A stretch of DNA of 64,000 bases from Halomonas sp. I5-271120 (GTDB lineage Bacteria > Pseudomonadota > Gammaproteobacteria > Pseudomonadales > Halomonadaceae): contig NZ_CP130702.1 in NCBI RefSeq assembly GCF_030553075.1, positions 165,492-229,491 of the forward strand, in the 5' to 3' direction. The notes beneath the pieces are model-generated. The model had not been told where the DNA came from. It made no database searches and worked only from the letters and a program-made list of their open reading frames with translations. Made by a program: the position numbers and the translations under genes. This document shows positions 1 to 64,000 of the stretch, one piece after another; positions within the stretch are counted from its first letter, which is position 1; every line of letters begins with the position of its first letter.

Positions 1-2
1 GC

Positions 3-227
3 CTCATCACCTCACAGCATCCGGCTGTGCTAGGCGAGAAGGTTGCGTTCGATGACCCGGACGACGCGGTATCGACAGGCCTCTATGAGGTAGTCGGTGT
101 ACCTGCGCTAGATCCGAACGAGTTGGAGGCGCTGGGTAATGCCGGCTATTCCGATCTGGTTCTCGATCTCAGCAACGGATCGAGCTTTGTCGAGGCTTAC
201 CCGGGTGATCTACGTCGGGTGGCTTGA
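3..227 (+). CDS. Hypothetical protein, 5' end outside the window
   Basis: The frame is open from the first bases of the window to a TGA at 225-227, so this is probably the C-terminal part of a gene that begins upstream; the internal GTG at 27 is the first in-window start but has no clear ribosome site. The 66 residues after that GTG are acidic (many Asp/Glu) and soluble, with no motif I recognise. It lies directly before the structured leader of the PAPS-reductase-like gene and has the same codon style as the unknown genes that follow. Confidence 0.4.
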   Translation, partial: LITSQHPAVLGEKVAFDDPDDAVSTGLYEVVGVPALDPNELEALGNAGYSDLVLDLSNGSSFVEAYPGDLRRVA

Positions 228-276
228 TTCAGACGTAATCCATAAACCGGGTACGAAGCAGTACCCATAAACCTGT

Positions 277-309
277 CCAGCGGGCCCTATCCCGCTGGGG
301 GATGGTGCC
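277..309 (+). promoter_or_regulatory. Structured 5' leader A (hairpin/pseudoknot)
   Basis: CCAGCGGG (277-284) pairs perfectly with CCCGCTGG (291-298). The loop CCCTAT plus the next C can pair with GATGGTG at 301-307 (six of seven, one G-U), giving an H-type pseudoknot or an alternative hairpin. It sits 28 bases before the start codon of the next gene. The same layout is seen before the genes at 2670, 4283, 4562, 5706 and 5966. Confidence 0.5.
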
Positions 310-336
310 TGTTGGTTATTTGACCTGGAGGTCACC

Positions 337-2226
337 ATGAATAATGCCATCAATGCCATTCCGTCAGTCGAGATCGCACAAGGCCCACAGCATGAGTATG
401 CCGGGCACTTCGCTGGTCTAGTTGAGAAGGCCGAACCCGCCATTCACAGGATCGGTGAGCTAATCGATGAGGGCTACACCCTCAGCTGTGCGTGCAGCTT
501 CGGCAAGGACAGCAGCGTTGTGCTGGTGCTCATGCTCGAGGCGATCCGTCGCCGGGTAGAGGCGGGGCTATATGTCCCTACCTGCTACGTCTCGCACAGC
601 AACACCGAGGTGGAAAACCCTGCCATGGATGTCTACACGAATGCGCAGATCGTAGATCTTCAGGCGTACTGTGAACGTCACCACCTGCCGGTGGAGGTCG
701 TCTATGTCACGCCGTCGCTATCGTCGTCATTCACCTATGCGACCATAGGTCGGGGGAAGCTACCGATCTTCGCTGGTGCCTCTCGTGCGTGCTCGATCGA
801 CTGGAAGCTGCGCCCGCAGCAGAAAGCGCTCAAGCACATTCTCTCGACCCTGCAGAACCCGGGTGACCTTGTCACGCTACTTGGTACTCGCTTCTCGGAG
901 TCGACCGTTCGCGGTGGGAATATGCGTGGTCGCGGTGATGGTGGCATGGCGCTTGTACCGACAGACTCGGGCGGCTACACCTGCGCGGTCATCGCCGACT
1001 GGGAGCTAACCGATGTCTGGGAGATGCTCGTTGCCTGTGATGAGAAACGACAGGGCCCCTACCGGACCTATGTCAGTGATTTCTCATGGTGTCTTGAGCT
1101 ATACAAAGATGCCAATGAGGGAATGTGCTCCATCATTACCGGAGATGGCGGCAATCGTGCGGCTTGCGGGTCTCGCCACGGCTGCATGACCTGTTGTGCT
1201 ACTGGCGATCGCGACAAGAGCATGGAGTCGATGATCGCCTCCGGGCCTAGCAAGCATGGCCACCTGGAAGGCATCAATCAGTTCCGCAACTTCCTTATCC
1301 AGACACGCTGGGACATGTCTCGGCGTGAGATCCTGGGGCGGAAGGTGTCCAAGGCCGGCTATTTTGGCGTGGCACCGACCAACTACTCGGCAGAGATGCG
1401 TCGCGACATGCTGCGCTACCTGCTGACCCTGGATGTTCTGGAAGAGGAGAGGGCGGAAGAGCATGATGCTGCCATGTTCCGCGGCGACGTTAGTGATGAG
1501 GGCCTTGAGATGATACAGAGCCTGCGAGGGCCGACGTATCAGGTCATCACACCCAAGAAGCTGCTTGCCATAGAGTTCGCCTGGTCGCTCAGCCATGGCT
1601 TCGATCACGCCTTCCCGGCGCTGTCGATATGGTATGAGATCCGTGTCTTGGGCGAACGCTACCCGATTCCGCCCATGGACACGGTACAGAAGGCGGGGGT
1701 GCCCAGCATGTGCTGGTTCAAGATCCCCGAGGGTGAAGGTCCGGCTCACGAAGCTGGCCTGCAGGATGCCCTCATCGCCAAGTCAAACCTGTCGCAGTAT
1801 CCCGAGCGTCCGCCGATGCGGACCGTGCGGGATCGCTACGAAGGCAAGCCGAGGCAGATCGTCTACTACGAGGAAGCTGATGAGATGGAGGTCGATGCGG
1901 CCGAGGCCACGCTGTTTGTCGAAGCTTTCGATGAAGAGCGCTACCTTGCGTCCAAGTCGTTTCGCTCCTGGGAGAGTGCCAAAATCTTGCTGAATCATGG
2001 CCTGGTGACACTGGGTCGTGGCAAGGCGAGTGATTACGATGAGCTGGCGCGTCGTGCCCAGTATTGGGACCGGCTCCAGCAACGTCTGGGCACTCAGGGC
2101 CTCGAGGAGTACCTGCAGGAGCAGTCGATCAGCGATGCTGATCACAACCGGCTTCTGGAGGAGCTCGAGCAGCAGCAGGAGGAATCCGAGCCCCAAGCCG
2201 GCCAGGTTATTGACCTGTTCGGCTAA
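337..2226 (+). CDS. PAPS reductase / DndC-like PP-loop protein
   Basis: A 629-residue cytosolic protein of the adenine-nucleotide alpha-hydrolase (PP-loop) superfamily. The ATP-binding PP-loop SFGKDSS lies near residue 54. Downstream come a Cys before a Trp-Lys-Leu-Arg-Pro stretch (ACSIDWKLRP), a TRFSES motif and a Cys cluster (CGSRHGCMTCC near residue 288) that could hold an iron-sulfur cluster, as in DndC and PAPS reductases. The C-terminal half is unlike PAPS reductase and I do not recognise it. The ATG at 337 follows a good ribosome site (CTGGAGGT). No dndB, dndD or dndE neighbours are present, so a role in DNA phosphorothioation is not shown; sulfur transfer to another substrate is equally possible. 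Confidence 0.7.
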   Translation: MNNAINAIPSVEIAQGPQHEYAGHFAGLVEKAEPAIHRIGELIDEGYTLSCACSFGKDSSVVLVLMLEAIRRRVEAGLYVPTCYVSHSNTEVENPAMDVYTNAQIVDLQAYCERHHLPVEVVYVTPSLSSSFTYATIGRGKLPIFAGASRACSIDWKLRPQQKALKHILSTLQNPGDLVTLLGTRFSESTVRGGNMRGRGDGGMALVPTDSGGYTCAVIADWELTDVWEMLVACDEKRQGPYRTYVSDFSWCLELYKDANEGMCSIITGDGGNRAACGSRHGCMTCCATGDRDKSMESMIASGPSKHGHLEGINQFRNFLIQTRWDMSRREILGRKVSKAGYFGVAPTNYSAEMRRDMLRYLLTLDVLEEERAEEHDAAMFRGDVSDEGLEMIQSLRGPTYQVITPKKLLAIEFAWSLSHGFDHAFPALSIWYEIRVLGERYPIPPMDTVQKAGVPSMCWFKIPEGEGPAHEAGLQDALIAKSNLSQYPERPPMRTVRDRYEGKPRQIVYYEEADEMEVDAAEATLFVEAFDEERYLASKSFRSWESAKILLNHGLVTLGRGKASDYDELARRAQYWDRLQQRLGTQGLEEYLQEQSISDADHNRLLEELEQQQEESEPQAGQVIDLFG

Positions 2227-2249
2227 GCTTGGGATCTCTGACCCGACAG

Positions 2250-2314
2250 GGCCACCACTGCAACACGGTGGCCTTCGTTACGTCTGGCTCACGTCGTCCC
2301 TATGGGGCGGCGTG
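2250..2314 (+). other. Two hairpins in a 370-bp non-coding stretch
   Basis: The stretch 2227-2600 has no convincing gene. GGCCACC (2250-2256) pairs with GGTGGCC (2267-2273), possibly ending the upstream transcript. CACGTCGTCCC (2290-2300) pairs with GGGGCGGCGTG (2304-2314): 11 pairs, two of them G-U, around a 3-base loop. Two pseudoknots and leader B follow further on. Confidence 0.4.
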
Positions 2315-2401
2315 ATGCCAGGCATCTTAGATTTACTTGCAGGCGCGTTGCGCGGCGCCGGCTGGTTGATGTAGCAAAGGGAAATCAGTATTCTGAAATA
2401 A

Positions 2402-2561
2402 GGTGGTCCGGGCCACCAGATAAGCATCCCGGCCATACTCCCTTCGATATCCCGATCAGCTTGAGTGCATGTGTCTGGGCGCTCCCCCCGAGCGGCTATA
2501 GGCATGCATTTTCGGTCCTTCTTGGACTGAATGTTGGTACGGGCCATCTGAAACATCCCGT
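2402..2561 (+). promoter_or_regulatory. Tandem pair of H-type pseudoknots (copies 1 and 2)
   Basis: Copy 1: stem GGTGG (2402-2406) with CCACC (2413-2417); loop CCGGG (2408-2412) with CCCGG (2428-2432). Copy 2: stem GTTGG (2533-2537) with CCATC (2544-2548), one mismatch; loop ACGGG (2539-2543) with CCCGT (2557-2561). Both are followed by a similar CATAC or CTATACC tail. A second pair at 5453-5605 keeps the pairing with changed bases, which is good evidence for a selected RNA fold. The design recalls the Rfam STAXI motif (repeated simple pseudoknots on mobile DNA), but no model was run. Confidence 0.65.
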
Positions 2562-2605
2562 CTATACCTTTCCGGCTGCGTCTTTGATGACAACGCCATA
2601 ATCTG

Positions 2606-2643
2606 CCCAGCGGGCGTTATCCCCGCTGGGGACGACGTGCGCC
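2606..2643 (+). promoter_or_regulatory. Structured 5' leader B
   Basis: CCCAGCGGG (2606-2614) pairs perfectly with CCCGCTGGG (2622-2630). The loop CGTTATC (2615-2621) can pair with GACGACG (2631-2637), six of seven with one G-U. This is the same plan as leader A. It ends 26 bases before the start codon at 2670. Confidence 0.5.
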
Positions 2644-2669
2644 TGGGTTCCGACCTATGGAGCATGACT

Positions 2670-3587
2670 ATGACTACTATCGCCGCAATCCTTCCGCGCC
2701 CGATGGCGAAGATCGGCAACCGCGCTGTAATGCTGTCTCCGTTGGCCCTTGCCAGCGTGAATCAGCTTTCAGTGCTTACCCAGCACTCCCTGATCACGAA
2801 GCTACTCACCATTGAGGCTCCTGAACCTTGCGCAGAGTCGCAGGCCTTCACGGGACTGATATTGGTGACGCTTCGTACGCGCTTTCATAACCAAGTGAGC
2901 CGTGACGCCCAGCAGCAAGCCTTCAGTGATGTCTCTGAAGCGCTGGACTTCACGAGACACTGGGCCATAGAGCGTCTGTGCGAATACTTCGCCGGCCTTT
3001 GTGGGTCCGATCTGACAGCTGGATCCGAAGACATGGATGACCTGGTCGAGATCCTGGGCCATGCCCGGGAGGTCTCCGGGGAATTCATCGAGGAGCGGCT
3101 GGTCGAGATTGGCCATTCCTCCGATGCGGGTCAGATCGATCCCATCATGGAATTCCTGCTGAGCTGGACAGCCTCTCTCGATGCTATCGATACGATCGAT
3201 TTCATCGCGTCGGTGTTCTCCTATCTTGAGTCCAATGCCGTCGTAGAGAGCAGTGCTGTCATTTCGCCTGTCATGGTGGATGCGAAGCATGCGCCAAGCT
3301 ACACGACACGTTCGCCCTCTCGTGAGACCGCACAACGGGCGGTGGAAGTGCTGAGCAACTATCAAGCAGAAGTCTCCGATGATAACCCGGAGCTCGCTGC
3401 TGAGATCGATCGGCTGTGTGGTGAGCTGAACGCGTCGTCTGACGGTTCCGAATCCCGATCCGAGGCCGACAAGGCGCTGGACAGGATGCAGGAGCTGTTA
3501 GATGGCAAGGAATGGGAGCCTGAGCACCTGGCCATGATTGCGGACATGATTCGCTTTACTGGCCGGGAAGTGCGTGACATCGACTGA
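2670..3587 (+). CDS. Hypothetical acidic protein (305 aa)
   Basis: An unrecognised soluble protein. It is mostly helical in appearance, rich in Asp, Glu and Ser, with no membrane segment, signal peptide or metal motif. I chose ATG 2670 over the ATG at 2664 and a GTG at 2637 because GGAG at 2659-2662 is then seven bases upstream. It is preceded by the pseudoknot pair and leader B, so it is probably translationally controlled in the same way as its neighbours. The C-terminal 100 residues (predicted charged helices) could be a protein-interaction region; the function is unknown. Confidence 0.6.
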   Translation: MTTIAAILPRPMAKIGNRAVMLSPLALASVNQLSVLTQHSLITKLLTIEAPEPCAESQAFTGLILVTLRTRFHNQVSRDAQQQAFSDVSEALDFTRHWAIERLCEYFAGLCGSDLTAGSEDMDDLVEILGHAREVSGEFIEERLVEIGHSSDAGQIDPIMEFLLSWTASLDAIDTIDFIASVFSYLESNAVVESSAVISPVMVDAKHAPSYTTRSPSRETAQRAVEVLSNYQAEVSDDNPELAAEIDRLCGELNASSDGSESRSEADKALDRMQELLDGKEWEPEHLAMIADMIRFTGREVRDID

Positions 3588-3650
3588 GCTCGATCGGCGT
3601 ATTCTTGCCTGACAGGTAGGAAATGCTGACTCTTACCAACGCGCCTCTAA

Positions 3651-3704
3651 CGGGCGCACAACCCCACGGGGCGCACTGATGCCCTATGGGTGTCGTGCGT
3701 CCCG
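3651..3704 (+). promoter_or_regulatory. Structured leader C (less regular copy)
   Basis: CGGGCGCAC (3651-3659) can pair with GTGCG-T-CCCG (3695-3704), nine pairs with one bulged T, enclosing further G/C-rich stems. The position, just before a ribosome site, matches leaders A, B and D-G, but the short-stem plus loop pairing is not as clean, so it may be a diverged copy. Confidence 0.35.
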
Positions 3705-3723
3705 ATACCTAGAGGTACGCAAC

Positions 3724-4203
3724 ATGAGCAAGAACCATAACTGCCTAGAAGGCATCGCCTGCCCGAAGTGCAAGCAAGAGGATGTGTTCTCCATCGTCAC
3801 TACGTGCAAAGCACTAGTCCATGATGATGGCATCGAGGGAACCAATAGGCACGAATGGAATAGCAATGCTTCGATCACCTGCCGAGAGTGCATGTACTCG
3901 GGCACGGTCGCGGAGTTCAGCGGGGTTCCCGCTGCGCCGGTCATTCCGGAAGAGCGCATGGGAGTGCTAAGCACCGCCCACGTCAGCTATGAGGAGTCAC
4001 TGTTGATCCCGGTGCTGCTTGCCAGCGGTGCGCTGATTGGCATGGAGCGTGAAGAGGGATGGCTGGTCCACACCTCGAAACCCCATGACGATGCACCTAA
4101 CCTGGCCTACATCCAGGGTTACATGCAGAGCAAAGGGTTTCAGTGGATCCTCTTCGACAGAGACGCTTCTGGAGTTGAGGTTTTTTCCACCTTTGACTGG
4201 TAA
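3724..4203 (+). CDS. Zinc-ribbon plasmid protein (159 aa)
   Basis: Soluble protein with an N-terminal four-cysteine zinc ribbon: CPKC near residue 13 and CREC near residue 54. The C-terminal 70 residues (Leu-rich, with WLVHT and WILFDRDA) resemble small plasmid and integrative-element proteins of unknown function. ATG 3724 follows AGAGGT at 3711-3716; a longer in-frame version from 3679 lacks a ribosome site. Zinc ribbons of this kind often bind nucleic acid or other proteins, but nothing here fixes the role. Confidence 0.6.
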   Translation: MSKNHNCLEGIACPKCKQEDVFSIVTTCKALVHDDGIEGTNRHEWNSNASITCRECMYSGTVAEFSGVPAAPVIPEERMGVLSTAHVSYEESLLIPVLLASGALIGMEREEGWLVHTSKPHDDAPNLAYIQGYMQSKGFQWILFDRDASGVEVFSTFDW

Positions 4204-4225
4204 CGACTAGACCCATCAAACCCTA

Positions 4226-4260
4226 ACAGGGCCATACCGCCCTGTGGGGGGGGATGGCCC
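4226..4260 (+). promoter_or_regulatory. Structured 5' leader D
   Basis: ACAGGG (4226-4231) pairs with CCCTGT (4240-4245). GGGCCAT (4229-4235) also pairs perfectly with ATGGCCC (4254-4260). The two helices share bases, so the RNA may form a pseudoknot through CCAT/ATGG or switch between two hairpins. AAGGAG follows at 4269. Confidence 0.5.
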
Positions 4261-4282
4261 GTCAACTGAAGGAGCCATACCG

Positions 4283-4468
4283 ATGATGGAAGATAAGATG
4301 TTACAAGCCATGCAGGCCATGCGTTCACAGGGATATGCCGTCGCTCTTTGGTCCCCCGAAGAGATCGCGGATTCCTGCCTGGATCGGCGTGAATTTGAAG
4401 AGCAGGTTCACATCGAGGGCAATCGTCTCCTATGGGATAACCCGGCTGACGAAGACGATAGCGACTGA
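4283..4468 (+). CDS. Small hypothetical acidic protein (61 aa)
   Basis: Begins at ATG 4283, eight bases after AAGGAG (4269-4274); ATG 4286 is the alternative. It has a short amphipathic N-terminal helix and a very acidic tail (NPADEDDSD), and no Cys pair or membrane segment. Its place between two genes with structured leaders suggests it is a real member of this set of plasmid genes. The function is unknown. Confidence 0.5.
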   Translation: MMEDKMLQAMQAMRSQGYAVALWSPEEIADSCLDRREFEEQVHIEGNRLLWDNPADEDDSD

Positions 4469-4499
4469 CTTACCTCGCCGCTGCTGGCGCTAAATACTA

Positions 4500-4540
4500 C
4501 CCCCTGGGGCACTCCACCCCTAGGGGGATGGTTGTGCCCC
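4500..4540 (+). promoter_or_regulatory. Structured 5' leader E (clear H-type pseudoknot)
   Basis: CCCCCT (4500-4505) pairs with AGGGGG (4522-4527), and the loop bases GGGGCAC (4506-4512) pair with GTGCCCC (4534-4540). This is a textbook H-type pseudoknot with six and seven unbroken pairs, the clearest member of the leader family. The ribosome site AAAGGA follows at about 4548. Confidence 0.6.
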
Positions 4541-4561
4541 GTAAACAGAAAGGACACGACC

Positions 4562-5128
4562 ATGAGCAACGATACACTGAACGCTACCCCGACCCTGGAT
4601 CAGCAGAATTCGTCACAGCCGACACGCAAAGTCGACTTCACTCTACGGGCGCTCACTGCAGTAGAGATGACGGTGACAGCGGATGTGCCGCTGGATGCCG
4701 ACGATGAGCAGCTGTTCAAGATCGCCTCGCAGCTGTACAGCAATTGCGATGGCTCAGAGTTCGTAGATGATGGTGTCACCTTCGATGAGGGTACTCACGA
4801 CTGGAGTGAAAACGAGGGCGCTCAGTCGAGCATCCTGGAATTCACCTTCAAGCTGGACCCCATGGGATGTGCTGCGCACGGCTGCTTCTTCGAGCTGGTC
4901 GCTGACATGAGCTATTTTCTTCACCACCGCCTCATCGAAAGGACTGAAGTGCGATCAACGCATGCGGACAAGCGCCAAATCTGCGTCGTTGCCTTCTTGC
5001 ATCACTCCGTCACGGAGACCGAGGCTCAAGAGATCTCCTCTTCTTTGGCCTTCGAGTTCCTCGAAGTGGGGAACGATGAGGAGTTGGCCGCGGAGTTGTT
5101 GGATGTGAGCTTCCCAAGCTGGTGCTAA
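4562..5128 (+). CDS. Hypothetical acidic protein (188 aa)
   Basis: ATG 4562 follows AAAGGA with normal spacing. The protein is soluble, acidic and rich in beta-type alternation. Residues 24-110 and 110-180 both contain a stretch of hydrophobic strands followed by Asp/Glu-rich turns, which might be two related halves. There are single cysteines only, so no zinc site is evident. It follows leader E and is followed by a strong hairpin at 5205-5240 that may end the transcript. I do not recognise the family. Confidence 0.55.
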   Translation: MSNDTLNATPTLDQQNSSQPTRKVDFTLRALTAVEMTVTADVPLDADDEQLFKIASQLYSNCDGSEFVDDGVTFDEGTHDWSENEGAQSSILEFTFKLDPMGCAAHGCFFELVADMSYFLHHRLIERTEVRSTHADKRQICVVAFLHHSVTETEAQEISSSLAFEFLEVGNDEELAAELLDVSFPSWC

Positions 5129-5204
5129 GAGGCTCGCTGATGCTGGATAAATGATTGAAGGATGAAGCTATGGCGCTTTACAGCGTCGAATAGCCGGCAT
5201 AAGG

Positions 5205-5240
5205 TCAAGAGGAGTCCCGTGGTAAGGGATCTCCTCTTGA
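5205..5240 (+). terminator. Strong hairpin between two genes
   Basis: TCAAGAGGAG (5205-5214) pairs perfectly with CTCCTCTTGA (5231-5240), and TCCC (5215-5218) pairs with GGGA (5226-5229) inside it, 14 pairs in all with one bulged T. TTGCTGTTTTCC follows. It may be a weak terminator or a leader element of the small gene at 5269. Confidence 0.4.
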
Positions 5241-5268
5241 TTGCTGTTTTCCTCCCAGGAGGTGACAT

Positions 5269-5382
5269 ATGCAGCCTGAAATTGCTCTGCCGTTGGCCAT
5301 TCTCGGTGTGACGCTGACCTTCTTTGCGGGGGCCTATGTCTGGGCTCGTCACAAGGACCGCAACCACCATAGCGGGAAGTAG
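5269..5382 (+). CDS. Small single-span membrane protein (37 aa)
   Basis: ATG 5269 follows CAGGAGGTGACAT, an almost perfect ribosome site. The peptide has one transmembrane helix (about residues 5-25, ending in GAYVWA) and a basic, His-rich tail. It is clearly related to the 41-residue product at 6406: both share the pattern PL-IL-V-L-FF-G--VWA. A duplicated, well-translated micro-membrane protein is likely real; it may modulate another membrane protein or act as a toxin. The role is unknown. Confidence 0.55.
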   Translation: MQPEIALPLAILGVTLTFFAGAYVWARHKDRNHHSGK

Positions 5383-5452
5383 CTTTTTGCTGCAGGATAT
5401 TGATTTGCTTGGGGTTGACCGGTCTCGCGTTGCCCGGTATCGTTAAGACAGC

Positions 5453-5605
5453 GGTGGTCCGAGCCACCCGAAAAGCAACTCGGCCATACCGTTTGACCCT
5501 ACTAAGAGACTCTAATGTCATACGCACCCCAGAAGTGCGTGTATGACTTTATAGTTTCTGCTCCTTGTGAGCTGAATAGTGGCTCGGGCCACTCAAAATA
5601 TCCCG
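5453..5605 (+). promoter_or_regulatory. Tandem pair of H-type pseudoknots (copies 3 and 4)
   Basis: Copy 3: stem GGTGG (5453-5457) with CCACC (5464-5468); loop CCGAG (5459-5463) with CTCGG (5479-5483). Copy 4: stem AGTGG (5578-5582) with CCACT (5589-5593); loop CGGG (5585-5588) with CCCG (5602-5605). Relative to the pair at 2402-2561 the loop helix changed from CCGGG/CCCGG to CCGAG/CTCGG, a compensated change. As at 2.4 kb, the pair lies in a gene-free stretch (5383-5705) and is followed by a structured leader and a gene. Confidence 0.65.
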
Positions 5606-5659
5606 CTTTTGCACTCTTCCTTTGCTCTTCTGTCTTGCGCAGATGCTTGGATACCACCC

Positions 5660-5689
5660 CTCAGGGCTATACCGCCTTGAGCGGTGCCC
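5660..5689 (+). promoter_or_regulatory. Structured 5' leader F
   Basis: CTCAGGGC (5660-5667) pairs with GCCTTGAG (5674-5681), eight pairs with one G-U. The loop ACC (5671-5673) can pair with GGT (5683-5685), and GGGC (5664-5667) with GCCC (5686-5689) in an alternative fold. AAGGAG follows at 5693. Confidence 0.45.
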
Positions 5690-5705
5690 TTGTAAGGAGC
5701 AAGTA

Positions 5706-5873
5706 ATGAAACTTGGAACCATTTCCCGTTTAACATATCGTGCCGGCCTCGTTGAGCCAGGCACTTATGAAATTGTGAAGTTCCTTGATGATAACGGTAA
5801 CGTTGTCGTGAAAAATGTGATGACTGGCGTTAATTCTGTGATTAACACATCTCATCTCAAAACTGATCGGTAA
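5706..5873 (+). CDS. Small hypothetical protein (55 aa)
   Basis: ATG 5706 lies seven bases after AAGGAG (5693-5698). The product looks like a small beta-barrel fold (YEIVKFLDDNGNVVVKNVMTG), which is typical of SH3-like or Tudor-like mini-proteins, but I cannot assign a family. It is preceded by the second pseudoknot pair and leader F. Base composition drops here and stays lower to 6.5 kb. Confidence 0.5.
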   Translation: MKLGTISRLTYRAGLVEPGTYEIVKFLDDNGNVVVKNVMTGVNSVINTSHLKTDR

Positions 5874-5896
5874 GAGGACTTTCCGATGAGCTTTAA

Positions 5897-5938
5897 CCCT
5901 GCGGGGGCAATCTAGCCCCTTAGGGGATAGTTGCCTCC
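5897..5938 (+). promoter_or_regulatory. Structured 5' leader G
   Basis: CCCT (5897-5900) pairs with AGGG (5922-5925) and GGGG (5903-5906) with CCCC (5916-5919). The loop stretch GGGGGCAA (5903-5910) pairs with TTGCCTCC (5931-5938), eight pairs with one G-U. This is the same design as leaders A-F. ATGGAGGC follows as the ribosome site. Confidence 0.5.
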
Positions 5939-5965
5939 GAATTTTAACTATCTATGGAGGCAATT

Positions 5966-6394
5966 ATGAAAAAAGCTATACTAATGAAAGTCGGTGGACT
6001 AGGCAGATCCCTTTTCGCTTTAGGTATCATCTGCTCAGTCTATTACGAAATTGATGTGCTCCTCATTATCACTATCTTTGCTGGTCTGGCTCTTATGGGC
6101 TTCGGCTTCTGCATTAGCGTCAAGGACAAGCTAAGAGATTTCAGTGATGACGAGACTGATCGATATACAAAAGCCGTGCTGTATGCGGTTTCGGATACTT
6201 CTTTTGACCTGTTGGTCACGACCTCAACGTCTGGCCTTACATTGCTCATGAAGTGGTATCTTGGTAAGCCGATCACCCTTGCAGGTATCAAGCTGGTGTC
6301 TTGCATGATGCCGGTTGCCATCGTGTTCGGTTTGATCTCGTTGTTCACCTATGCTACTTATAAAGCATACGAATCTAAAGATTCTGATAACTGA
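5966..6394 (+). CDS. Integral membrane protein (142 aa)
   Basis: ATG 5966 follows GGAGG. Four hydrophobic stretches are visible (about residues 12-30, 32-52, 78-98 and 106-130), separated by a charged loop with DDETDRYTK, so this is a small polytopic inner-membrane protein. No family motif was recognised. The 41-residue membrane peptide follows after only 11 bases, so the two are probably co-transcribed up to the terminator at 6551. Confidence 0.55.
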   Translation: MKKAILMKVGGLGRSLFALGIICSVYYEIDVLLIITIFAGLALMGFGFCISVKDKLRDFSDDETDRYTKAVLYAVSDTSFDLLVTTSTSGLTLLMKWYLGKPITLAGIKLVSCMMPVAIVFGLISLFTYATYKAYESKDSDN

Positions 6395-6405
6395 GGATTT
6401 GGCTC

Positions 6406-6531
6406 ATGTCTGCTGAAACTGTAATTCCGCTTGGGATTCTAGCAGTATCACTTGTGTTCTTCGGTGGCTCGATCGTCTGGGCCAAGAATATGGACCAGAA
6501 GATGAAGCATCGAAAGCAGCAAGAAGCATGA
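6406..6531 (+). CDS. Small single-span membrane protein (41 aa), paralogue of 5269
   Basis: The gene runs from ATG 6406 to TGA 6529-6531, 11 bases after the preceding membrane-protein gene, with GAGGA upstream. One transmembrane helix (IPLGILAVSLVFFGGSIVWA) is followed by a strongly basic tail (KMKHRKQQ). It is similar in sequence and layout to the 37-residue product at 5269. A strong terminator follows directly, which supports the end of a transcription unit. Confidence 0.55.
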   Translation: MSAETVIPLGILAVSLVFFGGSIVWAKNMDQKMKHRKQQEA

Positions 6532-6550
6532 CCAGTAAGGAAACGAAGAA

Positions 6551-6581
6551 ACCCCCTCGCCTTTGGCCAGGGGGTTTTTTT
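6551..6581 (+). terminator. Rho-independent terminator
   Basis: An ACCCCCT arm and an AGGGGGT arm enclose CGCCTTTGGCC, and the hairpin is followed by TTTTTT. It ends the + strand unit that includes the membrane-protein genes at 5966 and 6406. Confidence 0.85.
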
Positions 6582-6884
6582 GTGCCTGTGGAACAGGAAT
6601 CCGGCTGACGATATACCTGGGTTCTCGTTTACAGGCGGTGCTGCTATGTTGACACGAAAACCATACGGAGATGGCCAGTGGGAGCGAAAACATATAAGTG
6701 CAACCGGCCTGAAGATGCAGAACCTAGCGGTGAGGGTGGTCAATACCATTGTCCGATACTCACCCTGACAATCTGTGTCTGTCTCTCAATGTTCTTCTTG
6801 AGAATACGTTTAGCTTCCCGAATCACGCGATAGAGATAAGCTGTTCGCCATAACCCAAAGCCAATCTAAGGGAGCGACCATCAA
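6582..6884. other. Gene-free stretch
   Basis: No supported gene, repeat or structured element was seen. Short open frames here on both strands lack ribosome sites. It presumably holds the promoter of the gene at 6885. Confidence 0.4.
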
Positions 6885-7235
6885 ATGAATTCGCTTAGCA
6901 CCATGCCTGATAAAATTGCCCTCGATCATGTACGCACGATGGTAGTCGAGCACTATATAAATAATGAAGATGATCCCCGGCATTCGACATGTGAAGACAT
7001 GATCGCGGAACTCTCCGCGGCGCTGCACTTCGATGCCCTGGATGACGGCATCGATATTGATGCAGAGCTCGGCAGTGCCTTTCATCTCTTGCAGCAAACC
7101 CATTCCGAATACTGCCAGGTGAAAGCAGCGCTGGAGGGAAAAGGGGAGAATGACACAACTTTGCTCAAGCTCTACTCAGAGATTGAAGCCCGAGTCTATC
7201 GTGACCTCACTTCACCCAGCTTCGTTGCCCATTGA
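6885..7235 (+). CDS. Hypothetical protein (116 aa)
   Basis: Starts at ATG 6885 after AAGGGAG. It is an acidic, helical, soluble protein with no recognised motif; the middle (EDMIAELSAALHFDALDDG) and the end (LLKLYSEIEARVYRDL) look like amphipathic helices. A hairpin follows at 7241-7269. The next gene begins 70 bases on and may be in the same unit. Confidence 0.5.
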   Translation: MNSLSTMPDKIALDHVRTMVVEHYINNEDDPRHSTCEDMIAELSAALHFDALDDGIDIDAELGSAFHLLQQTHSEYCQVKAALEGKGENDTTLLKLYSEIEARVYRDLTSPSFVAH

Positions 7236-7240
7236 ATGCC

Positions 7241-7269
7241 GAGGCGTCGGAAATCTTGGCCGACGCCTC
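7241..7269 (+). terminator. Hairpin, possible terminator
   Basis: GAGGCGTCGG (7241-7250) pairs perfectly with CCGACGCCTC (7260-7269) around a 9-base loop. It has no strong T-run, so it may stabilise the transcript end rather than terminate alone. Confidence 0.5.
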
Positions 7270-7305
7270 CTTGTGAAAACCCAAACCATTCCCTAGGAGC
7301 GGTCC

Positions 7306-7599
7306 ATGTATCCAGCTGAGTATCGAAAGATAGCCCAGCAGCGCGAGGCAGAGCGCCGCTTGAGCGAGCAAGAATCCCTAGCCCCGGTTCACTTGATGGC
7401 CCTGGCACAGAAGCTTGCACACCAGTTCTATGCCCTAGCAGGGTATGAGGCGAATCGAGAGCACGACTTTCGTGACGCATCTCATCCACACGAGCAGATG
7501 GTCTGGCACCAAGGCTGCCTGGCTGTGGAAACCCTCCGATGCTGTGACATGATGGATGTATGTGATGAATACGATGACGACTGTGATGCTGACAGCTAA
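7306..7599 (+). CDS. Hypothetical protein (97 aa)
   Basis: ATG 7306 follows TAGGAG. The N-terminal half is a charged helix (EYRKIAQQREAERRLSEQE). The C-terminus is very acidic (DEYDDDCDADS) and has several Cys and His residues (CCDMMDVC) that might bind metal. I do not recognise a family. The gene is consistent with the small plasmid genes around it. Confidence 0.5.
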   Translation: MYPAEYRKIAQQREAERRLSEQESLAPVHLMALAQKLAHQFYALAGYEANREHDFRDASHPHEQMVWHQGCLAVETLRCCDMMDVCDEYDDDCDADS

Positions 7600-7711
7600 T
7601 CACAGCATCCCGCTAGAACAAGCATCATGATGGTAGCGCAGATTAGCTACATAGTTATTTGGAGCACTGTTCTTTCACTACCTGAAACGAGCCGGACGCC
7701 TGCAGCGGCGG

Positions 7712-8380
7712 ATGGCGACTCCAGAAGGATCTGACGTGGATACCTCCAAGACTAAGTCCTCCCCGCGCAACCGCATCGCTGCAATTAAACACGTCCTGAT
7801 CGCCGCTCAAGAGGACGCTGAGAGGATCTCAAAGTCATCCTTGCACCGGATGCCCGAGTTCTTTATGGCCGTGAGAGTGGCCGACTACTTCGCTTCCCAG
7901 TTCCGCAACTTCGGGTATCGCCTGGAGCCCCAAGTGAAGCGTACCTTTCAGCGCGCCGACCTCAGGCACTCAGACTTGGAACAGCTCCTTAGCGATAAGG
8001 AGATCCGTCCAAATGGACGCTTCGACCTGGTATTGCTAACCGGTAAGAAAGGAAGACCAGCCCACATCATGGAATTCAAGCGGGGAACTAAGGTGGAGCC
8101 TCTGATCAAGGATGCCAAGCGACTGGCCAAAGTCTGCACCCATGCGGGAGAGGAGCGGCTAAAGACAAACTACCTGGTCTTCACTCGCCGATTCAGCTCG
8201 GCGGGAGAGAGGGAAGAGATCGATGACACTGCCATCAAGCTTGCTCTGGATGCCTTTACCGATGTCCGCTGTAGGATTGAGTGCACACCCCCATTGGGAA
8301 GCTTCCTCGACAAGGATCACCAACCCAAGCCGGGGGTTAAGTTTCAGGCTGTGATCGTGGAAATCTCTTCGGTCGACTAG
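7712..8380 (+). CDS. PD-(D/E)XK-like nuclease candidate (222 aa)
   Basis: Soluble protein with a motif set typical of the restriction-endonuclease fold: a helix containing Glu/Arg at the N-terminal side, GRFDLVLL near residue 108 (the Asp) and HIMEFKRGT near residue 125 (the E-x-K pair). Such proteins cut or bind DNA, or are inactive members. The annotated ATG is 7712, but GTG 7736 has a better ribosome site (AGAAGGA) and would shorten the product by eight residues. It converges with the HD gene on the other strand. No methyltransferase is adjacent, so it is not a usual restriction system. Confidence 0.55.
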   Translation: MATPEGSDVDTSKTKSSPRNRIAAIKHVLIAAQEDAERISKSSLHRMPEFFMAVRVADYFASQFRNFGYRLEPQVKRTFQRADLRHSDLEQLLSDKEIRPNGRFDLVLLTGKKGRPAHIMEFKRGTKVEPLIKDAKRLAKVCTHAGEERLKTNYLVFTRRFSSAGEREEIDDTAIKLALDAFTDVRCRIECTPPLGSFLDKDHQPKPGVKFQAVIVEISSVD

Positions 8381-8413
8381 AAAGCTAGTGCGGATGGGGA
8401 CTGCCACAATTCC

Positions 8414-8920
8414 TCACGCCTGGGTGAGGGTAGCCAGCAGTTCTTTGAGCATCCCCTGAAGCCTCTCATCGGCTTTCTGCATAGCCTCCACATCACCTTT
8501 TTTCTCAGGCAGGTAGATCTTCCGGAAGGCCTTTGTCAGGTTCTCACTGCCACTAAGGTTGTGGAAGATGTCAGCCAGCTTGATCGTCTGAGCGCGATAG
8601 GAGGCCGACGCCAGGGATGCCCGTGCCGTTGCGACTCGGTCAGCCCGACCCTGGCCTTCCGCCTCGGGTTTCGTAACGGCGGACACCAGTGTGGCCACGT
8701 CGGTGCCAAACGCCTGCTCGATGGTGTCGAGATCCAGCTCGGTATCTTCCACGACATCGTGGAGCCAGGCAGCCGCCTGCATCGCCTCGTCTCCACCGAA
8801 CAACGCCACGATGCCGGCCACGGCCTCGGGATGCACGATATAGGGTTCGAGGGTGCCTTTCCTGCGCTGCCCAGTCGCCCCATGAGCGGCGATCGCGAAC
8901 AGGCGGGCCTGCTGGACCAA
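8414..8920 (-). CDS. HD-domain phosphohydrolase, SpoT-hydrolase-like
   Basis: 168 residues of HD fold as in the (p)ppGpp hydrolase half of SpoT and small alarmone hydrolases: IVHP near residue 27, the HD pair in WLHDVVEDTE near residue 53, and a conserved Asp in KLADIFHN near residue 115. It probably hydrolyses a nucleotide substrate in the cytosol. The start is uncertain: the first in-frame start is a TTG without a good ribosome site, and the frame stays open upstream to a G8 tract. A one-base insertion there would fuse it to the HigA-like fragment at 8929-9126. Confidence 0.65.
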   Translation of the reverse strand: MVQQARLFAIAAHGATGQRRKGTLEPYIVHPEAVAGIVALFGGDEAMQAAAWLHDVVEDTELDLDTIEQAFGTDVATLVSAVTKPEAEGQGRADRVATARASLASASYRAQTIKLADIFHNLSGSENLTKAFRKIYLPEKKGDVEAMQKADERLQGMLKELLATLTQA

Positions 8921-8928
8921 TGGCGAGC

Positions 8929-9126
8929 CTAGCGCCTCCTGGCCGGCTTGCCGGGCCTGCGCCAGAACGTCTTCAGTGGTGAGAGCGTCAACGTTGCCCC
9001 CCCCGTTGTCAGGCAGGTTTCATTGAAGCTGGCCATGGTCTTGTGGTCGATGGCGCCCACGTCGTGCATGTCCTGCATGGTCTCGTGGATCGCGCCCATC
9101 GCCTCGCTGCGGTATGCCTTGGTCAT
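8929..9126 (-). pseudogene. Truncated HigA/NadS-type antitoxin
   Basis: The first 40 residues (AYRSEAMGAIHETMQDMHD then a Met/Phe-rich stretch ending NETCLT) match the N-terminus of HigA-2/NadS-type antitoxins. The helix-turn-helix DNA-binding domain that should follow is missing: the frame turns into a basic nonsense tail after a run of eight G (8997-9004 as C on the + strand). No HigB toxin is nearby. This is either a remnant or the N-terminal piece of a frameshifted fusion with the HD gene. Confidence 0.55.
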
Positions 9127-9154
9127 CGTCCTCTACCTCTAAATATCGTACGGC

Positions 9155-9964
9155 CTACCGATCTTCGACCTTTCTCAGCAAGGACACTAACGACTTGGCC
9201 AATTCTGTGTCGCCGTTCTCGACGGCATTAGCGATCTGCTGCTTTATCGCTTCCTTTTCTTCATCGGAACCATTTTTCAGGCTGCTACGGGTCGAATGCT
9301 TTACAGCTTCGGAGAGCGCCAGGTTATGGATACGGCGCTCATCCATGGCGCGGATGCCATTCTTTACCAGCTTGGGAAAAGTTTCGCGCAAACTACCCCA
9401 TATCCTGCGCAAGATGACCAGTCCAAGAAGCACACCGAAAAGAGATACCACCCCGGTCGCGATGATTTTCAATCGCACCATCATGAGATCGGTAGAGAGT
9501 GACTCACGCTCGTTTTCGGTGGTTTTCTGAGTATATTCCTCGAAATCCTCCAGCCAGTACGGGGAACTCTTATGCAGCACGATGGGGTTTTCTGCTCGCT
9601 TCAGAGCAACATATAGGTTCGAAGAGTATATTCGGGATACATTCCAATGACTGACCATGTCGCCATTCTTTTTCCGAACTTCGAGCACTTCCCCCTCAAT
9701 GCCACTACTCATTATATGGTTAAAGATGGTGTCACGGGTCGGCGCAAGGTCTCCTCTACACTCAATGCTAGGCCAATACTCATTGTCATCACTAATTCGG
9801 CATGAAATCTCAGCAGTGATGGTGGCATGTGTTGTGAGCTTCCACTCAGCAGCGCCTGACTCATTTACTTCGATAGGAATGCGCTTCGCCTCATCCGAAT
9901 AAGCAGGTGAGGCGAGCAATACCGCAAGACCGAGAGCGGCGACAGGTCTGAGGAACTGAGGCAT
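9155..9964 (-). CDS. Membrane-anchored protein with signal peptide (269 aa)
   Basis: It has a cleavable-looking signal peptide (LGLAVLLASPAYS, residues 11-23), a periplasmic region of about 130 residues with two Cys that could form a disulfide, one transmembrane helix (about 170-190) and a charged cytosolic helical tail of about 80 residues. This layout suits a sensor or scaffold. No catalytic motif was recognised. It is separated from recD by 130 bases and is probably its own unit. Confidence 0.55.
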   Translation of the reverse strand: MPQFLRPVAALGLAVLLASPAYSDEAKRIPIEVNESGAAEWKLTTHATITAEISCRISDDNEYWPSIECRGDLAPTRDTIFNHIMSSGIEGEVLEVRKKNGDMVSHWNVSRIYSSNLYVALKRAENPIVLHKSSPYWLEDFEEYTQKTTENERESLSTDLMMVRLKIIATGVVSLFGVLLGLVILRRIWGSLRETFPKLVKNGIRAMDERRIHNLALSEAVKHSTRSSLKNGSDEEKEAIKQQIANAVENGDTELAKSLVSLLRKVEDR

Positions 9965-10055
9965 GGGTCATTCTCTTCATCCATGAAGTGCTAACTCTAC
10001 CATGCCCTGCCAACGCTCGATGCCCATGGTTTCCTCACTGCAGCTAGAACCGCCA

Positions 10056-10080
10056 TGCCCCGCCTGGTATAGACGGGGCA
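10056..10080 (-). terminator. Hairpin after recD
   Basis: TGCCCCG (10056-10062) pairs with CGGGGCA (10074-10080). It lies 14 bases beyond the recD stop, without a T-run. It is a possible end of the recCBD transcript. Confidence 0.35.
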
Positions 10081-10093
10081 GGGAATGTGGCAT

Positions 10094-12172
10094 TCACACC
10101 AGAAACAGCTGGCTAGCTCGCTGAATCTGGGCGCGGACTACCTGCTGGGCGACTTCCTGTCGTGTCTCGACCAGGGTGAACAGCTCCCGGGCCCGGGTCA
10201 CCGCGGTGTAGAAGAGCTCCCGCGTTGCAATCGGCGTCGGGGAGTCCGGCAGGATCAGGGCTGCGTGGGTGAACTCCGAGCCCTGTGACTTGTGCACCGT
10301 CATGGCGAAGACCGTCTCTACCCGCTGCAGGCGACTCGGCAGGATCCAGCGAATGTCGCCCGAGCCATCGCCAGCCGGGAAGGCGACCCGAAGTCCCATC
10401 ACCGGTGCGCCCGCCTCGTTGGTGTCGACCGGCACCTGCAGCGCAATGCCGATATCGCCGTTCATCAGCCGCAAGCCATAGTCGTTGCCGGTCACCAGTA
10501 CCGGGCGACCCTCGTACCACTGGGCACCGTTGGCCGCATCCGCCTGTAGATGGCCTGAGATCACCAGTCTCGCCTCGATGCGCGGCGTCAGCTCTTCGAC
10601 CCCGGCCGGTCCCTCGCGCAAGGCACAGAGCAGCTGGAACTGGCTGTGGGCGGCCAGCACTTCCGCGGCCCAGGCATCGAACACGTCTTGTTCCGCATCA
10701 TCGGCGGGGCGCTCGTGCTGCAGAGTCTCCAGGTAGTGGGCATAGCCGTGGCCGCGACCGGCCACCCCATCCATCACTAGGGTTTCCAAGGCAGTGTCGT
10801 TGATCTCGGTCAGCGCCAGCCGGTGCACGTCGGTTAGCGAGGTATCCGCCAGCACCTTGCTCACTTGGGCGGGCTGGTTGTGATTGATGGCCCGCGCCAG
10901 CTGGCCGATGCCGCTGTCCTGTCCGAAGCGATGGCTATGGCGCAGCATGGCGATCGACTGATCCAGTGGCCGGGCCGGGTCGCACACGTACTCGCTCTCC
11001 GGCGCCGCGCCGGCCACCTTGGCCAGCCAGTCGGCGGTGTCCTGGCGGTAGTGACCCTCCGCAGCCTGTGCGCAGAGGCTGCCAAGAATGGCGCCAGCCT
11101 CGACCGAGGCCAGCTGATCCTTGTCGCCCAGCATGACCAGGCCGGCATGCGGGGGCAGGGCGTCCAGCAAGCTCGCGATCATCTCCACGTCGATCATCGA
11201 GGCCTCATCGACCACGACCAAGTCTGTCGCCAGCGGGTTGAACCGGTGATGGCGGAACTTGCGGGTGTTGGGCCGGGCGCCCAGCAGCCGGTGCAGGGTC
11301 GTCACCTCGGTGGGTACCGCACTGCGCACCTGCTCGCCATGCGGTACGTCTGCCAGGGGCAACCGGGTGACCTGACTGGCGATCGACTCATTCAGCCGCG
11401 CCGCGGCCTTGCCGGTCGGGGCGGCCAGCCGGATCCGCAGCGGCCGGCGAGCCTCACCCTGCAGGGCCATGGCCTGCAACAGCGCCAGCAGCTTGACCAC
11501 GGTGGTCGTCTTGCCGGTGCCGGGTCCCCCGGTGATCACGCTGAACTGGGTACGGGCGGCCAGAGCACAGGCCAGCTTCTGCCAGTCGGGCTGGGGGCCG
11601 CTGGCGCCAGCCGGAAACAGCTGCTCGAGGATGGTGGCCAGCTGAGCGTCATCGATGTCCCGGCGCTGGGCCAGCTTGGCTTCCACCGCTCGGGTGATGT
11701 CGGCCTCAAAGCGCCAGTAGCGCCGCAGGTAGAGGCATTGCCCATCCAGCACCAGCGGTCGCCGCTGGGTTTCGCTGGCGCCGGAAAGGGTCACCAGCTC
11801 GCTGTCGGCCAGCGTGTCCCGCCAGCTGGCCGGGTCGAGCGTCTCGAGGATGGCCGTGGGGGGCAACGCCGGGGCCTGATCGGTGGCCGCAACATCGGCC
11901 ATGGTCACGACCGCGCCGGGGTGACGACAGGCCTCGCCAAGATCCAGCAACAGGTGGCCCCGGCCGCTCAGGTGACTGGCCAGTGCGCCGGCCAGCAGTA
12001 CCGGAGGCGGGGTGTTCGGGTGTTGTTGGGACAGGAATTCCGCCAGGGCGCAGTCCAGTGCTCGGATCCAGCCGGCGTCACGCCATTGGCGCAGCAGCTC
12101 GAGCATGTCGTCGCTGGCGCTCAAGGGGGTCGCCGGGGCGAGGGTGGCTTGGGGCAGGGTCTCCGTGACCAT
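10094..12172 (-). CDS. recD: Exodeoxyribonuclease V alpha chain RecD
   Basis: 692-residue SF1B helicase, the fast 5'-3' motor of RecBCD. Walker A GGPGTGKTT lies at about residues 215-223, the Walker B region is VVDEASMID, and the C-terminal motif VI region (TVHKSQGSEF then YTAVTRARE) is intact. Length is close to the E. coli protein (608) plus a longer N-terminal part. The ATG overlaps the recB stop as TGATG, so translation is coupled. It acts with RecB and RecC to unwind and degrade linear DNA and to load RecA. All parts look functional. Confidence 0.93.
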   Translation of the reverse strand: MVTETLPQATLAPATPLSASDDMLELLRQWRDAGWIRALDCALAEFLSQQHPNTPPPVLLAGALASHLSGRGHLLLDLGEACRHPGAVVTMADVAATDQAPALPPTAILETLDPASWRDTLADSELVTLSGASETQRRPLVLDGQCLYLRRYWRFEADITRAVEAKLAQRRDIDDAQLATILEQLFPAGASGPQPDWQKLACALAARTQFSVITGGPGTGKTTTVVKLLALLQAMALQGEARRPLRIRLAAPTGKAAARLNESIASQVTRLPLADVPHGEQVRSAVPTEVTTLHRLLGARPNTRKFRHHRFNPLATDLVVVDEASMIDVEMIASLLDALPPHAGLVMLGDKDQLASVEAGAILGSLCAQAAEGHYRQDTADWLAKVAGAAPESEYVCDPARPLDQSIAMLRHSHRFGQDSGIGQLARAINHNQPAQVSKVLADTSLTDVHRLALTEINDTALETLVMDGVAGRGHGYAHYLETLQHERPADDAEQDVFDAWAAEVLAAHSQFQLLCALREGPAGVEELTPRIEARLVISGHLQADAANGAQWYEGRPVLVTGNDYGLRLMNGDIGIALQVPVDTNEAGAPVMGLRVAFPAGDGSGDIRWILPSRLQRVETVFAMTVHKSQGSEFTHAALILPDSPTPIATRELFYTAVTRARELFTLVETRQEVAQQVVRAQIQRASQLFLV

Positions 12173-15100
12173 CAGGCACGCTCCTTGTCAGTAGTGGTGG
12201 CACGGGCAGTGCTCTCGCCGTTGAACAGCACATCCAGGGATTCGATCAGCTGGCGCGGGGGCTTCTCGTGGTACACCCCGGCGCCGGGCTCGCCGGCCCC
12301 GCGCAGGAAGACATAGAGGGCACCGCCGAGGTGCCGGTCGTAGTCGTAGTCCGGCAGGCGCAGCCGCAGGTGGCGATGCAGCGCCAGCACATAGAGGCAC
12401 AGCTGCACGTCATGACGCTTCTCGCGCATGGATTGGCGCATGGCCGCGCGGGTGTAGTGGCTCGGATCCGGCCCGAGCCAGTTGGACTTCCAGTCGATCA
12501 CGTAATAGCGCCCGTCGTGCTCCGTCACCAGGTCGATGAAGCCCTTGAGCATGCCGTTGAGCACGTTGTACCCCAGCGGCGGGCGGGCAATGCCGTCCAG
12601 CGTGTCGGCGCTGATCAGGCGATCGAGGACCGGCGTGGCCACCTCGTGGGCCTCGAACCAGAAGTCCTGCTCGATCAGGTAGGCCGTGGGCGGCAGGGCC
12701 GCTGGCTGCAGGGTGGGGACCTCGGCCAGCAGCGGCATCTCGAGCAGAGCCGTCAGCCAGGCATCCAGCCCCGGGGCAAAGTCCGCCCAGCCCCGCAGCA
12801 GGCAGCGACGCTCGATGAGCCGGCGCCGCTCTTCGGGATGCGCCAGCACCTCCGCGAAGCCCTGCTCGCCGGCCCATTCCAGCAAGCCGTGGAGGAAGGT
12901 GCCAGCCTCCGGCCCACGGGGGAAGGCATGGATGGAGCCGGGCGCGGGCTCGCCATCGCTCAAGGCCACCCCGGTCGCGTGGGCCTCGTCCGCCTGAGTG
13001 GCCTCGTCCGCGGTATCGGGGGCGGCAACCGTATCGCCGCTGGCGCCGCGCTCGACAATCGCGGTGTAACTGCTGATCCACCAGCGCCGGAAGGGCGCAT
13101 GACTCGGCTGGCTCGCCGGCACGAAGGTCCCGGGGCTCTCCGCCTTGGGCGACCGGGTACAAGCGATCTCGTCAGGCACCAGCGCAAGGGAGGCCTGCTC
13201 CATGGAGTCGATCAGTGAAGTGAGGGCGGCTTCCATGTCCTCATGGTTGGCGAAGGGCTTACCGCCATTGAGCGCATAACCAATGCTGGCCCGGTGGATC
13301 ATGGGCTTCTTCGACTGTGTGGAGGCCAGCGGGGTGAGCCCCAGGAAGGTGGCATGCTGGGCGCGGGTCAGCGCCACATAGAGCTGGCGCATGTCTTCGG
13401 AGAGGCGCTCGTCGTCGGCCGCCTTGTGGGCTGCCTCCGCTTCCTTCTTCTTGGCCAGCTCAAAGACCATGCCGTCCTTGTGATAGACGGGCGGATCCTT
13501 GCGCGAGGACACCTCGACCCAGTTGGCGATGAACGGCAGCATCACCAGCGGGTACTCGAGGCCTTTCGACTTGTGGATGGTGACGACCTTGATCAGGTCC
13601 GCGTCGCTCTCCAGGCGCAGGATCTGTTCCTCACCGCCCGGTTGGCTGATGTGCTCGGCCAGTTCACGAATCAGGGCCTGCTCGCCATCCAGCTTCTCGC
13701 TGGCCTGTTGTGCCCATTCGGCGAGATGGAGCAGGTTGGTCAGGCTACGTTCCCCGCCCTCGATGCCCAGCAGGCGCTCGGCGAGGTCGAACTCCTGCAT
13801 GAACAGGCGCAGCATCGGCAGGGGGCCTGTCTTCTGCCAGTAATGCCGGTAGCGGTGGAACCGGTCCTGATAGCTTTCCCACTCCAGCTCGGACTGGTTC
13901 AGATGGTCGAGGGTGGCGAGGCTCAGCGCCAGCGTCGGCGTGGCCAGGGCGGTGCGCACCAGACTGTCGTTGTCCGGCTCGGCACAGGCCTGAAGCCAGT
14001 ACAGCACGTCGCGGGCCTCGTCACTGCCGAACACCGAATCACGATCCGAGAGATAGACACTGGGCAGCTGGCGCCGGCTCAGCGCCTTGCGGATGAGAGC
14101 GGCCTCCTTGCGGTCACGGACAAGGATGGCGATGTCGGAGGCCTTCAAGGGCTCGAGCTGCTCGCCACGACGAAAGCCGGCGCGTCCTTCCTTGGCCTGA
14201 TGCAGCCAGCCCGAGAGTTGCTCTGCCGCATGCTCGGCCAGGGTCTGCATATATTCCGGGGGACGCACGAAGTCGCCTCCGCGATACCACCAGACGTTGA
14301 AGGCCGACGCCGGGGCACCGTCCAGCTCGAGCACCTCGTCTCGGCCCTTGGCCGCGACCGGCTGGAACGGCAAGGGGTTGCCGGTCTCCGTCGCGAAGCG
14401 GAAGGCCCCGCTGGGGTGGCCGTCGGCATGGGTGAAGAAGCCGTTGACGGCATTGATCATCCCCTCGGAGGAGCGGAAGTTCTTGCCCAGGGTGTGATGG
14501 CGTCCCTCGGTGTCGGCCTTGGCCGCCAGATAGGTGCGGATGTCGGCGCCCCGGAACGAATAGATCGCTTGTTTGGGGTCCCCTATCAGGGTGATGCAGG
14601 TCTCCTCGTCATTGGTACTGACCCGATAGACCGCTTCGAAGATCCGGTACTGCAGCGGATCCGTGTCCTGGAACTCATCAATCATGGCCACCGGGAACTG
14701 GTCGCGGATGCGCTCGGCCAGTGCGTCGCCGTTGATACCCGACAGAGCCTCATCCAGCCGCTTGAGCAGGTCATCGAAGCCCATCTCGGCCCGTTCGCGC
14801 AGCTGGCGCTGGAGACGATCGAGCACCCACTCACGCGCGTCGGCGAGGATGTGCGGCCGCAGGTCTGGAACGGTCTGCCTGGCCCCCTGCCATTCCTCCA
14901 CCAGCGCAAAGAAGGGGTGGTCCGGCACCTGATGGCCTCGATTCAGCTTCATTGAGTCGGCGCCCAGCTTACCGATGAACCCGGAGGCTTCGGCGCCGTC
15001 TGCCCAGGCGTCCAGCTCCTCAAGCCAGCCTTCAAAGACGGCATCACTGGCCTTGCCACGGAAGCTGTTGCCATTCATCCCCGGGCGCAGCGCTGCCAGA

Positions 15101-15891
15101 TGGTCGCGTACGGTGTCCCGATCGTCCCGGTAGGCTTGGCGGGCCTGATGTTCGGCCTCGTTGGCTTGCTCGGTGCTGGCGCTGGCCACGCCGAGCTTGT
15201 CGGCCAGGGCGCCCGGCGCCACCGGCACCTCACCGTATTCCAGCCGGGCATCTTCGCGCTTGAGCAGCGGACGCAGCGCTTCCTCGAAATGGTCGAGACG
15301 GCCGAACTCCTCATAGACCAGCGGGGCCATGGCCGGCGCCATGGGGTAAAAGCGGGCACGCCAGTAGTCCTGCACCGCCTCGGTGATCAGGTCGGACTGG
15401 TCGGAAATCAGGTTCTGCTTGAACAGATTGCCGCTGTCGAAGGCATGTTCGATCAGCATCTTGTAGCACCAGGCATGGATGGTGGACACCGCGGCGTCGT
15501 CCATCCATTCCGCCGCCATCTGCAGGCGCCGGGCACAGGACTTCCAGCGCTCGGGCGGGTATTCGTTGCGCAGCGCCAGCAGCGGGTCGGCACTGGTCAG
15601 GTCAGCCGTCTCCGGGGCTTCACGGAACGCGCTGGCCGCGTCGACCAGCCGATCCCGGATACGGGACTTGAGCTCCTGAGTCGCGGCCTCGGTGAAGGTC
15701 ACCACCAGGATCTCCGGGGGTGTCAGCTGGCGCTGGAAACCATTGTCACGCGCATGGCTGTCGTCCTCGGGGTTGCCATGGCCGAGCACGAGCCGGACAT
15801 AGAGCAGGGCGATGGTGAAGGTCTTGCCGGTGCCAGCGCTGGCTTCGATCAGCTGACTGCCGCGCAGGGGAAGGTCCAGTACGAGTGACAT
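12172..15891 (-). CDS. recB: Exodeoxyribonuclease V beta chain RecB
   Basis: 1239-residue SF1A helicase-nuclease. Walker A ASAGTGKTFT lies near residue 18, Walker B MIDEFQDTDP near 400, motif V/VI VVTIHKSKGLEYP and YVALTRA are present, and the C-terminal RecB nuclease motif IDWKSNWLG sits about 100 residues from the end, with the Asp and Lys that bind metal in place. Size and domain order match E. coli RecB. The start overlaps the recC stop (TGATG). It provides the 3'-5' motor and the only nuclease of the complex. Confidence 0.95.
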   Translation of the reverse strand: MSLVLDLPLRGSQLIEASAGTGKTFTIALLYVRLVLGHGNPEDDSHARDNGFQRQLTPPEILVVTFTEAATQELKSRIRDRLVDAASAFREAPETADLTSADPLLALRNEYPPERWKSCARRLQMAAEWMDDAAVSTIHAWCYKMLIEHAFDSGNLFKQNLISDQSDLITEAVQDYWRARFYPMAPAMAPLVYEEFGRLDHFEEALRPLLKREDARLEYGEVPVAPGALADKLGVASASTEQANEAEHQARQAYRDDRDTVRDHLAALRPGMNGNSFRGKASDAVFEGWLEELDAWADGAEASGFIGKLGADSMKLNRGHQVPDHPFFALVEEWQGARQTVPDLRPHILADAREWVLDRLQRQLRERAEMGFDDLLKRLDEALSGINGDALAERIRDQFPVAMIDEFQDTDPLQYRIFEAVYRVSTNDEETCITLIGDPKQAIYSFRGADIRTYLAAKADTEGRHHTLGKNFRSSEGMINAVNGFFTHADGHPSGAFRFATETGNPLPFQPVAAKGRDEVLELDGAPASAFNVWWYRGGDFVRPPEYMQTLAEHAAEQLSGWLHQAKEGRAGFRRGEQLEPLKASDIAILVRDRKEAALIRKALSRRQLPSVYLSDRDSVFGSDEARDVLYWLQACAEPDNDSLVRTALATPTLALSLATLDHLNQSELEWESYQDRFHRYRHYWQKTGPLPMLRLFMQEFDLAERLLGIEGGERSLTNLLHLAEWAQQASEKLDGEQALIRELAEHISQPGGEEQILRLESDADLIKVVTIHKSKGLEYPLVMLPFIANWVEVSSRKDPPVYHKDGMVFELAKKKEAEAAHKAADDERLSEDMRQLYVALTRAQHATFLGLTPLASTQSKKPMIHRASIGYALNGGKPFANHEDMEAALTSLIDSMEQASLALVPDEIACTRSPKAESPGTFVPASQPSHAPFRRWWISSYTAIVERGASGDTVAAPDTADEATQADEAHATGVALSDGEPAPGSIHAFPRGPEAGTFLHGLLEWAGEQGFAEVLAHPEERRRLIERRCLLRGWADFAPGLDAWLTALLEMPLLAEVPTLQPAALPPTAYLIEQDFWFEAHEVATPVLDRLISADTLDGIARPPLGYNVLNGMLKGFIDLVTEHDGRYYVIDWKSNWLGPDPSHYTRAAMRQSMREKRHDVQLCLYVLALHRHLRLRLPDYDYDRHLGGALYVFLRGAGEPGAGVYHEKPPRQLIESLDVLFNGESTARATTTDKERA

Positions 15892-18800
15892 CAGTCAGCC
15901 TCCTTGCTGGTGAGATGGCGATGGAAGGGCGCATAGAGGTCGTTTGCATGATTAAGGAACAGACCGTCGCGGCAGAGTGTTCCGAAATCCTCGAAATGGC
16001 GACGCACCACCAGGCTATCCTTCTGATCCTCGGCGAAGCGTTTCTCGACCGCGGCCCAGTTCGGTTGTTCGGCGTGAGCCACGTCCTCATCGAGGGCCTT
16101 GAAGCCTGCCTTACAGGTCAGCGCCAGCGGCGCCTGCATGCCGTAAAGCCAGCCATCCAGCAATTCCTCGAGAATGGCCTGAGCGTCATCGGCAGACATG
16201 CCGCGGATCTCCACGTCGCCAGACTGGCCGACCACGACGGTCGGGGTCATAGGCGCGACCAGCTGCAGGGCGAGATGGGCCGGCCAATACTTGATCAGGC
16301 TGGTCCACTTGTAGTGATCGCCCTCGTGCAACTTGCTGGTCTCCAGCACGAGACGCATCTGGTGACCGTCTGGGGCTCTCTGCACTTGATCGATGCTGTC
16401 TTCCAGCGCAACCACGCTATAGATGAAGGACACCTCCGGCGCCGGCGCCACGGCATGCGGGTAGTCGCGCAACCGGGACTGGTAGCGTTCCAGCTGGTCA
16501 TACAGGGGGGCAGCAATGGTCATGCTGGCGCTTTCCGTGAACGGCGGGTGGGGCAACTCCCCCTGGCGCTCCCGCTCGCTCAGCTTGTCGGTCAGTACCG
16601 TCTCGATGGTGCGCTCCGGGTGCAGGCGCAGCTGCTGGCCGACGGGTTGCAGCACGGCATCCTGTTGCTGCCACAACTGAAGCTCATCGAAGCCGAAGGG
16701 CTCGGCATCCTCGCTCTCGAGATCCCGGTCGTGGAAGTACACGTTCAGGCGCTGGCGATACAGTTGATCGATCGGCCGGCGCAGGAAGCGGGCCAAGTGC
16801 GGCAGGGTCAGTGGCACGGCGGGCATCCAGGGCGACAGCTCATCTGACGGGGCCTCCTCGGTAGCAGGCTCGGTGACAGGACGGTGCAGGTGCTCCCACT
16901 CCCGCGAATAGGTCACCAGCCGGGACGCGGCGATCGCCTCCGATGGGGACAGGGCGCCAGCATCGATGCGGCGGAAGTAGGCCTCACCGAAGGGTTGCAG
17001 AGGGTGCTCGGTGGTCAAGGCATCGAGCAGGGCGGTGCCGCTGTGGTCTCCCTCAACGCCGGCCATGCGCCAAGCCGTGGCAATGTGGTCGCGCAGCTGG
17101 CCCACCAGTACGGAGGGGGTGCGTTCGGCGTTATCGCGGATGCTCCGGCCGACCCAGCTGATCGAGAGCCGCTTGCGGGCGGACAGCAAGGCCTCCAGCA
17201 GCAGGTAGCGGTCGTCCTCGCGCCGGGAACGATCGCCGGGGCGGTACTGGCGCTTTCTGGCCATCAGGTCGAAGTCGATCTTCTGGCTCTGGCGCGGATA
17301 GTCGCCATCGTTCATGCCCAGCAGGTAGACATGCTCGAAGGGGATGGCCCGCATCGGCATCAGGGTGGCGATGGTCACGGCACCGCCGATGAAGCGCTGG
17401 GAGAGCTGGCTGGCGTCGACCCGATCCAGCCATGTATCGCGGACGATGTGCAACGGCAGCGGCTCCTCGAAGGCGGCGCCTTCCGCCTCGTCCAGCCACG
17501 CCACCAGCCCGTCCTCCAGAGACAGGATTAGGCGTTCTTCTTCGCGCGTCTGAGGGGCGAAGAAATCGCTAAGCAGCTGGCGCAGCAGCGGTGCCCACGC
17601 CTGAACCGAGCGGCTTTCGCCCAGCTGGCGCCAGTAGTGGTCGAGCATGCCGGTCAGCTGGTACAGCGGGCCGATGAGGGCTGCATCCAGTCCACCGACC
17701 TCGGTGAATGGGGAGATGTGCTCCCAGTCCTCGAGCCCTTCCTCGCTATCGCCCAGAGCAAAGCCGGCCAGCATGCGCTCGAGGCCGAATCGCCAGCTGT
17801 TGCGCTCATCATGGCTGGGCAAGTCCTGTGCGGTGCGCTGTTCGGCATGCAGGCCCCAGCGGATATTCGCGCCTTCGATCCAGGCCTTCAGTGTGGCCAG
17901 ATCGGTCTCGGCCAGCCCGAAGCGATGGCGCAACGCCGGCACGTCGAGCAGGTCCAGCACGTCGCTGGCGCTGACCCGCAGCCGCGGCAGGTTCAACAGG
18001 GTCTCGAGGGCCACCATCAGCGGGGCATGGTGACGGTCCTTCTGGTCGGCGAGCTGGTAGGGGATGTGGCGCCGATCGCGGAAGCCATACTGCCCGAACA
18101 CCGCATGGATGAAGGGGCCGAAGGTGTCGGCATCCGGCACCATCACAATCACGTCCCGGGGCTGAAGGGACGGGTCCGCGGCAAAGGCAGACAACAGCTG
18201 GTCGTGCAGGATCTCGACCTCGCGCTGGGCACTGTGGGCCATGGTGAACTGCAGGGAGGTATCGTCCCGCGGATCGACAGGGGCCCAGGTGATGAGGGAC
18301 TCCCGCGCCGGCCGCAGGTTGAGGATGTCGTCCTGCAGCTGGCCCAGCAGGGTCTCTGTCTGGCCGGGCTGGAACAGATCGATGCGAAGCCCGTGGTGTT
18401 GGAACAGGCCTTGATAGGCCTCGCGCTCGTCGTGCTCATCCAGCAGGTGAAGGTAGTCCCGGCCCTGCTTGCCCCAGGCGGCGAGGAGCGGGTGCGCGTG
18501 CAGGTGAAGGTCATCCAGATCCAGCTCGTCAGGCATGCCGTCGCGCCGTGCCTGACGCCGGTATGCCGACCTCAACAGCTCCTTGTCCTCCACGATGTCA
18601 CCCCAGTAGTGCTGGCAGGGGTTGAGCGTGCACAGCACGACCTGGCTGGCGCTCGACAAGGCCTCCAGCGCTTCCAGGGTTTGTTGAGGAAGGGCGGAGA
18701 TGCCGAACACGACGACACGGCGGGGCAGCCCAGCTGGCAGGGTGTCGGGGGTGAGCGCCTTGGCATCTTCGAGATAGCGGGTATGGATGGCCGCGCGGTG

Positions 18801-19406
18801 GGTCGCCCGCTCGTTGTCGGTCATGTCCTCGTGGATGTCACGCCACAACTGAGCCTGCCAGCGATCATCCTCTTCCAGCTCGGTGGCCACGCCTTGAGGC
18901 GAGACGATGTGATCGCGCCCCGCCAGCCAGCTTTCCAGCCAATCGGCCCGGTAGACCTGGTATTGGTCGAACAAGTCGGCGAGCCGTTCGGCGAGCTGGA
19001 AGTGCTTACGCTGATCGGGATCGTCGCCGAGGAACTTGGCCAGGGGCGCATACACCGGCTCATCGAGCTTCTCGGGCAGCAGACGCAACAGGCGCCAGCG
19101 CAGCAGCGGCTTATCGAAGGGGGAGACGGTGGGGACGGCACCACGGCCCTCGACCGCTTCGATCACGCGACGGTACGCCAGCCACTGGAAACGGGCCGGC
19201 AGCATCACATCCACGGCCGTCGCGACGCCCATCCCCCCTGAGCCGTCCTCACGCGGAGACGCGGCCAGAGCCATCTTCATCCACTGGGCGATGCCGTTCG
19301 ACTGGACCAGGAACACCTCGGGTGCGAGCGGGGGCAACGGGTTGGCCCGCGACCACTCGATGGCGAGTTGCTGCAGGTCTTCCATCCGGTTGCCATGGAT
19401 CACCAT
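15891..19406 (-). CDS. recC: Exodeoxyribonuclease V gamma chain RecC
   Basis: About 1171 residues. The N-terminus MVIHGNRMEDLQQLA and the stretch LVQSNGIAQWMKM fit RecC, the subunit that scans for Chi and splits the strands; GDPKQ-type Walker motifs are absent, as expected for an inactive helicase fold. I chose ATG 19406 because CCAGGATTC places AGGA five bases upstream; a longer frame to 19517 lacks a ribosome site. The order recC-recB-recD, without ptrA, is usual outside enterics. A fragment of this gene's 5' part reappears at about 20.56 kb. Confidence 0.93.
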   Translation of the reverse strand: MVIHGNRMEDLQQLAIEWSRANPLPPLAPEVFLVQSNGIAQWMKMALAASPREDGSGGMGVATAVDVMLPARFQWLAYRRVIEAVEGRGAVPTVSPFDKPLLRWRLLRLLPEKLDEPVYAPLAKFLGDDPDQRKHFQLAERLADLFDQYQVYRADWLESWLAGRDHIVSPQGVATELEEDDRWQAQLWRDIHEDMTDNERATHRAAIHTRYLEDAKALTPDTLPAGLPRRVVVFGISALPQQTLEALEALSSASQVVLCTLNPCQHYWGDIVEDKELLRSAYRRQARRDGMPDELDLDDLHLHAHPLLAAWGKQGRDYLHLLDEHDEREAYQGLFQHHGLRIDLFQPGQTETLLGQLQDDILNLRPARESLITWAPVDPRDDTSLQFTMAHSAQREVEILHDQLLSAFAADPSLQPRDVIVMVPDADTFGPFIHAVFGQYGFRDRRHIPYQLADQKDRHHAPLMVALETLLNLPRLRVSASDVLDLLDVPALRHRFGLAETDLATLKAWIEGANIRWGLHAEQRTAQDLPSHDERNSWRFGLERMLAGFALGDSEEGLEDWEHISPFTEVGGLDAALIGPLYQLTGMLDHYWRQLGESRSVQAWAPLLRQLLSDFFAPQTREEERLILSLEDGLVAWLDEAEGAAFEEPLPLHIVRDTWLDRVDASQLSQRFIGGAVTIATLMPMRAIPFEHVYLLGMNDGDYPRQSQKIDFDLMARKRQYRPGDRSRREDDRYLLLEALLSARKRLSISWVGRSIRDNAERTPSVLVGQLRDHIATAWRMAGVEGDHSGTALLDALTTEHPLQPFGEAYFRRIDAGALSPSEAIAASRLVTYSREWEHLHRPVTEPATEEAPSDELSPWMPAVPLTLPHLARFLRRPIDQLYRQRLNVYFHDRDLESEDAEPFGFDELQLWQQQDAVLQPVGQQLRLHPERTIETVLTDKLSERERQGELPHPPFTESASMTIAAPLYDQLERYQSRLRDYPHAVAPAPEVSFIYSVVALEDSIDQVQRAPDGHQMRLVLETSKLHEGDHYKWTSLIKYWPAHLALQLVAPMTPTVVVGQSGDVEIRGMSADDAQAILEELLDGWLYGMQAPLALTCKAGFKALDEDVAHAEQPNWAAVEKRFAEDQKDSLVVRRHFEDFGTLCRDGLFLNHANDLYAPFHRHLTSKEAD

Positions 19407-19751
19407 GAATCCTGGCTCGATAGTTTCAAGATCGGGCAAGTTACACCTCCGTATGTTTTGCTCCATGGTCGCACTAAGGCTCAAATGCGGAACCCAAGCA
19501 GCGGGCGCTGCTGCCATTTGCGATGATCACAATGTAGTCACTCCTCGTTGATACAGCACAGATGGCCATAGAGGGTGAGAACGCACTAACGGGGAAAGGC
19601 TCAACACAGTTGCATTGCAACAGACGGCCAGCATGGTGGGTAGTAAATAATATTCTTTGAAAAGTTGGAGATTAAATTAGCGCTTGGAAGTGGCGTACGC
19701 TGCCCCCACCTAAGAAATATAGCGAAATTGTCCGAAAGAAGGAAAAGCCAA

Positions 19752-20093
19752 ATGTCAGGAATCGGTAGTGGAAAGCCAGGAGTCCGTGAGCTGATTGACC
19801 CCCGTATAAATGATTCATGGGTGGCAAAGAATGCCTATGTCGATGAGGATGGAAGAAATCTCAATATTCAAATGGAAGAATTTCCATATCCCAATTCGGA
19901 GGTGGGGATGGCCAAGTTTCCTATCCCCCAGACAACATATAGCGACGGTCGCAACAAATATTACGAAACGGCCATGGAAATCAAGGATCGGATAAACGAC
20001 GCCTATACAGCGGGTTCGCATCTTATATGGGAGAGCATTAATGAAGATCGGGAGCTAGGGAAAATGAGGAAAATTATCAAGCTGGTAACATAG
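19752..20093 (+). CDS. Hypothetical protein (113 aa)
   Basis: ATG 19752 follows AGAAGGA. The codon use is AT-richer than recBCD and suggests acquired DNA. The product is soluble and charged, with PYPNSEVGMAKFPIPQ in the middle and a basic C-terminus. I recognise no family. It is divergent from recC across a 345-base gap (19407-19751) that holds promoters for neither gene that I can define. Confidence 0.45.
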   Translation: MSGIGSGKPGVRELIDPRINDSWVAKNAYVDEDGRNLNIQMEEFPYPNSEVGMAKFPIPQTTYSDGRNKYYETAMEIKDRINDAYTAGSHLIWESINEDRELGKMRKIIKLVT

Positions 20094-20150
20094 AGCTATA
20101 CTGTGGAAGTGACCTGATTTGGGGGAGGTGAGGTCTTCAACATTCAGGTG

Positions 20151-20221
20151 CTGCGGGAGCCGACTGACTCTGCGGAGCACCATTGATTCTCTACACCGGC
20201 CGGTGCCATTCGCCCGGCAAG
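20151..20221 (+). repeat. 70-bp repeat, copy 1
   Basis: Starts CTGCGGGAG and ends CATTCGCCCGGCAAG. It contains the palindrome CACCGGCCGGTG. Copy 2 is at 21211-21281 with the same length and about 80 percent identity, and the last 37 bases are nearly identical. Both copies end just upstream of a start codon. Confidence 0.7.
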
Positions 20222-20229
20222 GAGGGGGC

Positions 20230-20523
20230 ATGACCTGCTTGTTACTCGGTATAGGGCTGCTCGTGGTGACGACCGCTATCACCTTCTTGGTCTGCGGGTC
20301 GAGCAACGACAATTATGTGGTCGTGGGGAGTACCTTTGCTTTCGTCGCGCTGTTGCTGGGCGGTGCTTACTTCTGGCTCGATACCGCGCTTCCCTTCGAC
20401 CTGCCAGACTTCTCTGACTGCGGCGTTACGATAACATGCTCTGGCGGCGGAATACCGCGTCTCGACGGAAGCTGTGAATGCTCGGAGGAAGAAATGTCTT
20501 TCCGATTGGACGCCCGATGCTGA
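20230..20523 (+). CDS. Small membrane protein with Cys-rich tail (97 aa)
   Basis: ATG 20230 follows AAGGAGGGGGC. Two transmembrane helices (about residues 3-22 and 32-50) are followed by a tail with six Cys (CGVTITC, CECSEEE, final C). It is preceded directly by repeat copy 1. The tail may form disulfides or bind metal. No family was recognised. Confidence 0.5.
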   Translation: MTCLLLGIGLLVVTTAITFLVCGSSNDNYVVVGSTFAFVALLLGGAYFWLDTALPFDLPDFSDCGVTITCSGGGIPRLDGSCECSEEEMSFRLDARC

Positions 20524-20559
20524 ACAGCCGACCGACCCGTGGCTGTCCCCCGTCCGAGT

Positions 20560-20645
20560 GAGCGATGCCATTGGACTGCACGAGAAACACTTCGGGCGCG
20601 AGTGGGGGGCAACGGGTTGGCTCGCGACCAAGAGCAGATCGAGTT
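20560..20645 (-). pseudogene. Fragment of recC 5' region
   Basis: Read on the minus strand, this stretch encodes SWSRANPLPP followed after a frame change by a region matching recC codons just downstream of the same residues in the intact gene (19.29-19.37 kb). The DNA (for example GCAACGGGTTGGCTCGCGACCA) is close to recC over about 75 bases. It is a decayed partial duplicate. The rest of 20524-20920 holds no supported gene. Confidence 0.6.
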
Positions 20646-20920
20646 TAGCCGAAACGAAGAGAGCTGGTGAGCCAGTAATGCTATTGAAGAGCTGGAAGTC
20701 GCTTTCGGGGATGAGTCGGATAAGTGGATGTGCAGCATTGCTGAGTTTCAGTACCTAGGGGACACAACCGACCCGTATCTGAAAGAGTAGTAGACGATGA
20801 TCTTTAATGGAATGACAGGATCTGTCAGGGCATAATGGATAAGCGGATCAGGAAGCTAAACTTTAAGCGCGGTTAAGCACGAGCAAGGGTTTCCAGTTGC
20901 TGTTAATTGCTTAGGAAAAA

Positions 20921-21199
20921 ATGGAGATAGTGCGAATGGTAGATGGGCTTCTCAATAAAACGTTACGGGAATACTCGAACCAGGAGCTTGAGGATCTCGA
21001 AATGTCTGTTTCTCAAGAGCGAAAATCCCGCGCTTTTAAAGAGCTAGAGCGTGTCGCGGAAATGTATGTTGAGGTTTACGGATTTGAGAATGGGTTAAAT
21101 GAGATGGGGGAGGAGTTGTGCAAGAAAATTGCTCCTCATCAGATGCACCCCGATGGGTGGGATGGGTTGTTAAGGCACCTAATTAAAATAAGTGGATGA
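20921..21199 (+). CDS. Hypothetical helical protein (92 aa)
   Basis: ATG 20921 follows TTAGGAA; the next Met (20936) is an alternative. The N-terminal half is a long charged helix (EYSNQELEDLEMSVSQERK) and the rest has WDGLLRHLIKI. It is AT-rich, with no zinc or membrane motif. It is reminiscent of small H-NS-like coiled coils but lacks the DNA-binding signature, so I leave it unassigned. Confidence 0.45.
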   Translation: MEIVRMVDGLLNKTLREYSNQELEDLEMSVSQERKSRAFKELERVAEMYVEVYGFENGLNEMGEELCKKIAPHQMHPDGWDGLLRHLIKISG

Positions 21200-21210
21200 T
21201 TGATGGGATG

Positions 21211-21281
21211 CTGCGGGAGTCGACCGAATCCGCAGTGCATCGTCGATTCTCTACACCGGCCGGTGTCATTCGCCCGGCAAG
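21211..21281 (+). repeat. 70-bp repeat, copy 2
   Basis: Same start (CTGCGGGAG) and end (CATTCGCCCGGCAAG) as copy 1. It contains the perfect 14-base palindrome ACACCGGCCGGTGT, and GAGTCGAC can pair with GTCGATTC across it. It ends seven bases before the start codon at 21288. Confidence 0.7.
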
Positions 21282-21287
21282 TCGGTT

Positions 21288-21992
21288 ATGGAAATAAACA
21301 GGTCTTCGGAGAAAGGGGGTATTATTACTATGGACGGTAAGGTATGCAAGTGGATGGATGACAAAGGCTTTGGCTTCATTCAGCCTAACGATGGTTCAGA
21401 TACGATTTTTTTTCATATCTCCAGCATCAAGAGATCAGTGGCTAGACCCAAAGTTGGCGATAAAGTTCATTTCGCAAAAGAGCGAGATTCCCAGGATAGA
21501 GTTCGTGCAAATAATGTCGTTATTTGCGGTTCTCACAAATCCTCGCGATGCTCAGAAGAAAGCCTGACGCCTGGCATAACACCGAAAGGAAATAATGTTG
21601 TCGACTACGTTGGCTATTTGATAATTGCTGCCTCCTTTGTGTTAATTACTGTTGCATTTTATTATTACGGAGCGCTGGAAAGATCGTGGTTTTATGGTGC
21701 GCCGGCGATTGCAGGATTTCTGATTCTCAATCGACAGCGAAAACCTGTTGAGAAGACTTTTACATGCTCGCGGTGCAAAAGGGTGTCAGAGTTCGATTCC
21801 AGAACTATAAAAGCTTGGAGTAATGGTTACATTAAGCTCTATTGCAGAAACTGCCATAGAAAGTGGATAGAGAACAATCCAGGCAAAGAAAAGACACAGG
21901 ACCGCAGCAATACAGGGTGTCTTGGGGTGCTGTCGGCAATAGTTTTAATACCATCTTTGGGTGCGGTTAGTTTGTATCAGTGGTTGGTGTGA
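21288..21992 (+). CDS. Cold-shock-domain membrane protein with zinc ribbon (234 aa)
   Basis: Three parts are visible. Residues about 15-78 form a cold-shock domain (GKVCKWMDDKGFGFIQP, then FFHIS), with the aromatic RNA-binding positions present. Residues about 108-148 hold two transmembrane helices. After them comes a four-Cys zinc ribbon (CSRCKR ... CRNCHR), then a last hydrophobic segment. CSD proteins fused to DUF1294 membrane domains are known; the added zinc ribbon is less usual. The start may instead be ATG 21330, which begins exactly at the cold-shock domain. Likely role: membrane-tethered nucleic-acid binding. Confidence 0.65.
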   Translation: MEINRSSEKGGIITMDGKVCKWMDDKGFGFIQPNDGSDTIFFHISSIKRSVARPKVGDKVHFAKERDSQDRVRANNVVICGSHKSSRCSEESLTPGITPKGNNVVDYVGYLIIAASFVLITVAFYYYGALERSWFYGAPAIAGFLILNRQRKPVEKTFTCSRCKRVSEFDSRTIKAWSNGYIKLYCRNCHRKWIENNPGKEKTQDRSNTGCLGVLSAIVLIPSLGAVSLYQWLV

Positions 21993-22012
21993 TGCATCGC
22001 CCCAAAGGCAGA

Positions 22013-22405
22013 TTACCCGGCCATGAGCCGCTGGCGCACATGGATGATGTAGGCCAGGTGAAGAACGATGATCAGCACTCCGGCAAGCAGGACAATATCG
22101 GTCGTCAGGCCGCCGTAGTAGGTGAAGCACGCCATGACGCCGACGAGGGACAGAAACCGGAAGGGGGCGACGTGCAACAGGCCACCTTCTCGAAGTGGAA
22201 CGGATTCTTTCGGCAGTTTCCGGCGTACCTCGAACATCTGATGGACAGACATGGCCAAGAGCAACAGGTACGGGAAAAACGAGAAGACCGCGGCCGGCAG
22301 TCCGCCCTGGAATGCCTCGGGACCGTTCTGAATGATCGGAACTGCGACATTAAGGAGGGCGAGGGCAAAGAACCCGAGCGGAAAGAGCATTGCCTTACTG
22401 AGCAT
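22013..22405 (-). CDS. Four-helix membrane protein (130 aa)
   Basis: I take ATG 22405 (MLSKAMLFPLGFF) rather than the longer frame from 22480, which would run into the RES gene. Four hydrophobic helices are visible, with a charged FEVRRKLPKE loop. No family motif was recognised. It converges with the cold-shock gene and lies just downstream of the RES/Xre pair, possibly in the same transcript. Confidence 0.5.
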   Translation of the reverse strand: MLSKAMLFPLGFFALALLNVAVPIIQNGPEAFQGGLPAAVFSFFPYLLLLAMSVHQMFEVRRKLPKESVPLREGGLLHVAPFRFLSLVGVMACFTYYGGLTTDIVLLAGVLIIVLHLAYIIHVRQRLMAG

Positions 22406-22479
22406 GTGGCCTCGATGTATCGAGTGAGTTGAAGATGTAGTGCATTGTATCAAGACCTGCCAACAACCCCGACTCGGCA

Positions 22480-22944
22480 CTACAGGCGGCTATCGGGGGA
22501 GAAGTCGACCTCTTTGACGCCATCGGCCAGTACCTGGAAGGCGGGGTGCTCAGGGTTGAGAAGGAAGTTCGTTTCTCTGGGCGCGACGACGCTTGGAACC
22601 GCCAGCGCCAGGCTCGACTGTTCCTCGAGCCAGTCATCACCGATCTCGGCGGTGGAGGGTGGCGCGGGTTCAGTTCGCCAGTCAGCAGGCAACAAGTCCT
22701 CCGGCAGCTGCATCAGCAGCTCTTCCGGGAATGTCACCTCCAGCAGCGCGTACTCCTTCAGCAGCTGGTTGTCTTCCAGGTGAACCATCACCTCGAGCAT
22801 GGCCAGCGACTCAGTGCTCGCGAGGTACACGCAGGCCTTGCCTTTGCTGTTCCAGCGCCCGCCGTACAATCGAGCTCCTTCGCCATCAAAAGCCGTCTTG
22901 AGCCACTTCCGCTTAACGAGCCGATAGCCGCGCACCGAGGTCAT
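22480..22944 (-). CDS. RES-domain toxin
   Basis: 154 residues with the RES signature: an Arg-x-x-Lys-x-Lys start (YRLVKRKW), GARLYGGRWNSKGK near residue 24, VYLAST near 40 and the Glu of LEVMVHLE near 51. RES toxins of this group (ParT, MbcT, Res) degrade or modify NAD. The gene starts inside the end of the antitoxin gene (ATGA-type overlap at 22941-22944), as expected for a toxin-antitoxin operon with the antitoxin first. It looks intact. Confidence 0.8.
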   Translation of the reverse strand: MTSVRGYRLVKRKWLKTAFDGEGARLYGGRWNSKGKACVYLASTESLAMLEVMVHLEDNQLLKEYALLEVTFPEELLMQLPEDLLPADWRTEPAPPSTAEIGDDWLEEQSSLALAVPSVVAPRETNFLLNPEHPAFQVLADGVKEVDFSPDSRL

Positions 22945-23393
22945 GCAAAAACGCCGTGCTCTAGTCGACCGATCAAGTCCAGGACAGCTTCAGCGCCAGC
23001 CGTCGTGGCCACCATCTCCACCGGGCGGCGTCCGCCCAGCCCGCGCACCGGGCTGAGGAGCCATTCCTTCGCCTTTCCCTTGTCGCCCTCGAACAGGTCC
23101 ACCGCGCTCTTGTAGACCTCTGCGAAACGGTACAACCGATCGCCCTCTGCCGGCTTGAAATAGCCTGTGTCAGCGCGGCGCTTCAGGGTTGCCGGGGGGA
23201 TGACCACATACCGCGCCAACTCCTTGCTCTCGAGTCCGGAGGCCTCGGTGAGCTTGGTGTAGACCTTGTACGAGACACCCTCACTCAGGGCCTCATGCAG
23301 CTTGGCGCCACGCGGGGGAAGGCCCAGGGACTTCCAGAAATCGTCCTTCCGGGCGCTGGCTGGCGGGCGATACTCTTTGATTGCGGCTTGCAT
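22941..23393 (-). CDS. Xre/MbcA/ParS-type antitoxin
   Basis: 150 residues. The N-terminal part is helical and the middle holds the Xre-like helix-turn-helix (ELARYVVIPPATLKRRADTGYFKP). The C-terminal toxin-binding domain (DUF2384) ends in the typical FAEVYKSAVDLFEGDKGKA and GLGGRRPVEMVAT stretches. It binds and blocks the RES toxin encoded immediately downstream and probably represses its own promoter. Confidence 0.82.
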   Translation of the reverse strand: MQAAIKEYRPPASARKDDFWKSLGLPPRGAKLHEALSEGVSYKVYTKLTEASGLESKELARYVVIPPATLKRRADTGYFKPAEGDRLYRFAEVYKSAVDLFEGDKGKAKEWLLSPVRGLGGRRPVEMVATTAGAEAVLDLIGRLEHGVFA

Positions 23394-23524
23394 AGCTCTC
23401 CTCTCCCTCCCGCGATTTCAAATGATGCCTTTACAGGGTATCAGATGACACATCCGTCATCATCTCATGCTCGCTGTCGCCTTACAGAGGTCGTGCTGGC
23501 CGCAGGAAAAGACTTGGGCTGGCC

Positions 23525-23860
23525 TCAGCCAGTAGAAGAGGAGTGCCGGCGCCTCCAGCATCGCCGGCGCCTCCAGCATCGCCAGCGCCCGGACGAGAGG
23601 ATGCCTGCGGCAAAGACGCCCCCGCCGACAAACAGCGCTAAGGCGAGTGGCAACGAGGGCGCGGTCAGCACCGCGGCGGTGGCGCCGGCTATGGCCTCGA
23701 TCGCGCCCGGTTGTTCGAGCAGAGTGATGACCAAGAGCATGAAGCAGATCAGCGTGAAGGGCACGAGAGCGAGAAGGCGGGGCACAATGGGGGTCGTATG
23801 GGCAAGCATGGTGTCGAGGCATTGCTGCATCTTTTCGAATAGAGAGGATTTGGATTTCAT
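23525..23860 (-). CDS. Small membrane protein with repeat-encoded basic tail (111 aa)
   Basis: ATG 23860 follows AAGGAGACCCT, a strong ribosome site. Two or three transmembrane helices occupy residues 25-90. The C-terminal tail (RWRCWRRRRCWRR) is produced by an 18-bp tandem repeat, so the natural end of the gene may have been altered by repeat expansion. The function is unknown. Confidence 0.5.
   Translation of the reverse strand: MKSKSSLFEKMQQCLDTMLAHTTPIVPRLLALVPFTLICFMLLVITLLEQPGAIEAIAGATAAVLTAPSLPLALALFVGGGVFAAGILSSGRWRCWRRRRCWRRRHSSSTG
23546..23589. repeat. 18-bp tandem repeat
   Basis: The unit CCGGCGCCTCCAGCATCG occurs twice in a row (23546-23581), followed by a partial third copy. 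It falls inside the end of the membrane-protein gene. Confidence 0.75.
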
Positions 23861-24108
23861 AGGGTCTCCTTGTTGGTAATCCAGGGCGCCGAAAGACGCG
23901 CTTTCTCCTCCTATTTAGAAAATTCCTCCAAAACCGTTTAACTCCCTGCAATTTCTGTTCATTCGCGAGCTGGCGCGCGGTCGGAACGCTCACAGGCGAC
24001 TTTCCGTGAACACCGCATGGCTGCTGGTGGTAGGCTGGTGGGGAGGCCTCCCGGCACCTCTCTCAGGATCGCTCGCGATTCCCCATCAATCCTGACAGAG
24101 AGGCGCCC

Positions 24109-24786
24109 ATGCCCAATCCCACACGCCAGGCCACATCGCTCCGTCCGGGGCAGTTCCGACACCTAATCCGCGTTGCCGGCGTCACCGGCCGCATGCCCGA
24201 GCGTGACCAGATGCTGCTCTGGATCACCCACACCACCGGCATCCGCGTCACTGAGCTGGCATTGCTTCGCATCGATAACGTTCTCTACCCGAGCGGAGCG
24301 ATCCGTGAGGAGGTCTACCTGCGGGCTGAGATCACAAAGGGCTGCCGGGCCCGCAACATTCATCTGACGCATCCGAGATGCCATGCCGCGATAGATGCCT
24401 GGCTGGAGGTTCGCCATCGCCGAGCCTGGGGGCTCTCCCGCGAGTGCGCCTATCGAGGGCTCATGCCGGACTCGAAGTTGGTGCTGACGCACAAGGGAAG
24501 GGCGTTCGAGCTGGCCAGCAAGAAGCGTGAGCTGGAATCTGGCCCAAGAGAGTACCGGGCGTGCGACGCCCTCCAGCAGACCATGAGCCGCCTGTACCGT
24601 CAGGCCGGCATCAAGCTCGGATCGAGCCACAGCGGGCGCAGAACGCTCGCTGCGAGGCTGCTGGCTGCCACAGGCGACGTGGAGACTGTGCAGGCTGTCC
24701 TGGGCCACTCAGAACTGGATCACACCAAGCCATACCTCTCCGTCGACCAGGAAACGATTAGACGTGCGTTCGAGCTGGCATTATAG
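24109..24786 (+). CDS. Tyrosine recombinase (225 aa)
   Basis: A short integrase of the lambda/Xer family made of the catalytic domain only. The first Arg is in TTGIRVTELALL near residue 44, the H-x-x-R box is SHSGRRT near 170, and the last box LGHSELDHTKPYL near 200 carries the second His and the Tyr nucleophile. The N-terminal SAM-like core-binding domain is reduced, as in FimB-like and other small recombinases. It starts at ATG 24109 with GAGAGGCG upstream. It may have mobilised the 19.7-24.8 kb cargo or the small-gene array that follows. Confidence 0.8.
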   Translation: MPNPTRQATSLRPGQFRHLIRVAGVTGRMPERDQMLLWITHTTGIRVTELALLRIDNVLYPSGAIREEVYLRAEITKGCRARNIHLTHPRCHAAIDAWLEVRHRRAWGLSRECAYRGLMPDSKLVLTHKGRAFELASKKRELESGPREYRACDALQQTMSRLYRQAGIKLGSSHSGRRTLAARLLAATGDVETVQAVLGHSELDHTKPYLSVDQETIRRAFELAL

Positions 24787-24802
24787 TTCCATCTAACGGA
24801 AC
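24786..24802. promoter_or_regulatory. Operator-like inverted repeat, site 1
   Basis: GTTCC and GGAAC half-sites with a 7-base centre, 17 bases in all. It lies just before the ribosome site of the winged-helix-like gene at 24815. A second site at 25091-25107 shares 14 of 17 bases. It is a likely binding site for the product of that gene. Confidence 0.5.
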
Positions 24803-24814
24803 CAAGGAGTTGTG

Positions 24815-25135
24815 ATGGCTGAGATAGAATTGAATGAACATGGCGTGCCCCAGTATCCCAAGGGGCACACAGGGCGCCTACTGGTCACCCTGGCTGCAAT
24901 CGACAGAATAGAGCGGCCTACCGCAGCTAGCGTGGCGTCTTTGACCGGGCTATCCAAGGGTAAGATTGACGATTATGTGCATGCACTGAACGCTGAGCTG
25001 GACATGGAGATCGCCAAAGAAGGCCCGGAATACCGCATTGTGAGCTGGGGTTGGTTGCTCAAAAAAATGGGCGTAAGGAAGTGCTTGACGGTTCCGTTAA
25101 ACGGAACTAGTATGGAGCCAGGATCATCGAGATAG
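24815..25135 (+). CDS. Putative winged-helix regulator (106 aa)
   Basis: ATG 24815 follows AAGGAG. The middle (TAASVASLTGLSKGKIDDYVHALNAEL) reads as a helix-turn-helix, followed by a wing-like strand (YRIVSWGWLL). It lies at the head of the small-gene array and is flanked by two copies of a GTTCC-GGAAC palindrome, one before its ribosome site and one at its 3' end before the next gene. That suggests it controls itself and the array. The assignment rests on pattern only. Confidence 0.45.
   Translation: MAEIELNEHGVPQYPKGHTGRLLVTLAAIDRIERPTAASVASLTGLSKGKIDDYVHALNAELDMEIAKEGPEYRIVSWGWLLKKMGVRKCLTVPLNGTSMEPGSSR
25091..25107. promoter_or_regulatory. Operator-like inverted repeat, site 2
   Basis: GTTCCGTT-A-AACGGAAC, a perfect 8+1+8 palindrome. 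It lies in the 3' end of the regulator gene, 41 bases before the array gene at 25148, where it could sit over that gene's promoter. Confidence 0.5.
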
Positions 25136-25147
25136 AGGAGAGGCAGC

Positions 25148-25459
25148 ATGCACGTAACCATCGAGACCACGCACGAGGATATGGAAGACGCCGGCTTCAA
25201 TCCGGGCACGATGAAGGACATCGCGGAGGAAGCCCTGGATGAGTCTGACCCCGAGATGCCTGGCTACAACCTCGACGTAGTGGTCGTGGAAGAAGCCCCG
25301 CATACCCTGGTGAAGGTAGAAGCGTCTCGGGAGGAGCTGGCGGATTGCGGCTTTGACGGCTTTGACGAAGAGAGCCTGCGCCATGCAGTAGCGGAAGCGC
25401 TGAACGAGGCAGACCCGGAACTACCTGGCTACAACGTTACGCTGACCGTGAGCGAGTGA
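25148..25459 (+). CDS. Two-repeat acidic protein (103 aa)
   Basis: ATG 25148 follows AGAGGAGAGG. The protein is an internal duplication: each half has an A-G-F stretch, a helix, then EALDESDPEMPGYN or EALNEADPELPGYN and a closing beta strand. It is very acidic, which is common for DNA-mimic or salt-adapted proteins. No named family was recognised. It is the first member of the small-gene array. Confidence 0.5.
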   Translation: MHVTIETTHEDMEDAGFNPGTMKDIAEEALDESDPEMPGYNLDVVVVEEAPHTLVKVEASREELADCGFDGFDEESLRHAVAEALNEADPELPGYNVTLTVSE

Positions 25460-25644
25460 GAGGAAAAGAGCGATGTTCGCGAAAGGCCCGATGCCAGGCG
25501 CCACGCCAAAGCGGGATGCGCTGGCGATCTTGCCGAAGGGATCCCGCTGCCAGCAAGTCACGGCCATGGGGATCACCGGCTACGTGGTGTCACTGCCTGA
25601 CGGCCGGCAGATCGCCAGCGCGGGCAATGCCGGGCAGGCATGGA
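25460..25644. repeat. 185-bp direct repeat, left copy
   Basis: It begins GAGGAAAAGAGCGATG and ends GGCAGGCATGGA. It is identical to 28388-28572 over all 185 bases as far as I can read. It includes the junction, ribosome site and most of the 72-residue gene at 25473. The two copies bound about 2.9 kb of small genes. Confidence 0.9.
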
Positions 25645-25691
25645 GCAAGGCCCACGATTGGGCTTTGCGTAACGGCCAGGGGCGAGACTGA
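25473..25691 (+). CDS. Small hypothetical protein (72 aa), full-length copy
   Basis: The ribosome site GAGGAAAAG is nine bases before ATG 25473. The product looks like a compact beta-rich basic protein (GITGYVVSLPDGRQIAS then WSKAHDWALRN). A copy with a changed 3' end lies at 28401. It has no assigned family. Confidence 0.5.
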   Translation: MFAKGPMPGATPKRDALAILPKGSRCQQVTAMGITGYVVSLPDGRQIASAGNAGQAWSKAHDWALRNGQGRD

Positions 25692-25820
25692 GGCTTTCGG
25701 TGTGGGCGCAGGCTGACCCCGATAAGGCATGCGCGAGTCGGGCTGCAGGGAGTGCTAGCCTCCCTGATGAAACCGCATGCAGGCGTCCACACCCAAAGCT
25801 TCAACTGATAGAGGAGAGGT

Positions 25821-26417
25821 ATGAATATCTACGAAATGTATGTTTTCCATTGGAAGAAGCCAGGCTTTTGGGTGCGCCGAACAACCTGGGGTAACACTAT
25901 TGCCAAGATTACCCATGTAGGCGAACTTTCTGGGCGAGCTCCCTATTACGGCAACCCAGAGGTGAAAGCTGATGTCTTTGATATTCACACTGGCCAACGA
26001 AAAGACACAGATTTCATTATTGATACGGCAGGCACCTACAAGACATGGCGCTGGGTGCAGCCTCCTGAATGGTCTGGAGAAGAGCCATTCGACCCGAGAG
26101 CTGGACGTGTTTTGATTAACGTTCCTTTCGAGAAGAATAAAATTGCTAGCAGGATGGGCGCTCGTTGGTCAGATATTCTGGAGTCTTGGTGGATTCCTGA
26201 TGATGAAACGCTAATAGGCAAAGCTCGTGATAAAGGGTTCTTCGAGCCAGTGCCAGAGCGTGTGTTCTTTAAGCTTCCCTACGATGACAGAGACCTTGCT
26301 AACAGTGTTCGCGCAAAGTGGGAAGGCCACCTAAAGCTTTGGTCACTACCGGAAACTGCAGTAGACGCGATAGCTACATTGGAGCAGGCTGGCTACCATG
26401 CGGTGCCTAATAAATAA
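25821..26417 (+). CDS. Protein with two DUF5710-like repeats (198 aa)
   Basis: The C-terminal half carries two copies of a short fold of the pattern (Leu/Phe)-x-VP-(Y/F)-x-(E/D)-K...A-x-GARW....WW-P: LINVPFEKNKIASRMGARW, then the related FKLPYDDRDLANSVRAKW. This is the DUF5710 signature, often found in plasmid primases and antirestriction-linked proteins. The N-terminal 90 residues are Trp/Tyr-rich and unassigned. ATG 25821 follows AGAGGAGAGG. AT-rich codon use suggests recent transfer. Confidence 0.6.
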   Translation: MNIYEMYVFHWKKPGFWVRRTTWGNTIAKITHVGELSGRAPYYGNPEVKADVFDIHTGQRKDTDFIIDTAGTYKTWRWVQPPEWSGEEPFDPRAGRVLINVPFEKNKIASRMGARWSDILESWWIPDDETLIGKARDKGFFEPVPERVFFKLPYDDRDLANSVRAKWEGHLKLWSLPETAVDAIATLEQAGYHAVPNK

Positions 26418-26496
26418 GTTCAAGGAAAAGCCCCTGGCACCAAGGGGTTTCGATAGCGGCCCCCGCCTGGGGCCACTGCCGAAAGCAATCAACACA

Positions 26497-26682
26497 ATGG
26501 AAAACATTATGCTTTCAAGAGGCACAACTTTACTGGTTTTTGCCGCTGGCATCGCTCAGCCGATTATTTGGGTAGATAGGCCAATGGAAATCATGGGGCC
26601 GACAAATTTCTATATGTTATCCACTGCGATGGTTGCACTATTTCTGCTAGGCCTTTACTTCACTACCGTTGATAACGAATAG
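26497..26682 (+). CDS. Small membrane protein (61 aa)
   Basis: Two hydrophobic helices (LLVFAAGIAQPIIW and a stretch near FYMLSTAMVALFLL) with a short acidic tail. The start is uncertain: ATG 26497 or ATG 26509, both with weak ribosome sites. Upstream, GGCCCC pairs with GGGGCC across CGCCT (26459-26475), a leader hairpin reminiscent of those in the first 6 kb. Confidence 0.45.
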   Translation: MENIMLSRGTTLLVFAAGIAQPIIWVDRPMEIMGPTNFYMLSTAMVALFLLGLYFTTVDNE

Positions 26683-26697
26683 ATAAAGGGAAAGCTG

Positions 26698-26907
26698 ATG
26701 TTCTATCACGACATAAAAACCGCATGGGAAGCTGGAAAGGTCAGGATCGGTCTCCCGGCCGAAGGTCATGGCACTAAAGTGACCGTTGAGGCTCCTGGTG
26801 TGCTTGGTTTCAAAGCCCGGCTTTTATCCAGCACGGAGAAAACGCGGCTGGCGAAAGCGGCTAAGCGCGAGGCCTCCAGGTCGCGTGCGGAACCGAAAGC
26901 CGATTGA
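26698..26907 (+). CDS. Small basic hypothetical protein (69 aa)
   Basis: ATG 26698 follows AAAGGGAAAG, the array-type ribosome site. A beta-rich start (VRIGLPAEGHGTKVTVEAP) is followed by a long basic helix ending KREASRSRAEPKAD, possibly nucleic-acid binding. It ends at the TGATCGAGGAAAAG junction shared with other members of the array. Confidence 0.45.
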   Translation: MFYHDIKTAWEAGKVRIGLPAEGHGTKVTVEAPGVLGFKARLLSSTEKTRLAKAAKREASRSRAEPKAD

Positions 26908-26919
26908 TCGAGGAAAAGC

Positions 26920-27099
26920 ATGCAGATGAAAAAGCTCAAGCCTGGCGCATGGAAATGGTTTCTTCTCGCATTGCTCGCGGGCATGGCAGCAGGCGTGGTG
27001 TGCGTCATGATCGGTGTTCCGGCCCCGTTAGGAACCACCTTGCCGGCCGCCGTTGCGGCAGGTGCTGTGGTTGGGCTCAAGAGCAACATATTCGAGTAA
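26920..27099 (+). CDS. Small membrane protein (59 aa)
   Basis: Runs from ATG 26920 to TAA 27097-27099, with GAGGAAAAGC upstream. A basic N-terminus (MQMKKLKPGAWKW) is followed by two short hydrophobic helices, the second Ala/Gly-rich (PAAVAAGAVVGL). It belongs to the small-gene array. The function is unknown; holin-like or toxin-like roles fit the layout but are not shown. Confidence 0.5.
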   Translation: MQMKKLKPGAWKWFLLALLAGMAAGVVCVMIGVPAPLGTTLPAAVAAGAVVGLKSNIFE

Positions 27100-27126
27100 G
27101 GCAAAGATCGAGGAAAAGGTAACCAC

Positions 27127-27429
27127 ATGAACAACAGCAACAAGCCTCAAGCCCAGGAAGACCGTCAGGCTGACTTGTACTACGCATTCCAGTTCGGCTA
27201 TGCGACCGTCCGACAAGCCGATAGTGACGTATTGAAGGCCGAGTTTGATCAGAAGTTTGGCGACGATCCAGAAGCAGTAGCCCAGTTCCAAGCAGGGGTG
27301 CGACACGAGAGGGTCAAACGGGAAGAGCTGGGAATGACGCCGGATCAATATCACGCGCATCACGAGGCGAAAAAACGCGCCTTTCACGAGCGCCAAGAGG
27401 CGATCCACGCAGCCTCGCTTGGACGATAG
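27127..27429 (+). CDS. Hypothetical helical protein (100 aa)
   Basis: The junction GATCGAGGAAAAGGTAACCAC precedes ATG 27127. It is a soluble, charged, mostly helical protein rich in Gln and His near the end (YHAHHEAKKRAFHERQEAIH). No motif was recognised. It is a member of the small-gene array, 27 bases after the previous gene. Confidence 0.45.
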   Translation: MNNSNKPQAQEDRQADLYYAFQFGYATVRQADSDVLKAEFDQKFGDDPEAVAQFQAGVRHERVKREELGMTPDQYHAHHEAKKRAFHERQEAIHAASLGR

Positions 27430-27445
27430 GAAAAGAGGCGGGCGC

Positions 27446-27679
27446 ATGAAATCAATAGTCGAGAAACGAATTGAGAAATATCAGTGGGCGACCTTTCTTG
27501 TAGGGATGATCCTGCTGGCGTCGGCCCTGGTCCTCACCTGGACGCTTGATCCTCGAGGAATATTCAGCGCGGTTGGAGCAATGGGCTGGTTCGCTCTCTG
27601 TCTCATGATGTCTCCACGGGTGAGAGGCGACCTATTCGGGGATCGCTTCGAGGCTGACCAAACTGACAGCGATAGTTGA
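27446..27679 (+). CDS. Small membrane protein (77 aa)
   Basis: ATG 27446 follows TAGGAAAAGAGGCGGGCGC. A charged N-terminal helix is followed by two transmembrane helices (about residues 15-33 and 40-56) and an acidic tail ending DQTDSDS. It is an array member with the AGGAAAAG junction; the function is unknown. Confidence 0.48.
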   Translation: MKSIVEKRIEKYQWATFLVGMILLASALVLTWTLDPRGIFSAVGAMGWFALCLMMSPRVRGDLFGDRFEADQTDSDS

Positions 27680-27696
27680 AGGAAAAGGAGTTAAAA

Positions 27697-27963
27697 ATGT
27701 TTTCAAAAAAAGTTAAGCCGCTTTTAAATAAGCCAATGATCAGGGAGGTTGTGGGGCTTTTATCTATCCTTGCCGTTTTTGTTCCGGGGGTTGTGGGCAA
27801 TCTCTACATCGAGTATTTCTTTTGGTATTATTTATCCTTCGTATTTTTAGCGCTATCATTCGGGTCGTTGGTTTTAGAAATCGATGCAGATGCCAAAAGT
27901 TCCATGTGCGTCTTTTTCATGTTCGCAGCAGCTATCATTTTGTTGGTTCCGATCATTGCTTGA
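27697..27963 (+). CDS. Small membrane protein (88 aa)
   Basis: ATG 27697 follows GAAGGAAAAGGAG; the TTG at 27676 used by a longer frame overlaps the previous stop and is unlikely. Three transmembrane helices are visible, and the codon use is much more AT-rich than in its neighbours. It is an array member with no recognised family. Confidence 0.48.
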   Translation: MFSKKVKPLLNKPMIREVVGLLSILAVFVPGVVGNLYIEYFFWYYLSFVFLALSFGSLVLEIDADAKSSMCVFFMFAAAIILLVPIIA

Positions 27964-28016
27964 AAAAAGAATTTTTTCAAAACGCCAGAGCAACGACGAC
28001 TAATAGGAAAAGACCG

Positions 28017-28385
28017 ATGAATACAGAGCAACCGACTTGGTCTATCGCCATTACCTTCTGCGACGAAGAAAACAACGGCTTTGTCACGCTGGGCGGTGCT
28101 GCCTGGAATGATCAAGATGAATGGAACCGCCAATGGTCTGCGATCCCGGCCTCGCCTTGTGGTTCTGATGACCCTTCGATGCTAGTGGCTGACAAAATCG
28201 ATGAATCTGATGATCGTGTAGATGAGAGATTCATCACCGCTGATACCGCTGAGCAGCTTTTAGGCCGTCCCCTGGATGAGTTGATAGCGGAAGGCAGGGC
28301 CAAGACACCGCTCACACTCGGTCAACTACTCCAGCAGGAGCCGGAGCTGGCCGCAGACTTTGGCGTAGCCCGGCAGGCCAACTGA
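28017..28385 (+). CDS. Acidic hypothetical protein (122 aa)
   Basis: ATG 28017 follows AATAGGAAAAGACCG. A beta-rich first half (WSIAITFCDEENNGFVTLGG) is followed by helices with TAEQLLGRPLDELIAEG. It is soluble and strongly acidic. It ends at another TGATCGAGGAAAAG junction, directly before the second copy of the 185-bp repeat. Confidence 0.45.
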   Translation: MNTEQPTWSIAITFCDEENNGFVTLGGAAWNDQDEWNRQWSAIPASPCGSDDPSMLVADKIDESDDRVDERFITADTAEQLLGRPLDELIAEGRAKTPLTLGQLLQQEPELAADFGVARQAN

Positions 28386-28387
28386 TC

Positions 28388-28572
28388 GAGGAAAAGAGCG
28401 ATGTTCGCGAAAGGCCCGATGCCAGGCGCCACGCCAAAGCGGGATGCGCTGGCGATCTTGCCGAAGGGATCCCGCTGCCAGCAAGTCACGGCCATGGGGA
28501 TCACCGGCTACGTGGTGTCACTGCCTGACGGCCGGCAGATCGCCAGCGCGGGCAATGCCGGGCAGGCATGGA
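28388..28572. repeat. 185-bp direct repeat, right copy
   Basis: Identical to 25460-25644. Recombination between the copies would remove about 2.9 kb containing nine genes, and would leave one copy. Confidence 0.9.
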
Positions 28573-28577
28573 AGTAG
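28401..28577 (+). CDS. Truncated copy of the 72-aa gene (58 aa)
   Basis: The first 57 codons are identical to those of the gene at 25473; the frame then ends in Trp-Lys-stop where the repeat stops, replacing the last 15 residues. It keeps its own ribosome site, so it may still be made. It marks the edge of the array. Confidence 0.5.
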   Translation: MFAKGPMPGATPKRDALAILPKGSRCQQVTAMGITGYVVSLPDGRQIASAGNAGQAWK

Positions 28578-29370
28578 GGCGGGTTTCTGTTTCTGAGCAC
28601 CTTTGGAGGAGAGGCCTGGGGCGGGGCAGATGATCCGTTTCTTGACCTGATTCTAAATTCCACTTATTGTAGGATAAGATGAATTTATCCCCAAGTTATG
28701 GGTCGCGCTCATACTTTCTGCTTGGCATCTCATGCCAAGACCTTCATTAGGTGTTCGCTGTCTGCGATTCATGCGCATCAGGATTGAAGGCCTTCGGGTC
28801 AGCTGCCACCTGCTGATTGTCACCCGCTCGGCTTCCTGGGGGGCATCGAGATGATCCTGCCTGCGGCGTCGACTACTTTCGGGAAGCTACAAACCACGAG
28901 CTTTTTACGGGATTCTTCAAGCCTCGAGTTGTACCTGCTTGAGGCACGCCATGTCTGCGATCTTGGTGGCAAGGCTAATCGTGAGCACGGCACAGAGAAA
29001 AAAGTTTGTAACGTGGGAATAAAGTTTGAGCAATTAAAAAACCGGGCCGGTTTGATCAATAAGGTTCTGGGTGCCTGTTCACGGATGATCCCATACTGAC
29101 CAAACGTCTGTTCCGGCTCGAGCTGCGCGTGTGGCTTCCTCTGGATCAGGTTTCACACCGAGTTCGGCGAGCCAAAAATGCTGCCTATACGTAAAATCTG
29201 CAAGGCTATGACGCTGATCGCTTTCCAGATTTTGCATACAGCGGCCTTCATTTCGCCTCCGATCACGCTGGAGGCCTCGAAACACGCGGGCTTCAGCCGT
29301 TTTGACGCCTCTCTGAATGGTCGGATTAAGGCTCATGTGGCGCCCAGATAGTCACTGGAGGCGTGATTTT
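28578..29370. other. Gene-poor stretch
   Basis: About 790 bases without a gene I can support. Open frames exist on both strands (for example 28851-29099 plus, 29079-29336 minus), but they lack ribosome sites and recognisable products. TTATCCCCA at 28686 is one base off a DnaA box. The region looks like decayed DNA at the edge of the integrase unit. Confidence 0.4.
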
Positions 29371-29490
29371 ATGGACAAAAATTGGCAAAGAAGTATTGGT
29401 TGGCCGTCTTTACCATATGGCTGCACAAAAATTGGTGTTCGTGGCCGTCCACAGGCGCGAATCGCTGAAAGATATGGACAAAAATTGGCA
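29371..29490 (+). repeat. Three spaced copies of ATGGACAAAAATTGGCA upstream of integrase
   Basis: The 17-base word occurs exactly at 29371-29387 and 29474-29490, and in diverged form (CTGCACAAAAATTGGTG) at 29421-29437. Spacings are 50 and 53 bases, about five helical turns. They sit just before the recombinase gene at 29545, as arm-type or accessory sites of an integrase often do. Confidence 0.55.
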
Positions 29491-29544
29491 GGAAACTTTC
29501 TTTGTCCGACAAGGAAGGACCAGAGATCGTGAATGGAGAGCACC

Positions 29545-30681
29545 ATGGGTGATAATGACACACAGAACCTCCCCGCCGAGGTTTCCCAGAAAGCCATCTC
29601 GACCGAGGTCGGCCAGAAACAGTCTCAGACTAATTCACTCCTGCGGAAGAAGTCATCCAAGGAAACATCCCATCTGCCGCGTAGCTTTGTTGACCGACCA
29701 GGAGCCGTGGATTCGGATGTGCTTTTGATGCGCCTCACATCGCATCCGATCCCTCGTCTCCAGAACCCAGCCTCGCTCTACTTGAACTCGCTGCACACTG
29801 CATCGGGTGCTGGGCCTCGCCTATACATGCTGAACCACATAGCCCAGGAGATCTTCGGAGCTAAGGACTATGAGCACCTTCATTGGGAAGACTTAACTCC
29901 GCCCATCATCCGCGGCGTAATGTCGAAAATCCGCGATGCGGGCTATAAGCCAGCCAGCCGGAATGCTTACCTATCGACCCTCAAGGCGGTAGCGCGTGAG
30001 GCATGGACTGCCGAGCTAATGGACTCAGAGACACTGGAAAAGATCAGGTCTTTGAAGCCTATGAAGCACGAAACGGCTGCAGCGGGCCAGGCCTTAGACC
30101 TCACCATCCTGAAGACATTGATCCAGGCAGCAAGGGACGATGGTACGCCGACCGCGAATCGGGATGCCCTGATCATCAGTTTTATGGCTTTCATGGGCAT
30201 CCGTCGTGAAGAGTTAACCAAGATTCAACTGCCGAAGGATATCAACTTCAAAGAGCAGGATATCCATATCCATGGCAAGGGAAATAAGGATCGGACACTG
30301 TCACCGCCCTCGCCTGTCTGGGACGCGCTAATCCATTATCTGGATACCGAGCGTGGGTACGACAAAGGCGCCCTTTTCTGCCCATACTGGAACAAAAGAA
30401 CTTTGCCGAGGGTCAGCGATGAAGGCCTCAGTATTACCTCGATCAATAAGATCATGACTAAGGTCCGGCGTCGGTGTGGTGATCTTCTGAATGAGAAGGT
30501 TACACCACACGACATGCGACGTAGCTTCGCGACAGTGTTGGACAAGAAAGGTCTTTCTATCCGCGAAATCCAGATTCTGATGGGGCACTCTAGTAGCACG
30601 ACTACCGAGCGGTATTTGCGTGATAATAAGGATGGATACCGTAAGAAAGCCGCCTCCGCACTCAGCGATGATTTGAGCTAG
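29545..30681 (+). CDS. Tyrosine recombinase/integrase (378 aa)
   Basis: Full-length integrase. It has a variable N-terminal region to about residue 75, a core-binding SAM-like domain (about 80-170) and a catalytic domain with Arg in GIRREELTK, Lys in GKGNKDRT, the H-x-x-R box in TPHDMRRSF and the final His and Tyr in MGHSSSTTTERYL. ATG 29545 has GGAG six bases upstream; ATG 29533 is an alternative. It is close to XerC/XerD-type plasmid and phage integrases, and may resolve multimers or integrate a cassette using the repeats at 29371-29490. Confidence 0.85.
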   Translation: MGDNDTQNLPAEVSQKAISTEVGQKQSQTNSLLRKKSSKETSHLPRSFVDRPGAVDSDVLLMRLTSHPIPRLQNPASLYLNSLHTASGAGPRLYMLNHIAQEIFGAKDYEHLHWEDLTPPIIRGVMSKIRDAGYKPASRNAYLSTLKAVAREAWTAELMDSETLEKIRSLKPMKHETAAAGQALDLTILKTLIQAARDDGTPTANRDALIISFMAFMGIRREELTKIQLPKDINFKEQDIHIHGKGNKDRTLSPPSPVWDALIHYLDTERGYDKGALFCPYWNKRTLPRVSDEGLSITSINKIMTKVRRRCGDLLNEKVTPHDMRRSFATVLDKKGLSIREIQILMGHSSSTTTERYLRDNKDGYRKKAASALSDDLS

Positions 30682-30716
30682 AATCAAGTGAATGATCTAG
30701 TGCATATGGAGGCTAT

Positions 30717-31577
30717 GTGAAGCAATATCAGGTTATTTTTGAACTAGAACGTATCTTTGATTCGGTCGTTGATAGGGTTGAGAAGCTGGCTCAATTGATA
30801 AGAGAATTCCAGGGTGATGCCTGGGCGCTACGCGAGTCAACTCCTGACCATGCTTGGGCGAAGAGTGCGCTCACTGACTTCTGGTACTCAGATGGTCAAG
30901 ACGGCAGAACAACACGTCCTTACATCGGTCTCGTAGCCGCTAACCACTTGATCATCGAGCAGGTAAAGGCCGTCAATGAGGCGAAGGATGCGTTTCGCAA
31001 GGCTGCTGCGATCCTGCAGGAGTACGACAAAACCTTAGTTTCTGAAATCAAAGCCTCGTTACCCTCTCGTCATGCCCACCTGCATGAGAACCTCTCTGGT
31101 GCGGGCCTTGCTCGCCTTCACCTCAAGCAGACATGGCGCCATATTCCCTATTTTGAGCCTACCTTGAGCCGTGTGAAGATGGCCTGGTACACGAGCGGCC
31201 GGTCGATTAAGCGGCTATCGGTAAGTGATGCTGAAAAACTTCTGATGAACTATGACACGGACTCGGATCATATCCGGATCCAGCTGAGTAAGCTTGCCGG
31301 CCTGCCCTCTGGCGAGATGCTAGCGCAGGTTCAAACGCAGGCACCTGTCATGCGCGCTAACCTCTTCTTGGAAGAGCCGATGGACGACGGGAGACTCAGG
31401 AAGGCGATGAATCTGCCCTTGCCTCTTTTCGTTCTTTCTCCGAGCGGGAAGCTACCGGATCACAACGAGCCGCCTCCATATCCCCCTGAGAAGCGATCCC
31501 GGTCTGTGAGGTCTGACAATCGAATTGAAGACGACCCATACCTGCCTTCCATCCGAGCGCACCGCTATGCAAGCTAA
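30717..31577 (+). CDS. Tus-like replication terminus (Ter) binding protein (286 aa)
   Basis: The layout follows Tus: an N-terminal helical part beginning ELERIFDSVVDRVEKL, a central stretch with a YR-like/RF-like pattern (LKQTWRHIPYF...LSRVKMAWYTSGRSIKRL) comparable to the Tus segment ending in FGWANK, a beta strand QTQAPVMRANLFL comparable to VQPIARVWY, and PLPLFVLSPSG comparable to PTPLIALIN. Tus binds Ter sites and stops replication forks from one side. Identity is low, so the call is by pattern. It would be useful on a plasmid with two replication modules. ATG may also be the GTG at 30717. Confidence 0.6.
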   Translation: MKQYQVIFELERIFDSVVDRVEKLAQLIREFQGDAWALRESTPDHAWAKSALTDFWYSDGQDGRTTRPYIGLVAANHLIIEQVKAVNEAKDAFRKAAAILQEYDKTLVSEIKASLPSRHAHLHENLSGAGLARLHLKQTWRHIPYFEPTLSRVKMAWYTSGRSIKRLSVSDAEKLLMNYDTDSDHIRIQLSKLAGLPSGEMLAQVQTQAPVMRANLFLEEPMDDGRLRKAMNLPLPLFVLSPSGKLPDHNEPPPYPPEKRSRSVRSDNRIEDDPYLPSIRAHRYAS

Positions 31578-31582
31578 GGCTT

Positions 31583-31608
31583 ACGGCATCCTATTCTTAG
31601 GATGCCGT
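31583..31608. terminator. Bidirectional terminator hairpin
   Basis: ACGGCATCCT (31583-31592) pairs perfectly with AGGATGCCGT (31599-31608) around ATTCTT. It lies between the converging Tus-like and FlhD-like genes and overlaps the last codons of the latter. Confidence 0.65.
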
Positions 31609-31902
31609 ATTCTCTGTCAGCATTAGGATGCTGTGATGGAATGCCTTTATCTGGTCATCCACCTTATCTGGCGTATCCAACACATCCATGCCACGCTCTT
31701 TTACCGTCATCAGCAAGAAGGGGCTTTTACTGATCGTGCTCATCTGCCTCGGTGTCAGGTTCGCTATCCGTTCAAGTACCTGCCGTTCTAACCCCAATGT
31801 CAGAGCGGCACGACTCATATCGCACTCGATAAGCTGCTGAGCCAAGATGAGGAAGGATAGGTTGGCCTCTTCGATGGCATCATCAATTTGCTTTAAGTCC
31901 AT
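31597..31902 (-). CDS. flhD: Orphan FlhD-like transcriptional regulator (101 aa)
   Basis: The stretch EEANLSFLILAQQLIECDMSRAALTLGL matches the FlhD core (I-x-D-x-NLSYLLLAQRLI...A...LGI), followed by the LTPRQM stretch comparable to LTLPQM. FlhD works with FlhC as the master activator of flagellar genes; no flhC or flagellar gene is in the window. ATG 31902 is preceded by GGAAGGG; a longer frame starts at a TTG. Plasmid FlhD copies may redirect the host motility regulon or act alone on other promoters. Confidence 0.75.
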   Translation of the reverse strand: MDLKQIDDAIEEANLSFLILAQQLIECDMSRAALTLGLERQVLERIANLTPRQMSTISKSPFLLMTVKERGMDVLDTPDKVDDQIKAFHHSILMLTENTAS

Positions 31903-32072
31903 TCTGAGTGCCCTTCCCAACCTTTTGATTTTAAGCGCTGCATGGTAGTGGCCTTCGAGGTGTTGTTCAATCGCAGTTCAAAAACGTCCATAAGTGGGCG
32001 CCTTCTTGCCTTCTCAAATGACTTACCTCCGATACGTTCCTTGTATTTCGTCACCTGGAGCACGGATCTACC

Positions 32073-32275
32073 ATGCAGAAGCAGCAGCGAGCCCTCATAG
32101 ACCTGACCACTATTGCCTTCCTTTCTGGATGCGCACGTGGAGGCGGCGCAAGCAGCAATCCACCCACGATTACTGGCGGCACGCTCGGCGCCGATGGCAA
32201 TGACGTAAAGTCGGTCATTTTTGGACGTGAAACGGGCGGCCTACTGGTACGCGCATTGCTAACGTCAACGCCTCA
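32073..32275 (+). CDS. Possible small lipoprotein start, frame runs into dsbD
   Basis: From ATG 32073 the product starts with a basic N-terminus and a lipobox-like LSGC near residue 20, then a low-complexity ARGGGASSNPPTITGGTLG. The open frame continues to 32417 across the dsbD start, where it no longer looks like protein. It has no good ribosome site (CTGGAG lies about 15 bases away). It may be a decayed or frameshifted lipoprotein gene; I show only the part before dsbD. Confidence 0.25.
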
Positions 32276-34165
32276 ATGTCACCGATATGGAGGCTTCACT
32301 TGCCGTCCCTTACCCGCAGCGCCCTGCCCTGGATGCTGGCGTTGGCAAGCAGCTGGTCAGTCGCCACCCAGGCACAAGAGCCACTCCCCGTCGATCAGGC
32401 TTTCCAGATCTCTGTAGACGAGGCGCCTGCCGGCACCATCAGCGTGGGTTGGCAGATTGAAGGCGGGCACTATCTCTATGCCGATACGATCCACGTCACA
32501 GCTCCTGGCGGTCAGGAGCTTGAGCCTATGTCGCCGGTACCAGTCTCCGTCCAGGTGGGAGACTCGTTCTTCGGGACCTCCGACACATACCCCGAGGATG
32601 TCACCTTTCGCTTTGATCCCGCTGGCGCAGAAGAGCTCGACATTGCTTGGCAAGGCTGTGCGGGGGATCTGATCTGCTACTCCCCCCAGAGCGCCACCTT
32701 GGACGTGACCACCATGACGTTGTCGGGAGAGCACTCCTCAAAGGGGGCGCCAGACGCCTCGCTGTTCTCCGATAGTGGTGAGGGGGCAACATCTACTGGT
32801 GAGTTATCACCTATTGGGCCAAGCCTGAAAGCTGGCGAAGAGGGCCGAAGCAATGCTACCGGCCAAAGTGGTGATCAGGCCTTCTCGCAGTACCTCTTGG
32901 ACAGCAGCGCCGCCTACGCCTTGCTGGTGTTTTTCGGCATGGGCCTGTTGCTCACCTTCACGCCATGTGTCCTGCCGATGCTACCGATCATCTCGAGTAT
33001 CGTCGTTGGGGCTGGTGGCGGCATTAAGCGTGGTGCGGTCCTCTCGGCGTCCTATGTCCTGCCGATGGCGCTGACCTATGCCCTGGTCGGTGCCTTAGCG
33101 GCGATCGCTGGTGCGAACCTCCAGGCTATGCTGCAAACGCCATGGGTCTTGGCGGGGTTCTCCGCGATCTTCGTTGCACTGGCACTGGCCATGTTCGGTC
33201 TCTACGAACTGCAGTTGCCGGCGATGATCCGTCAGCGCCTCGATCACATCAGTGGACGACAGCAGGGCGGGACGATCCCGGGTGCGGCCGGCATGGGGGT
33301 GTTATCAGCCTTGCTGGTGGGCCCATGCATGACCGCGCCGTTGGCCGGTGCCCTGCTATATATCACCGAGACCGGTGATGTCGCCCTCGGCGGGATGGCT
33401 TTGCTGGCGCTTGGCCTCGGCATGGGCGTGCCGGTGATGATTGTCGGCACCTTGGGAAGCGCGGCTCTACCGAAGCCCGGCGCATGGATGGACCGTGTGA
33501 AGGCGGTATTCGGCTTCGTCCTGTTGGGCATGGCGGTGTGGTTCCTCTCCCGCGTGCTGCCTGATCGCGTCATCCTGGGCATGACAGGTGCCCTGCTTTT
33601 CGCGGCAGCCTTGAGCCTGTGGTTGCTGCTCGAGCTTCGCCCGGTCTTCTTGGTAGGGGTGCGGACGCTTGGTGTGGTACTCGGCATCTGGGGGAGCGCG
33701 ATGGTACTGGGGTCCACAATAGGCGCCACTTACCCGTTGCGCCCCTTCGAGGCTCCTGTATTGTCGACGGCAGGCGCGACAGCAACACAGCCGCAGCATT
33801 CGAGCTTTCTTGAAGTCGCTTCCCTGGAGGAGCTGAACCAGGAGCTTTCAGAGGCTCATGAGAATGGCCAATGGACGGTGGTCGATGTCTCCGCGGAATG
33901 GTGTGTCCTGTGCCAACGTATCGAACAAGAGGTCCTTCCGAGCCCGGCTGTGGTGGCGGCCCTAGAGGGTTTCAACCTCGTGAGAGCCGATGTCACTGAG
34001 ACCTCGGCACAGACGGCAGCGCTGACCAAGGCATTTGGTATCATGGGTCCTCCCACGCTGATGCTGATCAACCCCGATGGCCAGGAGCGGCGGATCTTGA
34101 GATTGGTCGGTAAGTTTGAAGCCGAAGACGTGCTGGATATACTTCGCCAGGTGTCGGCAGGATGA
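32276..34165 (+). CDS. dsbD: Thiol:disulfide interchange protein DsbD
   Basis: 629 residues, complete. After a signal peptide (to about residue 34) comes the periplasmic N-domain with the Cys pair C128/C134 (GCAGDLICY), then an eight-helix membrane domain with one Cys in TFTPCVLPM and one in GPCMTAPLAG, and a C-terminal thioredoxin domain with EWCVLC. It carries electrons from cytosolic thioredoxin to periplasmic partners such as DsbC. The start is uncertain: ATG 32276 has no ribosome site, while TTG 32300 has TGGAGG six bases upstream. The HTH gene follows after about 120 bases. Confidence 0.9.
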   Translation: MSPIWRLHLPSLTRSALPWMLALASSWSVATQAQEPLPVDQAFQISVDEAPAGTISVGWQIEGGHYLYADTIHVTAPGGQELEPMSPVPVSVQVGDSFFGTSDTYPEDVTFRFDPAGAEELDIAWQGCAGDLICYSPQSATLDVTTMTLSGEHSSKGAPDASLFSDSGEGATSTGELSPIGPSLKAGEEGRSNATGQSGDQAFSQYLLDSSAAYALLVFFGMGLLLTFTPCVLPMLPIISSIVVGAGGGIKRGAVLSASYVLPMALTYALVGALAAIAGANLQAMLQTPWVLAGFSAIFVALALAMFGLYELQLPAMIRQRLDHISGRQQGGTIPGAAGMGVLSALLVGPCMTAPLAGALLYITETGDVALGGMALLALGLGMGVPVMIVGTLGSAALPKPGAWMDRVKAVFGFVLLGMAVWFLSRVLPDRVILGMTGALLFAAALSLWLLLELRPVFLVGVRTLGVVLGIWGSAMVLGSTIGATYPLRPFEAPVLSTAGATATQPQHSSFLEVASLEELNQELSEAHENGQWTVVDVSAEWCVLCQRIEQEVLPSPAVVAALEGFNLVRADVTETSAQTAALTKAFGIMGPPTLMLINPDGQERRILRLVGKFEAEDVLDILRQVSAG

Positions 34166-34286
34166 GGATTGGAGCGTTGAGGCTCTAAGGCCCCATAGAA
34201 GTCCCCGTCTGCCTTCAACATCGAGGAACGCAGCCGGCATCATGCCTCACTTCCACCAGAACACTTCCCCGCATGAAAGGCTCACC

Positions 34287-34688
34287 ATGCCACGGATCAA
34301 GCGAAACGACTTCACGGATACTCAGTTGCGTGAAGCGTATGAGCAGGCAGGCAACCTATCCGATATGGCAAAGTCCTTGGGGATCTCCTATCCCACTGCC
34401 TGGGACTGGGCAAGGGAGATCGGTATCAAGACGAAGCGTCGTGGCTACACAGCCCCGCCTGTCCCCATCAGTGGTGCTCAATGTCGGTATGCCCGTGAAT
34501 ATCTGGAGATGACCCGCGATGACTTCTGCGAGGCCTGCGGTTCCGGCAAGACGGCTATCCGGAAATTCGAGTTGGGACAATCAACTCCCCGTCGGAGTAC
34601 GCTGGAAAAGATCATGACCCTATTCCAGCGATACGGGATTGTCTTTGCACCGGACGGCACCTTCCAGGAAGGCCCCTCGGAATATTAG
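34287..34688 (+). CDS. Protein with two helix-turn-helix domains (133 aa)
   Basis: ATG 34287 follows GAAAGG. The N-terminal half has a helix-turn-helix (LREAYEQAGNLSDMAKSLGIS then TAWDWAREIGI) and the C-terminal half a Cro/Xre-like helix-turn-helix (ARE-YLEMTRDDFCEACG then STPRRSTLEKIMTLFQRYGIVF). It probably binds DNA. Its target is not evident; dsbD upstream and the CoiA-like gene downstream are candidates by position only. Confidence 0.6.
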   Translation: MPRIKRNDFTDTQLREAYEQAGNLSDMAKSLGISYPTAWDWAREIGIKTKRRGYTAPPVPISGAQCRYAREYLEMTRDDFCEACGSGKTAIRKFELGQSTPRRSTLEKIMTLFQRYGIVFAPDGTFQEGPSEY

Positions 34689-34716
34689 GAGGTGTTTCGG
34701 CCAGCCGGCTGCCTTG

Positions 34717-36822
34717 CTAGAAGCCCAGGCGCCCGTGATCGCTCGACAGGTCATCGGCCAGTGCTGCACAGAATCCCCGAACGGCATCCAGTTGTGGCCA
34801 GGTATCTCCGTTGGTATAGATGCTTTCGCCGGTTGCTGGCGCAGAGGCCAACAGATCCAACGCCTTGTCCAGCTCGGTGATCGTCTCCCGGGTCAAGGCC
34901 GACTCTGGTAGCGGTTCCCCCCGGCAGGTCATCTGGTACCACTCCTGGATCCGCTTGACGAGAGATTCAAACTCGCTACTCCAGCTCTTCATCTGTACAT
35001 ACAGCGCCGCATACCCTTTGATTTGCGCACCGGGCTGGCGGGTTTCCTCAACGCGGACCTTCAGGGCTGCTTGTAATGCTTCCATCAGCTCGGCCTTCTC
35101 CATACTGCGAAGATCGCCCTCGGTCGATGCCAGTAGGCTGTCTAGTACAGCGATCTTTAAGCAATCCGGGTGGACCGTGAACGCCCATTCGTAGGGGTAG
35201 GCCCTCGCCACGGCACGCCATTGTCCGTCGATCCACTCCGGCCTGGCCTGAGCCAGCGTCGGGTATTTCGATGAGATCACTTTTGCGGGCAGCCATCGTG
35301 CCGGTAGAGGCGTGTCGCTGTCTTCGCGAGCAGACTGGATCAGCTCGAGCCGTTCGAGGACTTGTTGGCGTATGGCCTCCCCCTTGCTGGTCAGTGCAGC
35401 GAGCTTGGCCAACTCGCGTTTCAGGTTGCTGTCCCGGTATCTCGCTTCCTGCTTACGCTCGTCATCCCTTATCTGCTCGGCGACCTGCGCTTGCTTTCGA
35501 TCTTGCGCGAGCTGGGCAGCTCTTATCTCGGCTAGGCGTGCTTCTCTGAGCCTCTCTTCCTCGGCTTTCCGACCCTTTGCTGCGGCCCGCTCTTGTTGCT
35601 GGCGCTCGTATTTGAACCGATGCATGTCTGTCGCAACGCTTGCCGGGTAGCAATACCAATGGTCATGGCGTGGCCTGTGGCCGGTCAGGAAAGCCGTGAG
35701 TTCGCGGCGTGACCAGTTGCTCTGGAATCGCCCATTGATCAGGGGAGACACGTCGACCATGCAGAATGACTCATCGAGGTCGAATAATTGGTTCAACCGA
35801 TACGGACGCCGCTGCTCAGGGTTGTGTAGATGCCAAGCGATGATGAAGTGCTCCTGCTGGCCCTGAGGATCCGTGCGGGTTGCCCATACCATCCAGTCCT
35901 CGTTGGCTGCGTGTATCGATAGCCCGGCGCCAAACCCCTTGGGCAGCCTCACTTGAGGCTGTCCGTATGGCTGCCTTGGCTCAGGCAACTGGATTGGTGC
36001 ACCTTCCATCAGGCACTGGTTGAGCGCCCGGAAGAGGTGGTTAAGTCGCTGCTTAAATGCGTCCTTTCGTTGCTGGCGCTTGGCCGCTTCCCGTTGCTTT
36101 GCCTCTCGAGCACGCGCTTGTGCCTGGCGTACCCTTTCCTCCATTGCCTCGCGTTGGCTGTCTTCACGGCGATGGAACAGCCAGTGCCCGAGGGATGGAT
36201 CTGCCAGTGCCTTGCCAATTTCCTGGGGCGAAGCCATGCGGTTGATGCCGGACAAGTCGATCTCGATGGCAGATACGCCCAGCCGTCGAATCTCGGCCCG
36301 CTTTTCCTCGTCCACTTCATGGGTGACACGGATCTCGATATACAACTCAGTGCCGGCCAGCACACCGATAAGATCCGGTCGAATGACGCCTCTGGCTTCT
36401 TCCACCATCACCGTATCGAGCCGGGCGACCTGGCCTTTCTCGACTAGGGTGGCGATTTCTGATCGGCCTTCGTGCAGCGCCTGCTCGGAGAAATCGCTGC
36501 CGACGCGAAGGGTTAATTCTGGCAGTACGGTTTGCTGCTTTTCGGCGATCAACTCCTTGGCCTTCAAGTGCAGCCCGGTCTCGGCCGCTCCGGCACAGTC
36601 ACTCTGCGCAGCGTGAGAGAAGTAGTGGCGTTTTTTGGTGCCGAGGTTAGCGATCAAGGCGTGCTGGCAGGCTGGGCAGATACATTGGCAGGCCAGGCCA
36701 CGTTTGCCGGGCTGAATCTCACTAATGTGTACGAGCACATTGTCCCGAAGACCATACGGAACCTTGAGCTCGGAGGAAGTCGTGGCATTACAGGAAGGTG
36801 TGTGCATCCAGAGACCGTCCAT
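34717..36822 (-). CDS. CoiA-like protein with PD-(D/E)XK motif (701 aa)
   Basis: The N-terminal 220 residues fit the competence protein CoiA family: a Cys/His zinc motif (CICPACQ ... HYFSH ... C), then a nuclease-like core with RPDLIG near residue 148 and ELYIEIRVTH near 158. A long charged coiled coil follows (about 220-270 and 420-490), then unassigned regions to the end. CoiA-like proteins act on DNA during uptake or recombination. The length is about twice that of Firmicute CoiA. The start at 36822 lacks a clear ribosome site; ATG 36807 is an alternative. Confidence 0.65.
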   Translation of the reverse strand: MDGLWMHTPSCNATTSSELKVPYGLRDNVLVHISEIQPGKRGLACQCICPACQHALIANLGTKKRHYFSHAAQSDCAGAAETGLHLKAKELIAEKQQTVLPELTLRVGSDFSEQALHEGRSEIATLVEKGQVARLDTVMVEEARGVIRPDLIGVLAGTELYIEIRVTHEVDEEKRAEIRRLGVSAIEIDLSGINRMASPQEIGKALADPSLGHWLFHRREDSQREAMEERVRQAQARAREAKQREAAKRQQRKDAFKQRLNHLFRALNQCLMEGAPIQLPEPRQPYGQPQVRLPKGFGAGLSIHAANEDWMVWATRTDPQGQQEHFIIAWHLHNPEQRRPYRLNQLFDLDESFCMVDVSPLINGRFQSNWSRRELTAFLTGHRPRHDHWYCYPASVATDMHRFKYERQQQERAAAKGRKAEEERLREARLAEIRAAQLAQDRKQAQVAEQIRDDERKQEARYRDSNLKRELAKLAALTSKGEAIRQQVLERLELIQSAREDSDTPLPARWLPAKVISSKYPTLAQARPEWIDGQWRAVARAYPYEWAFTVHPDCLKIAVLDSLLASTEGDLRSMEKAELMEALQAALKVRVEETRQPGAQIKGYAALYVQMKSWSSEFESLVKRIQEWYQMTCRGEPLPESALTRETITELDKALDLLASAPATGESIYTNGDTWPQLDAVRGFCAALADDLSSDHGRLGF

Positions 36823-36913
36823 GCAGGATTATGTTGCGTCAGGCATCTTCCGGGTAACAGCAGAGCTTCTGCGGAGGGCAGATTCCGGTTCTGCCCACCT
36901 TTAGGGTTGATCG

Positions 36914-36921
36914 GGATTTAG
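36914..36921. other. Target-site duplication, left
   Basis: GGATTTAG, repeated exactly at 40047-40054 on the other side of the ISL3-family element. Eight bases is the usual duplication length for this family. Confidence 0.9.
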
Positions 36922-37157
36922 GGGTATCCGGAATATCTGGTTGATCTCTGGGTATCATGGGGAGGTAACAACTCCCCACTTCATCGGATTCCTTGGTTGA
37001 TATGTCACTCAGGCCATTAAGGTACCTACAAAGCCTGGAACGTGTATGGACAATGACACTTACATGGCTTGGAGAGAGGGCGAGGCCAAGCTGAATGCAG
37101 AGCAACTCCCTCGCCCGTACCAAAACCGACTATTTCGGCCCAGCCCGCTCAATCAGC

Positions 37158-38114
<957 letters not shown>

Positions 38115-38294
38115 ACTGTAATACTCCGAGTTGATAAAAATTATGGTCAGCAAGACCAATGAAAGTGGTGGCGATTGATGGCGAAGCCCTGCTAACAGCT
38201 CCGGTTCCGCAAGAACTTCAGGGGCGCGGATATTAAATCACTGCCAAAGTTCGCCTCTTACAGCTAGGGTACCCACGCTGTAGCTCGTGATGTT

Positions 38295-38564
38295 CTACTT
38301 GAGGTAGGACTTGATGACCTGCAGCACCGCTTCCAAGTCTTGTTGCCGCTGCTCCAACTCGGGTTCCCTGACGACGTGATCAGTCAAGTGCCCCTCAATG
38401 ATGGCTGCCATCAGTCCATTCACCGCCCCACGAATCGCGGCGATCTGTTGCAGCACGGCCGTGCAGTCGCCCTCCTCGTCAAGCTGCCTTTCCAGTGCGG
38501 CCGTCTGCCCCTGAATGCGCCGAACGCGGGTTAATAGCTTCGCTTTGTCTTTGATCGTGTGCAT
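38295..38564 (-). CDS. dmeR: RcnR/CsoR-family metal repressor DmeR
   Basis: 89 residues, all-helical. The metal ligands of the RcnR/DmeR type are in place: His2, Cys34, His59 and His63. The pattern LLTRVRRIQGQ near residue 11 and RGAVNGLM near 46 are family hallmarks. It releases DNA on binding Ni or Co. Two sites of the form TACT-G-rich-AGTA lie just upstream of its start (38595-38630), so it represses itself and dmeF. Confidence 0.85.
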   Translation of the reverse strand: MHTIKDKAKLLTRVRRIQGQTAALERQLDEEGDCTAVLQQIAAIRGAVNGLMAAIIEGHLTDHVVREPELEQRQQDLEAVLQVIKSYLK

Positions 38565-38594
38565 GCAGTCGTCTCTTTAGTGGCCCAAAAACTA

Positions 38595-38630
38595 TACTGG
38601 AGGGTAGTATATAAATACTAGGGGGTAGTA
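38595..38630 (-). promoter_or_regulatory. Two RcnR/DmeR-type operators
   Basis: TACTGGAGGGTAGTA (38595-38609) and TACTAGGGGGTAGTA (38616-38630) both fit the known RcnR site TACT-G-tract-AGTA. They lie 31 bases before the dmeR start and probably cover its promoter. Confidence 0.8.
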
Positions 38631-38704
38631 TGCTTGTTTGCAAGAGAGGAGAGGTAGGTGAAGCTCACCAACGTGACACTCGCCAGCCGTAAGGAGCACG
38701 CCGC

Positions 38705-39988
38705 ATGACCGAAATGCCCGACAACATCCTGCACCTGCCTGAGTACCAGGTGCTGGGCTGCAAATCCACCGACGACGAAATGCACTTCCAGGTGGACGCG
38801 CCCGATCCCATCGCCTGCGAGGAATGCGGCGTGCAGGGTGAGTTCGTGCGGTTCGGCAAGCGTGATGTTCCCTATCGTGATCTGCCCATCCACGGCAAGC
38901 GGGTCACCCTCTGGGTGGTCCGCCGCCGGTACACCTGCCGGGCCTGCAAGACCACCTTCAGGCCCCAGCTACCGGAGATGGTGGACGGCTTCCGCATGAC
39001 GCTGCGGCTGCATGAATACGTGGAGAAGGAATCCTTCAACCACCCCTACACCTTTGTGGCGGCACAGACCGGCTTGGACGAGAAGACGGTACGTGACATC
39101 TTCAACGCCCGCGCCGAGTTTCTGGGGCGCTGGCACCGCTTCGAGACGCCCCGCATTCTGGGCATCGACGAGCTGTACCTGAACAAGCGCTACCGCTGCA
39201 TCCTGACCAACATCGAGGAGCGAACCCTGCTCGACCTGCTGGCCACCCGCCGTCAGGACGTGGTGACCAACTACCTGATGAAGCTGAAAGACCGGCAGAA
39301 GGTCGAGATCGTCAGCATGGACATGTGGAACCCCTACCGGGCAGCGGTCAAGGCGGTGCTGCCACAGGCCCGTATCGTGGTCGATAAGTTCCATGTGGTG
39401 CGCATGGCCAACGATGCCTTGGAGAAGGTGCGCAAGGGCCTCAGAAAGGAGCTGAAACCCTCCCAGAGCCGAACCCTCAAAGGAGACCGGAAAATCCTGC
39501 TGAAACGCGCTCACGAAGTCTCAGACCGGGAGCGACTCATCATGGAGACCTGGACAGGCGCATTCCCGCAACTGCTGGCCGCCTACGAGCACAAGGAACG
39601 CTTCTACGGCATCTGGAACGCCACCACCCGGCCACAGGCAGAAGCCGCCCTGGATGACTGGATAGCCACCATTCCAAAGGGCCAGAAGGAAGTCTGGAGC
39701 GATCTGGTCAGGGCAGTGGGCAACTGGCGCGAAGAGATCATGACCTACTTCGAGACGGACATGCCCGTCACCAACGCTTACACGGAGTCCATCAACCGAC
39801 TGGCCAAGGACAAGAACCGTGAAGGGCGTGGTTACTCGTTCGAGGTGATGCGGGCACGAATGCTCTACACCACGAAGCACAAGAAGAAGGCCCCGACTGC
39901 GAAGGTCTCTCCGTTCTACACCATCGGTTACGGACTGCCGGACTTCGCAGAGGAACTCAACTACGGGGTCAATCTATCAACCATCTGA
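38705..39988 (+). CDS. ISL3-family transposase (427 aa)
   Basis: N-terminal zinc finger (CEECG ... CRAC), a helix-turn-helix, then the DDE catalytic core: ILGIDELYL (first Asp), VSMDMWNPYRAA (second Asp) and the final Glu in NAYTESINRLAKDKNREGRGYSF. The size and the last motif are typical of ISL3. ATG 38705 follows TAAGGAG. It appears intact and could still move the 3.1-kb element. Confidence 0.93.
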   Translation: MTEMPDNILHLPEYQVLGCKSTDDEMHFQVDAPDPIACEECGVQGEFVRFGKRDVPYRDLPIHGKRVTLWVVRRRYTCRACKTTFRPQLPEMVDGFRMTLRLHEYVEKESFNHPYTFVAAQTGLDEKTVRDIFNARAEFLGRWHRFETPRILGIDELYLNKRYRCILTNIEERTLLDLLATRRQDVVTNYLMKLKDRQKVEIVSMDMWNPYRAAVKAVLPQARIVVDKFHVVRMANDALEKVRKGLRKELKPSQSRTLKGDRKILLKRAHEVSDRERLIMETWTGAFPQLLAAYEHKERFYGIWNATTRPQAEAALDDWIATIPKGQKEVWSDLVRAVGNWREEIMTYFETDMPVTNAYTESINRLAKDKNREGRGYSFEVMRARMLYTTKHKKKAPTAKVSPFYTIGYGLPDFAEELNYGVNLSTI

Positions 39989-40046
39989 GGGTGGTATCAG
40001 GTTGGTGGGGTGAAGGTGCCCCATCAACCATTAAATCCGTATACCC

Positions 40047-40054
40047 GGATTTAG
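40047..40054. other. Target-site duplication, right
   Basis: GGATTTAG, identical to 36914-36921. It overlaps the stop codon of the minus-strand lipoprotein gene. Confidence 0.9.
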
Positions 40055-40938
40055 TTGACCGCGGTCAGCCCGGCCTCGGTCACGGAAAACGCCTGTTCCG
40101 TTTCGATAGATGGACAGCAGTTTGGGTCATCGATCGCATGGGTATGACCAACGGCCCTCACGATCCCATCGCCAAGTTCAATTTCTGTGACGCTGCCGGC
40201 TAACGCATTCTCGCCCACCACACGCATATCAGAGCCGGTTCCAGTGTGAACCACCAGGAACTGCCCATAGCGGTTCGAACCGTGCATGCCTTCCAGTGTA
40301 AAAACAGTGGCCGTTTCAAGGATGCCATCGCCATCCACATCGCCTATCGCAGACATGCGGGCATCTCGGTACTCATCCGCTTCATACTGGCGCTCCAACC
40401 CAGCGATGTACTGATCAACGGGCGCCCCACCCTCTGATCCGCTTTCATTGCTAGACGGCATTGAAGCCTGCCCGAAATCCAGCGGAGTTTCTTGTTGTGT
40501 GCCTTCGCCTACTTGTCGCTTGACGATAGCCTCAAAAGCAGACTCGATATCGTGACCGGAAATGATGAATTGGCCATACTCGAAGTTCCGATCCCACGGC
40601 TGCGCTTCCCCCAAAAACCAGCTGGCAATCCAGCCAGGGCGATCCTTCTCATTGATATCAATCAGCCAGTTGAGATAGCCGACCATCTCATCGTAGCCGG
40701 CCTCGCCAATGTTGGCAGTGATCTCATCTTCGTTATCTTCGACCTCATCAAGAAAGTGAGATGCAATCTCAATATTTGTATCGACCCTCATCTCTACGCA
40801 GTCATTAGTGAACTGTCCAAAACAGGTTTGCCGATACTCACGCACCATGTTATTGACCTGAAAATCACCGATCATGTCACAGCCAGCCATCAGCCCCGCC
40901 AGTGCACAGACTGCTGAAGAAGGAAACACATTCGTCAC
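40051..40938 (-). CDS. Lipoprotein with DxDGDG-like metal loop (295 aa)
   Basis: A lipobox LAGLMAGCD near residue 20 indicates export and lipid attachment. The mature part is acidic. A calcium-loop-like IGDVDGDGILETATVF near residue 200 is followed by beta strands, as in FG-GAP-type repeats. The last codons lie at the ISL3 insertion point but are intact. No enzyme motif was recognised; probably an envelope protein. Confidence 0.6.
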   Translation of the reverse strand: MTNVFPSSAVCALAGLMAGCDMIGDFQVNNMVREYRQTCFGQFTNDCVEMRVDTNIEIASHFLDEVEDNEDEITANIGEAGYDEMVGYLNWLIDINEKDRPGWIASWFLGEAQPWDRNFEYGQFIISGHDIESAFEAIVKRQVGEGTQQETPLDFGQASMPSSNESGSEGGAPVDQYIAGLERQYEADEYRDARMSAIGDVDGDGILETATVFTLEGMHGSNRYGQFLVVHTGTGSDMRVVGENALAGSVTEIELGDGIVRAVGHTHAIDDPNCCPSIETEQAFSVTEAGLTAVN

Positions 40939-40995
40939 TTCACACTCCTTGTATGAGCTATCCAGACGTTCTTATATCACAATGGAAAAAAACCA

Positions 40996-41574
40996 TTAAC
41001 TTAGTAGTTTTTTGGCCCTGTCGAACAAGGAGGCAAGCGTGCTGCGCTCCCGTTCCAGCGTGTCTTCCTCCTGCTCTTGCTTTTCCATATTTCTGAGTAT
41101 CGTCTCATACCCCATTGGGTTACCTAAGAGGTAGTAGAGAGTCTCGTTGAAGGCCTTGAGAACACCTCCCGACACAGTTGCTCCGCGGGTTCTGTTCACG
41201 AATTGGGCGATCGATGCGCTTCGGGACATGCCATTCTCGCAATAGAGTACCAATTCCTTGAGTCCCAGCTCCTCCACCTGGTCCAGAAACTGGAGAACCG
41301 CCTTGGCATCATCGGCCTGGGGATCATGGCGATGCTTGTCACGGAAGTCGGCGACCCGGCCGTAGGTACGTATCAACGAGGCAGTGTATTCGGCATCATC
41401 GAATGACAGCCGCAACATCGCGCCCCAGTCCTCGCTGAGCGTCGGCAGAGGGTGGTCAGGGTCTGAGATGGATATGATGCCGGCTAGCGCGGTACGCGTT
41501 GGGTCGCTGGGTAATTCCTCAAAGGAGGAGATAAGATGAACATGCCTTATCACTTTTCGGTACTCCACAAACAA
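40996..41574 (-). CDS. Protein-tyrosine-phosphatase-like (CX5R) protein (192 aa)
   Basis: The phosphatase loop LYCENGMSRSA (C-x5-R) lies near residue 112 after a beta strand, as in dual-specificity and tyrosine phosphatases. The Asp-containing loop upstream (DDAEYTA or RHDPQADDAK) may supply the general acid. The C-terminal 40 residues are a charged coiled coil. The first in-frame start is a TTG; GTG at 41568 or 41553 may be used instead. Likely substrate: a phosphoprotein or phosphonucleotide; unknown. Confidence 0.6.
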   Translation of the reverse strand: MFVEYRKVIRHVHLISSFEELPSDPTRTALAGIISISDPDHPLPTLSEDWGAMLRLSFDDAEYTASLIRTYGRVADFRDKHRHDPQADDAKAVLQFLDQVEELGLKELVLYCENGMSRSASIAQFVNRTRGATVSGGVLKAFNETLYYLLGNPMGYETILRNMEKQEQEEDTLERERSTLASLFDRAKKLLS

Positions 41575-41577
41575 ATA

Positions 41578-41602
41578 AGGCCCGGCGATTAAGCGCGGGC
41601 CT
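41578..41602 (-). terminator. Rho-independent terminator of the MvaT gene
   Basis: Read on the minus strand, AGGCCCG pairs with CGGGCCT around CGCTTAATCGC, followed by TATTTGTTT. It sits 20 bases after the MvaT stop. Confidence 0.75.
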
Positions 41603-41622
41603 CATGGCTCAGAAAATCGGGC

Positions 41623-41997
41623 TTATTCTACGAAGCCGCCCCAGCCGTTGACGGTCTCTTCACCGTATTGGGCTTTCCATTCTTTGAGCTGCTTGTTGTT
41701 GCCACCGCGAGTTTCGACACGCTCGCCAGTGTGCGGGTTGGTAAAAACCTTCAGGCGACGCTTGTTACGACCTTCGCTCTTCGGCTTCTCTGCTTGGGTT
41801 TCAGCCAGCTCCGGCTTGATGAGCTTCACGGCCTCGTCCGGGCTGATCTCGTGCATCTCCATCAGTTCTTGCACGTCTTTCTGGAAGGACTGAGCGGCCT
41901 GAAGTTTCGGGTCTTGGCGCATCCGCTCCAGCTCAGCCTCCAGCTTTTTCATCTCTTTTTCGCGGTTGATGTAATCTACCAGAATGGAACCGGCCAT
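41623..41997 (-). CDS. MvaT-like H-NS-family silencer (124 aa)
   Basis: The N-terminal half is a charged coiled coil for oligomerisation (INREKEMKKLEAELERMR). The C-terminal DNA-binding domain matches MvaT/MvaU: FTNPHTGERVETRGGNNKQL then KEWKAQYGEETVNGW. These proteins bind AT-rich DNA and silence acquired genes, which fits the mosaic composition of this window. It has its own terminator. Confidence 0.85.
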   Translation of the reverse strand: MAGSILVDYINREKEMKKLEAELERMRQDPKLQAAQSFQKDVQELMEMHEISPDEAVKLIKPELAETQAEKPKSEGRNKRRLKVFTNPHTGERVETRGGNNKQLKEWKAQYGEETVNGWGGFVE

Positions 41998-42164
41998 TAA
42001 TGTATCTCCACTTTACTTACAATGTATAGGATAGCTTACCAAATCGCTATGGAGTAATCATACACAAATAGCAGGAAAGACAAAACAAAGATGTGGTAGA
42101 TAAAAAAGAGGCTGCCTATTGACCTCATAGACAACCTCCTTCCTATCAAGAACAACTCGGGTTG

Positions 42165-42485
42165 TTACTCTGAGGAGCTCTTTTCCTTGTCGATCTTGCG
42201 AGGCCGGCCGCGCTTCTTTGAGGCACCCTCGCTTTGGAGTTCTTCCGGACTGATGCCGTGCTCATCCATAATCTTGCGCACTTCTGCTAAGCGCTCAAGA
42301 TGCTCACGCTGCTCCTTCTCCCGCTCTTCTTCTTCGACCTGCTTTTCTACATGAACCTCTTCGACCAGCTCGGTCAGTTTAACGATGTCGGAGAGAGTCA
42401 GGCGACGCAGTTGCGCACGGATGACGTTCTTGTTCTGGACAAGCTTGGATAAGGTCTCTTTGTCCAGGTTCTTTGATTCGGCCAT
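42165..42485 (-). CDS. Short H-NS-like protein with AT-hook tail (106 aa)
   Basis: The N-terminal oligomerisation region and the linker (KIMDEHGISPEELQ) resemble H-NS. The usual C-terminal domain (the W-x-G-x-G-x-x-P region) is missing and the protein ends soon after KKRGRPRKI, an AT-hook-like motif. It might bind DNA through the hook or poison the MvaT oligomer next door, as truncated H-NS proteins can. ATG 42485 has GGAG seven bases upstream; 42497 is the longer alternative. Confidence 0.65.
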   Translation of the reverse strand: MAESKNLDKETLSKLVQNKNVIRAQLRRLTLSDIVKLTELVEEVHVEKQVEEEEREKEQREHLERLAEVRKIMDEHGISPEELQSEGASKKRGRPRKIDKEKSSSE

Positions 42486-42590
42486 TCGCATCTCCATACC
42501 GGCTTCTCAAGGGTATTGCAGGGCAATTTTCACGGGATATGACCCCTCAATGGTATCCGAGTTCTTTTAGCACTGCCAAATTCACGGCAT

Positions 42591-42618
42591 AAAAAAGGCG
42601 CTCCGCGTGGAGCGCCTT
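42591..42618 (-). terminator. Rho-independent terminator
   Basis: AAGGCGCTCC and GGAGCGCCTT pair perfectly around a 4-base loop; on the minus strand the hairpin is followed by TTTTTT. It ends the gene at 42658. Confidence 0.88.
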
Positions 42619-42657
42619 GGCCAAACTAACACTTAGGCTCTGCAGCGTTTACGAATT

Positions 42658-43179
42658 TCAGTAGGTCACTTCCATTCCATTGCGGCTGAACAGTTTGTCG
42701 ATTACGGACTTGCCCGCAATCAGACCTGTCGTCAGGATAAGACGCACACTCGAGTAGCCCCCGGCGACCATTGCCATGTAGAGATACCCCGGCAATTCAA
42801 TGTTGAACTGGAAAGCTAGCTTTGCCACATTCGGCTGAAACATCCAGACCGCCATGAACGTCACTAGGGTGAGCACGTTCGCGAGCAGCCAGAATGCGAT
42901 GCCCATGGCCAGGAATCCCCCGCGCGTGAAGGGGATTTCCGGGTCATGCCAGCCTTGGCCGTGATCGGAGTCGAGCATGACGGCAGCCACTGCCAGTGCC
43001 GTGAAGGTCACGCCCACGGCTAGCATGTGATGGAGCATCCAGAAGCCATCACCCTGACGCCAGAACAGCCAGGCACTGGCCATTAGCGCGAGCGTGATCA
43101 TCTGCATGAGTTCGCTCGTGTGATGGGGCTCGCCGTCCTTCAGGATTTCACGCCATTTGTCCCGTAACTTCATCGCCAT
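42658..43179 (-). CDS. Four-helix membrane protein (173 aa)
   Basis: ATG 43179 follows AGGAGGAGAAGACA. After a charged N-terminal segment (with HHTSE) four transmembrane helices follow, with short loops containing DHGQGWHDPE. I see no transporter signature. It has its own terminator. Confidence 0.55.
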   Translation of the reverse strand: MAMKLRDKWREILKDGEPHHTSELMQMITLALMASAWLFWRQGDGFWMLHHMLAVGVTFTALAVAAVMLDSDHGQGWHDPEIPFTRGGFLAMGIAFWLLANVLTLVTFMAVWMFQPNVAKLAFQFNIELPGYLYMAMVAGGYSSVRLILTTGLIAGKSVIDKLFSRNGMEVTY

Positions 43180-43295
43180 TGTCTTCTCCTCCTGTAGGTC
43201 CTGAGATCACGACCTTCCGTCTTTATGCCCTGGCACGAGGGCTGATCACAGCGCATGGTGTCAAATCACTGCCCGGCAGGTAGGCCAAAACAGGG

Positions 43296-46034
43296 TCAAA
43301 ATCGGGCAGACGCCGACAAATTTCCCTTCTGCTTGAAGTCGCATTTCCAGCCACCGCAGGTGATGAAGTCGCCGTAGGGGCCTTGGCGCTGTTGAAGCAC
43401 CCCGACTCGGCAGCGTGAGCATCGCTCGATTGGGGCGCCGGCTTCATCGGTCAGAGGAGGCAAGCCGAGGTCGACCAACTCATCCAAGAAGGGGGAAACC
43501 CGCTCCGACTCGGACAGCAACAGCACACGCCGCTTCGCGCGTGTCAGTGCGACATAGAACAGGCGACGCTCTTCTGCGTGGGGGAAGACCTCGCGCTCAG
43601 GCATGACCAACTCCAGGAGAGAGTCATCCTCGATGGTAGAGGGGAAGCCTCTGGGCGGTCCCCCATGTACATTTAGCAGGAACACGTAGTCGGCCTCGAG
43701 GCCTTTGGATTCGTGAGCGGTAGCGAAGCGAACCCGCACCAGCGGACTGACGGCACGGGTGATCTCGGCCAGGCCCTCGGGAGCATCACGCTTGTAACGG
43801 CCGAGCAAGAATACCGAGTAGCGCTCGCCCTGCTCTTCTGCCTGTATCGCCAGCCGGCGCAGCTGCTCGGTGAGTTTTGCGGCCATCTCGCCGCGGCCAT
43901 GGGGCACGTAGCGTATGCTCCGCCCCTCAAGGGGATTGTGCGAGCTCACCTGCTTCTTGATCTGCTCGGGATTCGCGCTGACAAAGGCGCTGGCCATGTC
44001 GTTGAGCGCCTGAGGACACCGGAAAGTCTGCGTGAGGTAGCGTGTCGTGCAAGATCCCAAGCGGGCCTCGAAATCGGTCATGAAGCGCACGTCCGAGCCC
44101 GCGAATCTCGCCACCGCCTGCCAGTCATCTCCGACGGTGAACAGACTGGCGCCCTGCTGGTTGAGCGCCTTGGCGATGCGGGCCCTGGCGATGCTGGTGT
44201 CCTGCCACTCGTCCACCATGACTGCACGATACGGAGACACCCATTCACCCCGCTCGATCAGATCCGCGGCTTGATTGAGCATGTCGTCGTAATCGACCGC
44301 GCCCTGCTCCGTGAGCCGCCTGTCCCAGGCATCCACGATGAAAGTGAACAGCGAGATGAATAGCCGCACCCGGCGCGTGTAGTGGTAGCTATGGCGCCCC
44401 CCTTCGAGGATGTCCTTGCCCATCTCGATAAGGTCCTCCATCCGTAGACTGGTTCCCTTGTAGTGCTGCATGAAGGGACGCACTAGGCGTGCAAAGGCAC
44501 TGACTGTGACAGGTTTCACTCGATCCCCCAGATTGCCAAGTGATGGGGTCGGTGTTAGACCGTGTCGCCTCAGCTCGGCGTCGAGCATCGCGAGGCTCTG
44601 GCCAGTACGCAGGCCGTGAGAGGTGGTCTCGAAGTAGCGATTCCCGTCCTGACGGTGCAGCTGGCGCTTCCAATCGACGCCATCGGCATAACCCTCGAAA
44701 TGCGGCGGGGGTTGGCCGTTGGCATCCAGCGCCAAGTGCTCGTGATAGAGGTCGATGTCTGGATAGTAGAAGTCCGGGTGATATTGGCTGTGTTCGGCAT
44801 CGGCGGTATCCCGGGGATAGGGACGCTCGTAGCAGTAGTCGATGCCGTGATAGAGCAGCCAGTCGGCGATGGCCTTCTCCTCCTGGCTTTTTACATGCTC
44901 CCCCCGCAGGGTGACGATACTCGCCTCGGATGCCGAGCCATCGTCGGCTGCCTCGCTGGCGCCCGGGTCCTCACCAAGCAAAGCCGAATACTCCGACCAC
45001 TGGATCCGGAAGGTGCTTTCCGTCTCGATCAGCTCGCGCATGATGTCCTCTATTACCTCGAGGTCCTTTCCATTGTCCAGCCATCCCGGCACGGTCGGCT
45101 TGCGCCCGGTGGCCTTGCCGATGACCGCCAGCCCGAAGGAGTGGAAGGTATTGACGGCAATTTGGTCGCTCCCTTCGATCCAGCCAGGCAGCTGGCGCTT
45201 CACGCGATGCTTTAGCTCCGATGCGGCGTCTCGGTTGAAAGCCAACAGCAGGATCTGGTTGGGGCGAGCATAGCCGGCCCGAACAGCGTACCCGGCCCGT
45301 GCCACCATGGTAGAAGTCTTGCCTGACCCCGCCGCAGCGATCACTCTGACGCGATCATCGAAGCAGACCGCTGCCTCGGCTTGCTCTTGAGTGAGCGGCC
45401 GGGCTTCCACTCCTACAAAGTAGTCATGATGCCGTGCCAAGGCCTTCTGCGTGACGCCGTGATTGGCCCTCTGAACCTCATCCTCGAGCATCGGCGAATA
45501 GGCATCGTGAAGGCCCTTGAGGGGCAGGCCATCTGCGGCTTCCTGGAACATGGGGTGATGATAAGCAGCGAAGGCGGTTAGCCCGGTCTCGGGTTGGCGC
45601 ACGTCATCGCGGGATGCCCTCAGTTCGGCTGCCATGGACTGCGTGACCCAGCCGTCATTGGCTCGCTGCTGAACCTCGATCGGGACGCGAAGATTCCAGT
45701 CTTGGCCAAGCTTCACAGATATATCCCTGAAGTCGGCCCGCATGCTGTTAATGACCATCTTGTGAAGCGTCTTGCGCAGCCGTCGCCCCTCGCCGCGGGA
45801 CAGCCCTGCCAGCCTAATCCGCTCAATCTCGCAGTCCTCACTCTGGCGAGTGATCAGGCAGCTCGGCCACAGCAGGCCGCCCTGGCGCTCGATGGCATGC
45901 ACCTGCCATAACGGAATAGTCTGCCGCTCGTCACCCCGAGTCAGGCTGGCGTGGGTCTCATCGAGGCTCAGTTGCCATGCCCGGCTGGCGCCGACCCGCC
46001 GTGCCCATGGACTGGGGCTCCATTGCGGTTTCAT
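43296..46034 (-). CDS. HelD-like (helicase IV) UvrD-family helicase (912 aa)
   Basis: N-terminal helicase IV-type domain (about 1-200). Walker A AAAGSGKTST lies near residue 232, Walker B VMVDEWQDTS near 620, and QTFRCPQ, TAHESKGLEADYV and YVALTRAKRRV in order. An insert (about 365-430) reads like the nuclease-fold piece of these helicases (VKSQEEKAIADWL ... YHPDFYYP), ending EHLALD rather than E-x-K, so it may be inactive. A zinc ribbon of the topoisomerase type ends the protein (CSRC ... CGGWKC). A palindromic repeat codes for FRDIS near residue 102. Confidence 0.85.
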   Translation of the reverse strand: MKPQWSPSPWARRVGASRAWQLSLDETHASLTRGDERQTIPLWQVHAIERQGGLLWPSCLITRQSEDCEIERIRLAGLSRGEGRRLRKTLHKMVINSMRADFRDISVKLGQDWNLRVPIEVQQRANDGWVTQSMAAELRASRDDVRQPETGLTAFAAYHHPMFQEAADGLPLKGLHDAYSPMLEDEVQRANHGVTQKALARHHDYFVGVEARPLTQEQAEAAVCFDDRVRVIAAAGSGKTSTMVARAGYAVRAGYARPNQILLLAFNRDAASELKHRVKRQLPGWIEGSDQIAVNTFHSFGLAVIGKATGRKPTVPGWLDNGKDLEVIEDIMRELIETESTFRIQWSEYSALLGEDPGASEAADDGSASEASIVTLRGEHVKSQEEKAIADWLLYHGIDYCYERPYPRDTADAEHSQYHPDFYYPDIDLYHEHLALDANGQPPPHFEGYADGVDWKRQLHRQDGNRYFETTSHGLRTGQSLAMLDAELRRHGLTPTPSLGNLGDRVKPVTVSAFARLVRPFMQHYKGTSLRMEDLIEMGKDILEGGRHSYHYTRRVRLFISLFTFIVDAWDRRLTEQGAVDYDDMLNQAADLIERGEWVSPYRAVMVDEWQDTSIARARIAKALNQQGASLFTVGDDWQAVARFAGSDVRFMTDFEARLGSCTTRYLTQTFRCPQALNDMASAFVSANPEQIKKQVSSHNPLEGRSIRYVPHGRGEMAAKLTEQLRRLAIQAEEQGERYSVFLLGRYKRDAPEGLAEITRAVSPLVRVRFATAHESKGLEADYVFLLNVHGGPPRGFPSTIEDDSLLELVMPEREVFPHAEERRLFYVALTRAKRRVLLLSESERVSPFLDELVDLGLPPLTDEAGAPIERCSRCRVGVLQQRQGPYGDFITCGGWKCDFKQKGNLSASARF

Positions 46035-46081
46035 CGGTCTCTCCTGTCTGAATTGCTCTCAGAATGGATAAAAGCTACAGA

Positions 46082-46112
46082 ATACGATATACCGTGTACC
46101 GTACTTTACCGT
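46082..46112 (-). promoter_or_regulatory. Three TACCGT repeats upstream of the helicase gene
   Basis: TACCGT occurs at 46090, 46097 and 46107; read on the minus strand these are ACGGTA direct repeats, 48-78 bases before the helicase start. The word ATACGATATACCGT (46082-46095) resembles ATATCGTATACCGT at 59541-59554, upstream of the nucleotidyltransferase gene. Confidence 0.35.
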
Positions 46113-46137
46113 TATGGTCATGGTGAGGTCGGTCACA

Positions 46138-46620
46138 CTACGCCCTCTTTTGCCCGTATTCCTCGGCGACGAGCCCTCCGGCATTGAAGAGGTACATGGC
46201 CCGAAATGGTCCTGAGCGGACCGCCCGCGCCTCCTCGCCCAGTTTGCCGGCGCGACACCGTACCGTCGATCGTGGATGAAACCGTTCCAGCATATCGGTG
46301 ACCTGGAGGCAGGACACCGGTATGACCCGACAGTCCATGTAATGGTCAGCCAGCTCCTCGGCGGGATATGCCAACAGCCTGACCGCACAGATGTGCGCCC
46401 TCATCTGCAGGAAGGTGTCGAAGTCGAACTCGAAGATCTGGATCTTCTTGCGAAGATCGCCCTCATAGCATTGCGCCAGGCTGGCCTCGTAAACACGCGG
46501 AAGCTCGTAGAGGGTCTCGCCAAACTCCGCCAGTATTTGCATGAAGCGATAGCCAAGTGACTCAGTGGCCTCGCCCAGCTCTATTAGGGCCTCGCGGCCG
46601 TCCATCTGGTCCCGTGTCAT
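46138..46620 (-). CDS. Hypothetical protein (160 aa)
   Basis: ATG 46620 follows CAGGAGACCCCCA. It is a mostly helical, soluble protein with four Cys but no zinc pattern; the first half contains FGETLYELPRVYEASLAQC and the second FDFDTFLQMRAHI. The frame ends in a Gly/Ala-rich tail. It lies between the helicase and an unrecognised gene with its own terminator. Confidence 0.5.
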   Translation of the reverse strand: MTRDQMDGREALIELGEATESLGYRFMQILAEFGETLYELPRVYEASLAQCYEGDLRKKIQIFEFDFDTFLQMRAHICAVRLLAYPAEELADHYMDCRVIPVSCLQVTDMLERFHPRSTVRCRAGKLGEEARAVRSGPFRAMYLFNAGGLVAEEYGQKRA

Positions 46621-46664
46621 TGGGGGTCTCCTGTGCCAGTGATCTCATCATCCGTATCATGCGC

Positions 46665-46691
46665 AAAAAAATGCCGCCCCAATGGGGCGGC
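46665..46691 (-). terminator. Rho-independent terminator
   Basis: GCCGCCCC and GGGGCGGC pair around AAT; on the minus strand it is followed by ATTTTTTT. It ends the gene at 46751. Confidence 0.85.
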
Positions 46692-46750
46692 GGACATCGG
46701 CTTCCCACAGCGCGATGATCGGGGGTGCATCAGCCAACAAAGGACTGGTG

Positions 46751-47797
46751 CTACAGCAACTCGTCTTCATCCAGAAACTCATCCGGCGCGATCAGAGGCA
46801 GCTCGAGGCGAACCTGGGCGCGGCCGCTGAAGTGGTCTTCCTGCAACACGGTGAGGAAGCGCTGGTGGACCGGAAGGCAGCCTTCCCGTTGTACCAGTAG
46901 TTCCAGTCCCCGCCAGTGCGCCAGCAAGCCCTGATGGCCTCCGTAGATGTTTGCGGTGGAGGTGCTGTCGTCTATCCAGAGATCACAGCCCCCCTCGGCC
47001 ATGGCCTTTTCCTGGAGCCCTTCCAGGGTGCGCAATTCGCAGCCCAATGGCGGGATCGACTGCTGGTGCCTGACTTGATAGCGCATCGGCAGCCCTTGGG
47101 CGCATAGCCGCGGGACCAGCACGGGTTCGAAATCGAGCCGGAGGGATTCATAGATAAAACGACGGTGGGCCACCAGGGCACGCTGCATGGAGTAGGTGGA
47201 TCCGAAATTCGAGGTCGGGCGCGAGGCGGTATCGGGGATGGTCACCGACATGCCATTACGGCTGCCGTGGTGCTGCACGAAGTTGTGGTAGCGCTGGATG
47301 TGGGGATGATCGCGCCCGGTATGCACCAGCTCGCTGACGGGGAAGTCATTGGTCAGCGCCAGCAGGGCCTGTTCGGGATTGGGACGGCAGTAGCGGAACA
47401 ACGGCACCTGGATCTGTGCGGAGCCGCGTCGGAGTACCCATTGAGCCCGCGCCAGCATCGTCAAGTATTCGGCATGCTGGTGGCCATCGATAGACAGCGG
47501 GATCTCATAGCCGTCCTCGCCCTGGCCGATCCCTTCCTCGAGGAAGGACAACAGAATCGGAGGGATCGGCAGGAGTTGCCCACGGAGAGAATCTTCGACC
47601 ATGACCTCGAGATGGGTGTGATGGGTCAGGTCGCAATGCACCACGGGATAGCGCAGTGCATCGAGCATCAGTTTCTTCAGCACCTGGGCCGGGACGCGAA
47701 GCTCCATGGCCAGGTGCTCAACGGCGAGGTCGAGTCTTGAAGTAACAGACCAGGCCGCCGGCATTCGGTGCGGTAGTTGTTGCGCGGCAACTTGCAT
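46751..47797 (-). CDS. Hypothetical protein (348 aa)
   Basis: A soluble protein I cannot place. It is His-rich (THHTHLEV, DHPHIQRYHNFVQHHG), which could reflect metal binding, and has a well-conserved-looking middle with FGSTYSMQRALVAHRRFIY. The start ATG at 47797 has AGGAGTC nearby. Flanking terminators make it a single-gene unit. Confidence 0.5.
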   Translation of the reverse strand: MQVAAQQLPHRMPAAWSVTSRLDLAVEHLAMELRVPAQVLKKLMLDALRYPVVHCDLTHHTHLEVMVEDSLRGQLLPIPPILLSFLEEGIGQGEDGYEIPLSIDGHQHAEYLTMLARAQWVLRRGSAQIQVPLFRYCRPNPEQALLALTNDFPVSELVHTGRDHPHIQRYHNFVQHHGSRNGMSVTIPDTASRPTSNFGSTYSMQRALVAHRRFIYESLRLDFEPVLVPRLCAQGLPMRYQVRHQQSIPPLGCELRTLEGLQEKAMAEGGCDLWIDDSTSTANIYGGHQGLLAHWRGLELLVQREGCLPVHQRFLTVLQEDHFSGRAQVRLELPLIAPDEFLDEDELL

Positions 47798-47899
47798 GTC
47801 AGCGACTCCTATAAAAAACGCAGTTAATTATGGGAAATCGCCAACGGGCAGATAGGCATTTTTAGCGGTAAAAAAGGGCAGACGGAAAAAACTTGGGAC

Positions 47900-47926
47900 A
47901 AAAAAAACCCGCTCGAAGGGAGCGGG
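47900..47926 (-). terminator. Rho-independent terminator
   Basis: CCCGCT (47908-47913) pairs with AGCGGG (47921-47926); on the minus strand it is followed by eight T. It lies about 80 bases after the stop of the gene at 48008. Confidence 0.8.
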
Positions 47927-48007
47927 GATAATGTGCGTTTCCGCCAGGGAAGTACGGTCGCACTTTCGCAGGGAACAGAAGACATGTGGCCCATCCTTAG
48001 GCCGTCT

Positions 48008-48331
48008 TCACATGAGCCAACGCTTCGGCTCGGACAGGGCGAACCTGTCGATCAGGCCGCAGCCATGTTGATGGGCCTTGGCCAAGATGTTGCGATAGTG
48101 CATCGCGGTTTGCTGATAGCGTTCCTGAGCGCTCGGGTCCTGGAGATGTGCAGCAAGTCGAGTGGCGGTACTGCCTTTCACATGCTGTTTCAGGGCCAGA
48201 ACCCGACAGGTGTCGGTCTTGGCGCCACCGATCCGGCTGGTGGTGGGGGCTTCCGCCTCGGCGGTTGACCCGGGTGCCAAAACGACATGAAGGCTAACAG
48301 CCATCGCGGCGCTCAGGATCGCTATACGCAT
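48008..48331 (-). CDS. Small exported protein (107 aa)
   Basis: A signal peptide (AILSAAMAVSLHVVLAPGSTAEA) is followed by a helical mature part with two Cys. No family was recognised. A 17-base palindrome lies 22-38 bases upstream of its start and may be its operator. Confidence 0.5.
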   Translation of the reverse strand: MRIAILSAAMAVSLHVVLAPGSTAEAEAPTTSRIGGAKTDTCRVLALKQHVKGSTATRLAAHLQDPSAQERYQQTAMHYRNILAKAHQHGCGLIDRFALSEPKRWLM

Positions 48332-48352
48332 CGCGTCACTACCTAAACAAAG

Positions 48353-48369
48353 TGCAAGCTAAACTTGCA
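48353..48369. promoter_or_regulatory. Palindrome TGCAAG-CTAAA-CTTGCA
   Basis: A perfect 6+5+6 inverted repeat upstream of the gene at 48331. A related site lies at 49204-49228 with the same CTAAA centre. The centre recalls the TTTAGC core of KorA operators, and a TrfB/KorA-like protein is encoded at 61802, but a link is only inferred. Confidence 0.45.
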
Positions 48370-48510
48370 GTGTTGATACTACAGGATGGAAGAGTGGCTA
48401 CGCTACCCCTTTCCATCCGCCCGATATATATCAGGATGCCAACATCCGATGAATCGGGAAGTGAACAAACCAAGGGGACTGGAAGAGGAGAGGAGCCCGA
48501 CAATCAACAA

Positions 48511-48962
48511 CTCTATTATACCGTTAACCTATGCCTCAGCACACTGGAGCCATCCCGGTTATCCCCCGATCAGATCCTCTGCTCTAACAGAATAACTGAA
48601 AACCCCAGCTCCCCTGCCCTGATCAGGATAACTGTCAGTCTCAGTCACACTGATAATCCGGCGAAACTGATCACTAACAGAAAAACTGTTCAAGCCACAG
48701 ACAAACTGGATAGGCGCAACCGAGAGAGCCCTTTCACACATCAAAGGCCCCCCCCGATGCCAGGGGGTTATCAGTCAAACTGATCCAGTCAGAAAGTCCG
48801 TAAGGAAACAGGCAATCTGTCAGGGAAACAGAATATCCGATCGAATCAGACGGGCCGGTCGGAACAGATAGACCGGAAGAAAACAGAGGATCTGTGAGGA
48901 GAAGGTCGGCAGGAAGAGGCCTGGAGGGCAAAGGGGTCCGATAGGTTAACGGTATAATAGAG
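48511..48962. repeat. 22-bp perfect inverted repeats around a motif-dense non-coding core
   Basis: CTCTATTATACCGTTAACCT (first 20 of 22, 48511-48532) is repeated in inverse at 48941-48962. Each copy carries a TATAAT that faces outward. The 408-base core has no credible gene but holds many copies of AACAG/CTGTT and ACTGAT/ATCAGT words. The whole of 48370-49200 is gene-free. It could be an origin, a partition site or divergent promoters; it cannot be settled here. Confidence 0.5.
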
Positions 48963-49203
48963 CCCTTCCTGGGCGATTCATGCTGGCGCCGCGGGGTACG
49001 GTCGCCGATCCGCGGTCCCGATGTCGCCCTAGCTGGCGCTCGGCATCGCGGGCATGCCGGTGTCCTCCGCCTCACGGCAGCAGGACGCCTGGATGCAGAC
49101 GTGGTTTGGCCTGGGCTGGCGCCCATGGCAAGCAGGAATCGACCTGATTTGGCAGGCATTCCGGGTCGTTGTTTCTCGCACACCTCGTCATTTTAGCATT
49201 TTG

Positions 49204-49228
49204 AAACTGCCAGCTAAACTTGCAGTTT
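49204..49228. promoter_or_regulatory. Palindrome AAACTGCCAG-CTAAA-CTTGCAGTTT
   Basis: Nine of ten half-site positions match around the CTAAA centre. It is related to the site at 48353. It sits in gene-free DNA on the other side of the inverted-repeat region. Confidence 0.45.
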
Positions 49229-49339
49229 TGGCATTTTGTTACGGGATGATAAGGCGGGAGGTCGAGATGGCAGGCGGGTGTGGCCCCACTTGGAGTGAGG
49301 CCTTCACAGGCTCTCGGCTTCGCTCATGGAAGTCGCAGC

Positions 49340-49412
49340 CAGGCTTCAGAGATATATCCCTGAAGCTTGTCTGCCGGAGATGCCCGCGCGTCCCGATGGA
49401 GGTGGGATTACC
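49340..49412 (+). pseudogene. Fragment related to the HelD-like helicase
   Basis: On the + strand it reads FRDISLKL then RVPMEVG, against FRDISVKL and RVPIEVQ in the intact helicase; the DNA aligns over about 65 bases around a shared 22-bp palindrome. It is either a helicase remnant or two places where the same repeat landed. Confidence 0.4.
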
Positions 49413-49626
49413 AGTCGTCTTGCTTGTCGGCACCCTGGATATGATCGCGCAACTCGGCGCACAGGGCTTTCAGCTTGGGACGCAGTTCGGGCATCAGCAG
49501 CTCGTTCGGAACTGGCCCTTCGTAGCCGGCATCGGCGCCACCACCCGGCATATCCAATCTCAGGTGGTAGGTCATGCGGAGGCGCCTTTGCGGATCAAGT
49601 CGGACAGGCGAGATGATGGCCATCAC
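49408..49626 (-). CDS. Small hypothetical protein (72 aa)
   Basis: The C-terminal 55 residues from MTYHLRLDMPGGG on look like a compact acidic protein, with RPKLKALCAELRDHI as a helix. No ribosome site is clear for any start, and an open frame on the other strand overlaps it. It is kept as a low-confidence gene. Confidence 0.3.
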   Translation of the reverse strand: MMAIISPVRLDPQRRLRMTYHLRLDMPGGGADAGYEGPVPNELLMPELRPKLKALCAELRDHIQGADKQDDW

Positions 49627-49659
49627 ACCATAGCTGGCACGGTGAACGAAGCTTGATCC

Positions 49660-50220
49660 TAGCCTGCCGGCCTCGATCGGTAATCCGAGTCTCTCTCGGC
49701 GCTGAATCCCGAACGATTGGGGTCGCTTGGGGTCTGTCTTACTTCAGTAGCAACACAACAGGGGTTGCGCCTTGGCGCTACTCTCCTTCTACATTCTTAT
49801 CCTGACTGTTAACTCCCCTGCTCTCCCCTTAGTACCCGGCGCATCCCTGTGCTGGCACGACCTCTAAAACGATCACCGTTTCCCCGCCTCTGCTCCTGCT
49901 ACCGCTGACTCCAGATTGGCCTTCCTTTCCTCGTCCTGTTGGTACGCCATCTCGTCGTCTGACTTCTTGGCTCATGTTCTGCTTTGTATTCCCTTCCTTC
50001 GCTATGGAATCTCAAACAAGGCTGGGGAAGAACATAAGCTGTGGACAAGCGGCCACCGGTACCGCACTCAGACACCATTGGCTGGCGCTGGAGAGGCGAC
50101 GCGAATTGGGCTGGCGCCCACAGACGCACGCGACAGCCGATGTCAGGCGAGCGTCAGGCAGCAGAAGACCCGGGCATAGCCCGGAGGAAGCAGTTGAGAC
50201 TGGAGTTTTAGGGGAAGTCG
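49660..50220. other. Gene-free stretch
   Basis: No supported gene. TGTGGACAA (50038-50046) is one base off the inverse of a DnaA box. CCGGGC and GCCCGG form a hairpin at about 50170-50184. Otherwise nothing is seen. Confidence 0.4.
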
Positions 50221-50224
50221 AGCG

Positions 50225-51856
50225 CTAGAAGCTCAAGGGCCATCGCCGCTCGGGCCGCTCTACGATTCTCAGCATGTGGCGGATACCTGCACCCCACTTC
50301 AACTCGGCAAGGCCAAGCCAAGTGCGCAGGGTATGCCTGGCTTGGAAGGGAGTCGTCGGGCGGGCGGTCTTGAGGAAGGCGACCAGATCACGGCAGCTCT
50401 GCTCGAGCATGTCGGGCAGAGCGTGGAGCTTCACTCTATCGAGGATGGGACGAACGATCGACAGCACGTCATGGCCACGCGCCCAGGATGGCAGCTCTGG
50501 CAGAAGACGTTCGAACGCCAATGGCCAGCGCCGGAACTCGACCAGGTCGAAGCGGCTGAGGCGTTTCCCGGCTTGAGACGGAGGAATGTCGCTTGGCTGA
50601 TCGGCGTGGAGAATTCTGGCCAAGGCCAGCCCCGCCCGTTGCTGGAGACGATGGGAGGCGACCGCGGCCCGATGGATGGCATGGCGCAAGCGTTGAGCGG
50701 CCTGCTTGCGTTTCTGCTTGTTGACCCGGCGCTGCTCCTTCGCCTTCTTCGTCACCACGGGCGCTGGCGCATTACTCGGTTGCCAATGACCGGCCTGATC
50801 GCTGGCGCCCTGACTCGCACCGATGGCCGACAACATTCCGGCCTTGGCCAGCTCCTGATGGCTGTCGTCGGGACAGAGTCGCATCTTCTCCACCAGGGTC
50901 GCGAGTCGATGGGGATGGATATGCTGACCATCCAGGCCGCTGCCGGACAGGTACAGCGCCAGCCACTGGGCCATCGGCGATCGCTGGGCCGCACGCCAGA
51001 TGGTCGGCGATACCACGCTCAGGTCACTGGACTGGGTTCGCAACAGGGCGGCCAGCCCATGTCCCAGCGCCAGCCGCCATTCGCGATGACGACGGGGCAG
51101 AGTGCCATCGGCAACGGACGGCGTGATGTCATGTCCGTTCTCGATGACAACCCGACCGGTGTCGAGGTGCTGTAGGAGAGGCTCGCTGCGCAGGGTACGC
51201 CACTCCTGACTGTCCCGGTCCCGCTCCTCCAGCTTGACCCAGGTACGCGCCAGCCCGGCGAGGTCAGACTCGAGCTGGGCATAGGCACTGCCGCAGATGC
51301 GATAGCCCAAGCGTTCGCGGACCAAAGCAGCCGGCTGCAGGTGAATCTCGGCCCGACGCTCGTCGGCATGGTGCGTTTCGATGTCGATGCCCCAGGCCGG
51401 GTACTTGATGCCGGTCAACAGGTGACCCAGTGCCATCAGCTGACGTGGTGCCAGCAGCGATTGGGGCTGACCCGGGCCGGATCCCGGTTGGGGGCTGGTT
51501 TTGTCGGCAAGGACGAGGCGGCGGGAGGCCTTGGCATAGAGGCTGGGGTCGGAATGATCGGCGCCCACCACACGCGTACCCTGCTCACTCGGCACCAGGT
51601 AGAGTGCTGGCGCGAGAGTGCTGCTACGTTGGCGAGGTTTCGCGGCTCCGGTGGCCCATGAGATGAGGCCTTTGGGGATCACGGCCATGTCGACGGGAAC
51701 CCGACGATGCGCAAGGCCCGTGAAATTGCTGATACGGCAGATCGGCTTGGCCGTCACGGCGGTCGTTGCCTCGAGGGCATCGGCCTGTCGGTCTTCCCCT
51801 GCCGTGTTGTCCCCGTGTTCCGTTGGGGCTAGCTTGCTGAACATCCCGGCGTCCAT
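50225..51856 (-). CDS. Putative plasmid replication initiator (about 543 aa)
   Basis: The central region (residues about 150-345) reads like the winged-helix part of TrfA/RepA-type initiators: GIDIETHHADERRAEIHL, LESDLAGLARTWVKLEERD and especially MAQWLALYLSG then HRLATLVEKMRLCPDD. The C-terminal part is a basic helical region (KKAKEQRRVNKQKRKQAAQRL) followed by an unassigned Arg-rich domain. I use ATG 51856; GTG 51877 and ATG 51844 are alternatives. An antisense RNA appears to start across its first codons, typical of copy-number control. The assignment is tentative. Confidence 0.4.
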   Translation of the reverse strand: MDAGMFSKLAPTEHGDNTAGEDRQADALEATTAVTAKPICRISNFTGLAHRRVPVDMAVIPKGLISWATGAAKPRQRSSTLAPALYLVPSEQGTRVVGADHSDPSLYAKASRRLVLADKTSPQPGSGPGQPQSLLAPRQLMALGHLLTGIKYPAWGIDIETHHADERRAEIHLQPAALVRERLGYRICGSAYAQLESDLAGLARTWVKLEERDRDSQEWRTLRSEPLLQHLDTGRVVIENGHDITPSVADGTLPRRHREWRLALGHGLAALLRTQSSDLSVVSPTIWRAAQRSPMAQWLALYLSGSGLDGQHIHPHRLATLVEKMRLCPDDSHQELAKAGMLSAIGASQGASDQAGHWQPSNAPAPVVTKKAKEQRRVNKQKRKQAAQRLRHAIHRAAVASHRLQQRAGLALARILHADQPSDIPPSQAGKRLSRFDLVEFRRWPLAFERLLPELPSWARGHDVLSIVRPILDRVKLHALPDMLEQSCRDLVAFLKTARPTTPFQARHTLRTWLGLAELKWGAGIRHMLRIVERPERRWPLSF

Positions 51857-51861
51857 ATTGC

Positions 51862-51890
51862 TTGAACGACCGGGCACCGCGGCATAAAAT
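51862..51890 (+). promoter_or_regulatory. Sigma-70 promoter of the antisense RNA
   Basis: TTGAAC (51862-51867), a 17-base spacer, then TAAAAT (51885-51890). Transcription would begin near 51897 and run away from the minus-strand initiator gene. Confidence 0.6.
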
Positions 51891-51896
51891 GAAGCC

Positions 51897-52066
51897 GTGA
51901 GCCCGTCGAGGTCGTTCCGTTTTTTTGGGGCGTGCGTCCTTATCGGATCTCACGCATGACCGGCAAAGCGTGCCCTTCACGCTTGCCGGAGCTGAGACAG
52001 AAGGCTGCAACCTTCTGTCCAGCGGTTCTTCTCGGGGGAGTTGGCTTCGGCCGGCTCCCCTTTTTA
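51897..52066 (+). ncRNA. Candidate antisense RNA over the initiator leader (about 170 nt)
   Basis: Three hairpins in a row: CCGGCAAAGCGTG with CACGCTTGCCGG (51961-51990, one bulged A), GACAGAAGG with CCTTCTGTC (51995-52018), and GGGGAG with CTCCCC enclosing GGC-TTCG-GCC (52035-52061), the last followed by TTTTT. No gene lies downstream within 580 bases. It overlaps the expected 5' leader of the gene at 50225-51856 in antisense, like ctRNAs that set plasmid copy number. Confidence 0.6.
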
Positions 52067-52245
52067 TTGCTTATCGTTTCCCACCCTTCACGCGTCAGTG
52101 AGGTGTCAGCCCGCGCAGGTGAAGTCCGCTGCCGGCCGCCATGACCCGCTGCGTCTGCCCTGTCGTTGTTATTCGGGGCTGTCACGTCTCTTTTTTCCCT
52201 TCGTGAATGGCTGATATTCCCAGGTATCCTAGCAGTAGGTAGGTT

Positions 52246-52609
52246 AGGCGAGCAACAATCACCGCCAGAGACCCTAAAATCTTCTGCTCAGCGTACACAA
52301 AAGGGTGATTGCCCCCTTCATTCACCATAAATCAATGACTTAGATGAAAACTTAGGGCTGCTCGAGCGACTATCACCCCTAAAACCGTCAATTTCTGTAC
52401 GCCTTGGGAATACTGAACCCCGCCGTAGATGAGACCTAATCGCCACCCGGCCCCACTTCGGCTGTAGCTAGAATAGGCGAGCATCAATCACCCGTCTACC
52501 CTTGTCAAAACTGGCACTGAGTGTACGATTAAAGGTGATTGTTGTGGTCGAGAACGATAAATCAATAGGTTATAGGTTGTTGGCGTCCTCACGGTGCGAC
52601 TATCACCCC
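52246..52609 (+). repeat. Replication origin: two 230-bp modules with iterons
   Basis: Module 1 and module 2 share, at a constant offset of 229-230 bases: AGGCGAGCA-CAATCACC (52246 and 52475), inverse GGTGATTG (52304 and 52534), ATAAATCAAT (52327 and 52557) and GCGACTATCACCCC (52366 and 52596), followed by CGTACGCC. Each module thus has three sites with an ATCACC core, two direct and one inverted, and an AT-rich word. It lies directly before the initiator gene at 52649. The gene-free stretch 52067-52648 is explained by this origin. Confidence 0.8.
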
Positions 52610-52648
52610 CATAACCGTCCATTTCCGTACGCCTGCTGAGCCTCGTGC

Positions 52649-54265
52649 ATGAGTGAACTAACCGCCCCATTTTTCCGTCCTGCCGATGCCGAGACCATCC
52701 AATGGTGGTTATCGCATGGTGTACGCAAGCCACTCGGACATAAGGTGTCCGCCCTCCTGACGATTGAGCGTGAAGTCCTGAAAGCCTGGGGCGTCTTGAG
52801 TCAGCAGGGGGAAGTCTTTGGCGTCGACCAGCTGATCCAAGAGATGAATTCACGGAGCGCAACGCCTCGCACAGACCGGGGGATTTACACCAAGATCAGC
52901 CGGATGAGCCTCTGGCTGGCTCACAGTGGTGTCGTTTGGCGCGAGCGTGCTTCCGAAATGGGGGTTGGTCATTCGCGATCCATGATCTTTTCGCTCAGGG
53001 CGCCGACTGAGGTGGCCAGGAACTGGAAGGGGTCTCCGCGAGCGACGCAGGACAATCCTGAGGTCTGGCGGAAGTCGGCGAAAGCAAATGGCTCCCCCAC
53101 TCCCCCGGCAGTCGAGCCCCACGTCGACAAAATCGAAGCGACGCACCGCCTGTTGCGTCAGCTCGAGGGACAGGCGCTGACGACGACCAACGCCGACGAT
53201 AACGAGCACTGGACCCTGAACCTGGTCTCGCAGCTGCTGGAGCGCTGCTCGCGGGCAAGTACCCGCGATCGCAGCGAATCCCTGGCGTCGCGGATCCAAC
53301 TGGGGAGCGAGCACGTTGATGTCACCACCATCAGCTCGCACCAGCGAAGCAGTGACGGCTCCTACTACGGGATGATCACTGGGGATGATGCGCAGCTGAT
53401 CCTGGCTATCCTCACCACCGCGGTTCAGGACATCACCCGCGCTCGAGCTTCCGGCCAGCGGCCGCGCAACTGGCTGCGCATTGACCTTCAGGATCTCTTC
53501 CGGCTGCTGATCCCGAATGGCACCCGTAAGGAATACAAAGCCATGCAGGCCGGGATGGCGCGTATCATCAACACGGAGTTCATCCTTGAGTTTGATCAGG
53601 ACGGTTCACTCAAGGCCCGGATGGAAGAGGCCCAAGGCGGGCAATCTGTCGATCGCTTCCGCTTTCGCCTAGTCGAGCATGTCGTGGAAGGCCTGGATGA
53701 CGAACCCCTCGCGCTAGATGAATGGGAGCCTTCCGATGCGGGGATGCGCTATTTCGCCTTCAGCCTCCATCCCCTGCTGTTCCAGGGGCTGCAGAATGGG
53801 CAAGGCCTGCTCGTGCACCCTGAGTTGCTTTATGAAAGGTCAGGCCTGGTGCATAAGCTCTATCATCACCTTCGTCTGCACTCCGGCCCGAGCGCACCCT
53901 ACATCGTGCATGCCGAAGACCTGCTCACCAGCCTAAACCTCGCGACCGGGGCGAATTACCGTCGTGCCAGAATCGATTTCAGTGAGAACCTCTGGGACCT
54001 GCTCAGGGAGCGATCGGTCCGCGCGGGCGCCCTTCTGCCGTCCGAGCTGACAGAGCCGACCCCGGTACGCTTATTCGACCTGGATCTGATCGTTGCCCCG
54101 ACGGACCATCACAAATCGGCTCTGGTCATCGAGGCCTACCACAGTGATGAGACGAAACAGCTGATCGAGCGTCAGGAGGCTCGCCGGCGCCGGCTGCAAC
54201 AGCAGGCCTTGCAGGATGGCAGCGGAGAGCAAGGTTTCTTGCCCTTTCTTAATTACGATAAATAG
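52649..54265 (+). CDS. Plasmid replication initiator (538 aa)
   Basis: Placed directly after the iteron array. Two winged-helix-like regions can be seen (about residues 25-110 and 375-440, the latter with LVHPELLYERSGLVHKLYHHL), joined by a polar linker. The C-terminal end is a basic helix (IERQEARRRRLQQQ). It is larger than RepE/TrfA-type initiators and I cannot name the family, but the context is clear. It binds the ATCACC-core repeats and starts replication. Fragments of its 3' end recur at 58074 and 59630. Confidence 0.72.
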   Translation: MSELTAPFFRPADAETIQWWLSHGVRKPLGHKVSALLTIEREVLKAWGVLSQQGEVFGVDQLIQEMNSRSATPRTDRGIYTKISRMSLWLAHSGVVWRERASEMGVGHSRSMIFSLRAPTEVARNWKGSPRATQDNPEVWRKSAKANGSPTPPAVEPHVDKIEATHRLLRQLEGQALTTTNADDNEHWTLNLVSQLLERCSRASTRDRSESLASRIQLGSEHVDVTTISSHQRSSDGSYYGMITGDDAQLILAILTTAVQDITRARASGQRPRNWLRIDLQDLFRLLIPNGTRKEYKAMQAGMARIINTEFILEFDQDGSLKARMEEAQGGQSVDRFRFRLVEHVVEGLDDEPLALDEWEPSDAGMRYFAFSLHPLLFQGLQNGQGLLVHPELLYERSGLVHKLYHHLRLHSGPSAPYIVHAEDLLTSLNLATGANYRRARIDFSENLWDLLRERSVRAGALLPSELTEPTPVRLFDLDLIVAPTDHHKSALVIEAYHSDETKQLIERQEARRRRLQQQALQDGSGEQGFLPFLNYDK

Positions 54266-54331
54266 CCATGAGCATAAATCAAACAACGTTCGCCGAAAAC
54301 TGACGTTCGTACAAAGGTGTGGGCTAGGAAC

Positions 54332-55075
54332 ATGCATATTAAGAAGGACCTTATTGACCCAGACGGAAGTGTTTTTTTAAAAACGGTTAAGGGATACCTT
54401 GAAAACGAAATAGAAACAGAAGATGAATACACAAAAGTGCTATCTTGGGCTTTCTCAAAACTGGACTTTGAACAATTTGCCTACGTTTACATGCCTTACC
54501 TACCAAGTGAGGCGAAAAATGCAGTCATCCTAGGGAGTTATCCATCAGGATGGCAGCTTTTTTATAAAAGCGAAGGACTTCATCGGAAAGACCCTGTCCT
54601 CGCAGAATCTGCGGGAACAACAATGCCATTTTACTGGCGAGGAGGGAGAATAGGCATAGGGGATCAGGAAGACATTTTCAAACTCTCTGCTCGTTACGGA
54701 ATAGAGCAAGGTTATACAATCCCAGTGCACGAGCCAGGTTGTTCATTTGGATCAATCCACCTAGCGTCTCGCCTTGAAAATGATGAATTTTATAAGCTTA
54801 TAGATAGTCAAGGTCATCTGCTTCAATGCTTGGCAAGCTTAGCGCATATATACCGCCCTGCTACTGCTCGAAAGCTACCCTATGCCGATTTAAGCTTGCG
54901 TGAGAGGGAGTTCTTGCACTGGTCTAGCCAGGGTAAAACATATCAAGAGGCCGGCATTATAATGGGCATATCAGAAAGAACAGTGAAATTTCATGCTCAA
55001 AATTGTATGAGAAAGCTTGAAGCTATTAACGTGAGGCAAGCAATTACAAAAGCTTTGCGTTTAGGGTGGGTTTAA
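54332..55075 (+). CDS. LuxR-type quorum-sensing regulator (247 aa)
   Basis: The N-terminal autoinducer domain has the invariant residues of the family: W74, Y78, D87, P88 and W102, and G128 in GYTIP. The C-terminal GerE-type helix-turn-helix (residues 185-247) contains LSLREREFLHWSSQGKT and ISERTVKFHAQNCMRKL. It should bind an acyl-homoserine lactone and then the lux box at 55946. I use ATG 54332; GTG 54317 is an alternative. AT-rich compared with the initiator gene, so probably acquired together with the genes that follow. Confidence 0.88.
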   Translation: MHIKKDLIDPDGSVFLKTVKGYLENEIETEDEYTKVLSWAFSKLDFEQFAYVYMPYLPSEAKNAVILGSYPSGWQLFYKSEGLHRKDPVLAESAGTTMPFYWRGGRIGIGDQEDIFKLSARYGIEQGYTIPVHEPGCSFGSIHLASRLENDEFYKLIDSQGHLLQCLASLAHIYRPATARKLPYADLSLREREFLHWSSQGKTYQEAGIIMGISERTVKFHAQNCMRKLEAINVRQAITKALRLGWV

Positions 55076-55128
55076 TACGTCTCGAAAATGAGTGTAACTT
55101 CAATAGACCGACGGCATAACGTCATATC

Positions 55129-55167
55129 GGAAGACAACCTCTGCTGGTTTTTTAGAGGGCGTCTTCC
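55129..55167. terminator. Hairpin between converging luxR and luxI
   Basis: GGAAGAC (55129-55135) pairs with GTCTTCC (55161-55167) and CCTCT (55138-55142) with AGAGG (55154-55158). It is likely a shared end for both transcripts. Confidence 0.5.
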
Positions 55168-55223
55168 AGTATCGCTGGTGTTACCCCAAAGGGCTCTCCC
55201 CACCTCCTGTACTTGCTCATCTA

Positions 55224-55889
55224 TTAGCAAGCAAGATCGGTTGACTTGGAATCTGCCGACATGAATTTACTTTTATTCTGAAGTCTTTCTTTTACCTCTC
55301 CATTGGACAACAGATCACCTAGGTAAATCTTTTCTCCTTTGCTCCCGAAACTAACATCTAATATCTTGCAATCCCAGCCAGCTCTTCTGAGGATGCGCAG
55401 CATTAGCTCATCGACAACAATAAGGTAGTGGGAAAATCCAGCAAGACATGAGAAATCTAGCATCGCCATAAATAGAGCAACTGTTCTGATGTCGAGATTA
55501 GAAGAAATAATCTTTGGCTTCCGGGTTATGGTGAAGCGTGAAGCCTCCCAGTAAAGTGAACTTCTGTAGGACTCAAGATCCACCAATGGGAACATGTGGT
55601 TCAAACAACCGGCAATCATGTTTGTGGAATAGAAAGGGCGTGCCCTTAAACAGCCTGCAAGCTGACCATTGTGATACAGGCAAGTGTAATAGCTATCCTC
55701 ATCGTCATATTCATCCCTTTCGAGATCACCTCCCGTGTAGCTTTTGATATCCCATTTCCTCCTATCGATAAAAGACTCCTTGCGAAGTTGGTATATCTCT
55801 TCTAACGCCTTATTATCAAGCTTGCAGAAATTGTAAGTCTTTGAATGAAAGCTATATCCAAAAAGATCTATGGTCGAATGCGTTACCAT
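55224..55889 (-). CDS. LuxI-type acyl-homoserine-lactone synthase (221 aa)
   Basis: All key residues of the family are present: R36, F40 and W46 (LRKESFIDRRKWDI), E57, D59 and D62 (ERDEYDD), R82 and E115/R118 (WEASRF). It makes an AHL from S-adenosylmethionine and an acyl donor. I use ATG 55889 rather than 55934, because a lux box at 55946-55965 with a -10 (TATATT, 55918-55923) would put the transcript start near 55911, downstream of the longer start. Downstream it converges with luxR. Confidence 0.88.
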   Translation of the reverse strand: MVTHSTIDLFGYSFHSKTYNFCKLDNKALEEIYQLRKESFIDRRKWDIKSYTGGDLERDEYDDEDSYYTCLYHNGQLAGCLRARPFYSTNMIAGCLNHMFPLVDLESYRSSLYWEASRFTITRKPKIISSNLDIRTVALFMAMLDFSCLAGFSHYLIVVDELMLRILRRAGWDCKILDVSFGSKGEKIYLGDLLSNGEVKERLQNKSKFMSADSKSTDLAC

Positions 55890-55945
55890 GATTTTGGCTC
55901 TTGAGGCTGGACATTTAAATATAATTCTTCGCATATTGGGTCCGC

Positions 55946-55965
55946 AACTGTCCTTTCGTACAGCT
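55946..55965. promoter_or_regulatory. lux box between luxI and the peptide operon
   Basis: AACTGTCCTTTCGTACAGCT matches the Vibrio fischeri lux box (ACCTGTAGGATCGTACAGGT) at 14 of 20 positions and keeps the inverted ACTGT/ACAG arms. Its centre is about 44 bases from the likely luxI start site, the usual activating distance. It lies 104 bases before the peptide start on the other side, so it can serve both directions. Confidence 0.75.
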
Positions 55966-56069
55966 GGGATAAGACAGCATGATCGTTAACCTTAAAGTGC
56001 GCCCAGCAGGGACGATGGTGCGCATGAAGCCATCAAGGACTGATCCATTTTCTCTTTAGGAGTATCGAT

Positions 56070-56198
56070 ATGAATACGCTGATCAAGCTGGCTCAGCAGC
56101 AGCCGAAAACTGTTAAGCCCGAGCAGACTGCACAAACTCAAAAGTTCTCCGAGAATGATGCCGGTGGGGGTCATTGCCAGGGCGGCGGTAGCTGGTAA
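56070..56198 (+). CDS. 42-residue Gly-rich peptide (possible RiPP precursor)
   Basis: ATG 56070 has AGGAG at 56058-56062, seven bases upstream; stop TAA at 56196-56198. Residues 1-31 look like a leader (Lys/Gln/Thr/Glu-rich, no signal peptide). Residues 32-42 are GGGHCQGGGSW, with the only Cys and Trp and a His beside the Cys. It is the first gene after the lux box, followed at 57 bases by a WHHHILDT-motif protein and then a MATE exporter. The most likely reading is a quorum-controlled precursor of a modified, exported peptide; a regulatory small protein is the alternative. Confidence 0.65.
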   Translation: MNTLIKLAQQQPKTVKPEQTAQTQKFSENDAGGGHCQGGGSW

Positions 56199-56255
56199 GC
56201 GCGCCATGCTGCATGAGGAGAGGCTAGGCCTCTCCTCTTAGTTCCGGAGGTTATA

Positions 56256-56732
56256 ATGCGAAACGTTGCTGATATACTCGACACTCTCCCCCATGACATG
56301 ACTACTCCAAGCTTGGAAGATACTCCGAGTATTGAGTATGCAGTAGAGCACATCAATGCCATGGACTTTTCAGCCCTAAAGGGAAAACTTACCCAACCGG
56401 ACCCTACAGTTTCACGTCTCTGGGAATCAGAAGAAGTCGATGTAGCTGTTCAGTATTACAAAAACTTCCTCTACTTGAACAAGAAATACCTTGATGTTGC
56501 CCCTGTAATTGTTCCAAGCATTGAGGTTGACGAGGTTTGGCATCATCATATCCTTGACACGAGAAGATATTTCGCTGATACGTATCAGATATTCGGCTAT
56601 TACTTCCACCACTTCCCATATTTTGGTATGCGAGGAGAAGCTGATCACACCAACCTTGTTGACTGCTTCGAAGCAACCCAACAATTACATGAGCTAGAGT
56701 TTGGTGAAAGGATGAGGAGAATATGGGCATAG
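56256..56732 (+). CDS. WHHHILDT-motif protein (GRDP-like, 158 aa)
   Basis: ATG 56256 follows CCGGAGG. Residues about 88-135 carry a striking motif set, VDEVWHHHILDTRRY, YYFHHFPYFGMRGEAD and FGERMRRIW, as in the glycine-rich-domain-containing-protein (DUF1399) family, whose biochemical role is not established. The clustered His residues suggest a metal site and catalysis. Positioned between the Gly-rich peptide and the exporter, it is the natural candidate for a modifying enzyme acting on the peptide. The stop overlaps the next start by ten bases. Confidence 0.65.
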   Translation: MRNVADILDTLPHDMTTPSLEDTPSIEYAVEHINAMDFSALKGKLTQPDPTVSRLWESEEVDVAVQYYKNFLYLNKKYLDVAPVIVPSIEVDEVWHHHILDTRRYFADTYQIFGYYFHHFPYFGMRGEADHTNLVDCFEATQQLHELEFGERMRRIWA

Positions 56733-58051
56733 CATCGACATCTGGTTTTGGCAATGAGAGCTATAAGACTTTCATTTCAACTCGAATGGCGCCATTTAGC
56801 GTCACAAGATTTATGCCTTTTGCCTCCACTGCCACCCTGATTCTTTTCTTATCAAGGTCCAGCTTCGATGCTTTGTCAGTGTTTGGGTACTTGATGTCTG
56901 TTTTTATGGTAGCGACTACCATTTTGACGATGCCGCTTATGGTTGTCGGAAACCTGGTTGCCCGCAATCCGAATAACAACGGCATTGGCATCTATTTTTA
57001 TTCGGGGATACTTCTAGCTTTTATCCTAGGGGTTATCGCAGCTGCTATAAATTACGCGATCGTCACATACTATGTTTCATTCGATGGCATGACAGGGTTT
57101 ACTTACGCCAAAGTCATTCCATATGTCACATTATACCTCCTGTCGATCGTAGTGCTTAGCATCAATAGCTTCTTATACATTTATATGGAGGCGTTGGGCC
57201 TTCAGCGCAGCGTGTCTAGGTCAAAGCTTATTTCCTCTATCTCCACCATAGGTTTTATAGTAATAGCCTTGGGTGTCCTTAATCCTAAAAGCCCACTGGC
57301 ATACTCCATGGGCAGCTTTATTTTAGGTGAGGGGCTTCTGCTATGCTCTTTACTTATGTTTCTGGTGTTTAGAAATTGCAAGGAATGCCTAATACCTCCT
57401 CCAAAAAGCCGCTATCTTCGACTCCTTCCCATGCACAACATAATGAGCTTAGGCCTCCCTGTTGCCGTAGGCATGGGAGGGCAAAAAGCTATTTATTATC
57501 TTATAAATGACAGGCTTTTGACGCTTGATATTGATTACGTTGGAATGCTTTCCGTTTTTAGTAGTATAAGTGCATTGGTTCTAATTCCAGTGGCAGCTTT
57601 TTGCCAAGCTAACAGCTTGGCGGTTAGCAGAAAACCCGGAAAGTGCTTCGACAACTTTTTCTACAGTGTAGCAGGGTGGGTTTTGGTAATAGTTCCTACC
57701 CTGTTCATCGGGTGTGTTTTTTTTCCTGTCTTAGTAAGGTTATTTGGCCTTAACGATGAACTGGCAGGATATGACGCTAGCATCCTGCTGGCCCTGGTTG
57801 TATTCGTGGTTTCAAGTGGGATACTGACCTTTGCAACAAGCGCGCTTCGTGGAATGCGGGATACCTTTGTGCCACAAGTAGCTATTACTTCTGTGATGCT
57901 TATGCTGTTTATCCCGCTTATTTGGTCCAATCTCTTTGATGATGCGTCTTTTGTTAGTATCATCTACTCCCAGTCTCTCTTCCTCTTTCTATGCGGAGTT
58001 GCTATGACAATTCGGTATTTCCAGAAATCTATGCAGATATACGAGTATTAG
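56723..58051 (+). CDS. MATE-family exporter (442 aa)
   Basis: Twelve or more hydrophobic helices. Two halves show the MATE/MurJ pattern, including LGLPVAVGMGGQKAIYY at the start of the second half and SALRGMRDTFVPQVAITSV near residue 375. These transporters use an ion gradient to export drugs, metabolites or lipid-linked compounds across the inner membrane. ATG 56723 lies inside the previous gene with GAGGAGA upstream, so the two are translationally coupled. It is probably the exporter of the operon's product. Confidence 0.78.
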   Translation: MGIASTSGFGNESYKTFISTRMAPFSVTRFMPFASTATLILFLSRSSFDALSVFGYLMSVFMVATTILTMPLMVVGNLVARNPNNNGIGIYFYSGILLAFILGVIAAAINYAIVTYYVSFDGMTGFTYAKVIPYVTLYLLSIVVLSINSFLYIYMEALGLQRSVSRSKLISSISTIGFIVIALGVLNPKSPLAYSMGSFILGEGLLLCSLLMFLVFRNCKECLIPPPKSRYLRLLPMHNIMSLGLPVAVGMGGQKAIYYLINDRLLTLDIDYVGMLSVFSSISALVLIPVAAFCQANSLAVSRKPGKCFDNFFYSVAGWVLVIVPTLFIGCVFFPVLVRLFGLNDELAGYDASILLALVVFVVSSGILTFATSALRGMRDTFVPQVAITSVMLMLFIPLIWSNLFDDASFVSIIYSQSLFLFLCGVAMTIRYFQKSMQIYEY

Positions 58052-58073
58052 GAGGGAGAGCCCAACGCATAGA

Positions 58074-58154
58074 CATATCGAGCGCCAAGAGGCTCGCCAG
58101 TGCCAGCGGCAACATCAAGCTCTGCAGGACGGCTGCGAAGGACAGGGCTTTGCC
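58074..58154 (+). pseudogene. Scar of the initiator 3' end, copy 1
   Basis: The DNA (ATCGAGCGCCAAGAGGCTCG onward) aligns with initiator codons at 54164-54243 and would read IERQEARQ and ALQDG. It begins 22 bases after the exporter stop, marking the right edge of the quorum-sensing module. 58052-58381 has no gene otherwise. Confidence 0.6.
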
Positions 58155-58381
58155 TTCGCTTTGATGCGGGCCCGGGGAAGAACTGGAGGAAGCTGACGTA
58201 GATTGCATGCGTCCAACGTTGGACACGCTGCCCGGAGATATTCATGGGGTGGTGCGCCAGCATAGTCGGCCCCGATGAGGGTGGCGGCTTGGGCCTGGAT
58301 ACCCACTCATGCGCCAGCTATGGCAATAGATGCACAAAGGGCAGCCCACCGTGGCTGCCCTTTGTCGTTGATAGCACCCCT

Positions 58382-58810
58382 TCAGACGCTGAGACCGTGT
58401 CTCCGCTCGGTAGAGTCAGCGTACGCTCGGGTCTGCAGGGGCAAAAGTGCTTTGCGTACCAGGTTGGTGGTATCCGGCAGCCCCCACCGTTTGCTGGGGG
58501 AGTACCGCCCTTTCACGGGAGCATCATCCCCCCCTAACAACTGACGATGAAAGCGCCGGGTGAGCGCCTGCAGGTGCTTGGCGGTGTCTCGGCGACAGAC
58601 CGGATACAGGCTCAAGATCTCAAGCACGCAGAGCGTGCGCTGGAACTCTTCCCGCGGCATCACATCACGCAGCCGCTCCAGCTCTTCTTGGCGAGGCCGG
58701 TAATTCCGATACCAAACGGCTTCGGCAAGGCGAGTGACCTCATTCGCGTCACGATCGAGAGGACGTGAGCCCACTCGGTATAAACGCTTCTGTGTGAATG
58801 AAACTGCCAT
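58382..58810 (-). CDS. Hypothetical protein paired with a nucleotidyltransferase (142 aa)
   Basis: It starts nine bases after the stop of the nucleotidyltransferase gene, so the two form an operon. Basic, Arg-rich and helical (RNYRPRQEELERLRDVM, KHLQALTRRFHRQLLGG). No motif was recognised. The position suggests a toxin or partner protein in an MNT/AbiE-like pair. Confidence 0.5.
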   Translation of the reverse strand: MAVSFTQKRLYRVGSRPLDRDANEVTRLAEAVWYRNYRPRQEELERLRDVMPREEFQRTLCVLEILSLYPVCRRDTAKHLQALTRRFHRQLLGGDDAPVKGRYSPSKRWGLPDTTNLVRKALLPLQTRAYADSTERRHGLSV

Positions 58811-58819
58811 AGCTAGTCC

Positions 58820-59431
58820 CTAACACTCTTGGTGGTCGTCTAATGCCACGCTCAAGTTTCCAAAGACGCGAGTTTTCTCACCTACATAGTAGTCGATCGC
58901 TTCCCGGGCGAATCGTTCAAATTCAGAGACATCGACCTGAGGAAGGCTCAGCAGTGCCTGGATATCTTGCTGATCGCGCTCACCAAACCTGCCGAGCTTC
59001 GAAATCGCCACATCGATTGCACTGGCGACGTAGACTTCGACGTTTGGGATGCTGCTCTGTGCCACCAGCCGCACAACCCGATCTTCGTAGTCCTCGTGCA
59101 GCGGTGCTAGCGTTGTATTGAAGCTGGCGTCCAGCTCTAACGTCTGTAAGTTACCCTCATCGTCGGTAAAGACATAGGGATCTCCTTCCAGAAGCGCAAC
59201 GATCTCGCTCTTTGTAGCATATCCATGCGACGAGACTTCAGCATCTACGTCGGCACTGCCTCGTGCTTGCGTGTGGATATGAACCGCACACCCACCAAAA
59301 ACGATGACCCGGAAGATTCCCTTATCGCCCTCATCGTATACGGGGCCAAGTACCTCGAAAAAATCTACAAGGGCTTGTCCCAATGCCGTATTCGGCTCTA
59401 TTGACGGGTAATCCCCTGGTTCGATCGGCAT
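58820..59431 (-). CDS. Nucleotidyltransferase-fold protein (203 aa)
   Basis: ATG 59431 follows TGAGGAGGCAGC. VIVFGGCAVHIHTQARGSADVDAEV near residue 45 fits the Gly-Gly-x(n)-Asp-x-Asp motif of minimal nucleotidyltransferases (DUF6036/AbiEii type). The rest is acidic, with a helical C-terminus (FARE-AIDYYV). Such proteins act as the toxin or antitoxin of nucleotidyl-transfer systems. A motif shared with the helicase promoter lies 110 bases upstream. Confidence 0.65.
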   Translation of the reverse strand: MPIEPGDYPSIEPNTALGQALVDFFEVLGPVYDEGDKGIFRVIVFGGCAVHIHTQARGSADVDAEVSSHGYATKSEIVALLEGDPYVFTDDEGNLQTLELDASFNTTLAPLHEDYEDRVVRLVAQSSIPNVEVYVASAIDVAISKLGRFGERDQQDIQALLSLPQVDVSEFERFAREAIDYYVGEKTRVFGNLSVALDDHQEC

Positions 59432-59629
59432 GCTGCCTCCTCACAAGCACATACCACAATTCTACCACATAGCGCTTTCCCAGCTGGACTGGTTGCAGAC
59501 AGGAGGGCTGAAGCAAGCCCGTTAGCGTAATAAATACTAAATATCGTATACCGTAAGGTGTAATTATTATCGCCCACCCCCCCTATTTGGCTGCCTGGTG
59601 CGAGCAAGACTCCCTGTTGCTACCACCAG

Positions 59630-59722
59630 TGGATCGTCAAGAGGCTCGCCGGCGCCAACTGCGACAGCAACCCCTGCAGGACAGCAGCGAAAACAAGGTT
59701 TCTTACCTCTTCTATAAATGTC
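59630..59722 (+). pseudogene. Scar of the initiator 3' end, copy 2
   Basis: The + strand reads VDRQEARRRQLRQQPLQDSS, closely matching the initiator end IERQEARRRRLQQQALQDGS. It has no start or body. It lies upstream of the nucleotidyltransferase operon and marks another junction in the mosaic. Confidence 0.6.
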
Positions 59723-59942
59723 AGGTGCGGGATGATCGGGAAGAAGAGCAGACACCGCCCCCTGCGACCTGAGTTATTACAAGAGACCCGACGACTGGCT
59801 ATGCAGACTGAAGCTGCCCGCTTGGGGAGGAGAGATGGGGCAGCTTCATCCCGTAATTATTATGAAAGGAAATCGATATAGTCTTTCTCAGTCAGGGTTT
59901 TCCGCCTTTTCGTCTATGTCTTCGCAGCTAGTCGCCAACGAA

Positions 59943-59972
59943 ACAGCCCTGCCAATGGATTGGCAGGGCTGT
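59943..59972. terminator. Long hairpin, probable terminator
   Basis: ACAGCCCTGCCAAT pairs perfectly over 14 bases with ATTGGCAGGGCTGT around a 2-base loop. It lies 37 bases after the stop of the gene at 60010. Confidence 0.6.
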
Positions 59973-60009
59973 CCTGTGCTACGAGAGCGCGATTCGTCCG
60001 TCTGGTCGT

Positions 60010-60369
60010 TCAGGCGCTCTTGCGCTGACCGGAATCCATCGCTCCCCACGGGTTGATGAGACCTTCCGCGATCCATGCGAGGTAGGTGGTCGCATAATGC
60101 GGCTGGTACAGGCCGACGACGATGCGCTCCTGCGTAGCCCGGTCCAGCGCTTCCAGGGTCTCTGCGGACAGCACTTCCTCGCCAACCTGGAAGACATCGC
60201 GCTGATGGGCATACGCGACCACTGCCGGCTCACCCTCGCGCATCTCCAGTTTCATATCCACTTCGAAGTCACGGCTCTTGGCCACCGAGATCAGGGGGGA
60301 CTTGATCCCGCCATTCATTTCCGGCACCGGGTAAGAGATTGAGACCTGTCCAATGTGTGCGATTGCCAT
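60010..60369 (-). CDS. Hypothetical protein (119 aa)
   Basis: ATG 60369 follows AAAGGAGTGCACAATCG. A beta-rich first half (IGQVSISYPVPEMNGGIKS) is followed by helices with EALDRATQERIVVGLYQ. It is soluble, with no Cys. No family was recognised. Confidence 0.5.
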   Translation of the reverse strand: MAIAHIGQVSISYPVPEMNGGIKSPLISVAKSRDFEVDMKLEMREGEPAVVAYAHQRDVFQVGEEVLSAETLEALDRATQERIVVGLYQPHYATTYLAWIAEGLINPWGAMDSGQRKSA

Positions 60370-60594
60370 CGATTGTGCACTCCTTTAGTTCCATGTTCGC
60401 CGGTATAACCCTTGGCGCCGACAATTTACACCGTACCACGATGATTCAGATGCGGAACCCTATTGCGCCGATAGCCCCCTTCTCCACTTGTTTTTACGGA
60501 ACAGTGGATCGATGTATAGTCCTATACCGCGTTCAAATCGATCATTAACGCCCTAGAATCTGTTAGAATAAATGATTTTCTCGGGGGTTTTAAT

Positions 60595-60831
60595 ATGGTT
60601 GCTAGCAACGATGATGAATGGGTGCTGGTAGATGTCACCTACAATGGGAAAGAGGGAGTTGAAGTTACAGCACACATCAAGCTACCCGATGGGCGAATGC
60701 AAAGAGTTGATTTTTCTCAGATGACAAAAGAATGCTTTTGTCACCTATCCAGAGATAAAAAGCTGGAGCTTTCTATTCGCGAGAGGAATCTAAATTTCCT
60801 AACACAACCTCCACGCGGTTTTGGGTCGTAA
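60595..60831 (+). CDS. Small hypothetical protein (78 aa)
   Basis: ATG 60595 has CGGGGG upstream. It is AT-rich, a soluble beta-type start (WVLVDVTYNGKEGVEVTAHI) with a basic end. Not recognised. Confidence 0.45.
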   Translation: MVASNDDEWVLVDVTYNGKEGVEVTAHIKLPDGRMQRVDFSQMTKECFCHLSRDKKLELSIRERNLNFLTQPPRGFGS

Positions 60832-61004
60832 AGATAGAAAAAAGGGTGGTGCTCTACTAAGGGCTGAGTCGAGGGAATACTTGAAGCCTTGTTGCAGGCG
60901 CTAGAGTCAGGCGTTGTTGGCTGCATTGAAAATTTCTCAGGTGGGATGTGTTAGTGGCCGGCGCCCGGCCACTGGCGGCAAGCTAGAGACAATAGGTTCA
61001 TAAC

Positions 61005-61412
61005 CTACTGATTACGAATAAATTCTACCCCGTCTTTCACTGACTCGACACCTTGCTCTAGCAGATCGCTATTGGAAGACATATCCGACCAACTTGGCTT
61101 GTCACCATCGATAAAGGATGCGCCTTCATCCTTGAGGCTTGAGCCCACCTTTTCAAAGGCTGACCCCGCCTTCTCGCTAAAGCTCTCGATCTTTTCATTG
61201 AAGGTGGATTCATCAATTCCCAGCTTTTCCATGGCCTTTTCAGCCTTCTGGGTGAGGTTCCCATTAGCATCCGACATGCCGTCAAAAAAGCTTGATCCGC
61301 TCTCCATGAGCTTGGCCGCCGTTTTCTCGAAGTCGGTTGTCTCTGCCATTGCCTGACCGCTGACAATTGAGGTGGCCATCAGTACGGTCATGAGTCCTTT
61401 TACGCGCTTCAT
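61005..61412 (-). CDS. Small exported acidic protein (135 aa)
   Basis: A signal peptide with the cleavage-like GQAMAETT near residue 20 is followed by an acidic, Ser-rich helical mature part (FEKTAAKLMESGSSFFDG, EKAGSAFEKVGSSLKDE) with weak internal repetition. It is probably periplasmic. ATG 61412 has GAAGAGCGAC upstream. Confidence 0.55.
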   Translation of the reverse strand: MKRVKGLMTVLMATSIVSGQAMAETTDFEKTAAKLMESGSSFFDGMSDANGNLTQKAEKAMEKLGIDESTFNEKIESFSEKAGSAFEKVGSSLKDEGASFIDGDKPSWSDMSSNSDLLEQGVESVKDGVEFIRNQ

Positions 61413-61474
61413 GTGTCGCTCTTCATGTTGGTTTCAATGGCATGATGACACGCCCCTTTTGATCCAGAACCTAA

Positions 61475-61496
61475 CTTCAGGGATATATCCTCGAAG
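61475..61496. repeat. 22-bp palindromic word, third copy
   Basis: CTTCAGGGATATATCCTCGA plus AG. Related copies are CTTCAGAGATATATCCCTGA plus AG at 49344-49365 and CTTCACAGATATATCCCTGA plus AG at 45711-45732 (inside the helicase gene). The consensus is a palindrome centred on GATATATC. Confidence 0.6.
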
Positions 61497-61670
61497 CCTA
61501 TTGGCCCCCTATCGGCATTTTTCGGTATCACTTCAACCGACATTGCGGCGCACCCGTCCTGGGCGCCCAGCAAAGGTGATGGTCAAAAATTGATCAGCTT
61601 GTGCTTGAGAGCGGGACAATGCCGGCCGTGAGGCGGTTCATGACAGGTCCGTGACCAGTTGTTCACCGAC

Positions 61671-61693
61671 TTTTCCACAGAAAACGTGGAAAA
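61671..61693. promoter_or_regulatory. Inverted repeat TTTTCCAC-N7-GTGGAAAA
   Basis: A perfect 8+7+8 inverted repeat about 110 bases upstream of the TrfB-like gene. It is a candidate operator, perhaps for autoregulation; the arms also resemble weak DnaA boxes. Confidence 0.45.
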
Positions 61694-61801
61694 ACTCACA
61701 TACCAGCTTATTTGCTGATGGTGAATATAGAAACCAATCGGTCGTTGCCGATGTTCCCATATCTGATATTTTATTGGTCTCACTCAAACGGAGGCATTCT
61801 T

Positions 61802-62401
61802 GTGCACCCCGCTACCTTCGACATTCTGGCCGACAGCCTGGGCATGTCAGGACTTGGCCGCGATGCGGCTCATGATGTGCTGACCGGAGAGGTGGGAACT
61901 CTGACCGCTGCTGCCCGCCGACATGGCATCAGCCGCCCCGCGGTGGCACGCCAAGTGCGCCGAATCCAGGAAACCACCGACGCGGGGGAAGTGGAAGTCA
62001 GCTTGTCGCTGTCAGTGGGGGAACTTGATGCCCTCGTCCGGCAGCGAGAAGACGCTCAATGGCCACCAGCGCCAGCTCCGTCGGCGTTGGTCGACCGGGC
62101 CAAGAGCCTGCTGGATGCTCAGCTCACGGTCCAGCGGGCACCGACAAAGGCAATCGCCTTCTATGGCCGTGAGAATGCCCTGGAGATCATCCTCGAGCGC
62201 AGGCTCACGTCCGCCATCCATCTGCGTACGCTGCTACCTCCCCCGCAACACCCTGAGATATTCATCCTGAATGGCGGCGCGTCGCACGCGGCGCTGCCGC
62301 GTTCGGCAGGGGTCATCGCCGAGCAGGCGCACTGGCATTTGAAACTGGATAGCCTCGAGGCCTTGCAGCGCTTCGTGGCATCAGTGACCAAGGCCCCCTG
62401 A
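61802..62401 (+). CDS. TrfB/KorA-like regulator (199 aa)
   Basis: GTG 61802 has CGGAGG seven bases upstream; a longer frame from 61712 lacks one. The N-terminal part (residues about 15-60) is a TrfB/KorA-type helix-turn-helix: AHDVLTGEVGTLTAAARRHG then ISRPAVARQVRRI. The C-terminal 100 residues, with KAIAFYGRENALEIILERRL, are unassigned. KorA-type proteins repress replication and maintenance promoters on plasmids, which fits the replicon here. Confidence 0.65.
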   Translation: MHPATFDILADSLGMSGLGRDAAHDVLTGEVGTLTAAARRHGISRPAVARQVRRIQETTDAGEVEVSLSLSVGELDALVRQREDAQWPPAPAPSALVDRAKSLLDAQLTVQRAPTKAIAFYGRENALEIILERRLTSAIHLRTLLPPPQHPEIFILNGGASHAALPRSAGVIAEQAHWHLKLDSLEALQRFVASVTKAP

Positions 62402-62516
62402 AGGGGATCTCGCACATGGTAGGCTTGGCAGCACGATCGACCTGACGGCCGTGCCGGGAGAATGGCTCGGCATCGGTCGCCCCGCCCTTAGGGTCACGTT
62501 CGCCAAGGAGAGCTCC

Positions 62517-62695
62517 GTGTCCAAGCCGTACCGCCTTCCCATCATTGCCGCTAAGTCGTGCTGGTGGTCGTCTTCCTCGCCCCCTGGATCGTGCTCGGTA
62601 TCCCGACTCTGTGGGCCATGTCGAAGCTCTGGAAGCGGATCGGTCCTGTGGTGAGGCAATGGCGCCAGCGCCGCTCTTCCCGCAAGACATCTTGA
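62517..62695 (+). pseudogene. Frameshifted small membrane protein gene
   Basis: GTG 62517 after AAGGAGAGCTCC starts SKPYRLPIIAA. Then the sense-looking frame switches to one reading VLVVVFLAPWIVLGIPTLW and a basic tail (WKRIGPVVRQWRQRRSSRK) ending at 62695. One base change near 62550 would restore a single 58-60 residue membrane protein. Confidence 0.4.
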
Positions 62696-62728
62696 TCAGC
62701 ACCGATTCCTGAAGATCGGTCAAGCAAG

Positions 62729-63396
62729 GTGCCTGCCCCAGAGGCAGGCTCCTACACCTACCGGGCGATCATCACCGACTCGCGTGGACACGAAACTGTC
62801 CTGAAAGATGAGCTGGTCTTCGGGGAGCCGGAGCCCTTCGAGATCGAACAGCGCCTCTACGTCTCAAATTCGCTGATGCGCGAGCCTCTGGAGGTGAACA
62901 TCTCCCCCGTGTTAGCGGTGGCCATCCCCGCGACTACATCAACCGATATGAGTTTGAGGTGAGCGGAAAGGTGCTGGAAGATGCCCGCCGCTATGCCAGG
63001 GTAAGCCTCGATGAAGGCTCCCACGACATCGTGGTCAGGGGCTTCACCGATTACGGCGAGACTGCTGAGCAAGTCGAGACCATTGAAGTGGTCGCGAACA
63101 AGCCGCCAACTTGCGAAATGTCATTGAGCGAGTCGAGCACCAGCTGGCGCTATCGCTCGGATTGCAACGATACCGATGGCCGAGTGCAAGATTACGAATG
63201 GACCCTCAATGGTGAGGTCATCGGTCTGACCAGCTATGGCTTGTCCATCTCGAAGGGGCAGTTCGAGCAAAAACCGGAGGTCCAGCTGCGTTCGCTGGAT
63301 GATTCCGGCGATTACTTAGAGCCTGTCACCAAGTCACAATCCTACCCACCAAGACCGCCCCGCTGGCATCGAGCCAGCGGGGTTTTTTGTGCATGA
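62729..63396 (+). pseudogene. Decayed PKD/cadherin-like repeat protein
   Basis: Two overlapping frames, 62729-62962 and 62959-63396, are one gene broken by a frameshift near 62930: joining them gives a continuous NISP...DYINRYEFEVSGKV stretch. The parts read as beta-sandwich repeats (SYTYRAIITDSRGHE; SHDIVVRGFTDYGE; CNDTDGRVQDYEWTLNG), as in adhesins and surface proteins. There is no start or signal peptide, and the end runs through a terminator, so the gene is a remnant. Confidence 0.6.
63358..63388 (+). terminator. Rho-independent terminator
   Basis: CCCCGCTGGC pairs perfectly with GCCAGCGGGG around ATCGA, followed by TTTTTT. It lies inside the read-through end of the decayed gene, showing that the original stop was upstream. 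Confidence 0.9.
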
Positions 63397-63511
63397 CCGA
63401 CGAAAAGCACACCGCATGGTCATGTCCTCCCAAAGATGGCGCCGAACAACCGATGACGCTCTATCCCTCTCCATAGACTGGGGGAGCACAACCAGATAAT
63501 AGGAGATGCAG

Positions 63512-64000
63512 ATGAGCAATGATTCCGGCGTGCCTTTCTTCGAACAGGATCCACACGAGATACATCAACAGCAGGCGGATCGTGAAGATAAGCTGGGGGC
63601 TACCAGCCCTTCTCTGGTGCTTGGCCTCCCCAAGCTGCTGATCCACGCTGTCGTGGCTGGCGCGATCACACATTTCGCACCGGTCTATCGCGTGGAGCTT
63701 CAGTGGGTCGCCCAGCAGGTGGCAGATGCCATGGGGGACGCTTTCCCGTACCAGACCTGGTACTACTGGTTCCTCGCCATGGTCTGGCTGGTGGTCATGG
63801 CCCCGGCGGTATGGCGACTGCTGGCGCTACTCACTACCCGATTCGAGTTCACCACCCAGCGTGTCTATTACGCCCGTGGGGTATTGAATCGCCAGCGGGA
63901 CCAGTTGGAGATCTCGCGCATCCGGGATCTGTCGACCAATAGCCCCTTCTGGCAGCGTCCCTTCGGGCTAGGCGCTCTGGTCATGGACACGGTGGACCGT
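63512..64000 (+). CDS. PH-domain (YdbT-like) membrane protein, 3' end outside the window
   Basis: ATG 63512 follows ATAGGAGATGCAG; the frame is open to the window edge (163 codons). A polar N-terminus is followed by two membrane helices (about residues 30-50 and 80-105) and the start of a bacterial PH-like domain (FEFTTQRVYYARGVLNRQRDQLEISRIRDLST). This order fits bPH_2 proteins of the YdbS/YdbT type in the inner membrane. Confidence 0.7.
   Translation, partial: MSNDSGVPFFEQDPHEIHQQQADREDKLGATSPSLVLGLPKLLIHAVVAGAITHFAPVYRVELQWVAQQVADAMGDAFPYQTWYYWFLAMVWLVVMAPAVWRLLALLTTRFEFTTQRVYYARGVLNRQRDQLEISRIRDLSTNSPFWQRPFGLGALVMDTVDR

Follow-up and report, generated by a model that had tools for sequence, protein, structure and literature searches.

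A plasmid-borne operon at positions 56070-58051 of the 64-kb stretch of Halomonas sp. DNA analyzed here (the window) is probably a RiPP-like cassette of a precursor peptide, a GRDP-like modifying enzyme and a MATE-like exporter. Its relatives are either split or fused, and the adjacent LuxI/LuxR genes are a possible switch. The uncharacterized His-rich protein encoded in this operon probably modifies the short Cys peptide.

Gene content of the low-GC segment

A low-GC segment at 54.3-58.1 kb carries the luxR, luxI, peptide, GRDP-like and MATE-like genes. It lies between two copies of one direct repeat, which bracket the cassette.

54164-54237, + strand: direct repeat, left copy, within the gene at 52649-54265 (its 3' end)
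54332-55075, + strand: luxR-type AHL receptor/regulator, 247 aa (Pfam Autoind_bind, 7.6e-25; GerE, 7.1e-14)
55224-55934, - strand: luxI-type AHL synthase, 221 aa, start possibly at ATG 55889 (Pfam Autoind_synth, 5.3e-31)
55946-55965, no strand: lux-box-like site AACTGTCCTTTCGTACAGCT, identical at 14 of 20 positions to the V. fischeri box
56070-56198, + strand: precursor-like 42-aa peptide ending in GGGHCQGGGSW (relatives found upstream of GRDP genes)
56256-56732, + strand: GRDP-like protein (PF07173/DUF1399), 158 aa, putative peptide-modifying enzyme (Pfam, 25.0 bits)
56723-58051, + strand: MATE-like exporter, 442 aa (Pfam MatE, 20.2 bits, below the cut-off of 24.9; phmmer relatives)
58077-58150, + strand: direct repeat, right copy, 77% identical

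All the elements named in a preliminary description of this DNA were located within the window, namely its luxR, luxI, 42-residue peptide, WHHHILDT-motif protein and MATE gene. The last two operon genes share ten bases (56723-56732), as it had stated, the start of the MATE-like gene overlapping the end of the GRDP-like gene. Sequences resembling ribosome-binding sites precede the peptide, GRDP-like and MATE-like genes (AGGAG, GGAGG and GAGGAG, respectively). The luxR and luxI genes are convergent.

The peptide has the organization of a RiPP precursor, with a conserved C-terminal core behind a variable leader: H35, C36, G38 and W42 were invariant across 11 peptides. The 42-aa peptide is not a chance ORF, since tails of the HCQGGGxW type are also encoded upstream of this gene in distant genomes. 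A profile of these tails had one match among 369 genomes of the class, that in its own genome.

To our knowledge, no reaction has been established for the GRDP/DUF1399 (PF07173) family. The GRDP-like protein exceeds the curated Pfam threshold (25.0 against 22.7 bits), although several of its relatives score below it. Nine residues (Y68, D92, W95, H96, H98, D101, Y105, H118 and H119) were invariant in 75 GRDP-like sequences; H118 is replaced by Asp in L004-L006 and L016, and among distant members H98 is altered in L008 and D101 in L007, L008 and L014. The AlphaFold (AF2) model was confident (pLDDT 91.9), and structure comparison found no solved structure matching it. GRDP-like proteins are best read as metal-dependent enzymes that modify a cysteine.

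The 42-aa peptide would serve as the precursor, with HCQGGGSW as its core, and the GRDP-like protein would modify the cysteine of the core or its X-Cys bond. A metal would probably be held by the conserved His/Asp set of H96, H98, H118, H119, D92 and D101. The precursor would then be cleaved, and the MATE-like protein may export the finished small product. Neither a protease nor any known RiPP enzyme turned up in the Pfam scan of the window operon; a Peptidase_S9 gene adjoins one relative, L059.

Separate and fused cysteine motifs among relatives

We compared 79 GRDP-like loci, taken from the best 80 of 531; L095, a broken gene with no ORF, was left out of all counts. In 48 of the 79, the protein ends in a Cys tail of 23-157 aa with 2-11 Cys, often arranged as repeats (AAWCSLEAGK, for example). 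Such a tail is absent from the other 31. For about 22 of these, a short Cys peptide is encoded upstream (18 backed by the pair test below, the remainder by eye, with types recognized after looking), five have no recognizable peptide and four have weak candidates only. A short candidate precursor gene thus adjoins the enzyme gene in the window, and visual inspection finds one at 22 of the 31 tailless loci. In some peptide reference sequences (L017, L019), the first residue is a few positions away from the start codon. The conserved short peptides that the preliminary description had predicted beside DUF1399-like homologues were therefore found, or their Cys motifs were fused to the homologue itself. 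In a separate draw of 398 genomes of the phylum, eight places were matched with E up to 1.6e-40; seven were Cys-tailed and the eighth was the window.

On the gene's own strand, similar short ORFs lay upstream in 39 of 452 tailless-tailless pairs, but in only 1 of 452 on the other strand, with pairs >75% identical in the catalytic region excluded and a score cut-off of 42 that, like the core types, was chosen after the peptides were seen. Among tailed-tailed pairs, 23 of 1075 passed the same test; these are taken to be largely the ends of an upstream TauD gene. A TauD-like gene adjoins all 11 loci with CWHDC-type tails (by Pfam for two, by phmmer for all), and possible tailoring genes (TauD, methyltransferase, JmjC) accompany particular core types. 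Arrayed systems adjoin CHASE-type sensor kinases or c-di-GMP enzymes.

The 20 long-tail loci contain 153 Cys, with Ala at -2 in 135 and Trp, Tyr or Phe at -1 in 128; L050 and L054 meet the length rule for this set without having regular repeats. These contexts bear on another explanation, in which the GRDP-like domain would act as a peptide- or metal-binding escort rather than as an enzyme, and the exporter would carry out the Cys/His/Gly peptide or tail as a metal ligand without modification. Cys/His/Gly-rich tails are suited to metal binding, the conserved His could bind metal, and the tails end in Gly/Ser/Cys in 17 of the 21 distant members read. However, an aromatic residue before Cys and Ala at -2 would be odd for plain metal ligands, the possible tailoring genes go with particular types, and Tyr68, Trp95 and Tyr105 are invariant as well. 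We consider the escort explanation unlikely.

The catalytic region separates the two arrangements. In an unrooted tree of 75 rows (43 fused, 32 split), fused and split members lay on opposite sides of one branch (SH-aLRT 99), requiring 1 change as against a shuffled mean of 24.4. Core types, six in all, were assigned to 50 of the 75 rows and required 5 changes, the minimum. Cys-motif type follows enzyme clade. The near copies L041, L065, L078, L083 and L089 were omitted from the tree (and from A3), as were L097-L101. L092, tailed by the automatic rule (48/31 of 79), was recast as tailless for the tree (43/32) and the exporter counts (47/32) on account of its hydrophobic tail and of a Lys-rich Cys peptide encoded separately upstream.

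A predicted membrane exporter was found downstream of the GRDP-like gene in 15 of 32 split loci but in 0 of 47 fused loci, three of which (L043, L050 and L065) have <900 bp of downstream sequence. Split relatives have a separate precursor-like peptide and often an exporter; fused relatives bear the Cys motifs on a C-terminal tail of the enzyme itself, with no exporter seen. Relatives of the window MATE-like protein were detected by phmmer in 11 of 90 GRDP loci; for example, those in L025 and L026 (2.9e-8 and 1.7e-6) are both clear MatE proteins (5.9e-24 and 6e-19).

The exporter and the cell-density genes, together with the plasmid location, scattered distribution and low GC content of the cassette, would also suit a bacteriocin-like or toxic peptide, with the GRDP-like protein as a maturation or immunity factor and the MATE protein as peptide exporter. 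We regard this as very improbable: the enzyme of fused members bears as many as 11 Cys, with no predicted exporter behind any of the 47, and certain separate precursors are only 14-21 aa long (for example, MKRTRKIAKPSACE).

The occurrence of split and fused Cys targets across many bacteria suggests a class of peptide natural products not described before. If the modifying-enzyme reading is true, it would give a function to PF07173/DUF1399, a family of bacteria and plants, and would define a RiPP-like class with an uncharacterized enzyme and chemistry, in which natural substrate arrays reach 11 cores. In the fused members, this chemistry could be tested directly on a single protein.

The LuxI/LuxR pair and the lux-box-like site

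The LuxI/LuxR pair is complete by its Pfam domains, and LuxI has all its catalytic residues (assessed by eye), as described before. A genome search found luxI to be the sole match of its kind in its own genome. The lux-box-like site lies in the 135-bp upstream region common to luxI and the peptide gene and is self-complementary at 12 of 20 positions. It is one of two sites in the window scoring at least 14 against the V. fischeri box; the next-best score in the same intergenic stretch was 11.

Toward luxI, a -10 element is matched at 5/6 (TATATT). It lies downstream of the luxI ATG at 55934, which suggests that translation begins at ATG 55889. Toward the peptide gene, the best -10 matched at only 4/6 and the spacing is long; therefore, the proposal that the box faces both ways was only half supported, the -10 being good for luxI and weak for the peptide.

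Operons of the peptide, GRDP-like and MATE-like genes occur on pPsv48C and, without luxR/luxI, in Pseudomonas, Yersinia, Neisseria and Legionellaceae loci, with the exporter in pieces in Neisseria. A phmmer comparison (E up to 1e-4) of the flanking sequence fetched for 90 other GRDP loci detected no LuxR or LuxI homologue. The LuxI/LuxR pair seems to have been added locally. They may have arrived with or beside the window copy and may activate the operon at high cell density. It is quite possible, though, that they are unrelated neighbors on the same acquired segment with no control over the operon, as their absence from the other loci and the good -10 on the luxI side only would suggest; the position of the lux-box-like site inside the common upstream region, and the low-GC segment uniting the five genes between repeat copies, speak against this. 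The preliminary description had proposed an AHL-controlled RiPP-like pathway. Comparison strongly supports its enzyme-peptide part, in that homologues lie beside or are fused to Cys motifs, but AHL control, for which there are adjacency and one lux-box-like site, gains little. If AHL control is real, the window cassette would also be an AHL-linked peptide pathway.

A signaling role for X-Cys-derived molecules could be proposed because of the neighbors of the arrayed systems and the AHL genes beside the window copy. The broader form of this idea, a cross-phylum enzyme class making small X-Cys-derived signals (X = Trp, Tyr, Phe, His, Arg or Met) from separate peptides or own-tail arrays, with the window copy wired to AHL quorum sensing, seems to us doubtful.

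Comparison with known systems

Borosins, as described in the available text of PMC8429565, come in fused (types I-III) and split (type IV) forms. They resemble the present system in that one enzyme family is both fused to the precursor core and found separately with a separate precursor. However, borosin enzymes are alpha-N-methyltransferases, whereas the GRDP-like protein is a small helical domain with a conserved target Cys; PF07173 is its only Pfam domain, and no methyltransferase match was found on it.

The MNIO (PF05114, formerly DUF692) RiPPs methanobactin, pearlin and bufferin are likewise made by small gene clusters with mostly Cys-centered substrates, according to the accessible part of PMC12452194, which also lists Cys-tailed TIGR04222 proteins as putative substrates. 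One TIGR04222-like protein, which at 36.3 bits falls short of the cut-off of 43, adjoins the distant GRDP-like gene L007. The MNIO domain (MbnB_TglH_ChrH, PF05114) was absent from the eight window proteins scanned with Pfam, and the words GRDP, DUF1399 and PF07173 are absent from the text of that paper. Plant GRDP proteins belong to the same Pfam family (DUF1399); in the accessible parts of the plant reports, their genes were studied in growth, stress and ovule development, with no peptide operon.

Searches of an open-access library without preprints turned up no described system with this gene set, in line with the preliminary description. The full LuxI/LuxR pair with a lux-box-like site is as in LuxI/LuxR quorum sensing. 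An earlier link between AHL and RiPPs is given by the microviridins of Nostoc, which the available text of PMC8386392 describes as AHL-induced; in the window, by contrast, the LuxI/LuxR pair adjoins the peptide cassette itself.

The cassette and its surroundings

The luxR and luxI genes, the peptide gene, the GRDP-like (PF07173/DUF1399) gene, the MATE-like gene and the intergenic site of the preliminary description are all present in the window. The features referred to below are:

52649–54265: gene whose product matches the replication initiator RPA below the cut-off (17.1 versus 27 bits)
54164–54237: repeat copy 1, 3′ end of gene 52649–54265
55946–55965: lux-box-like site between luxI and the peptide gene
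56070–56198, + strand: 42-amino-acid peptide gene
56256–56732, + strand: GRDP-like gene
56723–58051, + strand: MATE-like gene
58077–58150: repeat copy 2, 77% to copy 1
58820–59431: gene of a DUF6036 protein
59629–59702: repeat copy 3, 74% to copy 1

The segment at 54.3–58.1 kb has a GC content of 0.42–0.48, versus about 0.6 on its left and 0.53–0.62 directly on its right, and is flanked by two copies of a 74-bp repeat, which is the 3′ end of gene 52649–54265. The segment, on the genome's second contig (229,491 bp), has the look of an acquired cassette. The three repeat copies enclose first the quorum-sensing–peptide cassette and next, as a second module, that of the DUF6036 protein, as if modules had been slotted in behind gene 52649–54265.

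The genome has a single luxI match. Because the likely −10 element falls downstream of the first ATG of the luxI ORF (55934), the luxI start is perhaps at 55889. The lux-box-like site favours luxI autoregulation, and AHL control of the peptide operon is plausible. No LuxR or LuxI homologues were found in 90 other GRDP loci (phmmer, E≤1e-4, ORFs of at least 80 amino acids, flanks up to 5 kb), so that, among the loci examined, only this plasmid has the pairing.

On the main contig of the same genome lies a second GRDP-like gene (locus L002, 1441–1947, − strand, 168 amino acids) with a short Cys tail, ARSCAPQRCP. By eye, a methyltransferase-like ORF begins at its stop codon and an IS30-like transposase ORF lies upstream.

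Separate and fused Cys peptides

Relatives of the GRDP-like protein numbered 13 in a search of 72,556 plasmid records. Pseudomonas savastanoi pPsv48C has the gene order of the window: a peptide (MKTT...NNNGGGGHCQGGGGW), a GRDP-like gene and a 442-amino-acid membrane protein. In two other Pseudomonas plasmids, p1448A-A and pCOR2203 (L010 and L011), a short insertion apparently interrupts the GRDP-like gene next to an intact peptide gene. When one genome per species was scanned, 531 relatives were found; the analysis used the best 80, so that the sample is biased toward the window's kin. An HCQG-type peptide was found directly upstream of the GRDP-like gene in Pseudomonas (L018, L020–L022), Yersinia thracica (L019), Neisseria iguanae (L017), a gammaproteobacterial MAG (L025) and a Legionellaceae MAG (L026), and a variant, HCEGRW, in a Delftia MAG (L024). 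Across 11 aligned peptides, there was no variation at H35, C36, G38 and W42 and very little at Q37 and G40; the leaders varied. A peptide profile search of class genomes matched 1 of 369, the genome itself. phmmer relatives of the MATE-like protein were found in 11 of 90 GRDP loci, with the L017 copy in four pieces.

The GRDP-like ORF is broken in L095 and could be read in the other 79 loci. By an automatic rule, based on Cys after the catalytic region, 48 were tailed (23–157 amino acids, 2–11 Cys) and 31 tailless. The preliminary description had staked its reading in part on a conserved short peptide beside GRDP-like homologues, and a convincing separate peptide was recognized by eye in 22 of the 31 tailless loci, 18 of the 22 within high-scoring upstream-ORF pairs. 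Similar upstream short ORFs occurred on the gene's strand versus the opposite strand in 39 versus 1 of 452 tailless–tailless pairs, 23 versus 2 of 1075 tailed–tailed pairs and 2 versus 0 of 1488 mixed pairs. The separate peptides were of several types: HCQGGGxW; RxPSTRVMxCD (Micromonospora and Nocardia); AFCGKLCMP (Kiloniella, Aestuariispira, Marinomonas and a Saccharospirillaceae genome); and, in Xenorhabdus and Moraxella, Lys/Arg-rich peptides of 14–35 amino acids with a C-terminal end around ARC or SAC.

The long tails were mostly repeat arrays, such as AAWCSLEAGK (Variovorax), ANAFCGAPEKQ (Duganella), AAFCSIEPSQ (Rhizobacter), AMCGVAV, DTATCTDKIYV (Thiomargarita) and others. In tails of at least 60 amino acids (153 Cys, 20 loci), Ala stood at −2 of 135 Cys, and Trp (69), Tyr (38), Phe (21), Met (7) or Thr (6) at −1. 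This aromatic-before-Cys rule is not general, because in short tails (109 Cys, 27 loci) Asp, Ala, Arg or Lys was commonest at −1. Short tails differ in type, an example from Bacteroidota and spirochaetes being CWHDCENRCWHACSND. A Gly/Ser/Cys tail ended 17 of the 21 distant members read. Of 398 phylum genomes drawn separately, 26 had a match; the eight strongest places (E≤1.6e-40) were the window and seven Cys-tailed proteins, two with arrays.

Co-variation with GRDP-like clade and neighbour genes

A tree of the 75 catalytic regions was built by a quick method from 144 columns, perhaps including a few tail residues, and left 39 of its 72 inner branches unresolved. In it, fused and split members lay on opposite sides of one branch with support 99. 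The fused/split state changed once, versus a shuffled mean of 24.4, and for the 50 of 75 rows that were given one of six core types, five changes were required, the minimum possible. For the tree and exporter counts the label of one locus, L092, was changed by hand to tailless. A downstream same-strand ORF with at least eight predicted membrane spans was present in 15 of 32 split versus 0 of 47 fused loci. When Pfam was searched with 10 of the proteins encoded downstream at split loci, five gave MatE, MFS or POT, one gave an aminotransferase and four had no match.

Neighbour genes of fused loci

CHASE/GGDEF-EAL or CHASE/histidine-kinase gene, or a relative, within about 600 bp (16 of 18 repeat-array loci): L033, L045, L046, L056, L060, L062, L066, L067, L070, L072, L074, L079, L081, L082, L084, L087
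No such neighbour (repeat-array loci): L044 (near contig end), L052
TauD-type dioxygenase gene (11 of 11 loci with CWHDC-type tails): L037, L041, L043, L051, L057, L061, L065, L073, L089, L090, L096

The CHASE-adjoining loci are not independent, because they are mostly Burkholderiales. CHASE was found by Pfam in seven of nine neighbour proteins, those of L033 and L050 being without it, and the histidine-kinase query had no match in the 59 loci that are not among the 20 with long tails. This adjacency of array-tailed genes and CHASE-type sensor genes suggests a link between signal and receptor.

At the distant locus L007, a TIGR04222-like membrane protein (326–1171, − strand; 36.3 bits, cut-off 43) ending in GGGCSGCGGCGGCG adjoins the GRDP-like gene. 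PMC12452194 treats TIGR04222 proteins as putative substrates of MNIO (PF05114) RiPP enzymes.

The GRDP-like protein and known systems

The alignment of the 75 catalytic regions had 13 invariant columns, including D92, W95, H96, H98, D101, Y105, H118 and H119 (numbering of the window's GRDP-like protein). H118 is Asp in L004–L006 and L016, and at distant loci H98 is Phe (L008) and D101 is Tyr or Phe (L007, L008, L014). From the conserved His/Asp set, we infer that the protein may bind metal and act as a catalyst. The AF2 model of the window protein is all-helical and of very high mean confidence (pLDDT 91.9), and no solved structure matched it by sequence or by fold. A fused member, modelled from 17 sequences, had middling mean confidence (pLDDT 68.5), with a mostly well-modelled core, a fall to 58 at residues 131–140, the site of its HH motif, and low confidence in the tail (44–54), as would be expected of a flexible substrate tail.

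The preliminary description knew of no described system with this gene set, and searches of the open-access literature, preprints aside, likewise yielded none. They returned nothing joining DUF1399 with RiPPs and nothing for RiPP queries including fused precursors; among the matches listed for the GRDP/AHL/MATE combination, there were only papers on quorum sensing and antimicrobial peptides. The DUF1399 papers found were mostly on plants, PF07173 leading to soybean and the Pfam long name to maize. A RiPP under AHL induction has reportedly been seen in Nostoc, in microviridins. The earlier finding is real, and its extent goes beyond the first description: GRDP-like proteins seem to form a putative class of Cys-peptide-modifying proteins with both split and fused substrates, an arrangement also known from the borosins (PMC8429565).
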